Below the pieces are notes generated by a model, which saw nothing but the letters and a program-made list of their open reading frames with translations, was not told the DNA's origin and did not search any database. From positions 186,001 to 250,000 of the forward strand of contig NZ_JOAJ01000007.1 of assembly GCF_000720425.1 (NCBI RefSeq): a stretch of 64,000 nucleotides of DNA, in the 5' to 3' direction. Below are positions 1 through 64,000 of the stretch, piece after piece. How positions within the stretch are numbered: position 1 is the first letter of the stretch; each line of letters opens with the position of its first letter. Source of the stretch: Nocardia rhamnosiphila NBRC 108938. GTDB lineage: Bacteria; Actinomycetota; Actinomycetes; Mycobacteriales; Mycobacteriaceae. A program made the translations under genes and the position numbers.

Positions 1-183
1 AACACCTGAATTCTTAATGGGCCCATGGGATGCGGTGGCCGAACAGCGGCAACGATTGCGCTCCGCCGGGGGCGGCCCGGCGGAGCTGACCGGCGCAGAA
101 TCCGAACTCCCTCGGACGCGAAAGATTTCGCCAAGACACTCATCTGCGGTTTGTAACCCGTCAAGGGGTAGAGGCGATGGATC

Positions 184-212
184 ATCCGGAATACGCGAAC
201 CGTATTCCGGAT
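184..212 (+). promoter_or_regulatory. Perfect inverted repeat abutting a ribosome binding site
   Basis: Two 12-base arms (184-195 and 201-212) are exact reverse complements around a 5-base loop. The right arm ends one base before the AGGAG ribosome binding site of the gene that starts at 225. In RNA it would form a strong hairpin beside the ribosome binding site; in DNA it could be an operator. There is no T-run, so a terminator is unlikely. Confidence 0.7.
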
Positions 213-224
213 AGGAGATCGATC

Positions 225-662
225 ATGTCGACTACCATTGTGGCGCGCCACGGATTGCGCTACACCTCGCTTCGGATCGCGCTGCTCGGTGCGCTACTCG
301 CTGCCCCCGCCCTGGCAGCGGCGCCGGCGTCGGCGGAACCAGGGATCGGTCCGATCACGACGCACCTCGCCCTTGTCTCCGATGACTATGACTCCTCCGG
401 CTACGACCGGTGGGGTTATGACCGCCACGGCTACGACCGGTGGGGTTATGACCGCGATGGCTATGACCGCGCCGGCTTCGACACGTGGGGTTACGACGAG
501 GACGGTTACAACGAGGACGGTTACGACCGGTGGGACTATACGCGCGACGGATGCCGTATCGACGGCAACGATCAGAAGTGGGCAATCCGCCGGATCTGCG
601 ATGCCTGGCGGGCACGCGTGGCGGCTGCCGGCCCCAACGCCGACCGAACCGGTCTCCTGTAG
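225..662 (+). CDS. Small secreted protein with GYDRx pentapeptide repeats
   Basis: This 145-residue protein has a Sec signal peptide: a basic start, a hydrophobic stretch at about residues 17-34 and a probable cut after ASA at residue 37. Residues 59-109 form about ten pentapeptide repeats of the type GYDRW/GYDRD, rich in Tyr, Asp, Arg and Gly. Cys110 and Cys125 in the tail could form a disulfide. The ATG at 225 is chosen because AGGAG (213-217) precedes it and because the signal peptide begins there; the longer frame from 177 would read through the hairpin. I do not recognise the family. The acidic-aromatic repeats suggest metal binding, assembly or surface interaction, but that is a guess. 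Confidence 0.75.
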   Translation: MSTTIVARHGLRYTSLRIALLGALLAAPALAAAPASAEPGIGPITTHLALVSDDYDSSGYDRWGYDRHGYDRWGYDRDGYDRAGFDTWGYDEDGYNEDGYDRWDYTRDGCRIDGNDQKWAIRRICDAWRARVAAAGPNADRTGLL

Positions 663-1019
663 TAGCCGCACCTGGAAGACGAAAGCCCGCCGCCCGGCTT
701 ACCAGCCAGGACGGGTGCCGACCCGGGGAGGATCCCCGAACTCACCGAACGCGTATACGGCATCGCGGATTCGGCCGACGGGAAACTGAAGGGTCCGGCG
801 AGGTGTCCGCTATCGGAGTCGTCTGTGTGACAGTCGGTTCCGCTCCGATTCAGGGTGTAGACGGCCGACCTTCGACTGGTTGGACGTGCTGCTTGTATAG
901 GAAATCCGCAGAGCGGCGGTGGTCCGGTCGAAGCGTGGAAGTGCGCTCGGATTGGAGATCGATGATGTCGACAGCAGCTACGAGTGGCAGGGGCAGGCAC
1001 CATACCGGACTCAGGGCGG
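663..1019. other. Stretch without a recognisable gene
   Basis: No reading frame here resembles a protein. A frame from about 899 to the TAG at 1072-1074, preceded by a stop, reads into the conserved tail described in the next entry, so part of this stretch may be the remains of a gene. Confidence 0.4.
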
Positions 1020-1074
1020 CGCGGTGGACACAGCTGCCCACGCGACCGCATCGATTTCGGCAAACAGGATCTAG
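1020..1074 (+). repeat. Dispersed repeat tail, copy A
   Basis: The last 50 or so bases before a TAG stop match the corresponding parts of the longer repeats at 16275 and 36858. Translated, the shared end reads ATASISANRI-stop here and at 16443, and AIASISANRN-stop at 37023. Unlike the other two copies, this one is not followed by the hairpin and tRNA sequence. It is probably a gene fragment moved or copied around the region. Confidence 0.6.
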
Positions 1075-1338
1075 TGTTCGTATATTAAATACACTGGCTA
1101 TTTGCATAATTCGTGGGCAACGAGGACTGGGTGTCCGAGATCGAGGAGTCCGGGAACTGCGGGCCCATGCCAGTGCAGGCTTTCCCTCGTGCGAGCGGAA
1201 GATCCAGATTCTGCCTGCCGTCTCCCGGCATCGGTTCGGGAAGGTCGCGCGGCGGCATCGGACTTCCGGTTCGCGAATCCGTCGAGCCTCCCAACTCGGT
1301 CGCCGCAGTCGCGGAGGGTTTTTCGCTTCATTGCTTGA

Positions 1339-1672
1339 TCCTTTCTGGGGGTAGCCCGCGAGGGAGAAGATGAGGATTCCGTAGACCGCCAGTCCGAGCA
1401 GTATCGGAAGCGGGATGCGGCATTCGGGGTCGAGGGCGACCCACAGCGCGTACGCGGCCGGAGGCAGGCAGAGTACGGCCGCGAGAGTTTCTCCCCAGGC
1501 GACCAGTTTGTTCGCCTTCGCGCGGCGGGCCGGATCGGTGAGGGTCGCGTCGGAGATCTTCTCACCGTATCCCTCGCTCGGGCTCGTCGCGACTCCCCGG
1601 AATCCTTTCCAGGCCACGAAAGCACAGAGCACGGCCACCGATAGGAATCGACCCGACGGTAAAAGCGTGCAT
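1339..1672 (-). pseudogene. Frameshifted small membrane protein
   Basis: An ATG at 1672, with GAGGGGTG just upstream, opens a hydrophobic N-terminus starting MHAFTVGSIPI. After about 12 codons the hydrophobic sequence continues in another frame (AVLCAFVAWKGFRGVATS, then two further membrane segments ending near AGYPQK). Removing one G near 1638 joins the two into one smooth protein of about 110 residues with three membrane spans. The N-terminus resembles the truncated ORF at 10946. Family not recognised. A sequencing error would give the same picture. Confidence 0.5.
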
Positions 1673-1819
1673 CACCCCTCCTCGGCGAACTCGGGTCGTG
1701 CCCGGCCCCTCCTGCCTTTCGCGATGGCACTGCGCCGAGCGCGAGTACCGAGGTGCGTCCAGAGCACGGGCCCTGGCCCGCAGCCAGCTGCGACCGCGGG
1801 GCCAGGCCCGGGGCGCAGT

Positions 1820-2614
1820 TCAGGAGCGCAGATCGCGCCGATCGAACCGAAGGAACCCCAGTGAGACGAGTCCCACGCCGGCCACCAGCAGTACCGCGGT
1901 ATCGGCCCATTGCATTCCATGACGCAACGGCTCGCCACCGATGTAGTAGTGGAACGGCGAAAGGTATTTCAGCCACTCCGCGCCGATCGCCCCGGCGAGG
2001 TTGCCCGCGATATAGGTGAGCACCCCGATACCGACGGAAATCCCCAGCGCCTGACCTCGGTGGCCGAAGGCGGCACCCAAGCCCATGGCCAGCCCACCGA
2101 AAGTGATACCGAGCAGCGCCAACTGTATGCATTGGGCGGCGAACTCGCCGATCCCGATCGATTCCAGTTCGGCACCGGAGCGGATGGCCAGCATGCCGAC
2201 GAACACGAGAACCCCGATGGCGACGGTACCGGTGACCAGTCCGGCGAATCGCTCTACGGCCAGCCGGGTCCGCCCGACCGGATGCGCGAGCAGCAGATCG
2301 AGATAACCGGTTTCCTCGTCACCGGCCAGGGCGCGGGCGCCGAACGTGACGCCGAAGGCCATCACCAGCAAGGGCAGCAACAGCCCGAAAACGGTCGACC
2401 CGAGGTATCCCTCCGCTGAGCCGATGTCCTGCATTCGCAGCGCTTCGCGCATGGCTTCGGGGTAATTCTGCACGGTTTCGGCCATTCCGCCGCTGCCACC
2501 GACTTGCGGGTAGAACGCGGCATACATCACGCCGACCACCGTCGTGCCGATGGTCCAGGCCAGCAGCGCGCGGCGGTTGTCGGCGAGAGTGCGCGTGTAG
2601 ATGTCAGGCAGCAT
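1820..2614 (-). CDS. ABC-2 type exporter permease
   Basis: This 264-residue integral membrane protein has about six hydrophobic segments and the usual ABC-2 permease layout, including the phrase GDEETGYLDLLLAHPVGR in the first cytoplasmic loop. The start at 2614 (MLPDIYTRTLADNRR) is preferred; it overlaps the last 11 bases of the ATPase gene upstream, so the two are translationally coupled. With that ATPase it would form an exporter. The substrate is unknown. The linked MarR/GbsR-type regulator suggests export of a small hydrophobic compound or drug. Confidence 0.85.
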   Translation of the reverse strand: MLPDIYTRTLADNRRALLAWTIGTTVVGVMYAAFYPQVGGSGGMAETVQNYPEAMREALRMQDIGSAEGYLGSTVFGLLLPLLVMAFGVTFGARALAGDEETGYLDLLLAHPVGRTRLAVERFAGLVTGTVAIGVLVFVGMLAIRSGAELESIGIGEFAAQCIQLALLGITFGGLAMGLGAAFGHRGQALGISVGIGVLTYIAGNLAGAIGAEWLKYLSPFHYYIGGEPLRHGMQWADTAVLLVAGVGLVSLGFLRFDRRDLRS

Positions 2615-3509
2615 CGGCTTCTCCGGTGTAGTAGCTGTGGAACAGGTCCTCGAGCGCGGGTTCAGTGACCAGAAGTCCCGCAACGTGGTGCCCGGCCAGG
2701 GCGCGCAGCAGGGCGTCGGGACTGCCGGTCACCTGGCAGCGCAGGGTCGAGCCCTCGATCCGCACGTCGGTGACTCCGGCCAGGTTGGTGAAGGCGGTGG
2801 TGTCGACGGTACCGGTGAAGGTGACTTCGACGTCTCGGACGGCGTCGGCGCGCAAACCGGCGACGGTGTCGAGTGCGACCAGGCAGCCTTCTCGGATGAT
2901 GGCCACGCGGTCGGCGACGGCTTCGACTTCGCTCATGATGTGGCTGGACATGAACACCGCCTGCCCGGCCGCGGCGGCCTCGCCGACCATGTCGAGAAAG
3001 GTCTGCTGCGCCAGAGGATCCAGGCCGGATGTGGGTTCGTCGAGGATGAGCAGTTCGGGTTCGTGCATGAATGCCTGCACCAGTCCGACTTTTTGGCGGT
3101 TGCCCTTCGACAACGCCGAGATCTGCTTGCTCTGATCCAGTTCCAATCGCTCGCACAGGGCGTCGATCCGAGCGGAGCTCGAGCTCACTCCCCCGCGCAA
3201 CGCAGCCAGAAACCGCAAGGCCGCACCGACCTTCTGCCGACCAGGAGCGACGAAATCGCCGGCGAGGTAGCCGATCCGCTCATGCACCGCGACGGCGTCG
3301 GCGCGCGGGTCCATGCCCAGCACGCGGGCAGTGCCGCTGGTCGGGCGGATCAAGTCCAGCAGCAGCCGGATGGTCGTGGATTTCCCGGCCCCGTTGGGAC
3401 CCAGATACCCGAAGACCTCGCCTCGCTCTACCGACAGTGACAACTCCACCAGACCTCGCGACGAGCCGTAGGTCTTGGTGAGCCCGTTCAGCTCGATTGC
3501 TTTCACCAT
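2604..3509 (-). CDS. ABC exporter ATPase subunit
   Basis: This 301-residue ATPase of the DrrA/CcmA type has Walker A GPNGAGKST near residue 40, a signature loop LSKGNRQKV near residue 134, Walker B LLILDEPTSGLD, and the H-loop in MSSHIMSEVE. The C-terminal third is the extra domain usual in drug-export ATPases. It is transcribed divergently from the regulator at 3583 and overlaps the permease. It parallels the second ATPase at 7987, which also has the unusual SKGNRQKV signature, so the two modules are related. Confidence 0.92.
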   Translation of the reverse strand: MVKAIELNGLTKTYGSSRGLVELSLSVERGEVFGYLGPNGAGKSTTIRLLLDLIRPTSGTARVLGMDPRADAVAVHERIGYLAGDFVAPGRQKVGAALRFLAALRGGVSSSSARIDALCERLELDQSKQISALSKGNRQKVGLVQAFMHEPELLILDEPTSGLDPLAQQTFLDMVGEAAAAGQAVFMSSHIMSEVEAVADRVAIIREGCLVALDTVAGLRADAVRDVEVTFTGTVDTTAFTNLAGVTDVRIEGSTLRCQVTGSPDALLRALAGHHVAGLLVTEPALEDLFHSYYTGEADAA

Positions 3510-3527
3510 GAGAGAGAAAGTATCCAG

Positions 3528-3546
3528 GTTTCAAAGATTTGTAAAC
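3528..3546. promoter_or_regulatory. Imperfect palindrome between exporter and regulator
   Basis: The sequence GTTTCAAAG-ATTTGTAAAC is an imperfect inverted repeat in the 73-base gap between the divergent ATPase and regulator genes. It resembles the cleaner TTCACA-N4-TGTGAA element in the matching gap of the second module (7951-7966). It is a likely operator for the regulator at 3583. Confidence 0.45.
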
Positions 3547-3582
3547 ACTCAGAAAATTCGCAGCTCTGATACCTTCGTAGAT

Positions 3583-4065
3583 ATGGGAACCAACGTGCGA
3601 TTGCGGGACGCGGCGGAGAAACTGGCCCTGACACTCTCGGCCGGCGGCGGAATGCAGCGATCCACCGCCCGCGTACTGACGGCGTTGCTCTACACCGAGC
3701 AGGACACGATGACCGCCGCCGATCTGTGCGCGGAGTTGTCGATCAGTTCCGGTGCGGTTTCGACCGCGATCAAACACCTGATCCCGGTCGGACTGATCGA
3801 ACGGGTTCCCGCGCCGGGTAGCCGCCGTGATCACTATCGTTTCCGCGTGGGCGCCTGGGCCGCGCTGATGTCGCAGCAGAACACAATGCTGGTCACCATG
3901 CGCGATTCGGCGCAGGAAGGTATCGACGCCACCGGCCCCGACACCGTCACCGCGCGGCGTCTGCACGAGATGGGGGACTTCTACACCTTCATGCTCAACG
4001 AACTCGTGCCGCTGATCGAGCGCTGGCGCGAGCGATACAGCGCCGAGCACCCCTGGCCGGCCTGA
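3583..4065 (+). CDS. GbsR/MarR-like transcriptional regulator of the exporter
   Basis: This 160-residue protein has a winged-helix core (TAADLCAELSISSGAVSTAIK, about residues 45-65, followed by a wing around GSRRDHY) and a long helical C-terminal dimer segment. The pattern matches GbsR-type regulators that commonly diverge from ABC-2 exporters. The ATG at 3583 is taken as the start; an upstream in-frame ATG would run into the divergent gene. The protein at 7401 is a paralogue in the same setting. It probably represses the exporter and itself through the palindrome in between. Confidence 0.82.
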   Translation: MGTNVRLRDAAEKLALTLSAGGGMQRSTARVLTALLYTEQDTMTAADLCAELSISSGAVSTAIKHLIPVGLIERVPAPGSRRDHYRFRVGAWAALMSQQNTMLVTMRDSAQEGIDATGPDTVTARRLHEMGDFYTFMLNELVPLIERWRERYSAEHPWPA

Positions 4066-4260
4066 CTCGGCAGGCTCCGCGGCGTAGAAAGCGGTGCCGT
4101 CCTGTATCGGAAGGCAGTAGGACGGCGCCCGACCGGGTCGCGGTTTGCGTTCGCCGCGGTCTATACGGCATCTTTGCGGTAGGAGAGCCGGGAAGTCTGG
4201 TCGGCGCACCTGGCCCGGATTCGGGCCGGGGTCGCCGCCGACGAAAGACGACCCTCGCTG

Positions 4261-5571
4261 ATGAGTTCTCCCCGCTCCCGCCCCACTTTGTTCGCTCGCG
4301 GTTCCTGGCCCGAAGCGCGGCGGATCACCGCCATTCTGCGCACCGAAACCGCCGGGGGCGTGCTGTTGATCATCGCCGCGGCCATCGGTTTGATCTGGGC
4401 CAACACTCCCTGGTCGGGCGCCTACGAAGCGTTGCGCGATGTCCAGTTAGGGCCGTCGGCCCTGCACCTGAATCTGTCGCTGGAGACCTGGGCCGCCGAC
4501 GGCCTGTTGGCGGTGTTCTTCTTCGTCGTCGGCTTGGAACTCAAACGCGAATTCGTCGCCGGTGATCTACGCGATCCGCGCCGGGCGGCGCTGCCGGTGG
4601 TGGCCGCGGTCGGTGGCATGGTCGGCCCGGCATTGATCTTCCTGGCAGTCAACGCCGGTAACGGCGACGCCGTACGGGGGTGGGCGATTCCTACGGCCAC
4701 CGATATCGCGTTCGCGCTGGCAGTACTGGCGGTGGTGAGCTCGCATCTGCCCACCGCGCTACGCACGTTCTTACTCACCCTCGCCGTGGTCGACGATCTG
4801 CTCGCGGTGACAGTGATCGCGATCTTCTACACCGACGAACTCCAGCTGCCCTACCTGGGCCTGGCACTGATACCGCTGGCAGTCTTTGCTGTCGCGGTGC
4901 AGCGGGGAGTCCGGTCGGTGTGGGTGCTGGCGCCGCTGGCGATGCTGACGTGGTGGCTGGTGCACGAGTCCGGTGTGCACGCCACGGTCGCCGGGGTCTT
5001 GCTGGGCTTCACCGTGCCGGTGCTAACCACACGCTCGGGTAAGGGCGATCCCACGGCGCAGGATCCGGGGCTCGCCGAGTGGTTCGAGCACAAGATCCGG
5101 CCGTTGTCCGCCGGAATCGCGGTGCCGATCTTCGCGTTCTTCGCCGCCGGGGTCACCATCGGCGGGCTCGACGGCATGGTGGATTCACTCACCGACCGGG
5201 TCACCCTCGGCATCGTCGTGGGCCTGGTGGCCGGTAAAGCACTGGGCATCCTGGCCACCACGTTCGCCACTGCCAAACTGACCCGCGCCGAATTGGACTC
5301 CGATCTGAGCTGGGTCGATGTCATCGGGGTAGCCCTGCTCGGCGGTATCGGGTTCACCGTGTCGCTGCTGATCGGGGAACTGGCCTTCGCCGGCCAACCG
5401 CGATGGGAAGACCATGTCCGCATCGGCGTCCTGGTCGGCACCCTCACCGCAGCATTGCTGGCGGCCATCGTGTTGCGGCTGCGCAATCGTGTCTATCGCC
5501 GCATCGCCGAAGAAGAAGCCCGCGACGACGACAACGACGGCGTCCCCGACATCTACCAGCAAGGGAAATAG
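4261..5571 (+). CDS. nhaA: Na+/H+ antiporter NhaA
   Basis: This 436-residue membrane protein exchanges sodium for protons across the cytoplasmic membrane. It has about eleven or twelve hydrophobic segments and the family hallmarks: [13 protein letters not shown] near residue 85, [11 protein letters not shown] with the conserved Asp of TM4, and [10 protein letters not shown] with the paired Asp of TM5. The charged C-terminal tail ends in an Asp-rich stretch. The next gene starts two bases after its stop, so the two are probably co-transcribed. Confidence 0.95.
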
Positions 5572-5573
5572 CC

Positions 5574-6488
5574 ATGCCGTCTGCTTTCGATTCAGAGCCC
5601 ACACCGGAAAAAGGCGGTCGGCGGATGGCTTCGGCTTACGTCAATACCGCCAGCGGTGAGGTGATCCGGCTGTGGTGTACCGAGCAACTACAGAACTGGC
5701 GCACCACCCACCGGCGATGGACCATCGCGACCTCGGCCGGGCCCACCCGCATGGTCGCTCTCGGCCATGCTCACAAGTCAGGGCCCGTGGTCGTGGTGGT
5801 CCCGGGAACGAACATGAACACCGCAGCCTGCCTGCCGTTTCTTGCGGAGCTGGCGACGCGATACCGGGTCATCGCTGTCGATATCCCGGGCCAGCCCGGC
5901 CTCAGCGCATCCCAGCGACCGCGCAGAGACCGGATGACCTGGTACGCGCGGTGGCTCGACGAGGTACTCGCGCAGACCGTGCCCGAAACTGCCGTGTTAC
6001 TCGGACATTCACTGGGCGGCGCGATCGCACTCGCCGCCACCTCTCAACGGGTCGTCGGCCGGGTACTGATTGCGCCGGCCGGACTTGTTCGCCTGGCGGT
6101 GCCGCCGCGCCTGCTCGCCGCGACCCTGGCCTGGCTCGCCGCGCCTTCACCGGAGCGCACCGACCGACTTCTGCAATTGATGACAGCACCGACACATGCC
6201 GCCGACCCACATCTCGTCGAATGGATGACCCTGGTCGCCCGCTACTGCCGGACAACCCTGGCACCCGCGCCACTGGCACCCGAACTACTCGACAGCTGCC
6301 GGTCGGTCCCCTGTGTAGTGGCCACAGGAGCGCATGACATCTTCCTGCCCCGGGGCCGCCTGGAACCCGCCGTGCGCGACCGATTCGGAACCGAACTGCG
6401 CGTACTTGCCGACTGCGGCCACCTGGCCCTTGACGACAACCCGACCGCGGTCATAGAGCTGCTCGACGACCTCACCGGACGCCTGTGA
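5574..6488 (+). CDS. Alpha/beta hydrolase
   Basis: This 304-residue soluble hydrolase has a VVVVPGTNMN oxyanion strand-loop near residue 75, the nucleophile elbow GHSLGG near residue 145, an Asp near GAHDIFLP and a His in DCGHLALDD, giving a complete Ser-Asp-His triad. The ATG at 5574 lies two bases after the nhaA stop; an internal ATG at 5625 is an alternative. It has no signal peptide. The substrate is unknown, and the pairing with NhaA does not suggest one. Confidence 0.85.
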   Translation: MPSAFDSEPTPEKGGRRMASAYVNTASGEVIRLWCTEQLQNWRTTHRRWTIATSAGPTRMVALGHAHKSGPVVVVVPGTNMNTAACLPFLAELATRYRVIAVDIPGQPGLSASQRPRRDRMTWYARWLDEVLAQTVPETAVLLGHSLGGAIALAATSQRVVGRVLIAPAGLVRLAVPPRLLAATLAWLAAPSPERTDRLLQLMTAPTHAADPHLVEWMTLVARYCRTTLAPAPLAPELLDSCRSVPCVVATGAHDIFLPRGRLEPAVRDRFGTELRVLADCGHLALDDNPTAVIELLDDLTGRL

Positions 6489-6719
6489 TGCCGGCCGGGC
6501 CTGCCAAGGAGCGAGGCCTCCGGCCGGAGCGCCGGCCGACCCCCTTTCACCTGGTGAGGTCGCGTGCTCAACGGCTGCGGGATCGGGACGGGCAAGTCCA
6601 GCTCCGCGAACCACATACATGGAGGGCAGGGCCGGTTCGGCGATTGGCTTCGATGTCGAATTCCTTCCCGGTCCGGGGGATCCGATAGTCGGGTGGCTCG
6701 GACACTTATTCTGACCGGT

Positions 6720-7196
6720 GTGGTGCGCAGCGAGTGGGAAAAGGTCCTTGATTCCAACCGGCGAGCTCTGATCCGCGCAGTGCAACCTCTCACCGACGAA
6801 CAAAGTCGCCGACGAATGGTTCCGTCATTGACCACTCCGATCGGGCTGATCAAACATTGCGGCGCCGCTGAGCGGGTATGGTTCCAGCGCACCATCGACG
6901 GACTCGATGAGTCCCGGTGCGATGGCTATGCACGCGGTGATGACTATGGCTGGATGGTCCCGCCCGAACAGACACTGGCCCAGGTCATCGCCGAGTACGA
7001 GAGCGCCGCGGCCCGGTCCCGGGCGATCGCGCGGACCGTGTCCGATGATGAGGTCTTCGTGCATTACCGGCGCGGCACGGTCAGCTTCTCCTGGATCTGC
7101 GCACACATGATCGAGGAACTCGCCCGCCACGCAGGGCATGCCGACATCCTGGTTGAGCAGATCCTCGCCGCGGACGGTAACTCGGGACCGCGCTGA
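6720..7196 (+). CDS. DinB-like (DUF664) protein
   Basis: This protein of about 158 residues has the DinB/YfiT four-helix pattern: LTDEQSRRRMVPS, then LIKHCGAAERVWF with the first metal His, and HMIEELARHAGHADIL with the two C-terminal metal His. Such proteins are often thiol-dependent transferases or mycothiol-related, but most have no known role. The start is uncertain: GTG at 6720 or 6723 fits the fold best, and GTG at 6693 is possible. A distant relative lies at 58018. Confidence 0.8.
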   Translation: MVRSEWEKVLDSNRRALIRAVQPLTDEQSRRRMVPSLTTPIGLIKHCGAAERVWFQRTIDGLDESRCDGYARGDDYGWMVPPEQTLAQVIAEYESAAARSRAIARTVSDDEVFVHYRRGTVSFSWICAHMIEELARHAGHADILVEQILAADGNSGPR

Positions 7197-7400
7197 CAAG
7201 GAATCCCGACTGCTGGACCGAAAAGTCGCGCTCCGCCGGACCAGAAACCTCGCCGCCGTGCTGCCGGAACGCGAGGGGCGAACGCTCAGTGCCATCGAAA
7301 TTCACGGACACTCGATCTTGAAACCGGCCCGACCGCCGTCGGAATCGATGGACAACCGCCGCCCTGTCATGGATGCAGCCAACCACAGGCGGTGTGCAGG

Positions 7401-7922
7401 TCATTCGGTGTCGGGGAACATCTCGCGGCGGTGTTTCTGCCAGCGGGTCATCATCTCGGGGAGCTCGGCACGCATGAACCGGTAGTACTCCAGGGTCTCG
7501 CGGACCCGACGACCGCCGGGACGGGCCGCGTCGAGCAGTTCGACGCCGTCGCTGAGGAACCGCAACGCCCGGTCGAGCGATTCCTGACGCTGGGCGGTGA
7601 TCGCGTACCAGACATCCTCGTCGTACACACGATAGGTGTCGGCCCGCGCCCCGGGTTCGCGTTCCCGGCCGAGCAACCCGGCTTGGACGAGGTAGCGGAC
7701 GGCTCCCGAGACTGCGGCCGGACTGACCTGTAGGCCCGTGGAGAGTTCCTGGGCGGTGTAGCGCTCGGCATCGTCGGCGAGGACGTAGGCGAAGACCCGG
7801 GCCGCCATCCGTGGCGTGCCCGAGTCCGCGAGCATCAGCGCGAATTGCTCGACGAACCGCAGGACCGCCTGCTCCTGCTGGTCCTGCTCGTCCACACAGA
7901 CCTCCTCTACCCCTATCGACAC
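7401..7922 (-). CDS. GbsR/MarR-like regulator of the second exporter
   Basis: This 173-residue winged-helix protein (YTAQELSTGLQVSPAAVSGAVR as helix-turn-helix, wing at GARADTYRV) has a helical C-terminus ending in ELPEMMTRWQKHRREMF. It is paralogous to the protein at 3583 and likewise diverges from an ABC-2 exporter ATPase. An internal GTG after nine codons could be the true start. It is the likely repressor of the exporter that begins at 7987. Confidence 0.82.
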   Translation of the reverse strand: MSIGVEEVCVDEQDQQEQAVLRFVEQFALMLADSGTPRMAARVFAYVLADDAERYTAQELSTGLQVSPAAVSGAVRYLVQAGLLGREREPGARADTYRVYDEDVWYAITAQRQESLDRALRFLSDGVELLDAARPGGRRVRETLEYYRFMRAELPEMMTRWQKHRREMFPDTE

Positions 7923-7950
7923 GTTCAGCTACATCATAGCCTTCAAACTA

Positions 7951-7966
7951 TTCACACATTTGTGAA
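7951..7966. promoter_or_regulatory. Palindromic operator TTCACA-N4-TGTGAA
   Basis: Perfect 6-base arms lie in the 64-base gap between the divergent regulator and exporter genes. The site is centred about 28 bases upstream of the ATPase start, where a bound repressor would cover the promoters of both genes. Confidence 0.6.
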
Positions 7967-7986
7967 AGATATGTACGCTGAGGTGT

Positions 7987-8901
7987 ATGGATACTGCCGT
8001 CGCAATCTCCGGGTTGCGTAAGACTTTTGGCCGCACCACCGCGCTCGACGGCCTGGACCTCGACGTCCGGCGCGGTGAGGTCCACGGCTTCCTCGGCCCG
8101 AACGGTGCCGGGAAGACCACTACCATCCGGGTCCTACTCGGACTCCTACGCCCCGACAGCGGCTCGGTCGAACTACTGGGCGGGGACCCCTGGCGGGACG
8201 CGGTCGCGTTGCACCGCCGCCTGGCCTACGTCCCCGGCGATGTGGAACTGTGGCCGAATCTCACAGGTGGCGAGGCGATCGACGTGTTCGCCCGGCTGCG
8301 CGGCACGGTAAACAAAAACCAGCGCGACGAGCTGATCGAACGCTTCGACCTGGACCCCACGAAGAAGGCCCGCACCTACTCCAAAGGCAACCGGCAGAAG
8401 GTCGCGCTGATCGCGGCACTGGCCTCGGACGCGGATCTGTTCCTGCTCGACGAACCCACCGCCGGACTCGACCCCCTGATGGAAGTGGTATTCCAGGACG
8501 TGGTCGCCGAGGTGAAGGCCCGCGGCGGCACAGTCCTGCTGTCCAGCCACATCCTCGCGCAAGTGGAGAAACTCGCCGACCGGGTGAGCATCATCCGCAG
8601 CGGACAGGTCGTGCAAACCGGCACCCTCACCGAACTCCGGCACCTGACCCGCACCACGGTCGAAGCCGTGACCGAACGCCCGATCGGCGACCTGAGCGCA
8701 TTGACCGGCGTCCACAACGTGATCACCGAGGACGGCCGGGTCCGTTTCGATGTCGACACCGACGCACTCGACGCCGCGATCGCCGCGATCAGCCGCGCCG
8801 GGATCCGCGCGCTCACCAGCCACCCGCCCACACTCGAAGAGCTCATGCTGCGTCATTACGGCGACCAACTCGCCGCCGTCGGCAACGGAGCGGGGAAATG
8901 A
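7987..8901 (+). CDS. ABC exporter ATPase subunit (second module)
   Basis: This 304-residue ATPase has Walker [10 protein letters not shown] near residue 39, a signature region [10 protein letters not shown], Walker [13 protein letters not shown] and H-loop SSHILAQVE, followed by the C-terminal domain typical of antibiotic exporters. Its TGA overlaps the ATG of the permease (ATGA), so the pair is translationally coupled. It is related to the ATPase at 2604. Confidence 0.93.
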
Positions 8902-10568
8902 CGACCACGGCAACACATCCCGGCACGCCCGACGCGGCTCCGGTCGGCCCGCCACCGACCACGTGGCGTCACGCGCTGGCCGGTACCGGCGCCCTGGTGC
9001 GGCTCGATCTGCGACGGGACCGGATCAAGCTCCCCGCGTGGGTCCTCGGTATCGCCCTGATGAGCGTCTATTACGCCTCGGCGCTGCAGCAGGTCTACAC
9101 AACTCCTGAAGACCTGCGTGCTGTCAGCCAGTTCAGCGAGGGGGTCGTCGGCGCGCTGATCTCGGGCCCCGGCTACGGCTTGACCGATCCCACCATCGAA
9201 TCGGTGATCGTCGCCGTCTACGGCCTGTACTACCTGCTGCTGGCCGCGCTGATGAATATCCTGCTGATCTCCCGGCATACTCGCGTCGAGGAACAGACCG
9301 GACGTGCCGAACTCGTCCGTGCCAATGCAGTCGGGCGCCATGCCCAGCTCACTGCCGCACTCGTCATCGCGGTCATCGCGAACCTCGCAGTGACACTGCT
9401 GGTCGCCGGTTCGTACGCCACGGCCGGACTCGACACCTCCGATGCGCTGCTGTTCGGCGCCAGTGTCGGTGCGGCGGGGCTGGTCTTCGCCGCGATCACC
9501 GCGGTCGCCGTCCAGGTCACCGAATACTCCCGGGCCGCATCCGGACTCGCGGGCCTGGCGCTGGGCATCGCCTACGTCATCCGCGCCGCCGGTGATGCCA
9601 TCCGGGAAGGCGGCAGCGCGTTGTCGTGGCTGTCGCCGCTGGCCTGGTCGCAGCAGACCCGCGCCTACGCCGACGGCCGCTGGTGGCCGTTGCTGCTTTC
9701 GGTGGCGCTGGTTCTGGTGGTCGCCGCGGTGGCCTACTTCCTGTCTTCGCGCCGCGACCTCGGTGCCGGGCTGGTACCGCCACGTCCCGGTCACCGGGAG
9801 GCGCCGGCCTGGCTGGCCACGCCGGTGGCGTTGGCCGCACGCCTGCAACGAGCCGGGCTCATCGGCTGGGCCTGCGCACTGATCGCGAGCGGAGCGCTCT
9901 ACGGCGGGATCGGCAATACGATCGTCGATTCCTTCGATGACCTGCCCGACCAGGTCGTGGACGTCATGGGCGGCGACGCGAGCCGCATGCTCGACGGCTA
10001 CCTCGGCACCATGGCCTTCTTCGACGCCCTGCTGGTCACCGTTTTCGCGATCCTCGCCGTGCAATCCCTGCGCACCGAGGAAACCACCGGCCGCACCGAA
10101 CCGGTACTCGCCACCGCGACCGGCCGGATCGGCTGGTTCACCGGATATATCGGTGTCGCTGCCCTGGGTGCGCTGGCCCTGCTCGCCACGACGGGCCTGG
10201 CCTTCGGGATCGCGCTGGCGCTGTCGGTCGGCGACGCCGGCTACGTCGTCGACGGTGTTGTGTCCCACCTCGTGTTCGCGCCCGCGGTGCTGCTGATCCT
10301 CGCGATCGCCGCCCTGCTCTACGGTGTCCTCCCGCAAGCGATCGGCGCGACATGGGCGCTGTTCGGGTTCGCCCTGATCCTCGGGTTCTTCGGCCCGATC
10401 ATGAACCTGCCACAGTGGATCCATGATCTGTCCCCGTTCCAGCACATCGCCCGCATCCCGATGGAAGAGCTCCGCTGGCCGGCGTTGATCGTGCTCACCG
10501 CGATCACGGCTGCTGCGTCGATCGTCGGCGCGTACCGCTTCCGGGAGCGCGACCTGGATACCGATTGA
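8898..10568 (+). CDS. Large ABC-2 exporter permease (polyketide/tetronasin type)
   Basis: This 556-residue permease is twice the normal ABC-2 length and contains two halves, each with about six membrane spans. The first half has [17 protein letters not shown] and the second half has the matching [17 protein letters not shown], so the gene is an internal duplication. That layout is typical of the polyketide-antibiotic exporter permeases of actinobacteria. The start ATG at 8898 overlaps the ATPase stop. Expected role: export of a hydrophobic natural product, or self-resistance. Confidence 0.9.
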
Positions 10569-10945
10569 TTCGTGAACGCACGCGGCGGCCTGCCACCGCG
10601 AAACACTCACCGCGCGACCTCGGACCGATACCAGCGCGGCCGAACATAGAGGGAAGTAGTTGACCGAACGCTCAACGCCGCTTCCGAACATGATCGCCTT
10701 CATCGCCCTATCGGTCGCGGGTGTGGAAGTCGCGCGAACCACGAAGGATGTGTTCGTGATGGCTGTCGTTCTGGTGGCATTGGCTGTGCTCGGCGCGGCA
10801 ATGATCCGCCAGTTCCGGGAACGGCTGTCGTCAGGCTCTCGCGGCGACCGAACGCGCCGCTCGTTCGGAGGTCGAACTCGCCGCCCCCCGAACGAAGCGG
10901 CGATCGGCCGACAGCAACTGGTCGAGCGAGAACCCGGGGAGACCC
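10569..10945. other. Mostly empty stretch with a doubtful short membrane ORF
   Basis: The frame opening at TTG 10660 or ATG 10690 encodes a plausible hydrophobic segment (about residues VFVMAVVLVALAVLGAAM) but then runs into low-complexity basic sequence and continues through unrelated DNA. It may be the start of a broken membrane gene. No other feature is seen. Confidence 0.3.
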
Positions 10946-11167
10946 ATGAAGGCTTTCATCGTGAGCCTGATTTTCGGTGCCGGCGCTCTCTTCTGCACCT
11001 ACCTGGCGTCTTTGGGCTTCCGCGGCCTGGCGACGAGTACGAGCAGGATCCGCCGCACTGCCTGGTCCGGATTCCTGCCCCACCCCGACCGCTCGTTCAG
11101 GATCTTTCCCGGAACCTGTCGTACAGGCCCCGCAGCAGCATTACCGGAAACAGAACAGCACAGATGA
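10946..11167 (+). pseudogene. Truncated small membrane protein
   Basis: The first 31 codons (MKAFIVSLIFGAG, then LGFRGLATS) encode one membrane segment whose end resembles the broken protein at 1339-1672 (KGFRGVATS). After that the similarity stops and the frame enters sequence that overlaps the 3' end of the opposing gene at 11097. It appears to be a gene cut off by a rearrangement. GAACCCGGGGAGA is a fair ribosome binding site. Confidence 0.45.
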
Positions 11168-11648
11168 TCGGGATCCCGCCGACGAGCAACAGGAATGCTC
11201 CCATGAACAAGCCGACAAGCAACGCCGACCCCCACCCGGCGCCAGCATAGGCCTGATCCCGGTCCGTCCCATCGAGCCAGTTCGACGGATCGGCCCGTAC
11301 CAGCCTGGCCGGGAGCACACGTCCCTTCTCGCAAGGCCCCTCTGCGTGCACACGGATATCACGGAGAACCCGAGATTCCCCCTCCGGCATGAAATCACCG
11401 AAGCAGTAGGTAGTTCGGTGTCCACCACCCCGCCCACCCCCTTCGAAGACGCGCTCCGAGCGAGTGACCGTGGTGGTGCCACGCTCCCCGGCCCAGTCGA
11501 GACCGGCGGCCACCACCACGGCACTCCGGACCGGGATATCGGCGATGAGATGCCCGAAGAACCAAGCAACGGGCAGGCACAACAACCACATCACAAGCAG
11601 GGCACCACATCGCGATGCCCTCGGAAATACTTTCGGCGGTCCACCCAC
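11097..11648 (-). CDS. Two-span membrane protein of unknown function
   Basis: This 183-residue protein has a hydrophobic segment near residues 13-35, an extracytoplasmic middle of about 90 residues containing Cys near residues 81 and 111, and one long or two close hydrophobic segments near residues 139-173, ending in a basic tail. The layout resembles DUF3592-like actinobacterial membrane proteins, but I cannot assign the family. Its 3' end overlaps the truncated ORF at 10946 on the other strand. Confidence 0.65.
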   Translation of the reverse strand: MGGPPKVFPRASRCGALLVMWLLCLPVAWFFGHLIADIPVRSAVVVAAGLDWAGERGTTTVTRSERVFEGGGRGGGHRTTYCFGDFMPEGESRVLRDIRVHAEGPCEKGRVLPARLVRADPSNWLDGTDRDQAYAGAGWGSALLVGLFMGAFLLLVGGIPIICAVLFPVMLLRGLYDRFRERS

Positions 11649-11756
11649 CTATTGTCGGCCACCGAGAAAAACCGGCATGACATCCGATTACGCGTACACA
11701 ACGATCGGCATCACGAACTTCGATCGAACCCACGTCCGGCCTTCGGTACAGCCCAG

Positions 11757-11804
11757 AACCGAGTTCACCCCGGTGCGAGTGCCGCACCAGGGGTGAACTC
11801 GGTT
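11757..11804 (-). terminator. Long hairpin downstream of the symporter gene
   Basis: Perfect 15-base arms (11757-11771 and 11790-11804) enclose a further 6-base stem (772-777 with 783-788 in the same thousand). The hairpin lies 14 bases past the stop of the minus-strand gene that ends at 11818. There is no T-run, but the position fits a terminator of that gene. Confidence 0.65.
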
Positions 11805-11817
11805 CCCGCTCATCACG

Positions 11818-13266
11818 TCACGGTGCGGCTGGTGCCGGTTCCTCCGCCGCGGCGGCGACGGGGCGCCGGCCGAAGTACAGCAGCCCGGCGGCCAGCGCGC
11901 CGACGAACAGTGCGAGCATGCCCGCGAGCAGCCAGCCGACTCCGAAGTTGGCGATGATCGGGATCGCACCCGCGGTGACGAGACCGCCACCGAAGAACGG
12001 TTCCATGATCAGCTGCTTGTACCCGAACGCCTGATACGCGGGGGTTTTCAGGTCGGGGTCGACCACCCGCAGCAGGATCAGGCCGGTCGAGGTCACGCCC
12101 ATGGCCTGCCCGACATCGGCGATACCGCGTTCGAACCAGAAGTCCGGCAGCATGCGCCGGGCCAGGAAGATGAACGCACCCGCTGTCCAGACCAGGCCGG
12201 TGATCGACAGCAGGATGAACGGGCCCATATTCGCCGCGATCGCCGTGAGCGACAGCGTGCCCAGGGCGGCGATGACCAGCACGTCGAGGCTGAAACCCTG
12301 CAGGCGTTCGATCATCTGCACATCGACGATCTCCTCACGATCGAACGCCTGGATCAGCCCCTGCACGATGATCCCGCCGATCATGGCGATCGGGAACAAC
12401 GGCACATGCGCGAACAATTCGAAGCTGTCGGCCCACAACTTGTACTCCACCCACTGGATCCCCTCCAGCATCAGCCACCCGATCAGCACCGCTACCGCGA
12501 GCAACCCGAAGTGCAGGGTCAGCGGCTCGATCGAGGACGGGTTCACTGTCAAGGTCCCCGCGGAACGACGGCGCTCCTTTTCCACCAGGCCCGCGCGCTC
12601 GGCCACCGAAGGCTGTGCGTCCGAACGCAGTTCGGTGGTCTTACCGGTGCGCACACCCCAGTTGATCAACGCGATCCCGCAGATGATGCCGGACAGCACA
12701 CCCACCGTGGCCAGACCCAATGCCAGGTCCTGGCCTTCGGGGAAGCCGAATTCCTCGAACGTGCCCGCCATGCCCGCGGCGGTGCCGTGCCCGCCCTCGA
12801 AACCGATCTCGATCAGCGTGCCCGCCATCGCCGGCAGACCGAACACCGGACCGAGCACCAGGATCGCCAGGAGCAGGCCGAACACGTACTGACCACTGGC
12901 CACCGTCATACCGAAGGTGATCTGTGGACCGGCCACCCGGAAAGCCTGCCGCGGAGAAGGCAGCTTGTGCCCCATCAACAGGCCCGCGAACACGAGCGAG
13001 ATCAACAGTCCCGGCAGAGTTTTCCACACCTCGATGATCTCCGGCGTCAGCAGACCGGAGTCGGTGAAACTGTCGTTGCCGAACAGGGACGCGATGCGCC
13101 CGAACACATCCGGCCCGATCAACAGCGCGAGCGCACCGCCGATGATCGAACTGGGTATGAACAGTTTCTGCGCAAGCTTCCACTTCACTCGAATGATCTT
13201 CGCGATCAACATCAGCACGCCCAGCATCAGCAAGGCGAAGCCGATTACTTCTGGTGACATACTCAC
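11818..13266 (-). CDS. GltS-type sodium/glutamate symporter family protein
   Basis: This 482-residue protein has about ten or eleven membrane spans. It shows the family's pore-loop motif EGGHGTAAGM near residue 159 and a matching second-half motif around ADVGQAMGVTSTGLIL, consistent with inverted repeats. The family imports glutamate with sodium; the exact substrate here is not certain because the protein is longer than E. coli GltS. GTG at 13266 or ATG at 13260 can be the start, both behind GGGAG. It stands alone on its strand. Confidence 0.85.
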   Translation of the reverse strand: MSMSPEVIGFALLMLGVLMLIAKIIRVKWKLAQKLFIPSSIIGGALALLIGPDVFGRIASLFGNDSFTDSGLLTPEIIEVWKTLPGLLISLVFAGLLMGHKLPSPRQAFRVAGPQITFGMTVASGQYVFGLLLAILVLGPVFGLPAMAGTLIEIGFEGGHGTAAGMAGTFEEFGFPEGQDLALGLATVGVLSGIICGIALINWGVRTGKTTELRSDAQPSVAERAGLVEKERRRSAGTLTVNPSSIEPLTLHFGLLAVAVLIGWLMLEGIQWVEYKLWADSFELFAHVPLFPIAMIGGIIVQGLIQAFDREEIVDVQMIERLQGFSLDVLVIAALGTLSLTAIAANMGPFILLSITGLVWTAGAFIFLARRMLPDFWFERGIADVGQAMGVTSTGLILLRVVDPDLKTPAYQAFGYKQLIMEPFFGGGLVTAGAIPIIANFGVGWLLAGMLALFVGALAAGLLYFGRRPVAAAAEEPAPAAP

Positions 13267-13677
13267 CTACTCCCGTCGTAGCGGTATCACAGACACCCGG
13301 CGACAACCGGTAGTGAATGCGACAAACACCCCAAAAATATGCCGTTAGATGACGGTACGATAGACGATGGTCCATCGATTCGTAAATTGTTCTCCCTCAC
13401 GGGAATAGGCGGACGGTTCCGCAGCAACAACAGGTTCGAGTGGCAGCCGGAGTTGCAGTGGGGCGCCTTTTCCGGCACCTTTACCGATGGTGCGCCGGGA
13501 AGTCTGGTCGGCAGCCCGGCCCGAAGCGGGTCGGGTCTACTCGACCACGGGAGCACTCTTGCAGGGCGGCAATACCTTTCAGAACCCGGTTCCACCCGGC
13601 ACGAATCGACACCACCTCGGCCGTTCGCGCTTCGAAGAGCCCGTCGGCGAACCAGCTCTCAATAGAACTTCGGCCCG
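13267..13677. other. Intergenic stretch with no supported gene
   Basis: The first 120 bases are AT-richer than the surroundings and probably hold the promoter of the symporter gene. The remaining frames look non-coding. A 19-base stretch near 13495 is also found near 4187, with weak similarity around it; I see no function for it. Confidence 0.5.
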
Positions 13678-14574
13678 ATGGCCGATGAATTCGCATGCTG
13701 CGGTTCCAACCCCGGTGGAGATCCGTACATGACCTGCGCGACCGCGATGATGACTGCCGGTGCGGGCACAGCGGCGATCAGCGGTATCGCTGCGCTCGTC
13801 ATCGCCATCGACAATTCCGCGCCCAGCGACCGCAGAGTCGCCATGACGTTGTGGGCCATGGTCACCGCAATCGCAGTGGCGACCCTCCTGGGCATCATGG
13901 CCGGGGTTCTCGGCCCGGCGACCATGGATCGATTACCGATATGCGCCCTGCTCGCGTTCGGCGCCGTGGGGGCCGGCGTCTGCGGTGGACTGATATTCGT
14001 CGCTCGCACTGTCGTCGACACCCGCCGACCCGCACCGCTACTGCCGTCGACCGCCCTCCTGGCCGACGACATTCGACCCGAGGCTCACAGCATCGACACA
14101 CCCGACCATCCGCACCCCGGGCCCGGATGGTCGGCGTTGTCATTGCACCTGCGCTACGAGCTGGAAGTCCACACACCCGAGGAGCCGAACCCGACGACGG
14201 GAAGACCGAAACATCCACCGAGCCCGACGAGCCGGTGGCGAGCGAACAGCACCGGCGAGGTCGACATACCGGGTGAGCAGGCATGGGTACCCGCTCCCGG
14301 TGTGGCCATCGACGGTACCGCCGTCCAGGCGAGCTGGACTCGAATGTGGATTCAGCTCCTTCCCGGCATCCACCGGATCTATGCAACGGTGGGCGCACCC
14401 CGGACCGAGATCGGAGATTCGACGCGAGCCGATCCGACCACCGCCTCTCGCCGGGACACCGTGATCCTCCGCGAAGGCGAAACCCACGACCTCGAGTACG
14501 TAGCTCACATTCGGGTGGTGGTAGCCGGGCCGGAGGGTCAAGGATTGCCCTCCTACCGTGTGGAATTCGGATAA
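13678..14574 (+). CDS. Hypothetical membrane-anchored protein
   Basis: This 298-residue protein has about three hydrophobic segments in residues 18-112 (around MMTAGAGTAAISGIAALVIA, MTLWAMVTAIAVATLLGIMA and LLAFGAVGAGVCGGLIFV), then a Pro-rich linker and a C-terminal soluble domain of about 120 residues beginning near the GPGWSAL phrase. The Cys pair CC at residues 7-8 is unusual. The family is not recognised. It is a single gene with no clear partner. Confidence 0.6.
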   Translation: MADEFACCGSNPGGDPYMTCATAMMTAGAGTAAISGIAALVIAIDNSAPSDRRVAMTLWAMVTAIAVATLLGIMAGVLGPATMDRLPICALLAFGAVGAGVCGGLIFVARTVVDTRRPAPLLPSTALLADDIRPEAHSIDTPDHPHPGPGWSALSLHLRYELEVHTPEEPNPTTGRPKHPPSPTSRWRANSTGEVDIPGEQAWVPAPGVAIDGTAVQASWTRMWIQLLPGIHRIYATVGAPRTEIGDSTRADPTTASRRDTVILREGETHDLEYVAHIRVVVAGPEGQGLPSYRVEFG

Positions 14575-14644
14575 CCGGGCACCTCCGAACCCGAGAGAAC
14601 ATCGCTACCGCGCCGGCCGTGGAGCCCCGAGTCCCGGATAGGAC

Positions 14645-15196
14645 CTACTCCCGCGTGAGGCGGAGCCGGACCATCGGCAGGCCGGTGCCGCGTTCGTCGA
14701 TCGGTGTACCGAGCGTGTTCTCAATCGCCGGTTTCATGGTTGCCCACGCACGGGGGTGCCTGGCCGCGTAATCGTGTAACGAGGCAGCGACCTCGTCCGG
14801 GCCGAGCACGCTCGCGCGCGCCTCGGCGGGCCCTCGACCGCCGAGCCAGACCCGGACCCGCGGATCGGCTCGCACGTTACGGAACCACTGCGCCCGGGTA
14901 CCGAAACCCGAGACCACCACATACGAATCCGCATCGGGGCGATCGACGACCTCCAGGACCACATAGCGGCGAGCACCGGTCTTTCGCCCGATGTGTTCGA
15001 GCATCAGCGTTCGTGTCCCGAGCAGGAAACCGAGCCGTGCCCGATACAGCCGCACAGGTGCTCGCATCAAGCGGCGGGAGCGTAGCGCCCGAGACGCGAT
15101 GCCGACGAGAGCGCCGGCGGCCGGAGCGGGAAGAGCGGAAGAATGATTCATGAGTACCTCGATCCTGTACGGCTGCGGTTGCTTGAAATCGGTCAT
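14645..15196 (-). CDS. Deazaflavin-dependent nitroreductase (Ddn family)
   Basis: This 183-residue protein has the split-barrel F420-binding pattern of Ddn-like oxidoreductases: RKTGARRYVVLEVVDR, then YVVVSGFGTRAQWFRNVRADPRV, then GPDEVAASLHDYAARHPRAW. It should reduce substrates with F420H2. The start ATG at 15196 overlaps the TetR stop (ATGA), so it is translated with that regulator; an ATG at 15151 would lose the coupling. The regulator is its likely controller. Confidence 0.88.
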   Translation of the reverse strand: MTDFKQPQPYRIEVLMNHSSALPAPAAGALVGIASRALRSRRLMRAPVRLYRARLGFLLGTRTLMLEHIGRKTGARRYVVLEVVDRPDADSYVVVSGFGTRAQWFRNVRADPRVRVWLGGRGPAEARASVLGPDEVAASLHDYAARHPRAWATMKPAIENTLGTPIDERGTGLPMVRLRLTRE

Positions 15197-15825
15197 TGAT
15201 TTCGTTCGACGGCGCCCCCTCTCAACCCCGAGCGGTAGATAGACAACACTTCGGCACCCCACCGCCGCATACCATCCTCGGACCCGAGATCGATCCCGAG
15301 AACGGCGCCGAGGTGAGGACGCAAGGTCAAGACCGCGAGGTCGTTCACGAGCAGGAACGCGGCACGGATATCCGGATCGGTACCGGCATCGGCGAAGCCT
15401 CGCTCGACCATCCCGGCCAGCACTTCCCGACTGACCGCGTACAAACGTCGGAACAAAGCAGACCCGGCGGGCTCCCCGGCCAGCAGCATGCGCCCGAGGT
15501 ACGCGGGAACCGGAGAATCGGCGGGCAGCCGCGCGATCACCTGCGCCGCCAGGCCCGAATCCGCGCCGGGCGCCCACGGGCCGGACGCGTCGGCCAACAC
15601 CGTCTGCTGTAACAACGACTCGAACACCGCGGCGACATACTCGTCCACCGCCTCGCGCAGCCCGGCCTTGGCACCGTAATGCCGCATCACCAACGCCGGG
15701 GAAACCCCCGCAGCCGCCGCCACGGCGCGAACCGTCACGGCGTCGGGTCCACGCTCGGCGAACAGCCGCAAAGCCTCGTCTCTGATCCTGGCCCTCGCTG
15801 TACGATCATCCACATGTGAACGCAT
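15193..15825 (-). CDS. TetR-family regulator
   Basis: This protein of about 210 residues has an N-terminal TetR helix-turn-helix (ARIRDEALRLFAERG, then VTVRAVAAAAGVSPALVMRHYG). The C-terminal ligand domain is ordinary. The ATG at 15825 is chosen; ATG at 15843 is possible. Both lie inside palindromes, so binding would block its own transcription or start. It is in an operon with the Ddn-like gene, which suggests sensing of a substrate of that enzyme. Confidence 0.85.
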   Translation of the reverse strand: MRSHVDDRTARARIRDEALRLFAERGPDAVTVRAVAAAAGVSPALVMRHYGAKAGLREAVDEYVAAVFESLLQQTVLADASGPWAPGADSGLAAQVIARLPADSPVPAYLGRMLLAGEPAGSALFRRLYAVSREVLAGMVERGFADAGTDPDIRAAFLLVNDLAVLTLRPHLGAVLGIDLGSEDGMRRWGAEVLSIYRSGLRGGAVERNQ

Positions 15826-15851
15826 GTTCACTATAGTAAACATATGTTTAC
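15816..15851. promoter_or_regulatory. Tandem palindromic operators over the TetR start
   Basis: GTGAAC-GCAT-GTTCAC (15816-15831) has perfect 6-base arms, and GTAAACATATGTTTAC (15836-15851) is a perfect 16-base palindrome. The two share the half-site GTRAAC and their centres are 20 bases apart, about two helical turns. They cover both possible start codons of the regulator, which indicates autorepression. Confidence 0.75.
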
Positions 15852-16274
15852 ATCAGGTCCAGCGCGGGGCCTACCGCACTGCCGGACACGGAGGGTGCAC
15901 GAGGCAGCGACCCGGCCTCGTCAACAATGGCCTCATGCTCGATGTGGCGGCCGGGGCGAAACATCCGGGACGTCCGGACATCGATGACCCGCAAACAGCG
16001 CGCCGACATCCGCTGCAGGAGGGCGAACATCCTCGATGCGTCAGCGCACCTCTTGAACGAGCTACTCACGGGAAGCGTCGGTCCCACCGCCACCGCTGCG
16101 GGCGACACCCGCCAGGCGGTGTGGTTTGACTTCCCATGGTCGGCCCCTCGGCCGTGCCCCTCTGCGAGAAAGTCGGCTCGGCCAGCGGTATCGGCGACCC
16201 GGACGGTGCCGCACGCCGGCACCTCATCAGCCGACGCAGGTGCCGATAGACCCGAATCGCGATACGGCACAGGA
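15852..16274. other. Stretch without a supported gene
   Basis: Open frames exist on both strands but none reads like a protein throughout. One plus-strand frame has a locally plausible piece (MTRKQRADIRCRRANILDA). The stretch may be decayed coding DNA at the edge of the repeat that follows. Confidence 0.4.
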
Positions 16275-16485
16275 CGCGATCAACCGTGGCACGACCGCCG
16301 TCCCTCGACGACGGCGGCAGCTCCATCTCAGCCATGCTGCAACCGGGGCGGTTGGTCAAGACCATTGCTATCGAATCCGCCGGTCCAGTCCCGGGGGACA
16401 CCACGCATACGCAACCGCATCGATTTCGGCAAACAGGATCTAGGACCAAAACGGGGGGTAAACGCGGGGTTGGTCCAAAAGAAAC

Positions 16486-16518
16486 AGGTCAGGCCCGGTA
16501 CTAGACCGGGCCTGACCT
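16486..16518 (-). terminator. Terminator-like hairpin, left repeat copy
   Basis: Perfect 14-base arms (16486-16499 and 16505-16518) surround a 5-base loop. The same hairpin follows the intact tRNA-Ala gene at 37065-37097, where it would end the tRNA transcript. Here it is a copy with no complete tRNA in front of it. Confidence 0.75.
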
Positions 16519-16529
16519 GGGATTTTAGG

Positions 16530-16564
16530 TGGAGCTAAGGGGACTCGAACCCCTGACCCCCACA
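16530..16564 (-). pseudogene. 3' fragment of tRNA-Ala (attachment-site-like)
   Basis: Thirty-five bases are identical to the 3' part of the tRNA-Ala gene at 37108-37180: the 3' acceptor strand, the T arm and the start of the variable region. After base 16564 the sequence diverges, so no tRNA can fold. A tRNA 3' fragment at the far edge of a region that ends in the intact tRNA is the usual mark of site-specific integration, but see the findings for the alternative. Confidence 0.75.
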
Positions 16565-17444
16565 AAGAGGTTCATGAGACTGTTCGGTCTGGCAAGACAT
16601 CGACGTTCGGCACCGACACCCACGATCACCCCGGCGATGGCAACGAGAACAGCCGCATCGTTCCACTGTGAAGGCGGCGAAATATATTCGTCCGCAACGA
16701 ATTACATCGCACATCGAGGTAAGCGCCCCAGGACCGAACTGCACGGCCTCCCCGCCGAACTACCCCCAACGCACTCCACAACAGAGACTCGACCCTCGAT
16801 GACCGGTCGTCAGAACGTCAAGTCAACCGGCGGCAACGCAGCATCCCGGACCGCTCCGCCCGAGAAGCTCCGTTACGTCCGTGCAGACGACCGAGCAGGG
16901 GGAATTCCATTCGACCGGTGACGCCCCTTCGGCTCCACGAGCAGTCCTGCCCCGGTAGGCACCCGACGCCGACGTCATATCGACGATGAAAGCGCGGGGT
17001 TATAGGGGGGCCGACTCGAGTCGGCGCCGCTGGCCCGCTTCGGGCACGCCCTGTCCGACCCGACCCGCACCCGGATCCTGTTGAGCCTGCGGAGCCGCTG
17101 GTGCGCTCAGGCGTGGTCGCGGTCCGGTGCGGATACCGTCGTCGCCATGAGTGCGGCAGGATTCGATGATCTCGAGTCCTTCATCGATCTCCCCTCAGGC
17201 CGCTCAGTGGATGGGTCCCTTCTCGCGTGGGCCCGGGACGAGGTAGCTGGTCTTCGACCACCTACTCCTCACCGCCCACCAGTATTCCTGAAGCTCTCAC
17301 CATCTGGGGCATGCTCGAGTGCCGGACGGAGGAGCTCAGTCCCCTCCTCCGCCTCCGCCACCGCAGTCGTCTCCACTGCCCCCGGCGCCCCGTCCGTGCC
17401 GCTGCTGGCCTTTAGGAGCTGTCCGGTTGACAGCAGGGCGGTTG
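16565..17444. other. Decayed DNA inside the left edge of the island
   Basis: No intact gene is seen in 880 bases. Near 17024 lies a recognisable ArsR fragment (next entry). From ATG 17147 the frame starts MSAAGFDDLESFIDLPSG, faintly like the start of S9-type peptidases, then loses any sense; I would not call it a gene. The stretch looks like a graveyard of gene pieces. Confidence 0.5.
17024..17092 (+). pseudogene. Fragment of an ArsR-type regulator
   Basis: The frame reads APLARFGHALSDPTRTRILL followed by SLR, which is the highly conserved first helix region of ArsR/SmtB regulators. No start codon in context precedes it, and the rest of the winged helix is missing on the right. It is a remnant only. 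Confidence 0.6.
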
Positions 17445-18491
17445 TCACGGCAGATGCGCCTCGAGGAACGAGTACTGGTCCGCTGTCGGGACGATCCGAT
17501 CCAGCGTGAACCCGGCGGAGGCGAGCAGCGCCGCGAATTCGGTGGCGCTGCGCTCCTTGCCTCCGTTGATGGCCAGCATGATCAAATCGATCAGTTTGGT
17601 GGCGTGCGGTTCGTCGCCGGCGGGTACGACACCCTCGATCACCACGAGCCGGGCGCCGGACGTCGCGGCATTCTTGATGGAGTGCAGGATACGTACGCAG
17701 GATTCGTCGTCCCAGTCGTGCAGCACGGCGGCCAATACATACACATCGGCTTGCGGCACGGATTCGAAGAAGTCCCCGGAGACGACCGCGATCCGGTCGG
17801 TCAGCCCGGCCTCCGCGATCTTCTTCTGCGCACCCGGGACCACCTCGGGGAGATCGAACAGAACACCCCTGCGGGTGGGCTCGGATTCCAGCAGGCGAGC
17901 CAGGATGGTGCCGTCGGCCCCACCGATATCGGCAACGACGTCGCCGGCGGGGAGATGGTAGCCGTCGAACATCCGATCGCGTAGCCCGCTGGTGATCGCG
18001 GCCATCGCCCGATTCTGCAGTTCGGCCATCCCGGGGGTGGCAACAATCCAGTCGAAGAAATGTTGACCCAGATACCGCTGGGCGGCCGTTTCACCGGTTC
18101 GGACGGTGTGCAGCAGCTCGCCGAATGGATGGTAGTGCGTCTCCATCCAGTACAGGGCGATATCCCGGACCGAGCCCGGGCGTTCGGCGGACAAAGTCGC
18201 GCCGAGCGGCGTTGTCTCCACCGTATCGTCGCCCAGGTCATGGAAGACCCCGAGCGGCGCCAGACTCCGGACGAGCCGGCGCACCAGTTCGGGCCGTGCA
18301 CCGCAGGTGGCGGCGAGTTCGTCGATGGTACGAGGCCCGTTGTCGAGTTGAGTGGCGATATCGAGTGCGGCCACCGCATACAGTGCCTGCGAGATCTGGA
18401 AACCACCGAGCAGCTGTATCATTGCCGCTCCCACAGGCGGTTGCTGTGGTGCGACGCTGCCGCCGGCCTCGCTCTCGGACATGCTATCCAT
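17445..18491 (-). CDS. SAM-dependent O-methyltransferase (plant/TcmN-type fold)
   Basis: This 348-residue protein has an N-terminal winged-helix dimerisation domain (DIATQLDNGPRTIDELAATC, about residues 44-63) and a C-terminal Rossmann methyltransferase domain with motif I VVADIGGADGTILARLL near residue 185, and HDWDDESCVRIL near residue 259 where the catalytic His of this family lies. Such enzymes methylate hydroxyls of small aromatic or polyketide compounds. It diverges from the flavoprotein gene at 18645, and each gene has its own copy of the TGTAACG-N17-CACTGA promoter. The substrate is unknown. Confidence 0.9.
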   Translation of the reverse strand: MDSMSESEAGGSVAPQQPPVGAAMIQLLGGFQISQALYAVAALDIATQLDNGPRTIDELAATCGARPELVRRLVRSLAPLGVFHDLGDDTVETTPLGATLSAERPGSVRDIALYWMETHYHPFGELLHTVRTGETAAQRYLGQHFFDWIVATPGMAELQNRAMAAITSGLRDRMFDGYHLPAGDVVADIGGADGTILARLLESEPTRRGVLFDLPEVVPGAQKKIAEAGLTDRIAVVSGDFFESVPQADVYVLAAVLHDWDDESCVRILHSIKNAATSGARLVVIEGVVPAGDEPHATKLIDLIMLAINGGKERSATEFAALLASAGFTLDRIVPTADQYSFLEAHLP

Positions 18492-18525
18492 CGGTTTCCT
18501 TCCAGTGGTATCGGTTCGACTCAGC

Positions 18526-18555
18526 TCAGTGGTCGATCACCGGTTCACCGTTACA
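18526..18555 (-). promoter_or_regulatory. ECF-type promoter for the methyltransferase
   Basis: On the minus strand TGTAACG is followed by exactly 17 bases and CACTGA. The -10-like box ends 35 bases before the start codon at 18491. It is one of five exact matches to the same two-box pattern, all between 18.5 and 27.6 kb. Confidence 0.7.
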
Positions 18556-18575
18556 ACCCGCGACCCGAATCGTCC

Positions 18576-18599
18576 GGTGTAACCACCGTCGGTTACACC
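18576..18599. promoter_or_regulatory. Inverted repeat GGTGTAACC-N6-GGTTACACC
   Basis: Perfect 9-base arms sit midway between the two divergent promoters. The arms contain a TGTAAC core like the -35 boxes on either side, but with C in place of the final G and no CACTG box at the right distance. It could be an operator for a regulator or a pair of inactive promoter copies. Confidence 0.55.
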
Positions 18600-18609
18600 G
18601 GGTATCGGA

Positions 18610-18639
18610 TGTAACGGTGAAACCGGTTCGCGGCACTGA
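18610..18639 (+). promoter_or_regulatory. ECF-type promoter for the flavoprotein
   Basis: TGTAACG, 17 bases, then CACTGA. The -10-like box ends only 5 bases before the ATG at 18645, so the transcript would start at or next to the ATG and be leaderless, which is common in this bacterial group. With the site at 18526-18555 it forms a large near-mirror arrangement in a 153-base intergenic gap. Confidence 0.7.
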
Positions 18640-18644
18640 GCGAC

Positions 18645-19349
18645 ATGACGGATTTCGACGACCTGCGAGCCGTGTTCATCAACTGCACCTTGAAGCGGTC
18701 CCCCGAACTCAGCAATACCCAGGGACTCATCGATGCGAGCGCCGCGATCATGGCGAAGAACGACGTGCAGGTCACGCAGGTCCGGGCCATCGACCACGAG
18801 ATCGCCACGGGTGTCCAGCCCGATATGACGGCGCACGGCTGGGCTGTCGACGAGTGGCCGGAGCTACAACGTCAGGTGATGGACGCCCACATCCTGGTGC
18901 TGGCCGGACCGATCTGGCTGGGAGACAACAGTTCGGTGATGAAACGAGTCATCGAACGGTTGTACGGGAACTCGGGGCTGCTCAACGACCATGGTCAGTA
19001 CGCCTACTACGGCCGTGTCGGTGGCTGCCTGCTCACTGGCAACGAGGACGGTGTCAAACATTGCGCGATGAACATCCTGTACAGCTTGCAGCACATCGGG
19101 TACACCATTGCGCCGCAGGCCGACGCGGGGTGGATCGGCGAAGCCGGACCGGGGCCGTCCTATCTGGACCCCGGTTCCGGCGGCCCGGGTAACGACTTCA
19201 CCAACCGCAACACCACATTCATGACGTGGAACCTGATGCACCTCGCTCGTCTGCTGGCGGACAATGGCGGAATACCCGCCCGCGGAAACCAGCGCACCGA
19301 ATGGGACGCGGGTTGTCGATTCGACTTCGAGAATCCTGAGTACCGCTGA
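18645..19349 (+). CDS. Flavodoxin-fold NAD(P)H-dependent oxidoreductase
   Basis: This 234-residue protein has the FMN reductase/flavodoxin fold: an N-terminal strand RAVFINCTLKRSPELSNT binding FMN phosphate, then ILVLAGPIWLGDNSSVMKRV, and GRVGGCLLTGNEDG. It should bind FMN and reduce quinones or related compounds. No ribosome binding site precedes the ATG, which agrees with a leaderless message from the promoter just upstream. It is paired head to head with the methyltransferase under matching promoters. Confidence 0.87.
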   Translation: MTDFDDLRAVFINCTLKRSPELSNTQGLIDASAAIMAKNDVQVTQVRAIDHEIATGVQPDMTAHGWAVDEWPELQRQVMDAHILVLAGPIWLGDNSSVMKRVIERLYGNSGLLNDHGQYAYYGRVGGCLLTGNEDGVKHCAMNILYSLQHIGYTIAPQADAGWIGEAGPGPSYLDPGSGGPGNDFTNRNTTFMTWNLMHLARLLADNGGIPARGNQRTEWDAGCRFDFENPEYR

Positions 19350-19469
19350 ACGGACCAGCAACCTTGTCGACGCTGCCACGCGTCTCGCCGGCGGCCGGCT
19401 GTGCCGCTACACCGTTCTGGGAACGACGCTGACCGATCACGAGCGACGCGGGCGGAATATCGCGTTCGA

Positions 19470-19700
19470 TCAGCGAGACCAGTTCCGGAACGCGGTCAAC
19501 AGGTCCGCACGCACATTCGCGGGCAGCGTCTCCGGTGGCGGTAACTCGCCGACGAGCGCGATGGTTTGCCGGAACTGCGCGATATAGGTTTCGCATCCGT
19601 CGCATTCGGCGAGGTGCGCAACGAAACGTTGCTCGGTGGCCGGGTCCAGCGCGCCGTCGAGGAATGCCGTGACCAGTTCGACCAACTCGTCACAGTTCAC
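19470..19700 (-). CDS. Zinc-type anti-sigma factor (zf-HC2, ZAS)
   Basis: This 76-residue protein has the ZAS signature His29-x3-Cys33-x2-Cys36 (HLAECDGC), plus Cys3 as the possible fourth ligand. It has no membrane segment, so it is a soluble anti-sigma factor of the redox-sensing kind. Its GTG start at 19700 overlaps the stop of the sigma gene (GTGA). It should hold the adjacent sigma factor inactive until zinc or thiol chemistry releases it. Confidence 0.88.
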   Translation of the reverse strand: MNCDELVELVTAFLDGALDPATEQRFVAHLAECDGCETYIAQFRQTIALVGELPPPETLPANVRADLLTAFRNWSR

Positions 19701-20353
19701 CGCCGCACCTCCCCGGTCGCTCCGAAATACTCCTCCAGTCTCGCACGCACGGCCGCCCGGGCACGATGCAGGATAACTCGCTGGTTGCCCGGCGAAATAT
19801 CGAGCAACTCGCAGACCTCCTCGGAGGAATAGCCCTCGATATCGCGCAGCACGAGCAGGACCTGGCTCCGCTCCGGAAGTTCGGACAGCGACTCCCCGAC
19901 CACGCGCAGGACCTCGGCACGCTCGGCGGAACTCTCCGGTTCCGACCACCGGTGCGGTTCCCGCCCGGCTCGCCAATGGCCAGGGTAGGGATCGTCCTCC
20001 GCACGAAACCGGCCGGGCTCGACAGTCGGCCCCTCGTCCGGACCTACCAAACTGCCGAAGGGGATCGTGCGACGCTCACGAATACCCCGTTTTTTGGCGG
20101 TGTTCACCAGAATCCTGAACACCCAGGTTTTCAGCGACGAGCGGCCTTCGAACCCGTCGATGCCGCGAATCACCGCGACCCAGACGTCCTGCACGACTTC
20201 CTCGGCCGAAGCATTGGTGGACACGAAGGACCGCGCCAACCGCAACATCGCCGGCGACCATTGGTCCAGAATCGTTTCGAACGCCGTTTCGTCGCCCCTG
20301 CGGAGCCGGTCCGCCAGATCACCCTCCGGTGTGACGAGGCTGTCGCGACCCAC
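19697..20353 (-). CDS. ECF RNA polymerase sigma factor
   Basis: This 218-residue sigma-70-family protein has region 2 (AMLRLARSFVSTNASAEEVV, then VWVAVIRGIDGF) and region 4 (LPERSQVLLVLRDIEGYSSE, then NQRVILHRARAAVRARL). GTG 20353 is chosen because GAGGAG stands 5 bases before it. It is co-translated with the anti-sigma factor. The protein at 34609 is a close paralogue with the same LKTWVFRILVNTAKKRG segment. No TGTAACG site precedes it, so it does not appear to control itself by that promoter. Confidence 0.93.
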   Translation of the reverse strand: MGRDSLVTPEGDLADRLRRGDETAFETILDQWSPAMLRLARSFVSTNASAEEVVQDVWVAVIRGIDGFEGRSSLKTWVFRILVNTAKKRGIRERRTIPFGSLVGPDEGPTVEPGRFRAEDDPYPGHWRAGREPHRWSEPESSAERAEVLRVVGESLSELPERSQVLLVLRDIEGYSSEEVCELLDISPGNQRVILHRARAAVRARLEEYFGATGEVRR

Positions 20354-20718
20354 CTGTTCTCCTCGATACGCACCGTTTCGAGCCTGTCGATACCCCACCC
20401 GTCACCGAATGTCTCATCGGAACAGTTCGGGGGTCCGGCAGGGCACACTGTCCGGACCCGGCGGTCGGCGCCGAGTTCGGGTGCATACACAGCCCAGGGT
20501 TCCGGAGTCACGTCGCGCACCCGACTCCGGGAGGTTACCAGGGGGTCATACCGCGCGCTCGTCGCCGACTTCCGGTACGGCGTTCTGGGCGGCAGGGGGC
20601 CAAGCGATGACGAGCAGAACGGGATTCGCGCGCAGACCACAGGTCCGGACTCGTCACCGGCGCCCTGATCGGGGCGGCATCAGTTGCCGTGCACCACGAC
20701 CTTCCCGACCGGTTCGGG
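20354..20718. other. Intergenic stretch with no supported gene
   Basis: It lies upstream of the sigma gene on the minus strand and past the end of the hydrolase gene. I see no reading frame of protein character and no recognisable promoter box or hairpin. Confidence 0.5.
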
Positions 20719-21498
20719 TCATGCGGACGGTAGATCGGCGGCGATATACCGCCCGGCCCACGTCGCGAGGATCTGCGCACAGTACGTGGCGTCGGCGCGA
20801 TCGGTGAGCAGGTGGTCGGCGCCGTCGAGGCATACGAACGACTTCGGGTGGGCGGCGCTGTCGTAGATTTGCCGGGCATTGTCCACGCCGACGATGCTGT
20901 CCTGCGGCGAGTGCAGGATCAGCAGCGCACGGCGCAATCGTGCGATACGGGCCGGCTGGTTCTGCTGACGCAGATCTTCGACGAATTCCCGGCGTATCCG
21001 GATTTCCCGGCCACCCACCGAGACCATCGATTCACCGAGGACCTCGATCACCTCCGATTCAGCGCTGAACAGGTGCTCGATATGGCGAGGTTCAGCGGGC
21101 GCTCCGATCGTGGCGACCGCCCTGACCTCCGGAATCAGGCCCGCACCCGCGAGAACGGCCGCACCACCGAGCGAATGCCCGATCAGTAGGTCGGGAGGCG
21201 CCAGGACCGTGCGCAGATGCGCTGCGGCGCAGACGAGATCGCCGATATCGGTGCCGAAGGTCGTATCGGCGAAATCTCCGCCGGAGGCGCCGATACCAGT
21301 GCAATCGAAACGCAGTACAGCGATCTGGCGATGGACGAGTGCGCGCGCAATACTGATCGCGGCCGCCGCGTTCTTACCGCAGGTGAAGCAGTGCGCAAAC
21401 AGTGCCACCGCCCTCGGCTCTCCCGTTTCGGGAAGGTCCAGCAGCCCGGCGAGCCTGGTACCGGTGGCGCCGTCGAAGAACACGCGTTCGCGGTTCAC
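20719..21498 (-). CDS. Alpha/beta hydrolase (OsmC-partner type)
   Basis: This 259-residue hydrolase resembles the hydrolase half of the alpha/beta-hydrolase/OsmC fusion proteins: AVALFAHCFTCGKNAAAA near the start, FDCTGIGASGGDFADT, nucleophile elbow IGHSLGGAA, and HSPQDSIVGVDNA followed by GADHLL for the acid and His. The OsmC half, a peroxide-detoxifying domain, is absent. It has its own TGTAACG-type promoter 41 bases upstream. A role in peroxide or thiol-ester metabolism is inferred from the family only. Confidence 0.85.
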   Translation of the reverse strand: MNRERVFFDGATGTRLAGLLDLPETGEPRAVALFAHCFTCGKNAAAAISIARALVHRQIAVLRFDCTGIGASGGDFADTTFGTDIGDLVCAAAHLRTVLAPPDLLIGHSLGGAAVLAGAGLIPEVRAVATIGAPAEPRHIEHLFSAESEVIEVLGESMVSVGGREIRIRREFVEDLRQQNQPARIARLRRALLILHSPQDSIVGVDNARQIYDSAAHPKSFVCLDGADHLLTDRADATYCAQILATWAGRYIAADLPSA

Positions 21499-21538
21499 CG
21501 CGCGCCGGCCACTGTAGTCGACCCCGAATTCATAGCGA

Positions 21539-21568
21539 CCAGTGCCGATGCGGGGCCCGATCGTTACA
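21539..21568 (-). promoter_or_regulatory. ECF-type promoter for the hydrolase
   Basis: On the minus strand TGTAACG, exactly 17 bases, then CACTGG. It lies in the 99-base gap between the stop of the membrane protein gene (21598) and the hydrolase start (21498), and its -10-like box ends 41 bases before that start. Confidence 0.7.
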
Positions 21569-21597
21569 CCTCGGCGCCGACCGCCGCGGCTGGGCGG

Positions 21598-23079
21598 TCA
21601 TGCGACGAAGACCGGGATCAGCGCTACCTGGAAGGCGATCAGGCTCCACAACGCCGGTGCGGTGCCGAGCACCTGCTCGTACCTGGCCAGTACCCGTTCC
21701 CGGGCCGTCCGGCTGCGGGTGAGATACCAAGGGGCAACACGCTGCTCCAAGCGCTGATAGACGATACCGAGGACCGCCCCGTACGCCACGTGCCCGATCA
21801 GTGAGGGAAAGGATGCAGCGAGTGCGGGCGCCGACCAATCCGGTGCCGAGCCGAGCAGCAGCGGCAGCAGGGTGAGGTTGCCGAGCACCCACCACAGGAA
21901 CCCGTACGAGGCGCCCCAACCGATGCCCGAGGCGGCGTCGAAGCTGCAACCGCGGAAGAAGATCGCGTAGGTGATGCCGATGAAAACCGAGATCATCACG
22001 TGCACGATGAACCCGACGAATGCCGAACCCGATTCCACCAGGGCGGCCACCCGCGGCAAGAAGCCCACCGCCACCATCACCCCGGTGAAGACGACGCCGC
22101 CCGCCGTACCGGCAACGATCCCGTGCAGAACTGGGAGGATACCGCCGGTGGTCAGGCGGCCTGCCTGCTCGGCCCGCACATCGTCGGCCCGTATCCGGCG
22201 CACGATTCCTTCGATCGCACCGAGCACCGCCGCGGTGCCGGCACCGAGCAGCAGATAACCGGGCAGCGTGGACATCGCCGCACGTGCCGCGGAGATCGAC
22301 CAGTCCAGCCGGTCGCCCGCGCGGAGTGAGTGCAGGGTCAGGCCGGCGGTGATCCACCAGACGAATCCGTACCCCACGCCGCGGATCAGCGCGGGGCCGG
22401 TGCTCTCCGGCCGGGCGCCGAACAGCAGCGCATACCCCGCGCCTGCGAACGACCCGACGATCACCGACGTGTAGCCGGACTCCCGCATCGACGGAAAGAC
22501 GGCGGCCAGGACCGCACCGACGATCATCCCGGCCGTCACCGCCGCTACCAGCGTGCGGGTTTCCACGGTGCGTGGTGGCGCATCGGCGATCCGGCGCGCC
22601 ACCAACGCGAACACGGCCGCGGTGACCGATCCGTACAGCAGATGGCCGACGAGGCTCGGGAGCAGTTGCTGTGCGTCCAGGATCGTCCAGCGCACCGGCT
22701 CACCGAGCACCAGAGGAAGGATGGTGAGCGGCCCGGCGAGCCACCACACGGCCCCGTAGATCAGTCCCCAGAACAGCAGTTCGCTCGGGGCAGTCCGCTG
22801 CCGCAGCACCAGGAGACCGAAACCCGCGCCGATGATCGCCGCGATCACCAGGTGCACCAGGAAGCCGACGATCGGCGAATCGGCGCGCACGATGGCGGCG
22901 ACGGTAGGCAGAAAACCGATCGAGATCATCACCGCACCGAAGGCGAGTCCACCGGCGAGACCGGCGAGTGCGCCGACGCCTGCGCCGGTCCGCGCGCCGA
23001 GTTCCGCGCCCCGGACACCGGCCGGTGTGTCGATGCTGTTCGTGGTCTCGGTGGCGGGCAACAGGGCCGGGTCAGACAT
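21598..23079 (-). CDS. Membrane protein with internally duplicated module
   Basis: This 493-residue membrane protein has about twelve hydrophobic segments. It is built of two similar halves: the first carries SIGFLPTVAAIVRADSPIVG then FLVHLVIAAIIGAGF, and the second carries AVGFLPRVAALVESGSAFVG then FIVHVMISVFIGITY. Each half ends with a SLIGHVAYG-like phrase. The N-terminus of the flavoprotein upstream shows a third, more distant copy. The start ATG at 23079 overlaps the end of that flavoprotein gene. Family not recognised; the linkage suggests a membrane platform for the dehydrogenase. Confidence 0.75.
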   Translation of the reverse strand: MSDPALLPATETTNSIDTPAGVRGAELGARTGAGVGALAGLAGGLAFGAVMISIGFLPTVAAIVRADSPIVGFLVHLVIAAIIGAGFGLLVLRQRTAPSELLFWGLIYGAVWWLAGPLTILPLVLGEPVRWTILDAQQLLPSLVGHLLYGSVTAAVFALVARRIADAPPRTVETRTLVAAVTAGMIVGAVLAAVFPSMRESGYTSVIVGSFAGAGYALLFGARPESTGPALIRGVGYGFVWWITAGLTLHSLRAGDRLDWSISAARAAMSTLPGYLLLGAGTAAVLGAIEGIVRRIRADDVRAEQAGRLTTGGILPVLHGIVAGTAGGVVFTGVMVAVGFLPRVAALVESGSAFVGFIVHVMISVFIGITYAIFFRGCSFDAASGIGWGASYGFLWWVLGNLTLLPLLLGSAPDWSAPALAASFPSLIGHVAYGAVLGIVYQRLEQRVAPWYLTRSRTARERVLARYEQVLGTAPALWSLIAFQVALIPVFVA

Positions 23080-24874
23080 GGTGATCCTTTGTCGTGGCCG
23101 GGACCGTCGCGGTGCCCGACGAAGTGAGCGCGATATCCCTCGGGAAACCCAGATCCAGCAGCCAGTCCGCGAGTACACGCAGCCGCTTCTCCGTGCCGGG
23201 CAGTTTGCTCAAATAGACGGCCCGCCACAGAACCCAGCCGGCCAGTCCCGATACCGGCCGACCCCACACCAGGCCGGCCGCCCGCCGGTGTCCCAGCGAG
23301 ACGAGCACCCCAAGCCCGCCGAAGCGGAACGGCCGGGGCCGGCCGCCGGTGATCGCGGCGGCCACATTGTCCGCCACGACCTTCCCCTCTCGGATCGCGT
23401 GCTGTGCCGTGGGCGGATGAAAGGCGCCGGGGTCCCCGGTGTCCGGAATGCGCGCGCAGTCACCGATCGCCCAGACACCGTCCAGTTCGGGCACCCGCAG
23501 GTACTCGTCCACGGCCAGCGGCCCGGTCCGGCCGGCGACGATACTGCCGAGTAGCGGGTTGGGCCGGTTACCGGCCGTCCACGCGAGGGTGCCGGTGGCG
23601 ACCACCCCGTCGTCGGACAACCGGACACTGCCGGCATCCGCGCCGGTGACCCGGACGCCGAGCCGGAATTCGATTCCGCGCCGGGCGAGCGTGTACCGGG
23701 CGTAATCACCGAGTTCCGCGGGCAGTTCCGGTAGCAACCGATCACCCGAATGCGCGAGCATGAAGCGCGGAGACAGATCGTGCAGGCGCGGATAATAGTG
23801 GAGCACGTCGTGCACCAGGTCATACAGTTCGGCGATCAGTTCGGTGCCGGCGAAACCGCCACCGGCCACGACGAAGGTCAGCAGCCGCTGCTGCTCGACG
23901 GCATCCGGTTCCCGATCCGCCTGCTCCAGCGCGGCGAGCACATGGTCGCGCAGCCGGTTGGCATCGTCGATGGATTTCATCGCGAAGGCGTGTTCGGCGA
24001 CGCCCGGGAGATCGAAGAAATGGGCCACCCCGCCGACAGCGAGGATCAGTGCGTCGTAGGGCACCTGCCGCCTTCCGCGATTACCGGCGGCGACCTCCAG
24101 CGTGCGGGCAGTGGTATCCACCGACTCGACCCGCCCGTGCAGGAAAGTCGCGTGCCGCAGGGCGGCGCGCACCGGCGCGCTGACGTGCCGGGCTTCGAGC
24201 GCGCTGGAGGCGACACCCACCAGCAGCGGCGTGAACAATAGGAAGTTGGATTCGCTGATCACCGTCACCTCGGCCCGGAGGCCGCGGGCCAGCAGAGCGT
24301 CCAGCCGCCGGCCTGCACCGAGACCGCCGAAACCGCCTCCGACCACCACGATATGAGGCCGCCGGGGGGCCGTTTCGGCGGTGCGTGACCGTCGGCGCAG
24401 CAGTGCGGTCGCCCGGAACAGCACGATCCCCGCCACCGCGCCCAGCAGGGTGGCACGGATCAGGTCGTCGAAGGTAGCCGCCGCGTCACCGCTGGACCAG
24501 CGAGGGATCGTGCCCGCCAGTAACGGCACTGCGGTCAGCTGCCACCCGGCCCAGTCCAGTAGACCGGCCAGCACGCCGACCGCGAAAGAGGACCCGAGGC
24601 TCTGCCGATGGGCCCCCGTCAGGAGGCCGAGGATTGCCCCCAGCACCACCGCATGCACCGTCCAGGACAACCAGCCCTGTTCTGCCGCCGCGGCCGGGAC
24701 CGCGACGAGTACACCGGCGACCGCACCGCTCACTGCGCCCGCGACCAGCCGGCCGGGCGGCGTGAGCGCACCGGCCGGTGTCGTCATCACCGGCATCATC
24801 GCGAACAACGCATCCAGGACAGGCGAGCGGTCGACGGCGCCACCGCTCGCCGGACGCGCGAGACATCCGTCCAT
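23072..24874 (-). CDS. Type II NADH dehydrogenase-like flavoprotein with N-terminal membrane module
   Basis: The C-terminal 430 residues are an NDH-2-type FAD/NAD(P) oxidoreductase: FAD motif IVVVGGGFGGLGAG near residue 175, a second Rossmann motif TFVVAGGGFAGTELIAEL, and VWAIGDCARIPD near the FAD-binding Asp. The first 160 residues are membrane-spanning and match the module found twice in the next gene (TVHAVVLGAILGLLTG, PLLAGTIPRW). The fusion would tie NADH oxidation directly to the membrane. The ATG at 24874 follows AGGAAAACTC; starts further upstream exist but lack a ribosome site. A TGTAACG-type promoter lies 135 bases upstream. Confidence 0.88.
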   Translation of the reverse strand: MDGCLARPASGGAVDRSPVLDALFAMMPVMTTPAGALTPPGRLVAGAVSGAVAGVLVAVPAAAAEQGWLSWTVHAVVLGAILGLLTGAHRQSLGSSFAVGVLAGLLDWAGWQLTAVPLLAGTIPRWSSGDAAATFDDLIRATLLGAVAGIVLFRATALLRRRSRTAETAPRRPHIVVVGGGFGGLGAGRRLDALLARGLRAEVTVISESNFLLFTPLLVGVASSALEARHVSAPVRAALRHATFLHGRVESVDTTARTLEVAAGNRGRRQVPYDALILAVGGVAHFFDLPGVAEHAFAMKSIDDANRLRDHVLAALEQADREPDAVEQQRLLTFVVAGGGFAGTELIAELYDLVHDVLHYYPRLHDLSPRFMLAHSGDRLLPELPAELGDYARYTLARRGIEFRLGVRVTGADAGSVRLSDDGVVATGTLAWTAGNRPNPLLGSIVAGRTGPLAVDEYLRVPELDGVWAIGDCARIPDTGDPGAFHPPTAQHAIREGKVVADNVAAAITGGRPRPFRFGGLGVLVSLGHRRAAGLVWGRPVSGLAGWVLWRAVYLSKLPGTEKRLRVLADWLLDLGFPRDIALTSSGTATVPATTKDHHV

Positions 24875-25008
24875 CTCCGGTGAGTTTTCCTGGGGCGCGA
24901 GGTCGTGAGGTGGGTCATGACTTGTGCTTCCTTCGAGGTTCCGGGATCGGGTTCGCCGCGGCACGTAACGAATCGGCCGGGTGCGGGGTCGATATGGGCA
25001 GTTGCCGA

Positions 25009-25038
25009 CCAGTGGTGCCGATCGGCCACCGCGTTACA
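25009..25038 (-). promoter_or_regulatory. ECF-type promoter for the NDH-2/membrane operon
   Basis: On the minus strand TGTAACG, exactly 17 bases, then CACTGG. It lies 135 bases before the flavoprotein start and 22 bases before the ATG of the divergent molybdopterin gene, so it may influence both. The distance implies a long untranslated leader for the flavoprotein or an unrecognised upstream start. Confidence 0.65.
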
Positions 25039-25059
25039 CCCCAGGAATGGAGCAGTCCG

Positions 25060-26274
25060 ATGAAAGAGCCCGACCGCGCCGCGCCCGCGGCCGAACCGCC
25101 GGTGGAGCGGGAACAGAGCTCGCCCGAGCCCGGTCTGCTGTTACCCCGCGTCGTCACCGACCGGATCTCGCCCGCGCGTTCGGCGGCCGTGGCGTCCCGG
25201 GTGGGTATCGCGCTGGGTGTCGCCGTCGCGATCTGTTTCCTCACCGGGTTGATCAGTCATTGGGTGCAGCACCCACCGGCGTGGTTCTGGTGGCCGGCCA
25301 ACCCGGTGTGGTTGTATCGGCTCACGCAGGGGGCGCATGTGGTGTCGGGTGTGGTGGCGATTCCCCTGCTGCTGGTGAAGCTGTGGGCGGTGTTTCCCAG
25401 ACTGTTCGCGCGTCCCCTCATCGGAAACCCGCTGCACCTGCTCGAACGCGGTTCCATCGCCGTACTCGTGGGTTCGATGATCTTCCAGCTGATCACCGGC
25501 CTTTTCAACACGGCCCAGTTCTATCCCTGGAAGTTCTTCTTCACCACCACCCACTACGCCATGGCCTTCGTCTCCGTCGGCGCGCTCGCGGTCCATCTCG
25601 CAGTCAAGCTTCCGGTGGTACGCGCCGCGCTGGCCCGGCCGGACTCCGGAAGCGAGAAGCCGCCGCCGGACGAGGCCGGTATCGCCGCCCGCCGCAGCGT
25701 GCTGGTCGCGGCCGGCGCCGCGGCCGTCGTCGCCGGAGTCGCCATAGCCGGGCAATCGGTGCCGCTACTACGCCGTATCTCGGTCCTCGCACCGCGCAGT
25801 GGTGAAGGGCCACAGGGGCTTCCGGTGAATCGCACGGCGAATCAGGCGGGCGTGCTGGAGCTGGCACAGGATGCCGGATACCGCCTGGAGGTCATTGTGG
25901 GCGACCGGACACGCCGATTCACCTACGCCGAGCTGGTGGCACTGCCTCAGACCGAAGCCGAGGTTCCGCTGGCATGTGTGGAGGGCTGGAGCGTCTCGGC
26001 GCAGTGGTCCGGTATCCGGGTGCGCGATCTACTCGCCGCGGTGGGCGACTACCGCGGCGGCGATGTCGAATTCCGTTCGCTCGAGCCCAGCGGAATCTAC
26101 AACCGGTCCCTGCTCCCCCAGACCCATGTGGTCGATGCGTCGACGCTGGTGGCACTGCGGCTCAACGGCGAGGAACTCGACCTCGACCACGGTTATCCGT
26201 GCCGGCTGATCGCACCGACGCGACCCGGCGTACTCCAGACCAAATGGCTCTCGGCGATCGAGGTGCGGGCATGA
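25060..26274 (+). CDS. Membrane molybdopterin oxidoreductase with cytochrome b-like domain
   Basis: In this 404-residue protein, residues 45-200 form a four- or five-span cytochrome b561-like domain with several His (LISHWVQHPPAWFWW, LTQGAHVVSG, THYAMAF, AVHLAVKL), then a further span and a C-terminal sulfite-oxidase/YedY-like molybdopterin domain. The metal ligand is Cys306 in LACVEGWSV, and YPCRLIAPTRPGVLQTKW is the usual end. A single chain that both binds molybdopterin and carries haem spans would pass electrons to or from quinone. GGAG precedes the ATG by 8 bases. It diverges from the NDH-2 operon and overlaps the next gene. Confidence 0.88.
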   Translation: MKEPDRAAPAAEPPVEREQSSPEPGLLLPRVVTDRISPARSAAVASRVGIALGVAVAICFLTGLISHWVQHPPAWFWWPANPVWLYRLTQGAHVVSGVVAIPLLLVKLWAVFPRLFARPLIGNPLHLLERGSIAVLVGSMIFQLITGLFNTAQFYPWKFFFTTTHYAMAFVSVGALAVHLAVKLPVVRAALARPDSGSEKPPPDEAGIAARRSVLVAAGAAAVVAGVAIAGQSVPLLRRISVLAPRSGEGPQGLPVNRTANQAGVLELAQDAGYRLEVIVGDRTRRFTYAELVALPQTEAEVPLACVEGWSVSAQWSGIRVRDLLAAVGDYRGGDVEFRSLEPSGIYNRSLLPQTHVVDASTLVALRLNGEELDLDHGYPCRLIAPTRPGVLQTKWLSAIEVRA

Positions 26275-26678
26275 CGGCCACACGAGTACTGCTCCTACTC
26301 GGCGGAATCTGGCTCGGCTGGTACGGGATCACCCTGGTGCTGGAGCTGGGACCGGCCGACCAGATCTCGCTGGCCTGGTGGTTCGCCGGTGGAATCCTGC
26401 TGCACGACGCGGTGATCGCACCGTTGTGTGCCGGCCTCGGCTTGGCCGCCCGGCGTATCCTCCCCGCGAACTGGTGGGCGCCGGCCACCGTCGGCGCAGT
26501 CTGCACGCTCACGCTGGCCGTACTCGCAATACCCGTGGTGGGACGTGCGGGCGCGAACCCGGCGAACCCCACCGTCCTCGACCGCGATTTCGGGACCGGC
26601 CTGCTGGTGGCGATCAGCGTCGTATGGGCACTGGTAGCCCTGGATATCGGCCGGCGGTGGTACCGCGCGCGCCGGTGA
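26271..26678 (+). CDS. Small integral membrane protein
   Basis: This 135-residue protein has four hydrophobic segments (starting VLLLLGGIWLGWYG, then WWFAGGILLHDAVI, TVGAVCTLTLAVLA, LLVAISVVWALVA). Its ATG overlaps the stop of the molybdopterin protein (ATGA), so the two are made together and it is probably a partner or assembly subunit. Family not recognised. Confidence 0.75.
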   Translation: MTATRVLLLLGGIWLGWYGITLVLELGPADQISLAWWFAGGILLHDAVIAPLCAGLGLAARRILPANWWAPATVGAVCTLTLAVLAIPVVGRAGANPANPTVLDRDFGTGLLVAISVVWALVALDIGRRWYRARR

Positions 26679-26922
26679 CCGCGGGCCGATCGCGGTCCGT
26701 CGGGGGCAGCCACGCACCGGCGGTTCGATCATCGCGGGCCGACCTCGTAACGCTTCGGGCCGGGATCGACACAGTGCTCGGTCGCCCGGCTCGTATCGGC
26801 CGCAGTGCGACGCGATGGCGGTAAGACACCGTGCCGGTCGGCACAGTTACCACCGCGGTTGCCGGGACCGTCGGACGAACTACCCCTCATCAGTTCGCCC
26901 GGCGGTCACCGGGCCACCCGTC

Positions 26923-27426
26923 TCAGGCGGGATCGAGCGCGGCGGCGCCGAACGAGACGCTGAAACGCTCACACCAGACAGTCACCGTGCGCAGAATCGT
27001 CAGATCGGCCTCGGCGGGCACGACGTAGTTCTGATTGCCCTCGTTGCCCTTCAACGCGCCGAGATCGACATATTCGCCGTCGTCGAGATTGCGGCCCAGT
27101 CCTGGCTGCACCGGCTGATCGCTGAGCCACACGCGCAGGGCGGGACCATCCGAGGTGCGCAGATCGGTGAGCCGCAGTACGACCTCGCCGTCGGGCAGTT
27201 CCTGGAGTGTAACCGCCCCCGAGGTCGAATGCTCCTGCGAGATAAATGATCCCGCGGCGATCGTACGTACCGTGCCCTCGTCGGGGGCGACGATCGCGGC
27301 TTCGTCGACGCGGACGTTCGTGAACACCCGCCAGGGCTGGAACAGGTAGAGGCCGACCGCCAGGATGACGGCCAGACCCAGCACGAGCACCGAGAGGACA
27401 CGGCGCCGGGCAGGAGTGAAGGCCAT
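26923..27426 (-). CDS. DM13-domain membrane-anchored protein
   Basis: This 167-residue protein has one N-terminal membrane anchor (residues 10-30) and an extracytoplasmic DM13 domain: SFISQEHSTSGAVTLQELP, LRVWLSDQPV, GEYVDLGALKGNEGNQNYV, and the end VTVWCERFSVSFGAA with the single conserved Cys. DM13 is thought to be a redox or electron-transfer domain, which fits the neighbouring redox genes. It has its own TGTAACG-type promoter 61 bases upstream. Confidence 0.9.
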   Translation of the reverse strand: MAFTPARRRVLSVLVLGLAVILAVGLYLFQPWRVFTNVRVDEAAIVAPDEGTVRTIAAGSFISQEHSTSGAVTLQELPDGEVVLRLTDLRTSDGPALRVWLSDQPVQPGLGRNLDDGEYVDLGALKGNEGNQNYVVPAEADLTILRTVTVWCERFSVSFGAAALDPA

Positions 27427-27486
27427 GAGTTCTTCCGTTCTGTGAACGATTCGGCACGCGTCTCGTCGCGGATACGTGCCATGGGC

Positions 27487-27516
27487 CCAGTGGATCGGAC
27501 AGTGCGACTCGTTACA
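27487..27516 (-). promoter_or_regulatory. ECF-type promoter for the DM13 gene
   Basis: On the minus strand TGTAACG, exactly 17 bases, then CACTGG, ending 61 bases before the ATG at 27426. It lies between the DM13 gene and the stop of the synthase gene at 27563, so it serves the DM13 gene alone. Confidence 0.7.
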
Positions 27517-27562
27517 CGGCCCGTAATCAGCGTCCGGAAATCTCAGCTGCGCGCGAGGCGGA

Positions 27563-28741
27563 TCACGACCGCACGACCCGCGACGCAGATGCGCCGGGTG
27601 GTATCGGCCCGACCGTGTCCGCGATATTCCGGCAAGCGCCTATGATGCGGTCTACCTGTGCATCGGTCAGAGCCGCGTGGAGCGTGAAACGGATCAGGGT
27701 GGCCGCGTCGGGAGTCGCGGGCGGCCAGAAGAGGGAACCGAACACGCCGTGCTCCTCCAAGCGGTCGCGGACCGCGATCGCCTGCGACGCCGGACCGGTC
27801 GGCAGCGATATGAGATGACCGGCGCCGCCCGACAGCTCGAAACCCATTGCGTTCAAGGCTGTTCGGATACGCATCCCCACCTGCCGTAGCTGCGCCCGCT
27901 GCGGCGCGGCCTCGGTGATCACCGCGAGCGTCGCGGTGAGCGCGGCGATATCGGTGTCGCGCAAAGGTGAGGAGAACACCGCAGGTGCCGCCTCCATCCG
28001 GAAATAGTCGGCGAAACCGGGATCGTTGGTGAAGATGATTCCCGCGCGGCCGGCGAATGCCTTGGCCAGGCTCGCGGTACGAAACGCCACCCGGTCGGCG
28101 AGACCGAGCGCCACCACCGGGCCCGCCCCATCCGGGCCCGTAACACCCAGCGCATGCGATTCGTCCACGACCAGCAGGCCACCGGACTGCTCGGCCACGG
28201 CGCACAACGACGCCAGCTCGGCCCGGCTGCCCGCGGTGCTGTCGATCGCGTCCACGGCGATGATGCCCGGGCCGTGCGCGGCGATCAGCGCGCGCAGATC
28301 GCCGAGTGCATTGTGCCCGAACGAAAAAAGCGGCGCGTCCGCTGCCCGCGCTCCATAATGCAGCGACCTATGGGCTCGGGCATCGACATAAACGGGTGTT
28401 TCCTGGTCGGCGATCGTTTGCAGCAGGCCGATATTGGCCTCCCATCCCGATTGGCACAACACCGCGGCCCGCGTGCGCGCATATGCCGCCAGCGCCGCTT
28501 CCAGTTCAGCGCGCGCCCGGTGGTCGTGTCCCGGTGCAGGGGCGAGCACTGCCGCGCACACCGCCGCGGCGATCCGCGGATCCCGGCCGAGTGCCAGATA
28601 ATCATTGCTGTTCAGAACGATATCGCCGGAACCAGGTGACCGACTGTGCAGCGGATAACGACCGTCCCATTCGCGCTCCAGGCGTTCGCCCTGGAACCGC
28701 TCGACACGGTGCCGAACACGCTCGGCAACGGTTGCCGACAT
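27563..28741 (-). CDS. CqsA-like PLP-dependent alpha-hydroxyketone synthase
   Basis: This 392-residue alpha-oxoamine synthase family enzyme resembles CqsA, the synthase of the CAI-1 type autoinducers, more than BioF: LNSNDYLALGRDPRI near residue 43, CQSGWEANIGLLQTI near 96, AHGPGIIAVDAIDSTAG, VVDESHALGVTGPDGAG with Asp193, TASLAKAFAGRAG with the probable PLP lysine Lys227, and a C-terminal EEHGVFGSLFWPPAT. The length is also that of CqsA. No biotin genes are nearby. BioF-like activity cannot be excluded from sequence alone. It diverges from the epimerase at 28939 across a 197-base gap in which I find no TGTAACG site. Confidence 0.78.
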   Translation of the reverse strand: MSATVAERVRHRVERFQGERLEREWDGRYPLHSRSPGSGDIVLNSNDYLALGRDPRIAAAVCAAVLAPAPGHDHRARAELEAALAAYARTRAAVLCQSGWEANIGLLQTIADQETPVYVDARAHRSLHYGARAADAPLFSFGHNALGDLRALIAAHGPGIIAVDAIDSTAGSRAELASLCAVAEQSGGLLVVDESHALGVTGPDGAGPVVALGLADRVAFRTASLAKAFAGRAGIIFTNDPGFADYFRMEAAPAVFSSPLRDTDIAALTATLAVITEAAPQRAQLRQVGMRIRTALNAMGFELSGGAGHLISLPTGPASQAIAVRDRLEEHGVFGSLFWPPATPDAATLIRFTLHAALTDAQVDRIIGACRNIADTVGPIPPGASASRVVRS

Positions 28742-28938
28742 TCCGGCCTCCCTGTATTTCGTTCGTTTTCGGCGGTGCGTTCCCAGCATTCCGTACAAAG
28801 CTGTTCCGAGGAACCGCGCAAATGTGACGAAACATTGACGTCGGCGGGCGCGCAGCAATTGTGACGGAATTCTTACGGATTGATTCGGGACCCGCGATCG
28901 GCTGGGAATTCCGGAGACCGGGCACCAGACTCGACGGC

Positions 28939-29997
28939 ATGCGAGTGCTGTTGACCGGTGCGGCCGGTTTCATCGGATCCCACGTCCGGCGTGCCCTGCA
29001 GGACGCCGGACACGAAGTGGTCGCGATCGATCTGATGCTCACCGCCGCACACGGCGCGGCGCCGACCCCACCGGACGGTGTCGAGCGGGTCGACGTGCGC
29101 GATCTGGACGCCCTCGATGCCCGGCTCGCCGGCATCGACGTGGTGAACCATCAGGCCGCCGTGGTCGGTGCCGGGGTGAGCGCGCAGGATGCGCCGGCCT
29201 ACGCCAGCCATAACGATCTCGGCACCGCGGTACTGCTGGCCGCGATGGCACGCGCGGGCTGCCGGCGGCTGGTGCTCGCGTCCTCGATGGTGGTGTACGG
29301 CGAAGGTCGCTACCGTGCCGGAGGTGCGACAGCCCGGGACCCGTTACCGCGCAGCAGGGCCGACCTCGATCGTGGTTTCTTCGAGCACCGCGATCCCGGT
29401 TCGGGCGAGCCCCTCGACTGGGAACCGGTCGGCGAAGATACGCCCGTGCGTCCGCGCAGTATCTACGCGGCGAGCAAGGTCGCGCAGGAGCACTATGCCG
29501 CGGCCTGGGCCACCGCCACCGATTCGACAGTCACCGCCCTGCGCTATCACAACGTGTACGGCGACGGCATGCCGAGGAATACTCCGTATTCCGGTGTCGC
29601 GGCGCTTTTCCGCTCGGCACTCGAGGCGGGCGTCGCGCCGCGCGTCTTCGAAGACGGCGCGCAGATGCGTGATTTCGTGCATGTCCGAGATATCGCCGCG
29701 GCCAATCTCGCCGCCGCCGAACGGCCGATGCAAGGATTCGTCGCATTGAATATCGCCTCGGGCCGGCCGATCACCATCGGCGAGGTCGCCGCCCTGCTCG
29801 CCGCTGCGCACGGCGGTCCCGATCCGGTCGTCACCGGCGAATACCGGCCCGGCGATGTCCGCCATATCGTCGCCGGCCCGGTACGCGCTCGGCAACTGCT
29901 GGGTTTCACCGCCGAGGTCGGACCCGAATCCGGATTGGCCGAATTCGCCCATGCGCCGCTGCGTGCCACCGCCGGTGCGGGAACACCGACGTGGTGA
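28939..29997 (+). CDS. NAD-dependent sugar epimerase/dehydratase
   Basis: This 352-residue extended short-chain dehydrogenase has GAAGFIGSH at residues 7-15, the Ser of LASSMVVYGEG, and the active pair in RSIYAASKVAQEHY (YxxxK). It ends with the usual substrate domain (FVHVRDIAAANLAAAE). It should act on an NDP-sugar. The ATG at 28939 places the Rossmann motif at the normal distance from the start; an upstream GTG (28861) would add 26 residues. It lies next to glycosyltransferase genes and may supply their sugar donor. Confidence 0.87.
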   Translation: MRVLLTGAAGFIGSHVRRALQDAGHEVVAIDLMLTAAHGAAPTPPDGVERVDVRDLDALDARLAGIDVVNHQAAVVGAGVSAQDAPAYASHNDLGTAVLLAAMARAGCRRLVLASSMVVYGEGRYRAGGATARDPLPRSRADLDRGFFEHRDPGSGEPLDWEPVGEDTPVRPRSIYAASKVAQEHYAAAWATATDSTVTALRYHNVYGDGMPRNTPYSGVAALFRSALEAGVAPRVFEDGAQMRDFVHVRDIAAANLAAAERPMQGFVALNIASGRPITIGEVAALLAAAHGGPDPVVTGEYRPGDVRHIVAGPVRARQLLGFTAEVGPESGLAEFAHAPLRATAGAGTPTW

Positions 29998-30001
29998 GCG
30001 G

Positions 30002-31024
30002 TCACTGGCCGGTGATCAGTTGCGGTAGCCGGATCTCGAATCGGGCGCCCGGTTCCCGATTCGTCGCGATAATGGTTCCCGAGTGCACCTCCATCAAGCC
30101 GGCGGCTATGGCCAGCCCCATACCGCTGCCTCCGGAGTCACCGACGGGTGAGCGTGCCGCGGTACCCCGGTACCCGGCCTCGAAGATCCTCGGCAGATCA
30201 CCGGCTGCGATACCGATCCCGGTATCGTCCACCCGGACCCAGGCGAGGCCGTCGTCCGCGCCTGCGGTGATCTCGATCCGGCCGCCCGGCGGCGTATGTG
30301 CGATCGCATTGCCGACGAGATTGGTGAGCACACGGGTCAGCGCCTGATCGCTACCCGCCGCCATGATCCGGTTCGGGGGCTGCCGCGCCGATAGCGTCAA
30401 CCGGGCACGCTGTGCCGCCGGTTCGTTCGCCGCGCACACCTCGTCGACGAGTTCGCGAAGGTCGACGGGCTCCAGATGCAGGTGCAGTGCCCCGGCGTTG
30501 ATCTTCGCCATTTCGAAGAGATCTCCCACCATGGCCGAAAGCCGGGTGGTGTCGCGCACGATCTGCCGCCCATACCGGGCGATATCGGCGTCGAGATCCA
30601 CCACGCCGTCGGCCAATGCCTCGCCCATGGCGCGGATACCGGCCAGCGGTGTGCGCAGATCATGACTGACCCAGGCGATCAGCTCCCGCCGGGAGCGCTC
30701 GGCGGCACGTTCCTGTTCGAGCATCTGCTTTTCCCACACCAGCTGCCGGGCCTGCGCGCGGCCCAGCAGCACCGCCGCGGGAACTGTCACCGCCGTGACC
30801 ACGGTGAGCACCACGGCAACGCGGCCGAGTGCATCGGTGAACATCAATCCGCTCACCGCGACGAAACCGGTCAGCGTGGCCACCGTCGGGATCAGGACCA
30901 GGATCACCAGGGTCGAGCCCAGCATCCGATTTCGGAGCAGCCGCAACAGCAGCGCGCCCACCACGACAACCGGCAGCGACCCCGCCAGCGCGAGGCCGAT
31001 CAGGCCGGAGATATCAGCAGGCAC
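30002..31024 (-). CDS. Sensor histidine kinase
   Basis: This 340-residue kinase has three or four N-terminal membrane spans (residues 5-90) with almost no extracytoplasmic loop, so it probably senses a signal in or near the membrane. The H-box is [13 protein letters not shown] with His121; the N box is around [14 protein letters not shown]; the G boxes are [11 protein letters not shown] and GSGMGLAI. The GTG at 31024 lies 4 bases past the response-regulator stop. It is the last gene of an operon with the glycosyltransferase and the regulator. Confidence 0.93.
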
Positions 31025-31028
31025 CAGC

Positions 31029-31709
31029 TCAGATTCCGTCCTCGGTGCGGCCCCAGGCGTAACCACGCCCCCATACCGTATCGATCCGGTGTGCGCTGCC
31101 GAGCTTGGCGCGCAACCGCTTGATATGTACCGTCACCGTCGACTGGTCGCCGAAGGTCCAGCCCCAGACCTGCGCGAGCAGTTCGGTACGGCTGAACACA
31201 CGCTGCTGGTTGGCCAGCAGGAAAGCCAGCAGGTCGAACTCCCGCGCGGTCAGGTCGACCGCGGTTCCCTCGATATGGACCGTGCGCGCCGCCCCGCGTA
31301 GTTCGACCGGGCCGCTGCGCAATACCAATTCACCCGCCGGCGCCGCGGAATGGGTCCGCCGCAGCACCGACGCCACCCGCAAGGCCAGCTCACGGGGGCT
31401 GAACGGTTTGGTGAGATAGTCGTCGGCGCCGGCGCGCAACCCGATTACCCGGTCATCCTCCTCGCCCAGCGCGGTGAGCATGATGATCGGCATATCGGGC
31501 CGAGCCCCGCCACGCACGTCCAGGCACAGGGCGATACCGTCGGGCGGCGGCATCATCAGGTCGAGAATCGCGAGGTCGATATCGCCGTCCAGTGCCGTCG
31601 CCGCGGCACGGCCGTCGGCCGCCTCGACGACCTCCATTCCGTCCCGTTCGAGATAGCGGCGCACCACCTCACGGACCACCGGGTCATCGTCGGCTATCAG
31701 GATGCGCAT
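31029..31709 (-). CDS. OmpR/PhoB-family response regulator
   Basis: This 226-residue protein has a receiver domain with the acidic pair DDD at residues 7-9, phospho-acceptor Asp50 ([12 protein letters not shown]), Thr of MLTALG and Lys of YLTKPFSP. The DNA-binding domain is a winged helix of the OmpR kind ([36 protein letters not shown]). It begins 4 bases past the stop of the glycosyltransferase gene, so it is the second gene of that operon. Confidence 0.95.
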
Positions 31710-31713
31710 CGGT

Positions 31714-33147
31714 TCACCAATTCGCCAGGATCAAGTGGGCTACCAGCAGTGTGCCTATCACCTGCACCGCCAGCCACAGCCGCGTCGTCCGCGCGGGCAG
31801 CAGGGCGGTGCAGGCCAGCACCCAGAGATCGAACGGCAGCCAGATCCGCTCGGTCTCGGCTTTGCTCAGCAGGCTGAGATCGGCGACCAGCAGGGCGAGC
31901 AACCCCGAGGCCGCCATCACCGCGGCGGGGTCGACACGTCCGCGCCAGTCCTGCAACGCCGCCCGGGGGCCCGCCGGAAACCGCGGGGATCGCGGCAGTG
32001 CGAGCGCGGCCGGCAGCCGCATGGCACCCGCGGCGGTAGCCAGGCCGACTGCGCATACGGTGGCCGCCAGGTTGCCCCAGACCCAGTACGACGCCGGCCG
32101 CGTGGTGGCGATGCCCTGGTAGTAGCGCTCGACGACGAGGTGGTAGCCGTCCAGCCACCAGAATCCGGACACTGTGAACAGCGCGGCCACCAGCAGGGCG
32201 CCCACCACCGCGGGCCACACACCACGCAGGCCGCGTACCGCGAGCACCGCGGCTGCGGGAATCGCCATCAACACGAGGCCATAGTTGAGATACACGCCGT
32301 ACCCGAACAGCATGCCGGCCCCGAAAGCGGTCAGCGGCCGGTGCTTACCGGGTTCGAGCGCGCGGGCGAGTAGGGCGACCGCCCAGGCGGTCACGCCCGC
32401 GAACAGCGCATCCGCGGAGACCGCCAGCCAGATCGCGGCCGGCGCCAAGGCGAGGAACGGCGCCGCGGCGCGGGCCCGCTCCGGCGCCCCGAGCGCACGC
32501 AGTGCCACCACCACCGCGACCGCCGCACTACAACCGACCGCGGTGCATATGAGCGCTGCCCAGGTGCCCCCGCCCAATCCCGCCCGATCCAGCAATACGA
32601 ACGTCAGCAGCGCCCCTGGCGGATGCCCGGAGACGTGAGTGGTCCAGGAATCGGGCTGGAAATCGAGAATGCGGCCGGCGAAGCCGCGCAGCATATCGCT
32701 GATATCCGAAACGCCGCCGACCTCATGGAGGTACTCGTGCCCGGTCGTCAGCCGCCCGGCGAAACCGCGCTGCCATCCGTCCACCATGGCCAGGGCGAAC
32801 GACCAGGCCAAAGCCGTGACCCAGATCGCCGGCAACAGCTGTCGCCAGGGCATTCGCGCCGCGAGACCGGGACCGTACAGCGTGACGAGTACGCCGATGG
32901 CGATCGCCGGACCCGTACCCCAGCCCCAGTGCGGCTCCCAGGAGCCGAAGATGGGGGCGGCGGCCGCGTACAGGCTGTCCCGCCACCGGTCATCCGCGAG
33001 ATGCGGGACCAGGAATGCCAGTGCCACCAATAACGCGGCGCTCAGCGCGCCATAGAGATCGGCCCGCCCGGTACGCGGCCGGAGCACCGGGAGATCAGTG
33101 GGATTCCGCACCGCCTCACGGTAGGTTCCGCTGCCCACGCCGCACAC
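31714..33147 (-). CDS. mtxT: GT-C membrane glycosyltransferase, MtxT-like
   Basis: This 477-residue polytopic protein has about eleven or twelve spans and a large loop with HEYLHEVGGVSDISDMLR and THVSGHPPGALLTFVLLDR. Its divergent pairing with the GT2 and DUF2064 genes that follow is the layout of M. tuberculosis Rv0541c, Rv0539 and Rv0540, where the membrane enzyme adds the methylthioxylose cap to lipoarabinomannan from a lipid-linked donor. The assignment rests on layout and general character rather than an alignment. GTG 33147, with GGGGAA 8 bases ahead, is the preferred start. It heads an operon with a two-component system. Confidence 0.72.
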   Translation of the reverse strand: MCGVGSGTYREAVRNPTDLPVLRPRTGRADLYGALSAALLVALAFLVPHLADDRWRDSLYAAAAPIFGSWEPHWGWGTGPAIAIGVLVTLYGPGLAARMPWRQLLPAIWVTALAWSFALAMVDGWQRGFAGRLTTGHEYLHEVGGVSDISDMLRGFAGRILDFQPDSWTTHVSGHPPGALLTFVLLDRAGLGGGTWAALICTAVGCSAAVAVVVALRALGAPERARAAAPFLALAPAAIWLAVSADALFAGVTAWAVALLARALEPGKHRPLTAFGAGMLFGYGVYLNYGLVLMAIPAAAVLAVRGLRGVWPAVVGALLVAALFTVSGFWWLDGYHLVVERYYQGIATTRPASYWVWGNLAATVCAVGLATAAGAMRLPAALALPRSPRFPAGPRAALQDWRGRVDPAAVMAASGLLALLVADLSLLSKAETERIWLPFDLWVLACTALLPARTTRLWLAVQVIGTLLVAHLILANW

Positions 33148-33224
33148 CCGTGATTCCCCGGCGTCACCGTTTCGTCATCGGTTGCCGCGGCTTTTTCCGC
33201 CGGGTCGGCCTTACGGTCGATGAG

Positions 33225-33887
33225 GTGAACGGTGGAGAAAGCTTACGGCGGGTGACCGTCGTGTTGCCCTGCAGAAACGAGGCAGGCGCGCTGCCCGGCG
33301 TCCTGGCGGCGATCCCGATGGACTACGGGGTGATCGTCGTGGACAACGGTTCGACGGACGCGACGGCAGCTGTCGCGGAGGCCGGCGGCGCCCGCGTGAT
33401 CACCGAAGCGAGACCGGGCTACGGCAGCGCCGTCCAGGCCGGGGTGGACGCGTCGACAACAGAGCTGGTCGCGGTACTCGACGGTGACGGGTCCATGGAT
33501 CCCACCGAATTGCCGGGTCTCATCGCCGAGCTCACGCCCGAAGTCACCATGGTCGCCGGACGGCGCCGGCCGGTGCCCGGTGCCTGGCCGTGGCATGCCA
33601 GGTTCGGCAACTGGATCCTGGCCACCTGGTTGCGCCGCCGCTACGGCCTCGAGGTCCGCGATCTCGCCGCCATGCGCGTTGTCCGCCGTGCGGAGCTGGC
33701 GGGGCTCGGACCGCTGCATCCACGATCGGGGTATCCGCTGGCGCTCCTTGCCCGAGCCGCGTCGGCGGGTTGGCGCGTCATCGAACGCGATATCACCTAC
33801 CGTCCGAGAAGCCATGGGGTGTCCAAGGTTTCGGGATCACTGCTCGGTGCTCTCCGCGCTGCCCGTGATTTCTGGAGTGTCCGGTGA
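33225..33887 (+). CDS. GT2 glycosyltransferase, polyprenyl-phosphate sugar synthase type (Rv0539-like)
   Basis: In this protein of about 220 residues, the GT2 fold is plain: VTVVLPCRNEAGALPGVLAA, VIVVDNGSTDATAAVA, the acidic DXD-like AVLDGDGSMDPTELPGL, and GWRVIERDITYRPRSHGVSK at the end. It has no membrane anchor. In M. tuberculosis the equivalent gene makes the polyprenyl-phosphate donor for the lipoarabinomannan cap. The start may be GTG 33225 or GTG 33252. Its stop overlaps the next start (GTGA). Confidence 0.83.
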   Translation: MNGGESLRRVTVVLPCRNEAGALPGVLAAIPMDYGVIVVDNGSTDATAAVAEAGGARVITEARPGYGSAVQAGVDASTTELVAVLDGDGSMDPTELPGLIAELTPEVTMVAGRRRPVPGAWPWHARFGNWILATWLRRRYGLEVRDLAAMRVVRRAELAGLGPLHPRSGYPLALLARAASAGWRVIERDITYRPRSHGVSKVSGSLLGALRAARDFWSVR

Positions 33888-34573
33888 ACGGCGAACACGT
33901 CGTGGACGCGACGGTGCTCGTGGTCGCCAAGGCACCGATCGCGGGTTTCGCAAAAACCAGGTTGACCCCGCCGCTGCGACCGGTCGACGCCGCCACAGTG
34001 GCCGCCGCCGCACTGCTCGACACCCTTGCCGCCGTGCGCGGCAGCGGCGCGCGGCACACGGTCGTCGCCTGGACCGGTGATCTCGCCCGTGCCGAGTGCT
34101 CGACCGAAATCGCGCGTGCGCTGACCGATTTCGAGGTCGTGCCGCAACGCGGGCACACCTTCGGCGAACGTCTGGCCAACGCGCACGCCGACGCGGCCCG
34201 TTCCGGCGTGCCGGTACTCCAGATCGGCATGGACACTCCGCAGATAACACCAGAACTACTCGCCGGCGCCGCGGACACACTGCTGTCCGGCCGGGGCACG
34301 GTCCTCGGGCCGGCCACCGACGGCGGCTGGTGGGCACTGGGACTCACCGATCCGCGCGCCGCCCGGCTGCTGGCCGACGTCCCCATGTCCACTCACCACA
34401 CCGGGCAAATGACCCGAGATGCGCTGGCCGCCAACGGGTTCGATATCGACCTGCTCACGACGCTCACCGATGTCGACGATATCGACGACATCGCGCCCGT
34501 CGCCGCCGTATCCGGCGGTCACTTCAGTGCCGTGACGGCCCGTCTGATGGTTGCGCCGGGCAGCCGGCTGTAA
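33884..34573 (+). CDS. DUF2064 / TIGR04282-type nucleotidyl- or glycosyl-transferase-like protein (Rv0540-like)
   Basis: This 229-residue GT-A-like protein has VLVVAKAPIAGFAKTRLTPPL at residues 11-31, the nucleotide-binding segment of this family, then VLQIGMDTPQITPELLAGA and GPATDGGWWALGL. It is translationally coupled to the GT2 gene. Members occur beside polyprenyl sugar synthases but their reaction is not established. Confidence 0.85.
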   Translation: MNGEHVVDATVLVVAKAPIAGFAKTRLTPPLRPVDAATVAAAALLDTLAAVRGSGARHTVVAWTGDLARAECSTEIARALTDFEVVPQRGHTFGERLANAHADAARSGVPVLQIGMDTPQITPELLAGAADTLLSGRGTVLGPATDGGWWALGLTDPRAARLLADVPMSTHHTGQMTRDALAANGFDIDLLTTLTDVDDIDDIAPVAAVSGGHFSAVTARLMVAPGSRL

Positions 34574-34608
34574 CCGGCCACGAGTCCACTCCAGCGTGAG
34601 GAGAGTCC

Positions 34609-35271
34609 GTGACCACCGACGCCGACCTCCCTGCCGACGATATTCTGGTCAACCGGTTGCGAAGCGGCGACGAAGCCGCGTTCGCACTGATCCTGGATAC
34701 CTGGTCGGGGTCGATGCTGCGACTGGCGCAATCGTTCGTATCCACACCCGCCTCCGCCGAGGAAGTTCTCCAGGACACCTGGATAGCAGTCATTCGCGGC
34801 CTGGACGGCTTCGAAGGCCGCGCCGCACTCAAGACCTGGGTATTCCGCATCTTGGTGAACACCGCGAAGAAACGCGGCATCAAGGAACGCCGGACCATTC
34901 CTTTCACCAGCTTGATCCCCGAGGACAGCGGCCCGGCAGCCGGTCCCACGCGTTTCCAGACCTCCGACGACCACTACCCCGGACGCCGGCACAGCGGCCG
35001 GGAGCCGCACCGGCGATCCGATCCGGAGAACGAGGCCGAACGCACCGAAATACGTTCGGTCATTGCGGCAGCGATGACCGAACTGCCGGATCGCAGCCGG
35101 ATCGTTCTGACGCTGAGAGACGCGGAAGGCTACTCCTCCGACGAGGTCTGCGCGCTGCTCGGCATCACCGCGGGTAACCAGCGCGTCATCCTGCATCGCG
35201 CCCGTGCCACCGTCCGGTCCCGCCTGGAAACCTACTTCACCGCGACCGGGGATACGTTTGCTCGTCGTTGA
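34609..35271 (+). CDS. ECF RNA polymerase sigma factor, paralogue without anti-sigma gene
   Basis: This 220-residue sigma factor has region 2 (SMLRLAQSFVSTPASAEEVL, then TWIAVIRGLDGF) and region 4 (LPDRSRIVLTLRDAEGYSSD, then NQRVILHRARATVRSRL). GAGGAG precedes the GTG start by 9 bases. It is clearly a paralogue of the sigma factor at 19697, sharing LKTWVFRILVNTAKKRGI followed by KERRTIPF, but no ZAS gene follows: the next gene runs the other way. It may be freely active, or share the anti-sigma factor at 19470. Confidence 0.92.
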   Translation: MTTDADLPADDILVNRLRSGDEAAFALILDTWSGSMLRLAQSFVSTPASAEEVLQDTWIAVIRGLDGFEGRAALKTWVFRILVNTAKKRGIKERRTIPFTSLIPEDSGPAAGPTRFQTSDDHYPGRRHSGREPHRRSDPENEAERTEIRSVIAAAMTELPDRSRIVLTLRDAEGYSSDEVCALLGITAGNQRVILHRARATVRSRLETYFTATGDTFARR

Positions 35272-35278
35272 CCTCGGC

Positions 35279-36241
35279 TCATCCCGGGGGCCGGACGAGT
35301 ACCAGTGCGTAGTCACCACCCGAGGCCATCCACATCCGGTCTATCTCGAGATCGACCGCGGTGAACTCGGATTCGAGCTGTCCGGGCCCGAACGTTGCCA
35401 CCGTCTCGGTGCGAATCTCGGTGCCCGCGGGCAGCTCGACCGTCATACCGAGCGCGTCGATCGAAACCCGCTGTCGGCAGCCGATGCGCAGCCCGAGTTC
35501 CAGTTGTGCCGGCTCCGGGTTCCACGCCACGGTGGGATCGAACAGCTCGGGGACGAAGTTCGCGCCGAACTCCCGGTCAACCACGTGCAGGATATTGCGG
35601 GTGAATGCGGCATTCACCCCGAACTCGTCGATACGGGCCGCGACGAGCCGCTGTGGGTCACGCACCATATCGACCCCGATCAACAGGGCATCATCCCATT
35701 CCATCGTGTCACGCAGCCGACGCAGCACATCGCGACGCTCGCCGGCGGTCATACCGCCGAATGTCCCGCCGAGCAGGGTGATCAGCCGGCCACCACGCGC
35801 GGGCAGCAGGTGCACCTCACTGGCGAAATCGGCCACCAGCGCCCGGATCGCCAGTCGCGGATTGTGCCGGGCGATCGAGGCGGCGCTCGCCACCAGGGCC
35901 TCCCGGCTCTGCTCCACAGGGGTATAGACCTGCAGCGTTGCGGCGAGCCCCGCGACCAACATCCGCGACACCTCCGGCGTACGTGGTCCCAGTTCGAGTA
36001 ATGTGACCGCGCCGGTCGCACCCGCGATCGCCGCGGCACGCGTGGCAAGGATTTCCGATTCACACCGGGCCGTATAGAACTGCGGCAACCTCGCCATATC
36101 CTGCCGCAACCGGATACCACGATGGTCGAACAGCAACCGGGACGGCAGCCGGGGCGGCCGTACGGACAACCCTGCGGCGGTCTCCCTCCGCAACAGGCCG
36201 CCCTGCTCGTTCTCGGTCAGTAATCGGTCGATCAACAACAT
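35279..36241 (-). CDS. EgtD-like SAM-dependent methyltransferase
   Basis: This 320-residue protein has EgtD-family features: RLPQFYTARCESEILATR near residue 50, the SAM motif TLLELGPRTPE, VADFASEVHLLP, LLGGTFGGMTAGERRDVL, and GVNAAFTRNILHVV. EgtD trimethylates histidine in ergothioneine synthesis; the substrate here is uncertain because motifs differ and no egtA, egtB or egtC is nearby. ATG 36241 follows GGAGAG; a TTG two codons earlier is less likely. A weaker version of the TGTAACG promoter stands 57 bases upstream. Its end converges with the sigma gene 7 bases away. Confidence 0.82.
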   Translation of the reverse strand: MLLIDRLLTENEQGGLLRRETAAGLSVRPPRLPSRLLFDHRGIRLRQDMARLPQFYTARCESEILATRAAAIAGATGAVTLLELGPRTPEVSRMLVAGLAATLQVYTPVEQSREALVASAASIARHNPRLAIRALVADFASEVHLLPARGGRLITLLGGTFGGMTAGERRDVLRRLRDTMEWDDALLIGVDMVRDPQRLVAARIDEFGVNAAFTRNILHVVDREFGANFVPELFDPTVAWNPEPAQLELGLRIGCRQRVSIDALGMTVELPAGTEIRTETVATFGPGQLESEFTAVDLEIDRMWMASGGDYALVLVRPPG

Positions 36242-36297
36242 GCCCAACTCTCCGGATATCGCAGTGGCCGCGTGGAAAGCATGGGCGGCCGTCGATC

Positions 36298-36327
36298 CCC
36301 TGTTCCGTTGGACGGGAAACCGTTACA
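36298..36327 (-). promoter_or_regulatory. Possible ECF-type promoter, weaker match
   Basis: On the minus strand TGTAACG is perfect, but the second box is AACAGG with 16-base spacing rather than CACTGR with 17. The box lies about 57 bases before the EgtD-like start. It is the weakest of the six sites and may need the paralogous sigma factor or be inactive. Confidence 0.4.
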
Positions 36328-36857
36328 CATTGCAGCGTGACCGAGGAACAACCATGCGGAGCGGTCCGGCACCTCCTGCGATTTTCTCCGCGAACAGCGG
36401 TCAGCGGAACGGGAGAGCACTGCCAAGGCGACACGCGCGAGGTACTCGTCGGCGTTTCCTCACCACGATCCTGTCGATGATCAGCATCGTCGCCGGCTCA
36501 AAGCACCTGTCACGACCGGTCAAGGCGACGAAGGGAGCAACTCGGCATCCAACGAGGAAAACAACGGACCGCAGCCACCTCCCAGGCCTGTCTCGGCGCT
36601 CCACGACACTCCGATGCGTGGGTCTTCAGCCAGCGTCTCTCGCTCAGCCGAGGGCAAAATCCCCTTCTACCTCCAGCTGACCAGAGCGGATCCCCAGGGC
36701 CGACCGCGTTCCTATCTTCGACGTGCCCTGCCGAGGGCACCGACCTGCGACAACGATTGCGGAAGGTCAGCACAGTGTCGGGCGCACGTCGTTGGAATGG
36801 TTGAGTCTGCATTCGTACATCGGATTGGGCACGGCCCAGGTCGACTGCCGTGTCAAG
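36328..36857. other. Stretch without a supported gene
   Basis: Several frames are open but none reads like a protein. One plus-strand frame leads directly into the SISANRN tail of the repeat, so the last part may be a decayed gene whose C-terminus is what the three repeats share. Confidence 0.4.
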
Positions 36858-37107
36858 CGCGATCAACCGTGGCACGACCGTCCCTCGACGACAATCGACA
36901 GCTCCATCGCAGCCACGCGGCATCAGGGCGGTTGGGTAAGACGATTGCTATCGAATCCGCCGGTCCGGTCTCGGCGGATACAGCTACACACGCGATCGCG
37001 TCGATTTCGGCAAATCGAAACTAGACCAAAACGGGGGGTAACCGCGGGGTCAAACACAATAAATAGGTCAGGCCCGGTCTTAGACCGGGCCTGACCTGCT
37101 ACTTTTG
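36858..37107. repeat. Right copy (C) of the island-flanking direct repeat
   Basis: It matches 16275-16529 in the same orientation and then continues through the tRNA-Ala 3' end. The tail frame ends GKTIAIESAGPVSADTATHA-IASISANRN-stop at 37023, and the reading KTIAIESAGPV is kept in the left copy, which suggests that this is or was coding. An integrase gene would be expected beside an attachment site, but no integrase motif is visible. Confidence 0.85.
37065..37097 (-). terminator. Terminator hairpin of tRNA-Ala
   Basis: Perfect 14-base arms (37065-37078 and 37084-37097) with a 5-base loop begin 10 bases past the tRNA 3' end on the minus strand. A short AT-rich stretch follows. Confidence 0.8.
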
Positions 37108-37180
37108 TGGAGCTAAGGGGACTCGAACCCCTGACCCCCACACTGCCAGTGTGGTGCGCTACCAGCTGCGCCATAGCCCC
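37108..37180 (-). tRNA. tRNA-Ala, anticodon GGC
   Basis: Seventy-three bases fold as a complete tRNA: acceptor GGGGCTA with TAGCTCC (one G-U pair), D loop AGCTGGTA, anticodon loop CTGGCAG giving GGC, T loop TTCGAGT, discriminator A. The 3' CCA is not encoded. Its 3' half is duplicated at 16530-16564. Confidence 0.95.
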
Positions 37181-37274
37181 GGATGTCTGCCGCCGGTTCC
37201 CCGGCTGCCTGAACGAAGTTACACCACTGGGACGCCGGGAGCCAAATCGCCTGGATTCCGGGTGAACGGCCAGG

Positions 37275-38012
37275 TCACGGTGCCAGCTGCTGGACCCACT
37301 CCGGCTCGTTGACGTCGATCTTGGTGGTGCCGTCGAACACACTCGGGGTGGCGGCGGCGCCGTCGAGGGCCGCGGTCAGGGCGTCGAGGGTGGCGGCGGC
37401 CTGGTCGGTCACCTGGCCGCGGCGGGCGCCGCCGGTGATGCAGTCGCGGGCGGGGCCGGTGGCGCCGGATTCGGTCGCGATGGTGAGCAGTTCATCGTCG
37501 GTGAGTTCGGAGTCTTCGGCCGGCTGGCGGGTGGTGAACAGGGCGTCATGGAACCTGGAGTAGATGACGCCGGAACCGGTGTCGGCGACGCACTGGAGGG
37601 CGGCGATGGCGCGGGTGGAGTAGTCGCCGCTGGACGATTTGGGGTCGAGGAAGTTGACGAAGCGGTAGTGGACGGCGAGTTTGCCCTCGTCCAGCTTCTG
37701 CGCGATCTCCTGGCCGTAGAGGGTTTCCAGGGTGCCGCAGGACGGGCACATGGGATCTTCGTAGACCTCGATCGTCTTGGGCGCCTCGGGGCGGCCGAGC
37801 CGGACGCCGCCGTCGCTCTGCAGGGCGGCGGTGACGGCCTCGTTGCGCACCGTGCCGTATCCCTCATTCCGGACCTCGGCCTGCTGGTCGCCGCCCCAGC
37901 GGTAGGCGAACACGACGATCAGCGCGATGAGAACCAGGGCCAGCGCGCCGAGGGCGTAGGTGGTCCGGTTGGACATCGGCCGCGGGGTGTAATCGGACGG
38001 CTTGTTGCTCAC
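37275..38012 (-). CDS. DsbA-like thioredoxin-fold membrane-anchored protein
   Basis: This 245-residue protein has a single N-terminal membrane anchor (about residues 20-42) and an extracytoplasmic DsbA-like domain with active site Cys-Pro-Ser-Cys (EDPMCPSCGTLE) near residue 105. It resembles the mycobacterial DsbA/MPT53-type proteins that oxidise or handle disulfides outside the membrane. The GTG at 38012 is the likely start. It lies next to the MFS gene on the same strand. Confidence 0.88.
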   Translation of the reverse strand: MSNKPSDYTPRPMSNRTTYALGALALVLIALIVVFAYRWGGDQQAEVRNEGYGTVRNEAVTAALQSDGGVRLGRPEAPKTIEVYEDPMCPSCGTLETLYGQEIAQKLDEGKLAVHYRFVNFLDPKSSSGDYSTRAIAALQCVADTGSGVIYSRFHDALFTTRQPAEDSELTDDELLTIATESGATGPARDCITGGARRGQVTDQAAATLDALTAALDGAAATPSVFDGTTKIDVNEPEWVQQLAP

Positions 38013-38069
38013 GCGACCACTCTGCCGCATCCGGGCGAACCGGTCACGCACGAATCACTCACGCCGCGG

Positions 38070-39374
38070 TCAGGTGCGGTTTTCCGGGTTGCTCGCCATG
38101 GTTGCGGAGTCGGCGGGGCCGGCGGCCGAGGTCTTCGGCATGGAGACGCCGGAGGGCGCGGAGGCGTTGCCGGGTTCCGGCGCGGCGGGAGCGCGATCCA
38201 TCGGTTCGGGCACGATCAGCCAGGCCAGTGCGGCGACGGCGAGCAGCGAACCGGTGACGGCCAGGCCGGCGCCGTAGGACAACCGCTGGGCGATGGCACC
38301 GACCACAATCGGGCCCAGCACCGTGCCCAGGTCCTGGGCCATCTGGAAACCCGCGAGCATGGTGCCGCCGCGGGCGCGGTTGCCGATGATATCGCCGACG
38401 GCGGCCTGTTGGGCGGGGGTGAGCAGGCCGGACCCGATACCGGCGACGAACGAGGTGACCAGCAGCCAGGTCAGGGTGGGCGCCAGGCCGAGGCCGGTGG
38501 TGCCGACCGCGCACACCAGCGCACCGGAGATGAGCAGCGGGCGGCGGCCGTAGCGGTCGGACAACCGCCCGGAGAAGAACAGCACGGTCGCGTTGCCGGC
38601 CGCGAACACGGTGAGCGCGACTCCGGCCATCCCGGCCGACTGACCCAGCACTTCGACCACCAACAGCGGAACGAGCGCCATCCGTACCCCGAACACCGCG
38701 GCTCCGCTGGCGAAATTGGAGAACAGTGCCGCCCGGTACTCGGGGCGCGCCAGCCCCTGCCGGAAACTCACAGTGGCGATATCGCGGCCGGTATCGGATT
38801 CGGTGAGGCGGGAATCGCGCAGATTGAAGTAGACGACCGCGACGGCGAGCAGCAGCGCCACGGCGTAGATGAGGAATGGGGCGCGCAGACCGAAGCCGGC
38901 CAGCGCGCCGCCGATCAGTGGGCCGGACAGGCCGCCGATGAGAAAACAGGTGGACCACAATCCGGTGACCCGTCCCCGTTCGGTCGGCGGGGAGAGCCGG
39001 ATCACCAGCGCCATCGACGAGACGGTGAACATGGTCGACCCGACCCCGCCCAGCGAGCGCAACACCATGAGCTGCCAGTAGGTCTGCGCGAAGGCGCTCG
39101 CCCCGGTGGAGATCGCCACGATGAGCAGGCCGACCAGATAGATCCGCCGCTCCCCCAGCAGTTGTACGAGCCGGCCGCTGACCGGCGCGAACAGCAGCCG
39201 CATGGCGGCGAAGGCACTCACGATGGCGGACGCGGCCGCCACGCCCACCCCGAAGCTGAGCGCGAATTGCGGCAGCACCGGCGACACCAGGCCGAACCCC
39301 ATGGCGATACAGAAGGCGGCGCCGACCAGCACCCATATCTCGCTGGGTAGCGGCGGTTTGCCCGAGCTGTTCAC
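38070..39374 (-). CDS. MFS transporter, drug-exporter type
   Basis: This 434-residue protein has twelve membrane spans and the MFS motif A around GRLVQLLGERRIY and again GRLSDRYGRRPLL, with motif C-like glycine spacing in GPLIGGALAGFG. It probably exports a drug or metabolite by proton exchange. The GTG at 39374 gives an N-terminus close to the first span. The Pro/Ala-rich tail is unremarkable. Confidence 0.88.
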   Translation of the reverse strand: MNSSGKPPLPSEIWVLVGAAFCIAMGFGLVSPVLPQFALSFGVGVAAASAIVSAFAAMRLLFAPVSGRLVQLLGERRIYLVGLLIVAISTGASAFAQTYWQLMVLRSLGGVGSTMFTVSSMALVIRLSPPTERGRVTGLWSTCFLIGGLSGPLIGGALAGFGLRAPFLIYAVALLLAVAVVYFNLRDSRLTESDTGRDIATVSFRQGLARPEYRAALFSNFASGAAVFGVRMALVPLLVVEVLGQSAGMAGVALTVFAAGNATVLFFSGRLSDRYGRRPLLISGALVCAVGTTGLGLAPTLTWLLVTSFVAGIGSGLLTPAQQAAVGDIIGNRARGGTMLAGFQMAQDLGTVLGPIVVGAIAQRLSYGAGLAVTGSLLAVAALAWLIVPEPMDRAPAAPEPGNASAPSGVSMPKTSAAGPADSATMASNPENRT

Positions 39375-39860
39375 GCGGCGGCGGGCCGGGAGCAGGCGCC
39401 GGAGTCTCGGTGTTCGCGCTGTGGCCTGCCCACCCGTTCCGTACACATTCCCGGATCCGGGTCGATCGTCTGCCAGGGCCTCACCACTCACCCCGGCAGT
39501 CAACGCCGGGGTGGACCCGACAATTCCCCGCGCCGACGCGGGGTTCACCGAGCCGGGCCGACGCGGCCGAATCGGCCCGCGTAGGCGCGACGGCCGTTCC
39601 CGTCCGCCGATCCAGTTCGGGAAGTTTTGCCGATTCAGTTCGGGACGTCTATCCCCCAACCGTCCCCGACTCGGCAACCCGGCCCGTCGGCCCCTGCCCA
39701 CCGGTTCTCGTAACGCCCCGTCGGCCGAGCCCCGGCTCCAGGCTTCCAATCCGGGACCGGTCCCGGCCTCCGGGACCGTACTGTCGACCGGCCCCGGCTT
39801 CGGGGATCCTTCCCGGACCGGCCCTGGGCCGCGCCGACCTGAAGCGGCCCAGGCCGCGCA
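39375..39860. other. GC-rich intergenic stretch
   Basis: No gene is supported on either strand. The sequence is rich in short inverted repeats such as GGGACCGGTCCC, and CAGTTCGGGA occurs twice near 39610 and 39635. It separates two genes on the same strand. Confidence 0.45.
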
Positions 39861-41498
39861 CTACCCGTCGGCCAGTACCCGCCCGACCATCTCCCGGGCC
39901 GCCTCCTGCACCTGCGTGAGGTGTTCGGCGCCGTGGAAGGACTCGGCGTAGATCTTGTACTTGTTCTCGGTGCCCGACGGCCGCGCGGCGAACCAGGCGT
40001 TCTCGGTGCTCACTTTGAGTCCGCCCAGCGCGGCGCCGTTGCCGCGGGCCCGGGTGGCGATGTCGGTGATGGGTTCGCCGGCGATCTCGTCGCCGGTCAC
40101 CTGTTCGGGGCTGAGACCGGCGAGCAGCTTCTTCTGTGCGGGGTCGGCGGGAGCATCGATACGAGCGTAGGCGGGGCTGCCGTAGCGGCGTTCCAGTTCG
40201 TGGTAGCGGGTCGAGGGGCTCTGCCCGGTGACCGCGGCGATCTCGGCGGCCAGCAGGGCCAGCAGGATGCCGTCCTTCTCGGTGGTCCATACGGTGCCGT
40301 CCATCCGGAGGAACGAGGCGCCCGCGCTCTCCTCACCACCGAACGCGAGACTGCCGCTGAACAGTCCCGGGACGAACCATTTGAACCCGACCGGCACCTC
40401 GTACACGTCGCGGCCCAGCACACTCACCACCCGGTCGATCATCGAGGAGGTGACCGCGGTTTTGCCGATCTTGGTGAGCGCGTCCCAGCCCCGCCGGTTG
40501 GCGACCAGGTATTCGATGGCCACCGCGAGGAAGTGGTTCGGGTTCATCAGGCCGCCGTCGGGGGTGACGATGCCGTGCCGGTCGGCGTCGGCGTCATTGC
40601 CGGTGGAGATGTCGTAGTCGTCGCGGATCGCCACCAGCGAGGCCATGGCGTGCGGGGACGAGGGATCCATCCGGATCTGGCCGTCGCTGTCGAGCGTCAT
40701 GAACCGCCAGGTGGGGTCCACGCTCGGGTTCACCACTTCCAGATCGAGGTCGTAGCGCTGCCCGATCTCCTCCCAGTAGTCGACGCTGGCACCGCCCATA
40801 GGGTCGGCGCCGAGCCGGATCCCGGCGCCGCGGACGGCGTCGAGGTTCAGTACCGCGGGGAGGTCGGCGATGTAGTGGTCGAGGTAGTCGTAGCGCTGCA
40901 CCGAGTCCATGGCCCGGGTGAGCGGAGCGCGCTTCACCTCGGCCAGCCCGCCGCGCAGCAGTTCGTTGGCACGTTCGGCGATGCTGTCGGTGGCGCCGGT
41001 ATCGGCCGGGCCGCCGTGCGGAGGGTTGTATTTGATGCCACCGTCGCGCGGCGGATTGTGGGACGGAGTCACCACGATGCCGTCGGCCTGGGCCCGGGCG
41101 CCGTCCCGATTGTGGCGCACCACCGCATGACTCAGCGCGGGCGTGGGAGTGTAGCGGCCCCGGGAATCGACCACGGCGCCGATATCGTTGCCGGCCAGCA
41201 CTTCCAGGACCGTGGTCCACGCGGGTTCGGACAGCGCATGGGTGTCGCGGGCGAGATAGACCGGTCCGGTGATGCCCCGGGTCGCCCGGTATTCGACGAC
41301 GGCCTGGGTGATGGCCAGGATATGCGCCTCGTTGAAGGTGCCGTCCAGACTCGAACCGCGGTGCCCGGAGGTACCGAAGAGCACCCGCTGAGTGGGTTCG
41401 GCCGGGTCGGGCACCCGGCTGTAGTACGCGGTCACCAGCCCCGGAACATCCACCAGATCGCCGGGGCGGGCGGGCCGTCCGGCTCGATTGTGGGCCAT
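39861..41498 (-). CDS. pgm: Phosphoglucomutase (alpha-D-glucose phosphate specific)
   Basis: This 545-residue enzyme interconverts glucose-1-phosphate and glucose-6-phosphate. It carries FGTSGHRGSS near residue 42, the phosphoserine loop VTPSHNPPRDGG near 145, metal loop GNDADADRHG near 305, sugar-binding GGEESAGASF near 385 and phosphate-binding RPSGTENKYK near 515. The ATG at 41498 follows GGGAGAC and gives the family's normal length. Confidence 0.95.
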   Translation of the reverse strand: MAHNRAGRPARPGDLVDVPGLVTAYYSRVPDPAEPTQRVLFGTSGHRGSSLDGTFNEAHILAITQAVVEYRATRGITGPVYLARDTHALSEPAWTTVLEVLAGNDIGAVVDSRGRYTPTPALSHAVVRHNRDGARAQADGIVVTPSHNPPRDGGIKYNPPHGGPADTGATDSIAERANELLRGGLAEVKRAPLTRAMDSVQRYDYLDHYIADLPAVLNLDAVRGAGIRLGADPMGGASVDYWEEIGQRYDLDLEVVNPSVDPTWRFMTLDSDGQIRMDPSSPHAMASLVAIRDDYDISTGNDADADRHGIVTPDGGLMNPNHFLAVAIEYLVANRRGWDALTKIGKTAVTSSMIDRVVSVLGRDVYEVPVGFKWFVPGLFSGSLAFGGEESAGASFLRMDGTVWTTEKDGILLALLAAEIAAVTGQSPSTRYHELERRYGSPAYARIDAPADPAQKKLLAGLSPEQVTGDEIAGEPITDIATRARGNGAALGGLKVSTENAWFAARPSGTENKYKIYAESFHGAEHLTQVQEAAREMVGRVLADG

Positions 41499-42026
41499 GC
41501 TCGGGTCTCCCTTCGTGGTCGGCCGCACGCGGCTGGTCATCGTGATCACCGGAACGGCCCCGCGGCCGCGTCCGGTGCTCCGGACCTTCCCGACACCATC
41601 ATGACCCGACCCCTCTCGCTCGTACCGTACTGCGTTCAGCTCGTGCCGTACTGCGTTGCCATGCCGTGCCTTCCGGCCATCTCGCGGGCGGCCGGACCGG
41701 GCCACGACGACAGCAGGATCGGCACACCACTACTCGGTGGAGACCCCACACCGGCGGCTACCGGTCCGAGCAGTGTACGAACCCGGCCGGGATGGCCGGA
41801 AAGGGTGGTGAACTCCGCCGCTCGTGCGGCACCGAAGACCGGACGGCGGGTCCGAGGTGGTCCTCGATGCCGGTGACCAGCAACTACTGTCCTATCGGCA
41901 GGAGGGGTCCGGCCGCGGGGGAACCGCCGAATACGCGGCCCCGCAAATGGTCCCGAGCGCGCCGGGATCGATTCGGCCGGATCGAAAGAGATTCCGGTTA
42001 ATTCGTAGGTTGCTACCATCCCGGAT
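41499..42026. other. Intergenic stretch with a short tandem repeat
   Basis: There is no supported gene. Two near-identical units of 20-21 bases sit head to tail at 41620-41660 (CGTRCCGTACTGCGTT core), about 120 bases upstream of the pgm start. They could be tandem operator sites for pgm; nothing in the window suggests their binder. Confidence 0.4.
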
Positions 42027-42299
42027 GTGAATCTCGCCACCACTACGCCCCGGACGCGCCGGCTCCGGGTCGATGCGGCGCGTAATCAGCAGCGGATCGT
42101 CGAGGCCGCACGCGAGTTGTTCGCCGCTCGGGGACTGGATATCACGCTCGACGAGGTGGCCGAACGCGCCGGGGTCGGGGTGGGGACGGTGGCCGAGAGT
42201 TCGCCCCCGCAGCCGCTGACGGTGAACGCACTCGGCCTGGCCGAGGTCGAGCAGGCCAAGGCCGCGAAACCGGGCCCGATGCCGATCCGCCGCCGCTGA
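42027..42299 (+). pseudogene. TetR-family gene with an internal deletion
   Basis: The first 53 residues are a normal TetR DNA-binding domain (NQQRIVEAARELFAARGLD, then TLDEVAERAGVGVGTV). Where YRRF or similar should follow, the reading changes to AESSPPQPLTVNALG and ends after 37 more residues in PMPIRRR. The ligand-binding domain is absent. The 90-residue product could still bind DNA weakly but is probably the remains of a regulator that lost its middle. Confidence 0.65.
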
Positions 42300-42364
42300 C
42301 CCGCGCGTGTCGATTCTCCGCCCTTCTTCCCCATCGGCCGCACTCTTCCCTTAGAGTTGGACGC

Positions 42365-43693
42365 GTGACCAAGTTATGGGTGAACTGGGCCGGTGATCAG
42401 CAGTGCACACCGGCCCGCCTGTGCGCGCCGCGCGATCAGGCGGAACTGTCCGCCGAACTCGCCCGCGCGGCCGAGGCCGGGCATCGAGTCCGCGTCGCGG
42501 GCTCGGGTCACTCGTTCACCGACGCCTGCCTCACCGACGGCGTGCTACTCGACCTGTCCCGGATGAACCGCGTCCTCGAAGCGGACCCGGCGACCGGGCT
42601 GGCCCGGGTGCAGGCGGGGACGACCCTGGCGGCACTCAACGCCCGGCTCGACGAGTACGGCCTGGCGTTTCCCAACCTGGGCGATATCGATGTCCAGACC
42701 ATCGCGGGCGCCACCGCCACCGGCACCCACGGCACCGGCGGCCGGCTGCCCAATATCTCCGCCGCCCTGCACGCGGTGGAGCTGATGACGGCCGATGGCC
42801 ATATCGTCGAACTGACCGAGGAGTCCAACCCGCAGGCCTGGCGCGCCGCCCGGGTCGGACTGGGCGCCCTGGGCGTGGTGACCGCCTTCACTCTGAAACT
42901 CGTCCCCTCGTTCGTCCTCGAAGGTGTCGAACGTCCGGTCCCGGTCGACGAAGTACTGGCCGATCTGGACTCCTATATCGACGGCAACGACCATTTCGAG
43001 TTCTACATGTTCGCGCACAGCCCGATCGCCATGACCAAGCGCAACAACCGCGTCGATCTCCCCGCCGCGCCGCGACCCGCACCGGTGGACTGGTTCGCCG
43101 ACATCCTGCTGTCCAATCACGCCTTCGACGCACTGTGCCGGCTCGCCCGCCGCCGGCCCGGACTCATTCCCTGGATCCAGCGCGGGGCCGCCTACGCGGG
43201 CAGCTACCGCCGCCAGGTCGATCGGTCCTACCGGGTCTTCACCAGCCCCCGGCTGTTCCGCTTCACCGAAATGGAATATGCGATCCCCCGCGAGCATTCG
43301 GTCGCGGCGATCCGGGAGATCAAGGAGACCGCCCGGCGTTTCGACAGCCCGATGCCGATCGAGGTGCGCTGGGTGGCGGGTGACGACGCGTTCCTCTCAC
43401 CCGCGGGCGGGCGCGCCACCTGCTATATCGCGGTGCACCAGTACCAGAGCATGGACCACGGGCCGTTCTTCCGCGCATGCGAGGCGATCTTCGATCGCTA
43501 CGACGGCCGCCCGCACTGGGGCAAACGCCACTATCAGACAGCGGAGACACTGCGCGGCCGCTATCCCGACTGGGACCGGTTCGCGGCGGTGCGCCGGCGC
43601 TACGACCCCGACGGCCGGTTCGCCAACGTCTATCTGGACCGGGTCCTCGGCCCGGTGTCAGCGACCGAGGATGCGGTCGACCAGCTCGGGTAG
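42365..43693 (+). CDS. FAD-linked L-gulono/D-arabinono-lactone oxidase family enzyme
   Basis: This 442-residue enzyme has an N-terminal FAD-binding PCMH domain with RVAGSGHSFTD near residue 42 and a C-terminal ALO domain with RPHWGKRHY near 390. It resembles M. tuberculosis Rv1771, an L-gulono-1,4-lactone dehydrogenase. The start is ATG-like GTG at 42365. Its last 36 bases overlap the 3' end of the convergent sirtuin gene. Confidence 0.9.
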   Translation: MTKLWVNWAGDQQCTPARLCAPRDQAELSAELARAAEAGHRVRVAGSGHSFTDACLTDGVLLDLSRMNRVLEADPATGLARVQAGTTLAALNARLDEYGLAFPNLGDIDVQTIAGATATGTHGTGGRLPNISAALHAVELMTADGHIVELTEESNPQAWRAARVGLGALGVVTAFTLKLVPSFVLEGVERPVPVDEVLADLDSYIDGNDHFEFYMFAHSPIAMTKRNNRVDLPAAPRPAPVDWFADILLSNHAFDALCRLARRRPGLIPWIQRGAAYAGSYRRQVDRSYRVFTSPRLFRFTEMEYAIPREHSVAAIREIKETARRFDSPMPIEVRWVAGDDAFLSPAGGRATCYIAVHQYQSMDHGPFFRACEAIFDRYDGRPHWGKRHYQTAETLRGRYPDWDRFAAVRRRYDPDGRFANVYLDRVLGPVSATEDAVDQLG

Positions 43694-44401
43694 CGCGGTG
43701 CCGATCGGTTCGCGCACGACCTCGGTCGCGAGCGAATCATAGGGCGTCGGTTCGGCATTGACGATGATGAGATCGGCGCCGGCCGATACCGCGCGCCCGC
43801 ACAGCGAGGCCGCCGGCTCCACCTGCAACGAGGTACCGACCGCCAGGAAGATCTCGGCCGTCTCGGCGGCCAGCGTCGCTTTGATCAGCGTGCGGTGATC
43901 GAGGGCCTGGCCGAACATGATGACATCGGCCTTGAGGACTCCCCCGCATGTCGGGCAGGGCGGATCCACTTCCCCGGCGGCCACCCGCTCCAGCGTGGCG
44001 GCCATGGTGGCGGTGTAGTCGCACTGCACACAGACGACGTCGAACATATTGCCGTGGATCTCCACCACCCGCTGCGGTGCGGATCCGGCACGCTGATGCA
44101 GCCTGTCGATGTTCTGGGTGACGATGGTGAGCGCCCGGCCCGCTCGTTCGAGATCCACCAGCGCACGGTGGGCGCCGTTCGGTTCGGCCGCCCACGCGGG
44201 ATTGTCGCGGCGGGCGAGCCAGGATTTCTCGCGCAGCGCCGGATCGGCCAGGTAGTGGTCGTAGGTCGACAGCAGTTCGGCGATGGGGTCTTCGGTCCAG
44301 ACTCCGCGCGGCCCGCGGAAGTCGGGGATACCGCTGTCGGTGGAGATTCCGGCGCCGGTCAGTGCGGCGATACGGCCGGTGCGTGCGTACCAGTCGGTCA
44401 C
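43658..44401 (-). CDS. NAD-dependent protein deacylase (sirtuin)
   Basis: This protein of about 247 residues has the SIR2 motifs: ALTGAGISTDSGIPDFRG at residues 13-30, TIVTQNIDRLHQRAG, catalytic His in VVEIHGNMF, four zinc cysteines (CVQC and CPTC), and AVGTSLQVEPAA. It removes acyl groups from lysines with NAD. GTG 44401 is taken as start; GTG 44464 would add 21 residues. Confidence 0.92.
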   Translation of the reverse strand: MTDWYARTGRIAALTGAGISTDSGIPDFRGPRGVWTEDPIAELLSTYDHYLADPALREKSWLARRDNPAWAAEPNGAHRALVDLERAGRALTIVTQNIDRLHQRAGSAPQRVVEIHGNMFDVVCVQCDYTATMAATLERVAAGEVDPPCPTCGGVLKADVIMFGQALDHRTLIKATLAAETAEIFLAVGTSLQVEPAASLCGRAVSAGADLIIVNAEPTPYDSLATEVVREPIGTALPELVDRILGR

Positions 44402-44790
44402 CGCCCCGCCTCCGGCCCGCCGCGCGCCGCGCGGGGCGGCGTCACCCGAGGGGTTGGATTGCACATGCCACGAGCTTAGGCAGCCGGCACCGCGCACGGC
44501 ACGCGACGGTCTTCGAACAGGCCACAGTTAATCGTTGGCAAACAGTTTGCTGTATTCCGATTCGGCTTCCGAACGCCATGGAATCTTCGGGTCGCGATAA
44601 CTGTCCGTAAACCGACCCCAGGTCTTTTAACAGGCATTTTTACCGAAAGATCACGAGCTCATCGCACAATTGCCCGATCTCACCGACGGAGCTGTGATGG
44701 CCATCTCTCGATTTGCTGAGCGGTATCCAGGAGGAGATTTCTCCGTTACTGTTAACACATCCACACCGCCACCGAAACGGAGGTTCTGCC
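44402..44790. other. AT-richer intergenic stretch with a palindrome
   Basis: No gene is supported. GCAAACAGTTTGC at 44538-44550 is a perfect 13-base palindrome, and GGAGATTTCTCC is another near 44731-44742. Both lie upstream of the small gene at 44791 and could be operators. Confidence 0.45.
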
Positions 44791-45090
44791 ATGGCTCACC
44801 ACCGCATTCCCCGTACGGCGGACCAGCGGGTCGGATACCATATTCCGAGCGATTACGGCAGTCACGGTTTGATAACCCACGCCGCCGGGTACACGGAAGA
44901 TATGACAGCACTGCGTAACCGACCCACCCGGATCGCCGGTATGGAATGGGGCACCGCGCTGCTGGCCCTCGCCACGTGCCTCATTTTCAGCACCGGCATC
45001 GCCGCTATCACCCAATCCTTCGCGACCGCGCTGGTCGCCACCGCCAGCATTCTCCTTGGCCTCGGCATCACGCTGCGGATCCTCAGATAA
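44791..45090 (+). CDS. Small membrane protein
   Basis: This 99-residue protein has a polar N-terminal half (MAHHRIPRTADQRVGYHIPS) and two hydrophobic segments in the C-terminal half (ALLALATCLIFSTGIAAI and LVATASILLGLGITLRIL). CGGAGG lies 8 bases before the ATG. Family not recognised. It is not in the expected position of any ftsEX-smpB neighbour. Confidence 0.65.
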   Translation: MAHHRIPRTADQRVGYHIPSDYGSHGLITHAAGYTEDMTALRNRPTRIAGMEWGTALLALATCLIFSTGIAAITQSFATALVATASILLGLGITLRILR

Positions 45091-45154
45091 GCTCGGCAGC
45101 CCGAATTCGCGTGCCCCGCCCGCGAATATCTGCCCGCACGGCTAGTCTGCGAGC

Positions 45155-45388
45155 ATGGTATCCGGGGACGGGTCCGACGACACCATCGGCGGAGACGGGG
45201 GCGGCTCCCCCGGCGAACCGGCAGACGGTCCACCACGGGGCCGGAGCGCGGACCCGGCGGTGGAGAGCAACTGGCTCGATCGCCGATTCCGGCCGCATCC
45301 CGCCGGCAGGCCCCGGCTCTCCACCGTCCTGCTCGTCCTCGCCTTCGCCGGCGTGCTGGTTCTGTATCTGATCCTGCAACCCGGCTGA
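45155..45388 (+). CDS. Small Gly-rich protein with C-terminal membrane anchor
   Basis: This 77-residue protein has an acidic Gly-rich N-terminus, a basic middle and a single C-terminal hydrophobic segment ([18 protein letters not shown]). It lies 49 bases upstream of smpB on the same strand and may be co-transcribed with it. Function unknown. Confidence 0.55.
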
Positions 45389-45437
45389 CCAGCGACCGGG
45401 AATAATCCGGTTGTCGCGGCCGCTTAAGGTTGTCGTT

Positions 45438-45911
45438 ATGAAGGAGAACGGGCGCAAGGTCATCGCGACCAACCGCCGGGCACGGCACAACTACACGATC
45501 CTGGACATCTACGAGGCCGGGATCGCGCTGGTCGGTACCGAGGTCAAGAGTCTGCGTGAGAGCAAGGCCTCACTGGTGGACGCCTTCGCGACCGTGGACA
45601 ACGGCGAAGTGTGGCTGCGGGGTCTGCACATCCCCGAGTTCAGCCACGGCACCTGGACCAACCACGCACCGCGCCGGGTCCGGAAACTACTGCTGCACAA
45701 ACGGGAGATCGAACGCCTGGTCGGCAAATCGCGCGAGGGCAATCAAACCCTCGTTCCGCTGTCGATGTACTTCTCCGACGGCAAGGTGAAGGTGGAACTC
45801 GCCCTCGCCAAGGGTAAGCAGGACTACGACAAACGGCAGGATCTGGCCCGGCGGACCGCCGAACGCGAGGTCACCCGCGAGCTCGGCCGCCGCATCAAGG
45901 GCATGCGTTGA
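45438..45911 (+). CDS. smpB: SsrA-binding protein SmpB
   Basis: This 157-residue protein escorts tmRNA to stalled ribosomes. It has [20 protein letters not shown] near the start, [18 protein letters not shown], and the basic C-terminal tail ([19 protein letters not shown], then GRRIKGMR). The ssrA gene follows 86 bases downstream, the usual arrangement in actinobacteria. The usual upstream partners ftsE and ftsX are not here. Confidence 0.97.
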
Positions 45912-45997
45912 GCAGCCCCGGCGGCGCCGGAAAAAGGGAATGAACCACGGTGGGTCAGGTGTTAACATGACTAGCCCGGCAAGGTGCCGGGACGTAC

Positions 45998-46363
45998 GGG
46001 GCTGAACGGTTTCGACTGCGTACGTAGATTCAGGGGAAGCGTGTCGGTGCAGGCAAGAGACCACCGTAAGCGTCGTTGCAACCAATTAAGCGCCGATTCC
46101 AATCAGCGCGAGTACGCTCTCGCTGCCTAAGCGATAGCGTCTCTGTCGGCCCGAGGTTCGCCCTCGGCTTCGGTGCCGGCATCAGCTAGAGGGCTCACCG
46201 CGCGACTCGGTCGCGGAGTAGTGCGGGACATCCCACAGCGACTGGGATCGTCATCCCGGCTTGTTCGCGAGACCGGGAGATCCGAGTAGAGGCACAGCGA
46301 ACTGCACACGGAGAAGCCTTGATGAAGCGGCGGAGGACCCGGGTTCGATTCCCGGCAGCTCCA
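45998..46363 (+). ncRNA. ssrA: Transfer-messenger RNA (tmRNA)
   Basis: The 5' end GGGGCTGAACGGTTTCGACTG and the 3' end with TTCGATT and CAGCTCC form the tRNA-like domain. The tag reading frame at 46092-46130 encodes ADSNQREYALAA followed by TAA. The 3' CCA is not encoded. A strong terminator follows. Confidence 0.97.
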
Positions 46364-46366
46364 CGG

Positions 46367-46400
46367 AAGGCCCGCAGGTCACCGACCTGCGGGCCTTTTC
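46367..46400 (+). terminator. Intrinsic terminator of ssrA
   Basis: Perfect 14-base arms (46367-46380 and 46384-46397) with a 3-base loop run into TTTTC. It begins 4 bases after the tmRNA. Confidence 0.9.
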
Positions 46401-46436
46401 TTTCGGCAGACCGTTTCCCGGCTCCGAGTGACTCGC

Positions 46437-47246
46437 TCACCCGGACAGCCGCGGCGCCCGTCCTCCCGTAGCTGCCTCACCCACCAGGAAACGGGCGGTC
46501 GCGGCGTCGGCGGGCAGATAGGTTTCGACGGCGATCTCGGCGAGCGTGATATCGAAGGCGGCGCCGAAGGTGGTGACGGCATTGATGAAACACAGGCGGG
46601 TGTCGCGATACTCGAGATGGATCGGCAGGGCGATCTCGGCCGGGTCCGGCTGCGGATCGCCGGGCGGGGGCCCATAGGCCATCAGTTCGTCGTGCAGTGC
46701 GCCCAGTTCGGGGTCCCCGCTCTGCGCGGCCTGGCGGGCCAATCGTGGCAGCAGGTGACCCCGCACCTGCGCCAGGTTGGCAACCCGGGGCGCGAAGCCG
46801 CGCGGGTGCAGGCCCAGCCGCATCATGTTCACCGGTGGCAGCAGCAGCGCCGGGTCGACGCTGTCGAGGAGGATATCGACCGCGTTGTTGGCGAGCAGCA
46901 GATTCCAGCGGTGATCGACCGCGAGTGCGGGGAACGGTTCGTGGGCTCGCACGAACTGTTCGAGTCCCTGCCGCACCCTTGCCATATCAGGGTGGCCCAA
47001 CGGGCGCTGCCGGTAGACCGGGGCGTGTCCGGCCGCGACCAGGAGGCGGTTGCGTTCACGCAGCGGTACCGCGAGGTGTTCGGCCAGACGCAGCACCATC
47101 GCGCTGCTGGGGACGGTGCGCCCGGTCTCGACGAAACTGAGGTGGCGGGCCGAGATATCGGCCCGGATCGCAAGGTCGAGCTGGCTGAGGTTGCGGCGGT
47201 GCCGCCATTCCCGTAGCAGCGCACCTACGGGCCTGTCTTCGCTCAC
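46437..47246 (-). CDS. XRE-family regulator with MmyB-like ligand domain
   Basis: This 269-residue protein has a helix-turn-helix in residues 10-65 (LLREWRHRRNLSQLDLAIRA, then SFVETGRTVPSSAMVLRLA). The C-terminal 180 residues are the MmyB-like domain (ALAVDHRWNLLLANNAVDIL, IHLEYRDTRLCFINAVTTFG), which binds fatty-acid-like ligands in other members. It diverges from the SnoaL-like gene at 47335, a probable target. The GTG at 47246 is the start. Confidence 0.87.
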   Translation of the reverse strand: MSEDRPVGALLREWRHRRNLSQLDLAIRADISARHLSFVETGRTVPSSAMVLRLAEHLAVPLRERNRLLVAAGHAPVYRQRPLGHPDMARVRQGLEQFVRAHEPFPALAVDHRWNLLLANNAVDILLDSVDPALLLPPVNMMRLGLHPRGFAPRVANLAQVRGHLLPRLARQAAQSGDPELGALHDELMAYGPPPGDPQPDPAEIALPIHLEYRDTRLCFINAVTTFGAAFDITLAEIAVETYLPADAATARFLVGEAATGGRAPRLSG

Positions 47247-47334
47247 ATCTCGAAGTATCTCCGGCCCGGGCGGCGCGTCGCCACTACCACCCAGGTAATC
47301 GACGAGCCCGGCCGCGGCGTGCGAGCGTCGGAGG

Positions 47335-47721
47335 ATGACCGAGCACCCCGACAGCCGAGCCGAGCGCAACCGGCGACTCGTCGTCCACGGATTCACCGAG
47401 TTCGCGGCCGGGAACACCGAGATACTGCGCACTCTCCTGCGGGAGGACTTCGTCGAACACAGTCCGGGCAATCCGTCCGGACGCGATGCCTTCATCGAGT
47501 TCATCTCCGCCGCCCCGGTGGCACGCGCCCGGCTCGAACTACGGCGGGTGATCGCCGACGACGACTATGTGGTGCTGCACTACCGCATGACGACACCGGA
47601 AGACACGCGCGGCACTGCTGTGGTCGATATCTGGCGGCTGGTCGGCGATCAGATCGTGGAGCATTGGGATGTGGTCCAGCCGGTGCCCGACAGCGAGCGG
47701 ATTCCGCACGGCATGTTCTGA
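47335..47721 (+). CDS. SnoaL-like (NTF2-fold) protein
   Basis: This 128-residue polyketide-cyclase-like protein has FTEFAAGNTEILRTLLREDF, VLHYRMTTPEDTRG and a C-terminal IWRLVGDQIVEHWDVVQPVP typical of the family. Such proteins act as isomerases, hydrolases or cyclases on small molecules. It stands beside the XRE regulator, its likely controller. Confidence 0.85.
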   Translation: MTEHPDSRAERNRRLVVHGFTEFAAGNTEILRTLLREDFVEHSPGNPSGRDAFIEFISAAPVARARLELRRVIADDDYVVLHYRMTTPEDTRGTAVVDIWRLVGDQIVEHWDVVQPVPDSERIPHGMF

Positions 47722-47757
47722 CAGCTTCGGCATCCCTGCGGGGACCCCCGAGGCGCT

Positions 47758-47790
47758 GAGGCGGGGCCCGGCCGGGCCGGGACCCGCCTC
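47758..47790. terminator. Terminator hairpin between convergent genes
   Basis: GC-rich arms of 13 bases (47758-47770 and 47778-47790, one mismatch) lie between the stop of the SnoaL-like gene and the stop of the MFS gene, and can end both transcripts. Confidence 0.65.
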
Positions 47791-47794
47791 CCCG

Positions 47795-49012
47795 TTACTC
47801 GCGTCCGGCGTGCAACCCGGCCGCCACCAAGGACCCGCCGGCCAGCGCGACGGTCGCGGCGACCAGTGCGAAAAGGGTGACACCCGCGGCGAAACCGAGA
47901 CGGTCGCTGAGGAAGCCCAGGGCCAGGATCAGCAGACCGGCGAAGGCGTAGGCGCCGATATTGAGTGCCGCGTTGGCCTCGGCCAGCCGGCCGGCCGGGA
48001 TATCGGCATTGAGCAGAGCCAGTCCGCCGAGCATTCCCGGACCGTAGGCGGCCCCGGCCAGGACCGCGGCGCCGGTCAGACCGGCCACCGAGGAGGTGTC
48101 GACCGCGACGACCAGCGTGGCCACACATGCGATAGTGCCGGCCACCGAGATCAGCAGCAGCCGGCGCACCGGCAGACCGCGCAGGGCGAACTGACTCCCG
48201 GTGGCGACGGCGAAGGTCAGGCAGGCCAGGGCACCGGCGACGATCCGGTTGGTCGTGCCGAGCAGTTCCGACAGCAGGGACGGCGCCAGCGAAAGCATGA
48301 ACGCCGTCGTGGTCAGCGCGGCACCCGCCACGGTGACGGCGACGAGCAGTTGCCGCCGGTTCGGGTGCGGCACCCGGGGCACCCGGATCCAGGCCGCGCT
48401 GCCCCCGGCACCGGTGCGGGGAATCGGCACCAGCACGACGATGGCCAGCGCCACCAGCAGGAACAGGGTTTCGAGTAAGAAGACGGTCACGGTCGGGCCG
48501 GGCACGGTTTCCGAGAGCACCCCGCCCAGCAGCGGGCCCAGCCCGGTACCGACCGCGATTCCGACCGCACCGGCCAGCGCCGCTGATCGGGTGCCGACCG
48601 GGCCCGCGATATCGGTCACCGCGGCCACGCCCGCGGAAACCATGGCGCCGCTGGCGATACCGGTCAGGGTGCGGGCCACGAACAGGGCGAGGGTGCTCGG
48701 CGCGGCGGCGAAGAGCAGCCCGGCGGCGATCGCCAGTACGAGGGCGGGCACCAGCACCGCTTTCCGGCCCAGCCGGTCCGAGGTGACTCCCGCGACGAGG
48801 AGGGCGAGGGCCATACCGGCCATGTAGCAGCAGAACACCGCGGTGAGAGTGCTCTTGCTGAAACCGAATTCGTCCTGCCAGAGCACATACAGCGGGGTGG
48901 CCGCATTCGCGAGGCCGAAGACCGCGGCGATCGGCCAGGCGGCCGACCAGATACGCAGGTGGGTGCGGCGCTCCCCCGGCGGGCGGGCGACGAGGGCGGC
49001 GGTTACGGCCAT
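47795..49012 (-). CDS. MFS transporter controlled by the adjacent ArsR protein
   Basis: This 405-residue protein has twelve spans, motif A at SDRLGRKAVLVP, and the second-half equivalent around RLPVRRLLL. It is of the drug-exporter kind. AGGAG precedes the ATG at 49012 by 6 bases. The divergent ArsR-type gene and the operator between them show how it is controlled. Confidence 0.88.
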   Translation of the reverse strand: MAVTAALVARPPGERRTHLRIWSAAWPIAAVFGLANAATPLYVLWQDEFGFSKSTLTAVFCCYMAGMALALLVAGVTSDRLGRKAVLVPALVLAIAAGLLFAAAPSTLALFVARTLTGIASGAMVSAGVAAVTDIAGPVGTRSAALAGAVGIAVGTGLGPLLGGVLSETVPGPTVTVFLLETLFLLVALAIVVLVPIPRTGAGGSAAWIRVPRVPHPNRRQLLVAVTVAGAALTTTAFMLSLAPSLLSELLGTTNRIVAGALACLTFAVATGSQFALRGLPVRRLLLISVAGTIACVATLVVAVDTSSVAGLTGAAVLAGAAYGPGMLGGLALLNADIPAGRLAEANAALNIGAYAFAGLLILALGFLSDRLGFAAGVTLFALVAATVALAGGSLVAAGLHAGRE

Positions 49013-49076
49013 AGTGCGCTCCTGACTCAAGTACGAGTTTTTTCGAACAAGTACGAACAGAGTCGAACTGTAGCAT

Positions 49077-49100
49077 CAAGTACGATAATTGTCGTACTTG
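49077..49100. promoter_or_regulatory. Palindromic operator CAAGTACGA-N6-TCGTACTTG
   Basis: Perfect 9-base arms lie between the divergent MFS and ArsR genes. Further half-sites AAGTACGA occur at about 49029 and 49049, spaced about 20 bases apart, so several dimers could bind along the promoter region. Confidence 0.8.
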
Positions 49101-49120
49101 CTGACGAGCCGAGGAGAACC

Positions 49121-49480
49121 GTGCCGGATACCACCACCTCGCCGGGCCGCACAGACACACCCGGCGAGTTACTTCCCGAGCCCACGCGCGCGGAATTACG
49201 CCTGGAAACCGTGCTGGCCGCACTCAGCGATCCACTGCGACTCGCCATCGTGCGCGCGTACTACCTCGATTCGGGTGGTGTACCGCAGTCGTGCGGCTGG
49301 TTTCGGATCGATCGGCCGAAATCGACGCGTACCCACCACTGGCGGGTACTCCGCGAGGCCGGATTGATCCGGCAGTGGCAACACGGCCTGGAACGCCGCA
49401 ATGTGGTGCGCGTCGAGGATCTCGACGCGCGGTTCCCGGGCCTGCTGAACCTGGTCGCGGACTGGGAGCCGCCGGACTGA
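49121..49480 (+). CDS. ArsR-family regulator
   Basis: This 119-residue winged-helix protein has LETVLAALSDPLRLAIVRAY at residues 27-46, the recognition helix region KSTRTHHWRVLREAGLI and the wing QHGLERRNVVRVE. The metal-binding cysteines of classical ArsR members are not evident, so it may sense a small organic molecule. GAGGAG precedes the GTG by 5 bases. It diverges from the MFS exporter. Confidence 0.87.
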   Translation: MPDTTTSPGRTDTPGELLPEPTRAELRLETVLAALSDPLRLAIVRAYYLDSGGVPQSCGWFRIDRPKSTRTHHWRVLREAGLIRQWQHGLERRNVVRVEDLDARFPGLLNLVADWEPPD

Positions 49481-49610
49481 CCGGGCAGGCGTTCCTGTTA
49501 CCCATCTTTTCTGTAACTCATCGTCGCACTAATGTGTATCATCACAGGTGCCGGTGAACCGCCCGCCGCGACGCGTCGCCGCTGGTACCGGTGACGATCG
49601 AGGAGGATCG

Positions 49611-50513
49611 ATGAGGCTGTTCGGCAATTCCGCCCCCACCCGGGCGACCGATCCGGGAGACGTCGCGTTGCACGCACGCGATGTGCGCTTCGACTGGGCC
49701 GATATCCCGCTGCACTGGATGGCCGCCGAACCCATCGCCTCCCATGTGATGAACTCGCTCAACCTCCTGCTGCCCGAAGGCGAACGCAGCTTCCTGACCA
49801 CTTTCGGCGAGGCGCTCCCGTTCGTGCGGGACGAGAAACTGCGCGAGGATATGCTCGGCTTCATCGGCCAGGAGTCGATGCACGCCGAAACCCACGCCGG
49901 CTCCCACGACATGTTGCTCACCGCCAACGGTATCGATCCGCTGCCGTTCCTGCGGCAGGCGGAATACCTGTTCCGCAAGACCGTCGGCCCCCGGCAGAGC
50001 ACCGGGACGCGGGCCGGGCGGCAGCAGCTGGTCGACCGGCTCGGGGTCATCGCCTCGCTGGAACACTTCTTCGCGTTCCTCGGCGACTGGGTGCTCAACA
50101 GCGATCTCGAACAGTTCGGCGCCGACCCGCGCATGCTCGATCTGTACCGCTGGCACGGCGCCGAAGAAGTGGAACACCGCAATGTGGCCCACGATGTCGC
50201 CGAATACTTCGGCGTGGGCTATTTCCGGCGCGGCGCACTGATGCTGCTGGTCTTCCCGTCGTTCCTGATACTGCTGGTACGCGGCACGAAATTCCTGGTG
50301 CACCGGGACCCGTCCCTGCCCGATCCGGGCTATCCGCGGCTACTGCTGCGGATCTTCGGCGCGATGCGGCGCGGCGCGCTACCCGGTGTCCCCGCCCTGC
50401 TGATCAGCGCGCTGTCGACGTTCCGGCCCGGGTACAGCCCGGAATCGGTCGGCTCCACCGCGCAGGCGATCGCCTATCTGGCGCAGTCCCCGGCCGCCCG
50501 GGCGGCCTCGTGA
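49611..50513 (+). CDS. Predicted metal-dependent hydrolase (PF10118 type)
   Basis: This 300-residue protein has a helical bundle with the ligand motifs of the family: GFIGQESMHAETHAGSHD near residue 84, SLEHFFAFLGDW and WHGAEEVEHRNVAHDV near 181, giving repeated Glu/His pairs that suit a di-iron site. GAGGAGG precedes the ATG. It is the first of three overlapping or adjacent genes; the next encodes a reductase, which suggests that this is really an oxygenase fed by it. Confidence 0.87.
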   Translation: MRLFGNSAPTRATDPGDVALHARDVRFDWADIPLHWMAAEPIASHVMNSLNLLLPEGERSFLTTFGEALPFVRDEKLREDMLGFIGQESMHAETHAGSHDMLLTANGIDPLPFLRQAEYLFRKTVGPRQSTGTRAGRQQLVDRLGVIASLEHFFAFLGDWVLNSDLEQFGADPRMLDLYRWHGAEEVEHRNVAHDVAEYFGVGYFRRGALMLLVFPSFLILLVRGTKFLVHRDPSLPDPGYPRLLLRIFGAMRRGALPGVPALLISALSTFRPGYSPESVGSTAQAIAYLAQSPAARAAS

Positions 50514-51628
50514 CCATCGCCGACCCACCTCCGGGGGCGTCGCTTCCGCTGCCGGCCGATCTGTACGGCAGACCGCGGCGCGACCGGACCCTGCGTCTGC
50601 TCGACGCCGTGGTGGACGCCCGCATGCGCTGGACCGCCCTCACCAATCGGCGCGAGCCGAGCGCACGCGCGGACGACGGGCGGATCGGTGTCCGCGTCGT
50701 CGAGCGGCGGATCCGCGCGCACGACAACGACGTAGTGAGTCTGCGCCTGGCCGCGGCCGACGGCCGGGACCTGCCGAGATGGCGGCCGGGCGCACATCTG
50801 GACGTGGAGCTGCCCTCCGGGCGGCTGCGCCAGTACTCGCTGTGCGGGGACCCGGCCGATACCCGCACCTACCGCATCGCGGTCCGGCGCATCCCCGGCG
50901 GTGGCGGAGGCTCCGAGGAGGTGCACCGGGCGTTGACCATCGGGTCCGCGTTGACGGTGCGGGGCCCGCGTAATGCGTTCCCTTTCGCGGTACCGGGCCA
51001 CGGATCTCCGGCCACCCGGCTCCGTTTCGTGGCCGGAGGTATCGGTATCACCCCGATCCTGCCCATGATCCGACTGGCCGACTCCCTCGGCATCGACTGG
51101 ACCGCGGTGTACACCGGACGCACCCGCGAGACCCTGCCCTTCCTCGACGAAGTCGAGCGCTTCGGCGGCCGGGTCACCGTGCGCACCGACGACCGGTCCG
51201 GGCTGCCGACCGGCGCCGAACTGGTGGACGGCGCGCGCCCGGGTACCGCGGTGTACTGCTGTGGTCCGGCACCGATGGTCGGCGCGGTCACCACCGCCCT
51301 GCGCGGGATCTCCGGTGTGGAACTGCATTCCGAACGATTCTCGGCACCACCGATCGTCGACGGCACGCCGTTCGAGATCGAATTGGCCCGCAGTGGTGCG
51401 GTACTCGCCGTCCCGGCCGACCGGTCCGCCCTGGACGTACTGCTGGCGCACCGTCCCGACCAGCCGTATTCGTGCCGCCAGGGTTTCTGCCGCACCTGCC
51501 GGGTACGGGTCCTGGCCGGTTCACCCGACCACCGCGATTCCGTCCTGACCCCCGCCGAGCGTGCCGCCGGTGACCTGTTGGCGTGCGTATCACGCTGTGC
51601 GGGTGACCGTCTGGTACTCGACCTCTAG
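50510..51628 (+). CDS. Ferredoxin reductase with C-terminal 2Fe-2S domain
   Basis: This 372-residue electron-transfer protein has an FMN/FAD-binding RQYSLCGDP near residue 111, NAD-binding VAGGIGITPILPMI near 177 and CCGPAPMVGA, and a plant-type 2Fe-2S domain at the end with YSCRQGFCRTCRVRV and a later LACVSRC. This is the phthalate dioxygenase reductase order of domains. The GTG overlaps the stop of the previous gene, so it is its likely redox partner. Confidence 0.92.
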   Translation: MTIADPPPGASLPLPADLYGRPRRDRTLRLLDAVVDARMRWTALTNRREPSARADDGRIGVRVVERRIRAHDNDVVSLRLAAADGRDLPRWRPGAHLDVELPSGRLRQYSLCGDPADTRTYRIAVRRIPGGGGGSEEVHRALTIGSALTVRGPRNAFPFAVPGHGSPATRLRFVAGGIGITPILPMIRLADSLGIDWTAVYTGRTRETLPFLDEVERFGGRVTVRTDDRSGLPTGAELVDGARPGTAVYCCGPAPMVGAVTTALRGISGVELHSERFSAPPIVDGTPFEIELARSGAVLAVPADRSALDVLLAHRPDQPYSCRQGFCRTCRVRVLAGSPDHRDSVLTPAERAAGDLLACVSRCAGDRLVLDL

Positions 51629-51655
51629 CATTCCGTGAGCACCGAGGAGTACAGC

Positions 51656-52654
51656 GTGACCGAATCCGGCAACGAACCCATCGCGACCCGGCGCACGGTG
51701 CGCAGCGGCGCCTTCGACCTCGCGGTCTACGAATACGGCGACCCGGCCGCCGACACCGTGGTGCTGGTACACGGTTGGCCCGATACGAGCCACCTCTGGC
51801 ACGGGGTGATCCCGCTGCTGGCCGGGCGATTCCACGTGGTGGCCTACGACACCCGCGGTCACGGGGCCTCGACCCGCACCGGCCGGGTCGCCGATTTCCG
51901 GCTCGCGGAACTGGCCGCGGACTTCTTCGCGGTCGCCGACGCGGTCAGCCCCGACCGGCCGGTCCACGTCCTCGCGCACGACTGGGGTTCGGTCCAGGTC
52001 TGGGAGGCGGTCTGCGAGCCGCGGGCGGTCGGGCGCATCGCCTCGTTCACCTCGGTCTCCGGCCCCAACCTCGACCACCTGGGCAAATGGGTACGCGACC
52101 GGCTCGGCCGGCCCAGCCCGCGCAATATCTGGCAGCCGTTCACCCAGTTGCTGTCCTCGGCCTATACCGGGTTCTTCATGACACCCCGTCTGCCGCGGCT
52201 GGCGTTCGGCCTGCTCGCCACCGAGCACCGCTGGCGCCGGGTCATCCAGCTCATGAACGACACCGCACCCTCGACGATCTTCTTCGCCCCGACACTGAAG
52301 CGGGATATGGTCGACGGTCTGCTCATCTACCGGGCGAATATCCTCGCGCACCTGCTGAACCCGCGCGAACGGACCACCGACGTACCGGTCCAGCTCATTG
52401 TCGCCGGTCGCGATATCGCGGTGCGGCCCGCCGGTTACGACGATACGGGCCGGTGGGTCTCGCGGTTGTGGCGCCGCGATGTACCGGCCGGGCACTGGAT
52501 GCCGTTCTCCCATCCGGAGCTGTTGGCCACCGCCACCACGGAATTCGTGGACGCGCTGCGCACCGGTGAGGTCGCCGCGGGGACCACCGCACCGCGGGCC
52601 GACGAGCAGCCGTCCCGCCGATTGCGGGCCGTCCGGGCCACCGGCACCGACTGA
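51656..52654 (+). CDS. Alpha/beta hydrolase of the EphD type, without its SDR half
   Basis: This 332-residue hydrolase has VVLVHGWPDTSHLWHG near residue 36, nucleophile elbow LAHDWGSVQ with Asp, as in epoxide hydrolases, and VPAGHWMPFSHP with the His. It resembles the N-terminal half of EphD-like proteins, in which a short-chain dehydrogenase follows in the same chain; here the protein ends soon after the hydrolase. GTG 51656 follows GAGGAG; an in-frame GTG at 51635 is less well placed. Third gene of the operon. Confidence 0.86.
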   Translation: MTESGNEPIATRRTVRSGAFDLAVYEYGDPAADTVVLVHGWPDTSHLWHGVIPLLAGRFHVVAYDTRGHGASTRTGRVADFRLAELAADFFAVADAVSPDRPVHVLAHDWGSVQVWEAVCEPRAVGRIASFTSVSGPNLDHLGKWVRDRLGRPSPRNIWQPFTQLLSSAYTGFFMTPRLPRLAFGLLATEHRWRRVIQLMNDTAPSTIFFAPTLKRDMVDGLLIYRANILAHLLNPRERTTDVPVQLIVAGRDIAVRPAGYDDTGRWVSRLWRRDVPAGHWMPFSHPELLATATTEFVDALRTGEVAAGTTAPRADEQPSRRLRAVRATGTD

Positions 52655-52669
52655 TCTCCGCCGGGCCGC

Positions 52670-53659
52670 TCACGACGGGGCGGACGGTGTGGCGGGTCGC
52701 CGGGAGGCGCGACAGAAGCGTTCGCCCCAGACTCGGATGTGCTCGATCAGTTCCGGGGGTTCCAGAACCTGGAATTCGGCATCGAGCGAGCCCAGTGTCA
52801 GGGCGGGCCAGTCCAGCGAGTCGGTGGTCATGGCGATCCGGCAGCGGCCCGCGTCGATCGCCTCGACACTGCCCCAGCGTCCGAGACGCTGCCGGACCGA
52901 CTCCGCCGGGGCTTCGACCAGCGCTTCGATCCGATACAGATGCGGCATATTGTCCACGCCGGAACGGACGAATTCCGCGGCGTCCGCGGTGGGCAGTTCC
53001 CGGGGGCGGAAGCGTGCTCCGTCGCCTGCCGGGTCGGTGAGCCGGTCGACCCGGAAACTGCGCCAATCGTGGCGGGTCAGGTCGAACGCCACCAGATACC
53101 AGCGCCGGCCCAGAGCGACCAGGCGGTGCGGTTCGACGTGCCGTTCACTGCGGCGGCCGTCGGCGGCGGTGTAGGTGAAACGCAACCGCTCACTGTCACG
53201 GCAGGTCAGGGCCACCGCGGCGAGAGCCGACGGATCGAGGGCGGCAGCGGAACGGCCGCCCTCCCAGTCCGCGGGCACCGTCATGGCCCGGATCGCCTCC
53301 ACCCGCTTGCGCAGCCGGGGCGGCATCACCTGCACCACCTTCGCCAACGCGCGCACCGAGGACTCCGCAACACCCTCCACCATGCCCTGCATCGCGAACT
53401 GCAGTCCGACCACGAGCGCTACGGCTTCGTCGTCGTCGACCATCAGCGGCGGCAGCGCCGCCCCCGCGGCGAGCTGGTAGCCACCGTCGACACCGCGTTG
53501 CGCTTCCACCGGATACCCCAGGTCGCGCAGCCGGTCGATATCGCGCCGCAGGGTTCGCGGCGAGACTCCCAGCCGCTGCGCCAGCTCGGTGCCGGGCCAG
53601 TATTTGTGGGTCTGCAGCAGCGACAGCAGACGCAGCGTCCGCGTGCTCGTATTGGCCAT
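52670..53659 (-). CDS. WYL-domain transcriptional regulator
   Basis: This 329-residue protein has an N-terminal winged helix (RLLSLLQTHKYWPGTELAQR, then SPRTLRRDIDRLRDLG), a WYL domain in the middle with RHVEPHRLVALGRRWYLVAF, and a WCX-like C-terminal extension. It probably senses a nucleotide-like or nucleic-acid ligand. Its 3' end converges on the hydrolase operon. Confidence 0.92.
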   Translation of the reverse strand: MANTSTRTLRLLSLLQTHKYWPGTELAQRLGVSPRTLRRDIDRLRDLGYPVEAQRGVDGGYQLAAGAALPPLMVDDDEAVALVVGLQFAMQGMVEGVAESSVRALAKVVQVMPPRLRKRVEAIRAMTVPADWEGGRSAAALDPSALAAVALTCRDSERLRFTYTAADGRRSERHVEPHRLVALGRRWYLVAFDLTRHDWRSFRVDRLTDPAGDGARFRPRELPTADAAEFVRSGVDNMPHLYRIEALVEAPAESVRQRLGRWGSVEAIDAGRCRIAMTTDSLDWPALTLGSLDAEFQVLEPPELIEHIRVWGERFCRASRRPATPSAPS

Positions 53660-53773
53660 ACCGTCGATTGTTCTCGAATTGCGGTCGATTAATGGCCGCT
53701 GGTTCCGTATTTTCCGGGGAGGGCCCGGCCGGAGGGCACGGATTCACGGTGATTCCGGCCGCCCGCGCCCCGG

Positions 53774-54769
53774 CTAGTGTGTTCCGAGCGCCCGGAGTGA
53801 TACGCCGGTGATGGTGTCGGCGAAGACCGAGCCATCGGCGTGCTTACGGCCGTAGACGATGATCGGGGCACCCTCGGCGATTGCCTCGATGGTGGTGGCG
53901 ATCAGCACGTAGACCTTGGTGTGGTCGTCGGTGTGCACCACGACCTCGGAATGGCTGATCTCGCTCTTCACCGTAAGGGTGGTGCCGTCGTTGGTCAGCA
54001 CCTTCCCCCAGACGAAACCGGCCCCGATATCGGGGGATTTCGCAGTCGGAGCCTCGCTCTCGCGGGGTGCCATGGTCGAGGCGGCGATGGCCGCGGTCGG
54101 GGCGGCGGCCTGGTCGGTATCGGTCGTCCGCCCGAGGTAGAAGAACCCCACGGCGAGCAGCACGGCAATCCCGAGACACAGGCCGAGCAGTGCGTGACCC
54201 CCGACCGGAAGCAATTCCGGCACTTGGGTCTTCGGTACGGTCCACGCCGGATTCGCGGGCGCGGGAGGCGGAGCCGCGTAATGGGCGCTCTGCGCGCTCG
54301 CCGCCGGGGTGGCCGGTATGCGTGCGGGGTGCCCCGCCGGCGGATCGGGCACAACCCACCGCCGGCCGCCGTCGTCGGCAGCGGGTTCCGCGGGCCGGTA
54401 TCTCTCCGGGGCGGGGCCGGGGGGACGATCCGTGGACCCAGATCCTTCCGGATAGGGTTCCGGTCGCCCGGCCGCCGTGGGTGATCCACCCGACGCGGCG
54501 GCCGGCGCACGGCCGGGCGGACATTCGGATAGATCGTCCTCGCTGTCGGACGCGACGTCCTCGTCCCACATACCGGCCCCGAGACCCGAGTCGTACGCGG
54601 CGGCTCCGAGTAGCCGCACCGATCCGAGGGCCCCGGCAACCGCCGGGCGATTCCGGGGCGCGCGATTGGTCGCGGCCCGAATAACCCGTGGGTCCACACC
54701 GCCGAACTGCTCGGCGGACAAGCCCGCGCGGTGGCGTGACCGCGACCACGGAGTGTGCTTGTTGGACAT
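53774..54769 (-). CDS. Membrane-anchored protein with Pro-rich cytoplasmic part and DUF5666-like domain
   Basis: This 331-residue protein has a long Pro/Ala-rich N-terminal half (to about residue 190), one membrane span (LLGLCLGIAVLLAVGFFYL) and an extracytoplasmic C-terminal beta domain: VWGKVLTNDGTTLTVKSE, then VHTDDHTKVYVL and SVFADTITGVSL, like DUF5666. Mycobacteriales have similar anchored proteins of unknown role. A basic N-terminus (HTPWSRSRHR) may bind nucleic acid or lipids. Confidence 0.75.
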   Translation of the reverse strand: MSNKHTPWSRSRHRAGLSAEQFGGVDPRVIRAATNRAPRNRPAVAGALGSVRLLGAAAYDSGLGAGMWDEDVASDSEDDLSECPPGRAPAAASGGSPTAAGRPEPYPEGSGSTDRPPGPAPERYRPAEPAADDGGRRWVVPDPPAGHPARIPATPAASAQSAHYAAPPPAPANPAWTVPKTQVPELLPVGGHALLGLCLGIAVLLAVGFFYLGRTTDTDQAAAPTAAIAASTMAPRESEAPTAKSPDIGAGFVWGKVLTNDGTTLTVKSEISHSEVVVHTDDHTKVYVLIATTIEAIAEGAPIIVYGRKHADGSVFADTITGVSLRALGTH

Positions 54770-54870
54770 ACTGCCAGGTTAGGTCCTCTGTCCAGGCCCC
54801 TATCGTCACTGACGGGAGGAATCATCGGATGAAAGCGGTTCTGCCACAGCGGCTTCCGCCCGCCCATGCC

Positions 54871-56748
54871 TCATCCGGCCGCCAGCACCTCCAGAACCTG
54901 CTCTCCGTAACGTGCCAGCTTGTTCTCGCCGACGCCGTTCACCGTGCCCAGTTCCCGGAGATCGGCGGGTTTGCGGGCGGCGATATCGCGAAGCGTGGCG
55001 TCATGGAACACCACGTACGCGGGGACACCCTGTTCCTTGGCGGTATCGGCCCGCCACTGCCGCAGTTTCTCGAACAGCGCGGTGTCGGCGGTATCGAGAT
55101 CGGCGGGTGCGGCCCGGCCGGTTTTCGCGCTGCGCGCCGCCCGCGCCGGAGTGGGCCGCTCCGGTTCGCGGCGTAGCGCGACGGTGCGGCCGTCGAAGAG
55201 GACGGCTTCGCTGGCCTCGGTCAGCGTGAGCACCCCGTAATCCCCGTGGACCGCGAGCAGCCCCTGGGCCAGCAGCTGCCGGACCACCCCGCGCCACTGG
55301 GTATCGCGCAGATCGGTGCCGACACCGAACACACTGAGTTCGTGGTGGTCGTACTGCTGCACCTTCTGGTTCTTCTTGCCGAGCAGGATATCGATGAGAT
55401 GACCCGCGCCGAAGCTCTGCCCGCGCTCCCGTTTCAGGCGCAGTACCGCCGAGAGCAGTTTCTGCGCGGCGACGGTGCCGTCCCACGATTCGGGCGGGTT
55501 CAGGCAGGTGTCGCAGTTCCCGCACGGCTGCGGCGGCTGACCGAAGTAGGCCAGCAGCTGGGCCCGGCGGCAGTCGACCGTCTCGCAGAGGGCGAGCATC
55601 GCGTCCAGGTGCAGCTGCAACCGGCGGCGGTGCGCGGCATCGCCCTCGGAGGTTTCGATGAGTTTGCGCTGTTGCACCACGTCCTGCAGGCCGTAGACCA
55701 TCCAGGCCGTGGACGGCAGCCCGTCCCGCCCGGCCCGTCCGGTCTCCTGGTAGTAGCCCTCGACCGATTTGGGCAGGTCGAGGTGGGCGACGAAACGCAC
55801 ATCGGGTTTGTCGATACCCATACCGAAGGCGATGGTCGCCACCACCACCAGGCCTTCCTCGCGCAGGAAGCGTGCCTGGTTCTCGGCGCGGGTGCGATTG
55901 TCCAGGCCCGCGTGGTACGGGACCGCCCGGATACCGTTCTCGGTGAGAAACGCAGCGGTCTTCTCGACGGAGTTGCGGGACAGGCAGTAGACGATGCCGG
56001 CATCGCCGGGGTGCTCGGCGCGCAGGAACTCTAGGAGCTGCCGATCGGGCCGGTTCTTCGGTTCGATGCGGTATTGGATGTTCGGCCGATCGAAACTGGC
56101 CACGAAGCGCCGGGCACCGCCCAGGTCGAGCCGGGTGATGATCTCGTCGCGGGTCTTCTCGGTGGCGGTCGCGGTGAGCGCGATCCGGGGCACGTCGGGC
56201 CAGCGTTCGTGCAGCATGGACAGCGCCAGATAGTCGGGCCGGAAATCGTGACCCCACTGCGAGACGCAGTGGGCCTCGTCGATCGCGAACAGCGCGATCC
56301 GGCCCCGGTCGAGCAGCTGGGCGGTCGATTCCATGCGCAACCGCTCCGGCGCGAGATACAGCAGATCGAGTTCGCCGGCCGCGAACTGCGCTTCCACGGT
56401 GCGGCGCTCGTCCGGGAACTGGGTGGAGTTCAGAAAGCCGGCCCGCACCCCGAGCGCGCTGAGCGCGTCCACCTGGTCCTGCATGAGCGCGATCAGCGGG
56501 GAAACCACCACTCCGACGCCGTCGCGGACCAGCGCGGGAATCTGATAGCACAGCGATTTGCCGCCGCCGGTGGGCATGAGCACCAGTGCGTCGCCGCCGC
56601 CGATCACCTGGTCGACGATCGCGCGCTGTTCGCCCCGGAAACTGTCGTAACCGAAGACCCGGTTCAGAATCCGCTGTGCCGCATCGGATTCGGCACCGGA
56701 CTCGGCAACGGGCACGGTCGGGGCTTCGGGGGCTTCCACGCGGCCCAT
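54871..56748 (-). CDS. recQ: ATP-dependent DNA helicase RecQ
   Basis: This 625-residue protein has superfamily 2 helicase motifs PTGGGKSLCYQIPAL near residue 53, IDEAHCVSQWGHDFRPDY near 150, ALTATATEKTR, and YYQETGRAGRDG near 330. The RecQ zinc site is CRRAQ... with CGNCDTC, the RQC winged helix follows, and an HRDC domain ends the protein (DLRELGTVNGVGENKLARYG). The ATG at 56748 gives the standard length. Role: recombination and repair. Confidence 0.96.
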   Translation of the reverse strand: MGRVEAPEAPTVPVAESGAESDAAQRILNRVFGYDSFRGEQRAIVDQVIGGGDALVLMPTGGGKSLCYQIPALVRDGVGVVVSPLIALMQDQVDALSALGVRAGFLNSTQFPDERRTVEAQFAAGELDLLYLAPERLRMESTAQLLDRGRIALFAIDEAHCVSQWGHDFRPDYLALSMLHERWPDVPRIALTATATEKTRDEIITRLDLGGARRFVASFDRPNIQYRIEPKNRPDRQLLEFLRAEHPGDAGIVYCLSRNSVEKTAAFLTENGIRAVPYHAGLDNRTRAENQARFLREEGLVVVATIAFGMGIDKPDVRFVAHLDLPKSVEGYYQETGRAGRDGLPSTAWMVYGLQDVVQQRKLIETSEGDAAHRRRLQLHLDAMLALCETVDCRRAQLLAYFGQPPQPCGNCDTCLNPPESWDGTVAAQKLLSAVLRLKRERGQSFGAGHLIDILLGKKNQKVQQYDHHELSVFGVGTDLRDTQWRGVVRQLLAQGLLAVHGDYGVLTLTEASEAVLFDGRTVALRREPERPTPARAARSAKTGRAAPADLDTADTALFEKLRQWRADTAKEQGVPAYVVFHDATLRDIAARKPADLRELGTVNGVGENKLARYGEQVLEVLAAG

Positions 56749-56914
56749 CCTACGAGCACCGCCGGACAACCCGGGGGGCGTCCGGCGCGGACGCCGAGGT
56801 CGCGCGCGTAGTGCACACATGTGGATGAACCGGGTCCCGCTCCGGCCGCCGACACCGTGACCACGCGCCGCGCGAATCCCGCGGTACCGCCGCCGATCAC
56901 TTAGGTTGTCCGAT

Positions 56915-57886
56915 ATGGCATCCAGAATGCGATCGCGTGCCCGGTGGGCGATGGTCACCGCCATTACGGCAGCAGCGGCCTGTGTGAGCGCGGCGCCCGC
57001 GCACGCACAGGAGTTCCCGGCCATGTGCGCCGACGGCTGGCAGGCGACCACGATCGTCGAGGGGGTCGGCAATCTGGAGAACCTGGATTCCGACGGGGCC
57101 GGCGGCTTCTATGTCACCGGCCTCGTCGACGGCTACCTCGCCCACGTATCGGCCGACGGGAAATTCGAGAAGCTGGTCACCGGGCTGCAGCATCCGGCGG
57201 GCGTCCGCGTGGCCGGGCGCTCGGTGTACTTCCTGACCGGCGACGGGGTGACCGATCCGCCGGGCACACTACAACGCTACGACCTCGACACCGGCGCGGT
57301 GAGCGTGCTCCGCACCGGGCTCAACGGCCCGAACGGCCTGCTGTTGCTTCCCGACGGGGACCTGCTGATCAGCACGATCGGGCTTTCGCGGGCGCCCACC
57401 GGAATCGCCCGGTACCGGCCGTCGACCGGCGAGTTCACCGAATCGTGGTCACCGCTCCCGCTGACCAACGGCCTGGCTCTGGCTCCCGACGGGCAGTCGA
57501 TCTACACGGACAATCTCACCATGCGGATCTTCCGGATCCCCCTGGGTTCGCCCGCCGACGCCCAGGTGGTCGCGGGGCCGCCGAACCTGCTCACCGTTCC
57601 CGACGATATGGAGGCCACCCGCGCCGGTGACCTGTACGTCGCCGATCACGGAGTCGGCGCGATCTATCGGGTGGACCCGGCCACGGGGACCGGATGCGCG
57701 ATCATCACGGGCCTGATCAGACGGCCCGACCCGGTCCGGACCGTGCCCGATGGCACCACCTCGGTGCGGATCGCCCGCGACGGCGGATCGTGGGCACTGT
57801 TCGTGACCGGGATGGATGGGGCGTTGCGGCGGCTGAGCCCGCCACCGGGTGTCGACCTCACACCAGCCGACGCCACTCGGCGCTGA
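56915..57886 (+). CDS. Secreted SMP-30/gluconolactonase-like beta-propeller
   Basis: This 323-residue protein has a signal peptide (MVTAITAAAACVSAAPAHA, cut near residue 31) and a six-bladed propeller typical of SMP-30/strictosidine synthase-like lactonases: GFYVTGLVDGYLAHV, GLNGPNGLLLLPDGDLLIS, PLTNGLALAPDGQSIYTDN, GDLYVADHGVGAIYRV. It acts outside the membrane, probably on a lactone or ester. It diverges from recQ. Confidence 0.82.
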   Translation: MASRMRSRARWAMVTAITAAAACVSAAPAHAQEFPAMCADGWQATTIVEGVGNLENLDSDGAGGFYVTGLVDGYLAHVSADGKFEKLVTGLQHPAGVRVAGRSVYFLTGDGVTDPPGTLQRYDLDTGAVSVLRTGLNGPNGLLLLPDGDLLISTIGLSRAPTGIARYRPSTGEFTESWSPLPLTNGLALAPDGQSIYTDNLTMRIFRIPLGSPADAQVVAGPPNLLTVPDDMEATRAGDLYVADHGVGAIYRVDPATGTGCAIITGLIRRPDPVRTVPDGTTSVRIARDGGSWALFVTGMDGALRRLSPPPGVDLTPADATRR

Positions 57887-58017
57887 TACACATTGCCCGC
57901 TCAGAGCCAATTTATGGACAATCCGCACTACCGGCTCAATTGAGGTCGGAAAGTGACCGCTAGGGGTCATACGGTGCTTCTCGAGCACGGAATCCACCGA
58001 ACCCCTGACGGAAGGCG

Positions 58018-58575
58018 ATGACCTTGAGCGAGAACTCCACCCTCCCCCGGACCGATACCGCCGCGACCCTGTCCGGCGAACGCGCCGACCTGCTCGCCGA
58101 ACTGCGGGCCGCGCGCTTCTTCCTGCGCTTCACCGCCCGTGAGCTGACCGAGGAACAGGCCGCGGCCCGCCCCACTCCCAGTGCACTGTGCGTGGGCGGC
58201 CTGATCAAGCATGTGACCGGCGTCGAACGCGGCTGGGCGGATTTCTTCGTGGCGGGCGCCGCGGTCTCGAAGGACTTCGACGATATGACCGCCGCGGATT
58301 TCGCGGCCCGGGACAACGAATTCCGCATGCTGCCCGGCGAAACGCTCGCCGGGGTGCTCGCGGCCTACGAGGAGGTGGCACGGCGGACCGACGAAATGGT
58401 GGCCACCCTGCCCGATCTCGACACGAAGTGCCCGCTGCCCAAGGCCCCCTGGTTCCAGGAGACCCACTGGTCGGCACGCCGGGTGCTGCTGCACATCATC
58501 GCCGAGACCACGCAGCACGCGGGTCACGCGGACATCATCCGCGAGGCGATCGACGGCGCCAAGACCATGGGCTAG
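58018..58575 (+). CDS. DinB-like (DUF664) protein
   Basis: This 185-residue protein has the DinB fold: RFTARELTEEQAAARPTPS, LIKHVTGVERGWADFF with the first metal His, and LLHIIAETTQHAGHADII with the two others. It is distantly related to the protein at 6720. GGAAGGCG precedes the ATG. It converges with the sigma gene at 58581; whether they work together is unclear. Confidence 0.87.
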   Translation: MTLSENSTLPRTDTAATLSGERADLLAELRAARFFLRFTARELTEEQAAARPTPSALCVGGLIKHVTGVERGWADFFVAGAAVSKDFDDMTAADFAARDNEFRMLPGETLAGVLAAYEEVARRTDEMVATLPDLDTKCPLPKAPWFQETHWSARRVLLHIIAETTQHAGHADIIREAIDGAKTMG

Positions 58576-58580
58576 GCGGG

Positions 58581-59526
58581 TCACCACCGTACGTCGAGCG
58601 GGGAGTGGGGCCCGGCAGCCACCCATTCCCTGGTCAGATGCGCCAGCTTCGCGGGCGCGACCTGTACGTGCAACGCGGCGATCCCCGAGGGAGCCATTTC
58701 GAGGCACAGGACGCCGTAGACCCGGCCGCCGGCCTCGATCACGATCGCGGGATCGCCGTTGAGGACGGCCGCGTAGAACGTGAGGTCGGCGCCGACGAAG
58801 GCGCGTTCGGCGCCGGTCGGACGGAATAGATTGCGCAGGTAATGGGCCACCGCGGCCGCCCCCATCACCGGGGTCCGACGGGCCGGAACGGCGCCGCCGC
58901 CGTCGGCCACGCTGACCACGTCACCGGTGAGCAGCCGGACCAGCGGCTCGGTATCGCCGCTGAGGGCGGCGACGAGGAATTCCTCGGCGATCCGCCGCGC
59001 GGCCCGCCCCCGCGTCTACCTCGGTCCGGGACCGGCCGCCGAGATGCTGTGCGGCCCGCCGGTAGATCTGCTGGCAATTCGATTCGGTGAGATCGAGGAT
59101 TTCCGCGATCTCCCGATGCGGGTATCCGAATGCCTCGCGCAGCACGTACACCGCGCGCTCGTTGGGGGTGAGCCGCTCCATCACGGTGAGCATCGCGAGC
59201 GAGACCGACTCGCGCTGCTCGACGGTCTCGGCGGGACCGAGCATCGGGTTCCCCGCCAGGACCGGCTCCGGAAGCCACTGTCCGACATAGGTCTCCCGCC
59301 GGGCCCGCGCGGAAGTGAGCTGGTTGAGGCACAGGTTGGTGAGCACCTTCGTCAACCATGCCTCGGGTGTCTCGATCCGCTCCCGGTCCACCGCGTGCCA
59401 CCGCAGGAACGTTTCCTGGACGGCGTCCTCGGCATCGCCGGCCGACCCCAGCAGCCGGTAGGCGATCGCCTCCAGACGGCCCCGGGCGCCCTCGAAGAGG
59501 TCGGCTTCGTGCGTACTGAGCGACAT
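58581..59526 (-). pseudogene. ECF41/SigJ-type sigma factor with a frameshift
   Basis: The first 180 codons give regions 2 and 4 (AYRLLGSAGDAEDAVQETFL, LTPNERAVYVLREAFGYPHR, IAEILDLTESNCQQIYRRA). Near 59010, in a G-rich run, the frame is lost: continuing one base over gives AARRIAEEFL and then the SnoaL-like C-terminal domain (VRLLTGDVVSVADGGGAVPA...). ECF41 sigma factors need this domain for regulation. The gene is therefore broken, or one base is miscalled. The original length was about 314 residues. The family usually has a carboxymuconolactone decarboxylase-like gene beside it, which is not seen. Confidence 0.82.
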
Positions 59527-59635
59527 CAACCCATCGTCGGCCCTCGGCGCAGCTCGCGTCCACCGGCGCGGCCCGGGGGCGGAGCACGGTGCCGAGCCCG
59601 TACGGCGGTGTGCGGTCGCGAGCGGGAGCGGCGGA

Positions 59636-60421
59636 CTAGCCGCGGAGACGAAGCAGAACCTGCTGGTGCAGCCGCCCGTTGGAGGCCACCGCGTCCCCGC
59701 CGTGCGGGCCGTCGCGACCGTCGAGGGCGGTGAAAGTACCGCCGGCTTCGCGGATCAGGATGTCCAGCGCGGCCAGATCCCACAGCGACACCTCGGGTTC
59801 GGCCGCGATATCCACCGCCCCCTCGGCGACCAGGCAGTAGCTGAAGAAGTCGCCGTAACCGCGGACCCGCCACACATCGTCGGTGAGATCGATGAACTGC
59901 TCACGCAGGCCGCGGTCGCGCCAGCCGGACAGGCTGGAGAACGCGAGGCTGGCCGAGCCGAGATCGGAGACGGCGCTGACAGTGATCGGTTGCGGCGCGC
60001 CGGGATGGAAACTCGACCATGCGCCCTGCCCCGTCGCGGCCCACCAGCGGCGGGCCAGCGCGGGCGCGCTCACCACACCGACCACCGGCACACCGTCCTC
60101 CAGTAAGGCGATGAGAGTGGCCCACACCGGGACGCCGCGCACGAAATTCTTGGTGCCGTCGATCGGATCGACGACCCATTGCCGGCCGGTGAACTCGGCT
60201 GTGCCGCCGAATTCCTCGCCGAGGACCGAGTCCTCGGGGCGGCCGTGCCGCAGGATCCGGCGGATCGCCTCCTCCACGGCCAGATCGGCATCCGATACCG
60301 GAGTGAGGTCCGGTTTGGCATCGACCTTCAGGTCCAGCGCGCGGAACCGTTCCCGGGTGATCGCGTCCGCTTCGTCGGCCAGCCGCAATGCGAGTTCGAG
60401 GTCAGAGGAGTGAGCAGCCAC
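59636..60421 (-). CDS. hisN: Histidinol-phosphatase / inositol monophosphatase family
   Basis: This 261-residue metal-dependent phosphatase has GEEFGG near residue 69, [16 protein letters not shown] near 87 and [17 protein letters not shown] near 214, the three metal- and substrate-binding motifs. It resembles the actinobacterial HisN that performs the penultimate step of histidine synthesis. The phosphatase class is certain; the exact substrate is likely but not proved. Confidence 0.85.
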
Positions 60422-60493
60422 ACCCGAACACTATCGAGTCGGTCCGGATGCGGCCGCGCGCCGTGCCGTCGCGCTCGCTGTGCGCACCCCGGG

Positions 60494-61084
60494 TCAGGCC
60501 GCTACCGCCCGGGCCGCCGTCAGCGCCTCGGCCCACCATCGCAACCGGTCCAGCATCGCCTGCGCCTGTGCTTCGGGCTCCTCGGGCGCGTGCAGTTGTC
60601 CATCCTCCCCGAACAGCAGGTAATAGCGCGGGAACGACACGTACTCGCGCACCGTGTGGGCGTCGAGTTCGTTGAACACCTGGCGCAACTGTTCGATGGC
60701 CAGCAGGCCGCCGCTGGCGCCGCTGTAGCCGACGAACGCGACGGCCTTGCCCTGCCACTGGGTGAAATGCCAGTCGATGACGGCCTTCAGCGAGGCCGGG
60801 AAACTGCGGTTGTAGTCGGGGGTCACGATGATGAACGCGTCGGCGGCGCCGAGCCGCTCGGAGAGGTCCCGCATACCGGCCGGGCGCGGCGGGTTCGGTT
60901 CCATCGCCGGCGGAACAGCCGGCAGCGCCAGCGGGATCTCGGCCTCGGCCAGGTCGATCACGTCGATCTCGAACCCGGTGTCACGGGCGGCCTGGGCGGC
61001 GATCCACGAGGCGACGACCGGTCCGAAGCGGCCCTCGCGGACGCTGCCGATGATCACCGCGAGACGCAGCGGCATTGTGGTCAT
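60494..61084 (-). CDS. NADPH-dependent FMN reductase
   Basis: This 196-residue protein has the flavodoxin-like fold with IIGSVREGRFGP at residues 11-22 binding FMN phosphate, and TPDYNRSFPASLKAVIDW near 104. It reduces FMN or quinones with NADPH. It diverges from the XRE regulator at 61226, a pairing often seen with MmyB-like regulators. Confidence 0.92.
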   Translation of the reverse strand: MTTMPLRLAVIIGSVREGRFGPVVASWIAAQAARDTGFEIDVIDLAEAEIPLALPAVPPAMEPNPPRPAGMRDLSERLGAADAFIIVTPDYNRSFPASLKAVIDWHFTQWQGKAVAFVGYSGASGGLLAIEQLRQVFNELDAHTVREYVSFPRYYLLFGEDGQLHAPEEPEAQAQAMLDRLRWWAEALTAARAVAA

Positions 61085-61225
61085 GGTGTTGCTCCGTTCT
61101 TCTCCGGCGGCCCGGTGGCCGCCCGAGGTCGAATCTGCCGCGCCGGACGCCGCGGTGGGAGACCGCGCCGAGAGTGGTACTGCCACGGCCACCCTGCGCG
61201 GCCGGCCCGCCGCTACCGTGGGACC

Positions 61226-62080
61226 GTGAGCGAGAACGAGATGGGCCTGTTCCTGCGCAGCAGGCGCGACGCGGTGACACCGGCCCAGGTGGGGCTGCCC
61301 ACCGGGGCACGCCGCCGGGCGCCCGGACTGCGCCGGGCGGAACTGGCCACGCTGGCGGGGGTCAGCGTCGAATACATCACCCGGCTCGAGCAGGGCCGGG
61401 ACCGTAATCCCTCGCCCCAGGTCCTCGCCGCGCTGGCCGACGCACTGGGACTCACCTCCGCGGAGCGTGTCCACCTGTACCGGCTGACCAAGGCCGATAC
61501 CGGTTTCAACTGCATGGGCCGGGCCCGGCCGGGTCGCGAGATCCGGCCGACGATCCGGGCGCTGCTCGATCAGCTCGAACCGGCGGCAGCGGTCGTGGTC
61601 AACCGGCTGACCGAGGTGCTGGCCTGCACCGAGGGCTACCGCAGGTTGATGGAGCCGACCGGCGCGCTGGACGGCGAGCACTGGTCCAATCTCGCTCATT
61701 TCACCTTCACCGATCCGCGGGCCCGAGAGGTCTACCCGGATTGGGGTCATCTGGCCGACCACCTGGTCGCCACCCTCAAACAGGGCCCCTTCCGCGCCGA
61801 CCCGGAGATCGCGGCGCTGGCCGACCAGCTCACCATCACCGCGGGCGCGGCGTTCACCGACCGGGTCGCCACGGTGCCCAATCTGCCCGCCGCCACCGGC
61901 GTGACCCGGATGGCGCACCCCACCGCCGGGACGTTGCGGCTGGCCTTCGAAACCCTGGACCTTTTCGCCGACGACGATCAGCAGTTGATCGTCCACCTGC
62001 CCGCCGATCCGGCCACGGCCGCCGCTCTGGACCGCCTGGCCGGCCACCACCCCGGCAACCTGCGGGCCGTCCCGAGCTGA
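61226..62080 (+). CDS. XRE-family regulator with MmyB-like domain
   Basis: This 284-residue protein has a helix-turn-helix [20 protein letters not shown] near residue 35 and [18 protein letters not shown]. The C-terminal MmyB-like domain has [19 protein letters not shown] and [17 protein letters not shown]. It is the probable regulator of the divergent FMN reductase and belongs to the same family as the protein at 46437. Confidence 0.9.
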
Positions 62081-62145
62081 CCGGCGGCGGTCTCCGCGGG
62101 CCGCGCGGTACACCCCGGCCGACGCTCCTAGTAGCCTTGAACACC

Positions 62146-63267
62146 GTGCATCCAGACGTGACCGCCGACCTCGCCGAACTCGACGCGACCCTCAAGACCG
62201 TCGAATCGGTCCTCGATATCGAGGAGCTGCGCCGCCGCATAGACGAGTTGGAGCACCAGGCCGCCGATCCCGAGCTCTGGAACGACCAGGATCACGCGCA
62301 GCGGGTCACCAGTGAGCTCTCGCACGCCCAGGGCGAACTGCGCCGGGTCCAGGAGTTACGGCAGCGGCTCGAGGATCTGCCGGTGCTCTACGAGCTGGCC
62401 GAGGAAGAAGAAGGCGACGCGAAGACCAGCGCACTGGCCGACGCCGACGCCGAGCGGTCCGCACTGCACACCGATGTGGAGGCCCTCGAGGTCCGCACCC
62501 TGCTGTCGGGCGAGTACGACAAACGTGACGCGCTGGTCAATATCCGGTCCGGCGCGGGCGGCGTGGACGCGGCCGACTGGGCCGAGATGCTGATGCGCAT
62601 GTACATCCGCTGGGCCGACCGGCACAAGTACTCGGTCGAGGTCTACGACACCTCCTACGCCGAAGAAGCCGGCATCAAGAGCGCCACGTTCGCGGTGAAG
62701 ACGCCGTACGCCTACGGCACCCTCTCGGTGGAGATGGGCACCCATCGCCTGGTCCGGATCAGCCCGTTCGACAACCAGGGCCGCCGCCAGACCTCCTTCG
62801 CCGAGGTCGAGGTGCTGCCGGTGGTGGAGACCACCGACCATATCGAGGTCCCGGAAACCGATATCCGGGTCGATGTCTACCGATCCTCCGGGCCCGGCGG
62901 CCAGAGCGTCAACACCACCGACTCGGCGGTGCGGATCACCCATATCCCCACCGGGATCGTGGTGACCTGCCAGAACGAGAAATCCCAGCTGCAGAACAAG
63001 GTGTCGGCCATGCGGGTGCTGCAGGCCAAACTGCTGGAACGCAAACGGCAGGAGGAGCGCGCCCAGATGGATGCGCTCAAGACCAACGAGGGCGCGTCCT
63101 GGGGCAACCAGATGCGGTCCTATGTGCTGCACCCGTACCAGATGGTCAAGGATCTGCGCACCAACTACGAAGTCAACAACCCCTCGGCGGTACTCGACGG
63201 CGATATCGACGGATTCATCGAATCCGGAATCCGCTGGCGGATGAGTACAGTGCTGCAGGAGAGCTAG
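62146..63267 (+). CDS. prfB: Peptide chain release factor 2
   Basis: This 373-residue protein ends translation at UGA and UAA. It carries the coiled N-terminal domain, the anticodon-like tripeptide region [14 protein letters not shown] near residue 205, and the catalytic [14 protein letters not shown] with GGQ near residue 250. There is no in-frame UGA near the start, so the programmed frameshift of E. coli prfB is absent. The GTG at 62146 is the start. Confidence 0.97.
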
Positions 63268-63328
63268 CGGTCCCGATTCCGGGTCGCCGCAAGCCGTTTC
63301 GGTGATGCACGGGAGAGCAGGTGGTCTG

Positions 63329-64000
63329 ATGCATTCGGAGGGGGCGGAGGCCCTGGCGCTGTCGCTGGCGGCATCCTCGGAGGTCACCTCATGGCTGCGG
63401 TCGTCCGGCCTGGAGATCGTGCTGCTGGTCCTCGGCGCGATGCTGTTCGCCCGCTTCGCCACCTACGTCCGCGACCGGGTGACGCAGAAGATCGATTCCG
63501 GGTTCCGCGGCGGTGACGCGCTGGTCCGCTCCGAGGAGGCCAAGCACCGGCACGCGCTGGCGCAGGTGCTCACCTGGGTGGTGCTGACCGTGGCCTATGT
63601 GCTGGTCGCCATGGAGGTCCTGGGGCGGATCGGCTTCTCGATGTCGGGCCTGGTCGCGCCGGCGGCGGTCCTGGGTGCCGCGCTCGGTTTCGGCGCGCAG
63701 CGCATCGTGCAGGACATCCTGGCCGGGTTCTTCCTCATCACCGAACGGCAGTACGGATTCGGCGATGTGGTGCGGATCGCGGTGACCGGTATCCAGGATC
63801 CGGCCGAGGGCACGGTCGAGGATGTGACGTTGCGGGTCACCAAATTGCGTAACCCGGACGGTGAGGTGATCACCGTCCCGAACGGCCAGATCGTGAAAGT
63901 CACCAATCTGTCGAAGGATTGGGCCCGCGCGGCGATCGATGTCCCGGTCTCGGCCAGTGCCGATATCATCCGGATCAACGAAGTGCTGCACGAGGTGGGC
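63329..64000 (+). CDS. MscS-type small-conductance mechanosensitive channel (partial)
   Basis: The gene starts at ATG 63329, 61 bases past prfB, and runs off the right edge. It encodes two or three membrane spans (IVLLVLGAMLFARF; LTWVVLTVAYVLVAM) and the MscS pore helix and beta domain: SGLVAPAAVLGAALGFGAQR, then QYGFGDVVRIAV and VTVPNGQIVKVTN. Channels of this kind follow prfB in Mycobacteriales, with ftsE and ftsX normally beyond. The 3' end is outside the window. Confidence 0.93.
   Translation, partial: MHSEGAEALALSLAASSEVTSWLRSSGLEIVLLVLGAMLFARFATYVRDRVTQKIDSGFRGGDALVRSEEAKHRHALAQVLTWVVLTVAYVLVAMEVLGRIGFSMSGLVAPAAVLGAALGFGAQRIVQDILAGFFLITERQYGFGDVVRIAVTGIQDPAEGTVEDVTLRVTKLRNPDGEVITVPNGQIVKVTNLSKDWARAAIDVPVSASADIIRINEVLHEVG

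Follow-up and report, generated by a model that had tools for sequence, protein, structure and literature searches.

Five TGTAACG-N17-CACTG sites as probable promoters of an ECF sigma factor regulon in a redox gene island of Nocardia rhamnosiphila

The presence of one bipartite string in front of several different genes in a 64-kb stretch of the Nocardia rhamnosiphila NBRC 108938 genome (hereafter the window) raises the question of what this string is and which protein reads it. It had been proposed in an initial annotation that the string is a new ECF-type promoter defining a local regulon. Scanning of the window yielded five copies of TGTAACG-N17-CACTG with a spacer of exactly 17 in each, at the places and on the strands given in that annotation, which had counted one further base (A or G) into every copy; the ORF list and the sequence put all five between likely genes, each aimed, as had been said, at its own named gene or operon (Table 1). 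We consider it highly probable that the five sites are promoters of the sigma factor ECF1, and that a set of redox genes is switched on through them when a redox or other cytoplasmic signal acts on a zinc anti-sigma protein.

Table 1. Predicted promoters and genes of the island and of the neighbouring ECF2 region (positions in the window)
Feature	Position	Strand	Description
O-methyltransferase	17445..18491	-	Methyltransf_2 and dimerisation domain; gene after site 1
Site 1	18527..18555	-	Predicted promoter, TGTAACG-N17-CACTG; 35 nt to ATG of O-methyltransferase
Site 2	18610..18638	+	Predicted promoter of FMN reductase-like flavoprotein; CACTG to ATG 6 nt, leaderless placement
FMN_red-type flavoprotein	18645..19349	+	Gene after site 2
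Anti-sigma gene	19470..19700	-	76 aa, zf-HC2, Cys-His-Cys-Cys; 4-nt overlap with ECF1
ECF1, ECF sigma factor	19697..20398	-	Sigma70_r2 and Sigma70_r4_2; likeliest reader of the sites
Alpha/beta hydrolase	20719..21498	-	Hydrolase_4; gene after site 3
Site 3	21540..21568	-	Predicted promoter of alpha/beta hydrolase
Membrane protein	21598..23079	-	DUF1440; second gene of site 4 operon
NDH-2-like flavoprotein	23072..24919	-	Pyr_redox_2, NDH2_C; gene after site 4
Site 4	25010..25038	-	Predicted promoter of NDH-2/membrane operon
Molybdopterin oxidoreductase-domain protein	25060..26274	+	Without exact site here
DM13 (electron transfer) protein	26923..27426	-	Gene after site 5
Site 5	27488..27516	-	Predicted promoter of DM13 protein; 61 nt to ATG
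ECF2, paralogous ECF sigma factor	34609..35271	+	65% identity to ECF1
EgtD-like histidine methyltransferase	35279..36241	-	PF10017; TIGR03438 201 bits, under cut-off 290.9
Candidate ECF2 promoter	36298..36327	-	TGTAACG-N16-GAACAGGG before EgtD-like gene; similar sites in L075, L076

Dinucleotide shuffles of the window gave a mean of 0.01 matches, and none of 100 reached five. Across the whole genome (7,663,723 bases in 93 contigs) TGTAACG-N16-18-CACTG matched at the five sites only, all within one 9-kb island, bearing out the expectation that matches would be concentrated here, and the reversed control pattern matched twice; when one mismatch was allowed with N17, there were 10 matches (the five sites and five others) as against 39 for the reversed pattern. 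A chance origin is excluded by these controls together with the permutation controls described below. That the copies might nevertheless be recent duplicates or a fortuitous cluster devoid of function is an idea to which we give almost no credence: they do lie within 9 kb, and sites 1 and 2 have additional bases in common (15-nt arms, 93% alike), but the spacers of sites 3-5 show no likeness by eye and like sites recur before orthologous genes at other loci. The bare TGTAACG string had been thought to occur elsewhere in the window only at 36321-36327; this copy exists and may matter, but a further one at 14775-14781 (+) had been overlooked, which we rejected as a promoter, as it lies within an opposite-strand gene and is without a CACTG box. 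No exact site was found by the window scan before the ECF1 and anti-sigma genes, so that autoregulation is not seen in this genome, and none was aimed at the molybdopterin oxidoreductase-domain gene, orthologues of which at loci L081 and L082 have an exact site upstream.

Comparison within the genus links the sites to the ECF gene. Of 43 exact matches in 149 other Nocardia genomes, 13 are no more than 4 kb from an ECF homologue. Twenty of the other genomes carry an ECF gene, and 12 of them have an exact site at that distance or less from it. The eight that have none comprise four with an ECF2-clade copy only (G075, G078, G079 and G097), two with the variant CGTAACG (G116 and G148) and two with the variant CTCTG (G020 and G035). 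In a permutation control on 21 genus loci, 13 matches were obtained against a mean of 0.13 and none of 500 permutations reached 13, although sites before orthologous genes are not independent; on 26 loci from a wider set there were six matches against a permuted mean of 0.08, and again none of 500 permutations reached the observed count. Among the permuted counts the maximum was 7 for the genus loci and 5 for the wider loci; GCACT placed behind TGTAACG, which as a permuted -10 picks up the same sites one base off, gave 7 and 4, respectively. When spacings from 10 to 25 were tried in ECF loci, 16 and 17 alone occurred, bar one match at 24. Orthologues of the NDH-2 gene are preceded by an exact site in L071 and L086 and by the CGTAACG form in L068; L086 and L087, having been retrieved because of the motif, were excluded from the permutation test and from the count of ATG distances given below.

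Altered boxes were observed in two genomes in which ECF1 is broken. In G074, where ECF1 is reduced to a C-terminal part with a stop, the DM13 boxes read TATAACG/CACTC, the flavoprotein -35 reads CGTAACG, and there is no box in the 140 nt before the methyltransferase gene (74% identical); in G075, which has a C-terminal ECF1 remnant, CACAG stands before the methyltransferase gene. No ECF homologue was found in G073 at E up to 1e-20 (tblastn at E up to 10 returned mostly noise), yet two exact sites persist in this genome, one ahead of an NDH-2 gene with a broken frame and one overlapping a DM13 piece.

Besides Nocardia and other genera of the same family, Streptosporangiaceae and Nocardioidaceae also carry the ECF/zinc-anti-sigma pair, and exact sites adjoin ECF1 homologues in Streptosporangium, Marmoricola and Aeromicrobium. 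The wider set held 70 loci, of which 26 (L093-L118) were scanned and 39 more distant ones left out, while L088-L092 duplicate L069, L067, L070, L071 and L075 and were counted once. In 14 whole genomes of other genera, 8 of 20 matches to YGTAACG-N16/17-CACTR adjoin the ECF gene; six of these genomes have no linked match, and the reversed control gave 49 matches. Six other genera of the family contributed 27 loci, and in 22 of these the relaxed form YGTAACG-N16/17-CAC, fixed after inspection of earlier loci, was found within 1.5 kb, against a mean of 0.66 and a maximum of 5 in 300 permutations; these loci, 27 of the 33 non-Nocardia matches, had been viewed with a looser pattern before the count. 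Sites were present in four of the six genera, and the five loci without one include all three from two genera. Because the exact sites are confined to the island and the same signal lies by the same sigma gene in other genera, this signal is very probably the on-switch read by that sigma factor.

Co-conservation alone, it is true, would look the same for a sigma factor and for a linked regulator, and the TGTAAC core recurs between sites 1 and 2 in a perfect 11-bp inverted repeat (18574-18601), so that the sites could instead be operators bound by a conventional transcription factor whose own gene accompanies that of the sigma factor. We regard this as improbable. Among the 22 family loci that have a site, 18 yielded no window homologues besides the ECF and anti-sigma genes; each site pairs two dissimilar boxes 16 or 17 bases apart, is asymmetric and directed at a gene, and has the same -35 as known ECF promoters. 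The inverted repeat itself is real; as an operator it was set aside, and no counterpart was seen in the 110 nt upstream of the L076 flavoprotein gene. Furthermore, an ATG lies 5-8 nt past CACTG in 11 of 24 linked exact sites, against a random background of 3.9%, as expected if the mRNAs are leaderless; this distance is also seen in 3 of 18 unlinked matches, which are part of 30. At the flavoprotein site of L065, L066, L069, L070 and L076 the ATG is likewise 6-7 nt past CACTG, the -35 in L065 and L076 being CGTAACG. The ATG 6 nt past CACTG at site 3 starts a 12-codon ORF, the TGA of which shares bases with the GTG start codon of the hydrolase gene, and the NDH-2-like gene has an alternative start, GTG 24964. 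Confinement to the island, association with the ECF gene across genera, the 16/17 spacer and the distance to the ATG thus uphold the proposal of ECF-type promoters and a local regulon.

Two sigma factors are candidates for reading these promoters. Both ECF1 and ECF2 score above cut-off for PF04542 and PF08281, as sigma factors with regions 2 and 4 only, and for TIGR02937 (90.1 and 84.7 bits, respectively; cut-off 42.9). The two proteins have the same region 4.2 segment, GNQRVILHR, which makes cross-reading likely, and their region 2 is nearly identical. At the position of the Val in this segment the aligned PDB sigma factors carry Ser; a reported contact of Corynebacterium glutamicum SigD with the T of GTAAC is made by a Val (PMC6338062), and we infer that the two residues correspond, SigD being outside the alignment. 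The five sites might accordingly be ECF promoters read by ECF2, or by both sigma factors about equally; this is conceivable, since the ECF2-clade locus L074 carries an exact site and since, in the window as in G074 and G097, the EgtD-like gene neighbouring ECF2 is preceded by a TGTAACG box, but we think it rather unlikely. In a tree of 48 of the 50 ECF copies (two short ones were dropped), an exact site lies within 6 kb in nine of ten ECF1-clade rows (clade support 93/91, not starred) as against one of seven ECF2-clade rows; the other six have neither an exact nor a relaxed site (HGTAACG-N16/17-CWCTG type) within that distance. The exact-site label changes eight times on the tree, against 15.2 in shuffles, none of 500 being as low. 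The -10 near ECF2, moreover, is AAC(A/C)G instead of CACTG. ECF1 is thus the better candidate.

ECF2 may share the -35 TGTAACG and use this different -10. TGTAACG-N16/17-AACMGRG has seven matches in 148 Nocardia genomes, four of them adjoining ECF genes: before the EgtD-like gene in the genome under study, G074 and G097, and near a DM13 gene in G134. These matches are suggestive only, since the pattern was derived from three of the four linked sites and TGTAACG is absent from 20 kb at the ECF2-clade loci L072 and L073. A broader reading joins these observations: an actinobacterial ECF/zinc-anti-sigma group would run a compact redox island through a promoter class not described before, TGTAACG-N16/17-CAC(T/C), whose core is CACTG, and a duplicated paralogue would have kept the -35 and shifted to the -10 AAC(A/C)G, so that two sigma factors with a near-identical DNA-reading sequence divide the island. 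We advance it tentatively, believing it somewhat likelier to be wrong than right.

Our working hypothesis for the five sites is that RNA polymerase with ECF1, encoded mid-island, reads them. In the unstressed cell ECF1 would be held by the small zinc anti-sigma protein from the overlapping gene, a homologue of which adjoins the ECF gene in all 27 family loci and in many, though not all, of the other loci compared. No membrane segment was seen in this protein by eye; its zinc set consists of a Cys at position 3 and HxxxCxxC, and the RsrA model TIGR03988 gives 35.7 bits, under the cut-off of 62.5. Given that this small zinc protein has a CHCC set and is of RsrA type, the release of ECF1 is likely to have a redox trigger. 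Oxidation of the zinc-ligating cysteines, or another cytoplasmic signal, would free ECF1 to start transcription about 6-7 nt past CACTG, the flavoprotein mRNA beginning at the ATG itself, and so to induce a redox set made up of the flavin reductase-like protein, NDH-2 and its membrane partner, the DM13 protein, the O-methyltransferase and the hydrolase. A sigma/anti-sigma pair found in several actinobacterial genera thereby gains a usable promoter rule, a probable reader and a short list of candidate target genes. It also offers a possible case of paralogous sigma factors parting at the -10 box, and the promoter, sigma factor and anti-sigma set could act as an orthogonal switch.

In the titles and abstract openings of the open-licence papers listed, TGTAACG-N17-CACTG was nowhere described as an ECF promoter; nor did the part of this literature examined yield a -10 CACTG or a study of a sigma/anti-sigma pair of the ECF1 type. 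Related systems are nevertheless known. Mycobacterium tuberculosis SigD has a GTAACG-like box, and promoters of the GGAA(T/C)/GTT type, to which that of SigR also belongs, set the SigR-RsrA pair of Streptomyces (ECF12) apart from the sites here, which read TGTAACG/CACTG. The same type is the C. glutamicum SigH consensus (PMC6338062). RsrA is, as here, a Cys-His-Cys-Cys zinc anti-sigma factor, and in both the set includes the N-terminal cysteine that is reported as required for oxidative release (PMC4960319). The sulfite-responsive ECF factors of sulfite-oxidising enzymes, RpoE4/SigE, likewise lie near a gene with a sulfite-oxidase-type molybdopterin domain, but are alphaproteobacterial, and the string GTAAC is absent from the main text of their description (PMC6527743). 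ECF16 factors (BcrS of Brucella melitensis, EcfF of Bradyrhizobium japonicum) are reported to have a -35 of TGTAAC or GTAAC, a spacing close to that found here, targets that are likewise redox-related and, for EcfF, a start 6 bp past the -10 box; they differ in being proteobacterial, in a CGAA-like -10 in place of CACTG and in an anti-sigma factor that is a six-helix membrane protein (DUF1109) rather than a 76-aa zf-HC2 protein (PMC8315932, PMC3420878). The SigD regulon of C. glutamicum, like the one here, belongs to an actinobacterial ECF factor with a -35 of GTAAC(A/G); it differs in its reported targets, which include cell-envelope genes, and in its -10, which is GAT where all five sites here have CACTG (PMC6338062). 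The promoter can therefore be called new, as had been proposed, for its -10 and not for its -35, which is already present in GTAAC(A/G) of C. glutamicum SigD and TGTAAC of ECF16, and the island appears, as judged from sequence, to be a new and well-supported regulon of an already known kind, with a known -35 and a -10 new to the literature searched.

All five copies of TGTAACG-N17-CACTG described in the initial annotation (sites 1-5; -35 and -10 boxes TGTAACG and CACTG) were recovered as stated by a pattern search of the window, where dinucleotide shuffles gave a mean of 0.01 matches against the 5 observed. The genome-wide search which that annotation had called for, with TGTAACG-N16-18-CACTG, returned 5 matches in 7.66 Mb, all of them the sites of this 9-kb island of redox-related genes, and one mismatch at N17 added five matches, against 39 for the reversed pattern. 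The accompanying census of bare TGTAACG held for the copies listed and overlooked one at 14775, which lies within a gene, lacks a -10 box and was rejected as a promoter.

Probable promoter sites, genes and neighbouring sequence features of the island and the ECF2 region
Feature	Position	Strand	Description
Site 1	18527-18555	-	5' of O-methyltransferase gene
Inverted repeat	18574-18601		perfect, 11 bp, CCGGTGTAACC / GGTTACACCGG; in the gap separating the divergent sites 1 and 2
Site 2	18610-18638	+	5' of FMN_red flavoprotein gene
Anti-sigma gene	19470-19700		overlaps ECF1; 76 aa, zf-HC2
ECF1	19697-20398		ECF sigma factor
12-codon ORF	21498-21540	-	starts 6 nt past CACTG of site 3; TGA overlaps hydrolase GTG
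Site 3	21540-21568	-	5' of alpha/beta hydrolase gene
Site 4	25010-25038	-	5' of genes for NDH-2-like protein and DUF1440 membrane protein
Molybdopterin oxidoreductase-domain gene	25060-26274		divergent
CGTAACG-N17-CACAG	26746	+	gap between convergent genes
Site 5	27488-27516	-	5' of DM13 protein gene
ECF2	34609-35271		second sigma factor; 65% identity with ECF1
TGTAACG-N16-GAACAGGG	36298-36327	-	5' of EgtD-like gene adjoining ECF2

Within the genus, exact matches were present in 36 of 150 Nocardia genomes, our own included (48 in total, 43 outside our own), and an ECF1 homologue (E up to 1e-50) in 21 of 148. Comparison of the two listings placed 13 of the 43 within 4 kb of an ECF gene. These lie in 12 of the 20 further genomes that carry an ECF1 homologue; of the remaining eight, four (G075, G078, G079 and G097) have an ECF2-clade copy only and four (G116, G148, G020 and G035) carry the variants CGTAACG or CTCTG. 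The 21 genus loci picked by sigma factor alone (0.41 Mb) held 13 exact matches across 12 loci, where permuted motifs averaged 0.13 and none of 500 reached 13, and a scan of spacers from 10 to 25 in these loci gave matches at 16 and 17 only, plus a single one at 24. Beyond Nocardia, exact sites occurred in 6 of 26 ECF loci scanned out of 70 (permuted mean 0.08): three Streptosporangium, one other Streptosporangiaceae strain, Marmoricola and Aeromicrobium. Whole-genome searches of 14 non-Nocardia genomes with YGTAACG-N16/17-CACTR gave 20 matches against 49 for the reversed pattern; by coordinates 8 of the 20 are ECF-adjacent, spread over eight genomes, five of which yielded no other match. In 3.6-kb ECF loci from six other genera of the family, YGTAACG-N16/17-CAC was found in 22 of 27 (300 permutations: expected 0.66, maximum 5), several sites having the full CACTG; four genera were represented, and the two remaining genera had no such site in three loci. 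The commonest window-gene neighbour in the genus and non-genus loci was the anti-sigma gene, followed by the flavoprotein gene.

Positions of start codons bear on promoter function. An ATG begins 5-8 nt past CACTG, mostly at 6, in 11 of 24 linked exact sites, compared with 3.9% of random positions in the same loci and 3 of 18 unlinked matches (taken from 30), the significance being lower than the raw count implies, since related sites are not independent. Before the flavoprotein genes of the window, L065, L066, L069, L070 and L076 the ATG stands 6-7 nt past the box with differing intervening letters, the pattern expected of leaderless mRNAs beginning at the ATG. The 12-codon ORF after site 3 may be an upstream ORF that is leaderless and translationally coupled. 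Sites in L094, L095 and L101 are likewise followed by mini-ORFs with an ATGA end. No exact site in the window is directed at the molybdopterin-domain gene, and one is directed at each of its orthologues in L081 and L082. The inverted repeat between sites 1 and 2 was not seen 5' of the L076 flavoprotein gene. CGTAACG-N17-CACAG recurs between convergent genes at L076 10417 (-) and, running antisense into DM13, is a possible antisense or small-RNA promoter.

Which sigma factor reads the sites was addressed with a tree of 48 ECF proteins. In the ECF1 clade (support 93/91, not starred, the placement of ECF1 within it being weak at 91/7), nine of ten loci have an exact and one a relaxed site, all within 6 kb; in the ECF2 clade (seven members, 99/94) six have no site and one does. 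Broken ECF1 and altered boxes occur together in two genomes. In G074, where ECF1 is reduced to a C-terminal part with a stop, the DM13 boxes are TATAACG and CACTC and the flavoprotein -35 is CGTAACG; the 140 nt upstream of a methyltransferase of 74% identity showed no box. In G075, a C-terminal ECF1 remnant lies before the anti-sigma gene and the methyltransferase (92% identical) has CACAG instead of CACTG. G073 speaks less clearly: no ECF homologue was found, its hydrolase, NDH-2 and DM13 genes match in pieces only (NDH-2 in two frames), and exact sites are kept before NDH-2 and overlapping the DM13 piece (L086). The TGTAACG at 36321-36327, initially regarded as a stray copy, proved to be part of the two-box TGTAACG-N16-GAACAGGG, possibly a second promoter class with a different -10. 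Similar sites occur in G074 and G097 (L075 and L076), and TGTAACG-N16/17-AACMGRG has 7 matches in 148 Nocardia genomes, 4 adjoining ECF genes, three of which supplied the pattern. ECF2 may therefore have the -35 in common with ECF1 and use a different -10. Both sigma factors have the region 4.2 segment GNQRVILHR, whose Val aligns with Ser in PDB sigma factors; in Corynebacterium glutamicum, SigD Val reportedly contacts the T of GTAAC and SigH has Ser there (PMC6338062, in excerpt). We infer that the two Val positions correspond, which, if right, would fit the -35; none of the sequences compared explained CACTG.

Most of the anti-sigma proteins compared measure 75-90 aa and carry both HxxxCxxC and an N-terminal Cys. 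For RsrA, zinc is bound by the CHCC residues, and sigma release on oxidation reportedly needs the N-terminal Cys (PMC4960319); soluble anti-sigma factors of this class are described as enriched in zinc motifs, a feature that the authors connect with intracellular redox sensing (PMC7406223). Because of this pattern and literature, our best guess is that the trigger would be a cytoplasmic thiol or redox signal. In the L070 anti-sigma protein (at 10369) the last zinc-ligand Cys is Gly (CDGG), which may weaken such control. A CTCTG site precedes the anti-sigma gene in L077 and L078, and a second anti-sigma-like gene lies just 3' of an exact site at L093 11131, L094 11202, L095 11274 and L101 11178, suggesting negative feedback in some relatives.

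As a kind, the combination of ECF sigma factor, zinc anti-sigma factor and local regulon is already known, and the promoter, first presented as new, is so in part: its -35 has precedents, and no CACTG -10 for ECF promoters was found in the open-licence literature, mostly at title and abstract level. The 2021 ECF classification predicts motifs for each group, so this one may already appear in it. In the published portions compared, the -35 resembles GTAAC A/G of C. glutamicum SigD and TGTAAC of ECF16, whereas the -10 is GAT for SigD, CGAA for ECF16 and CACTG here.
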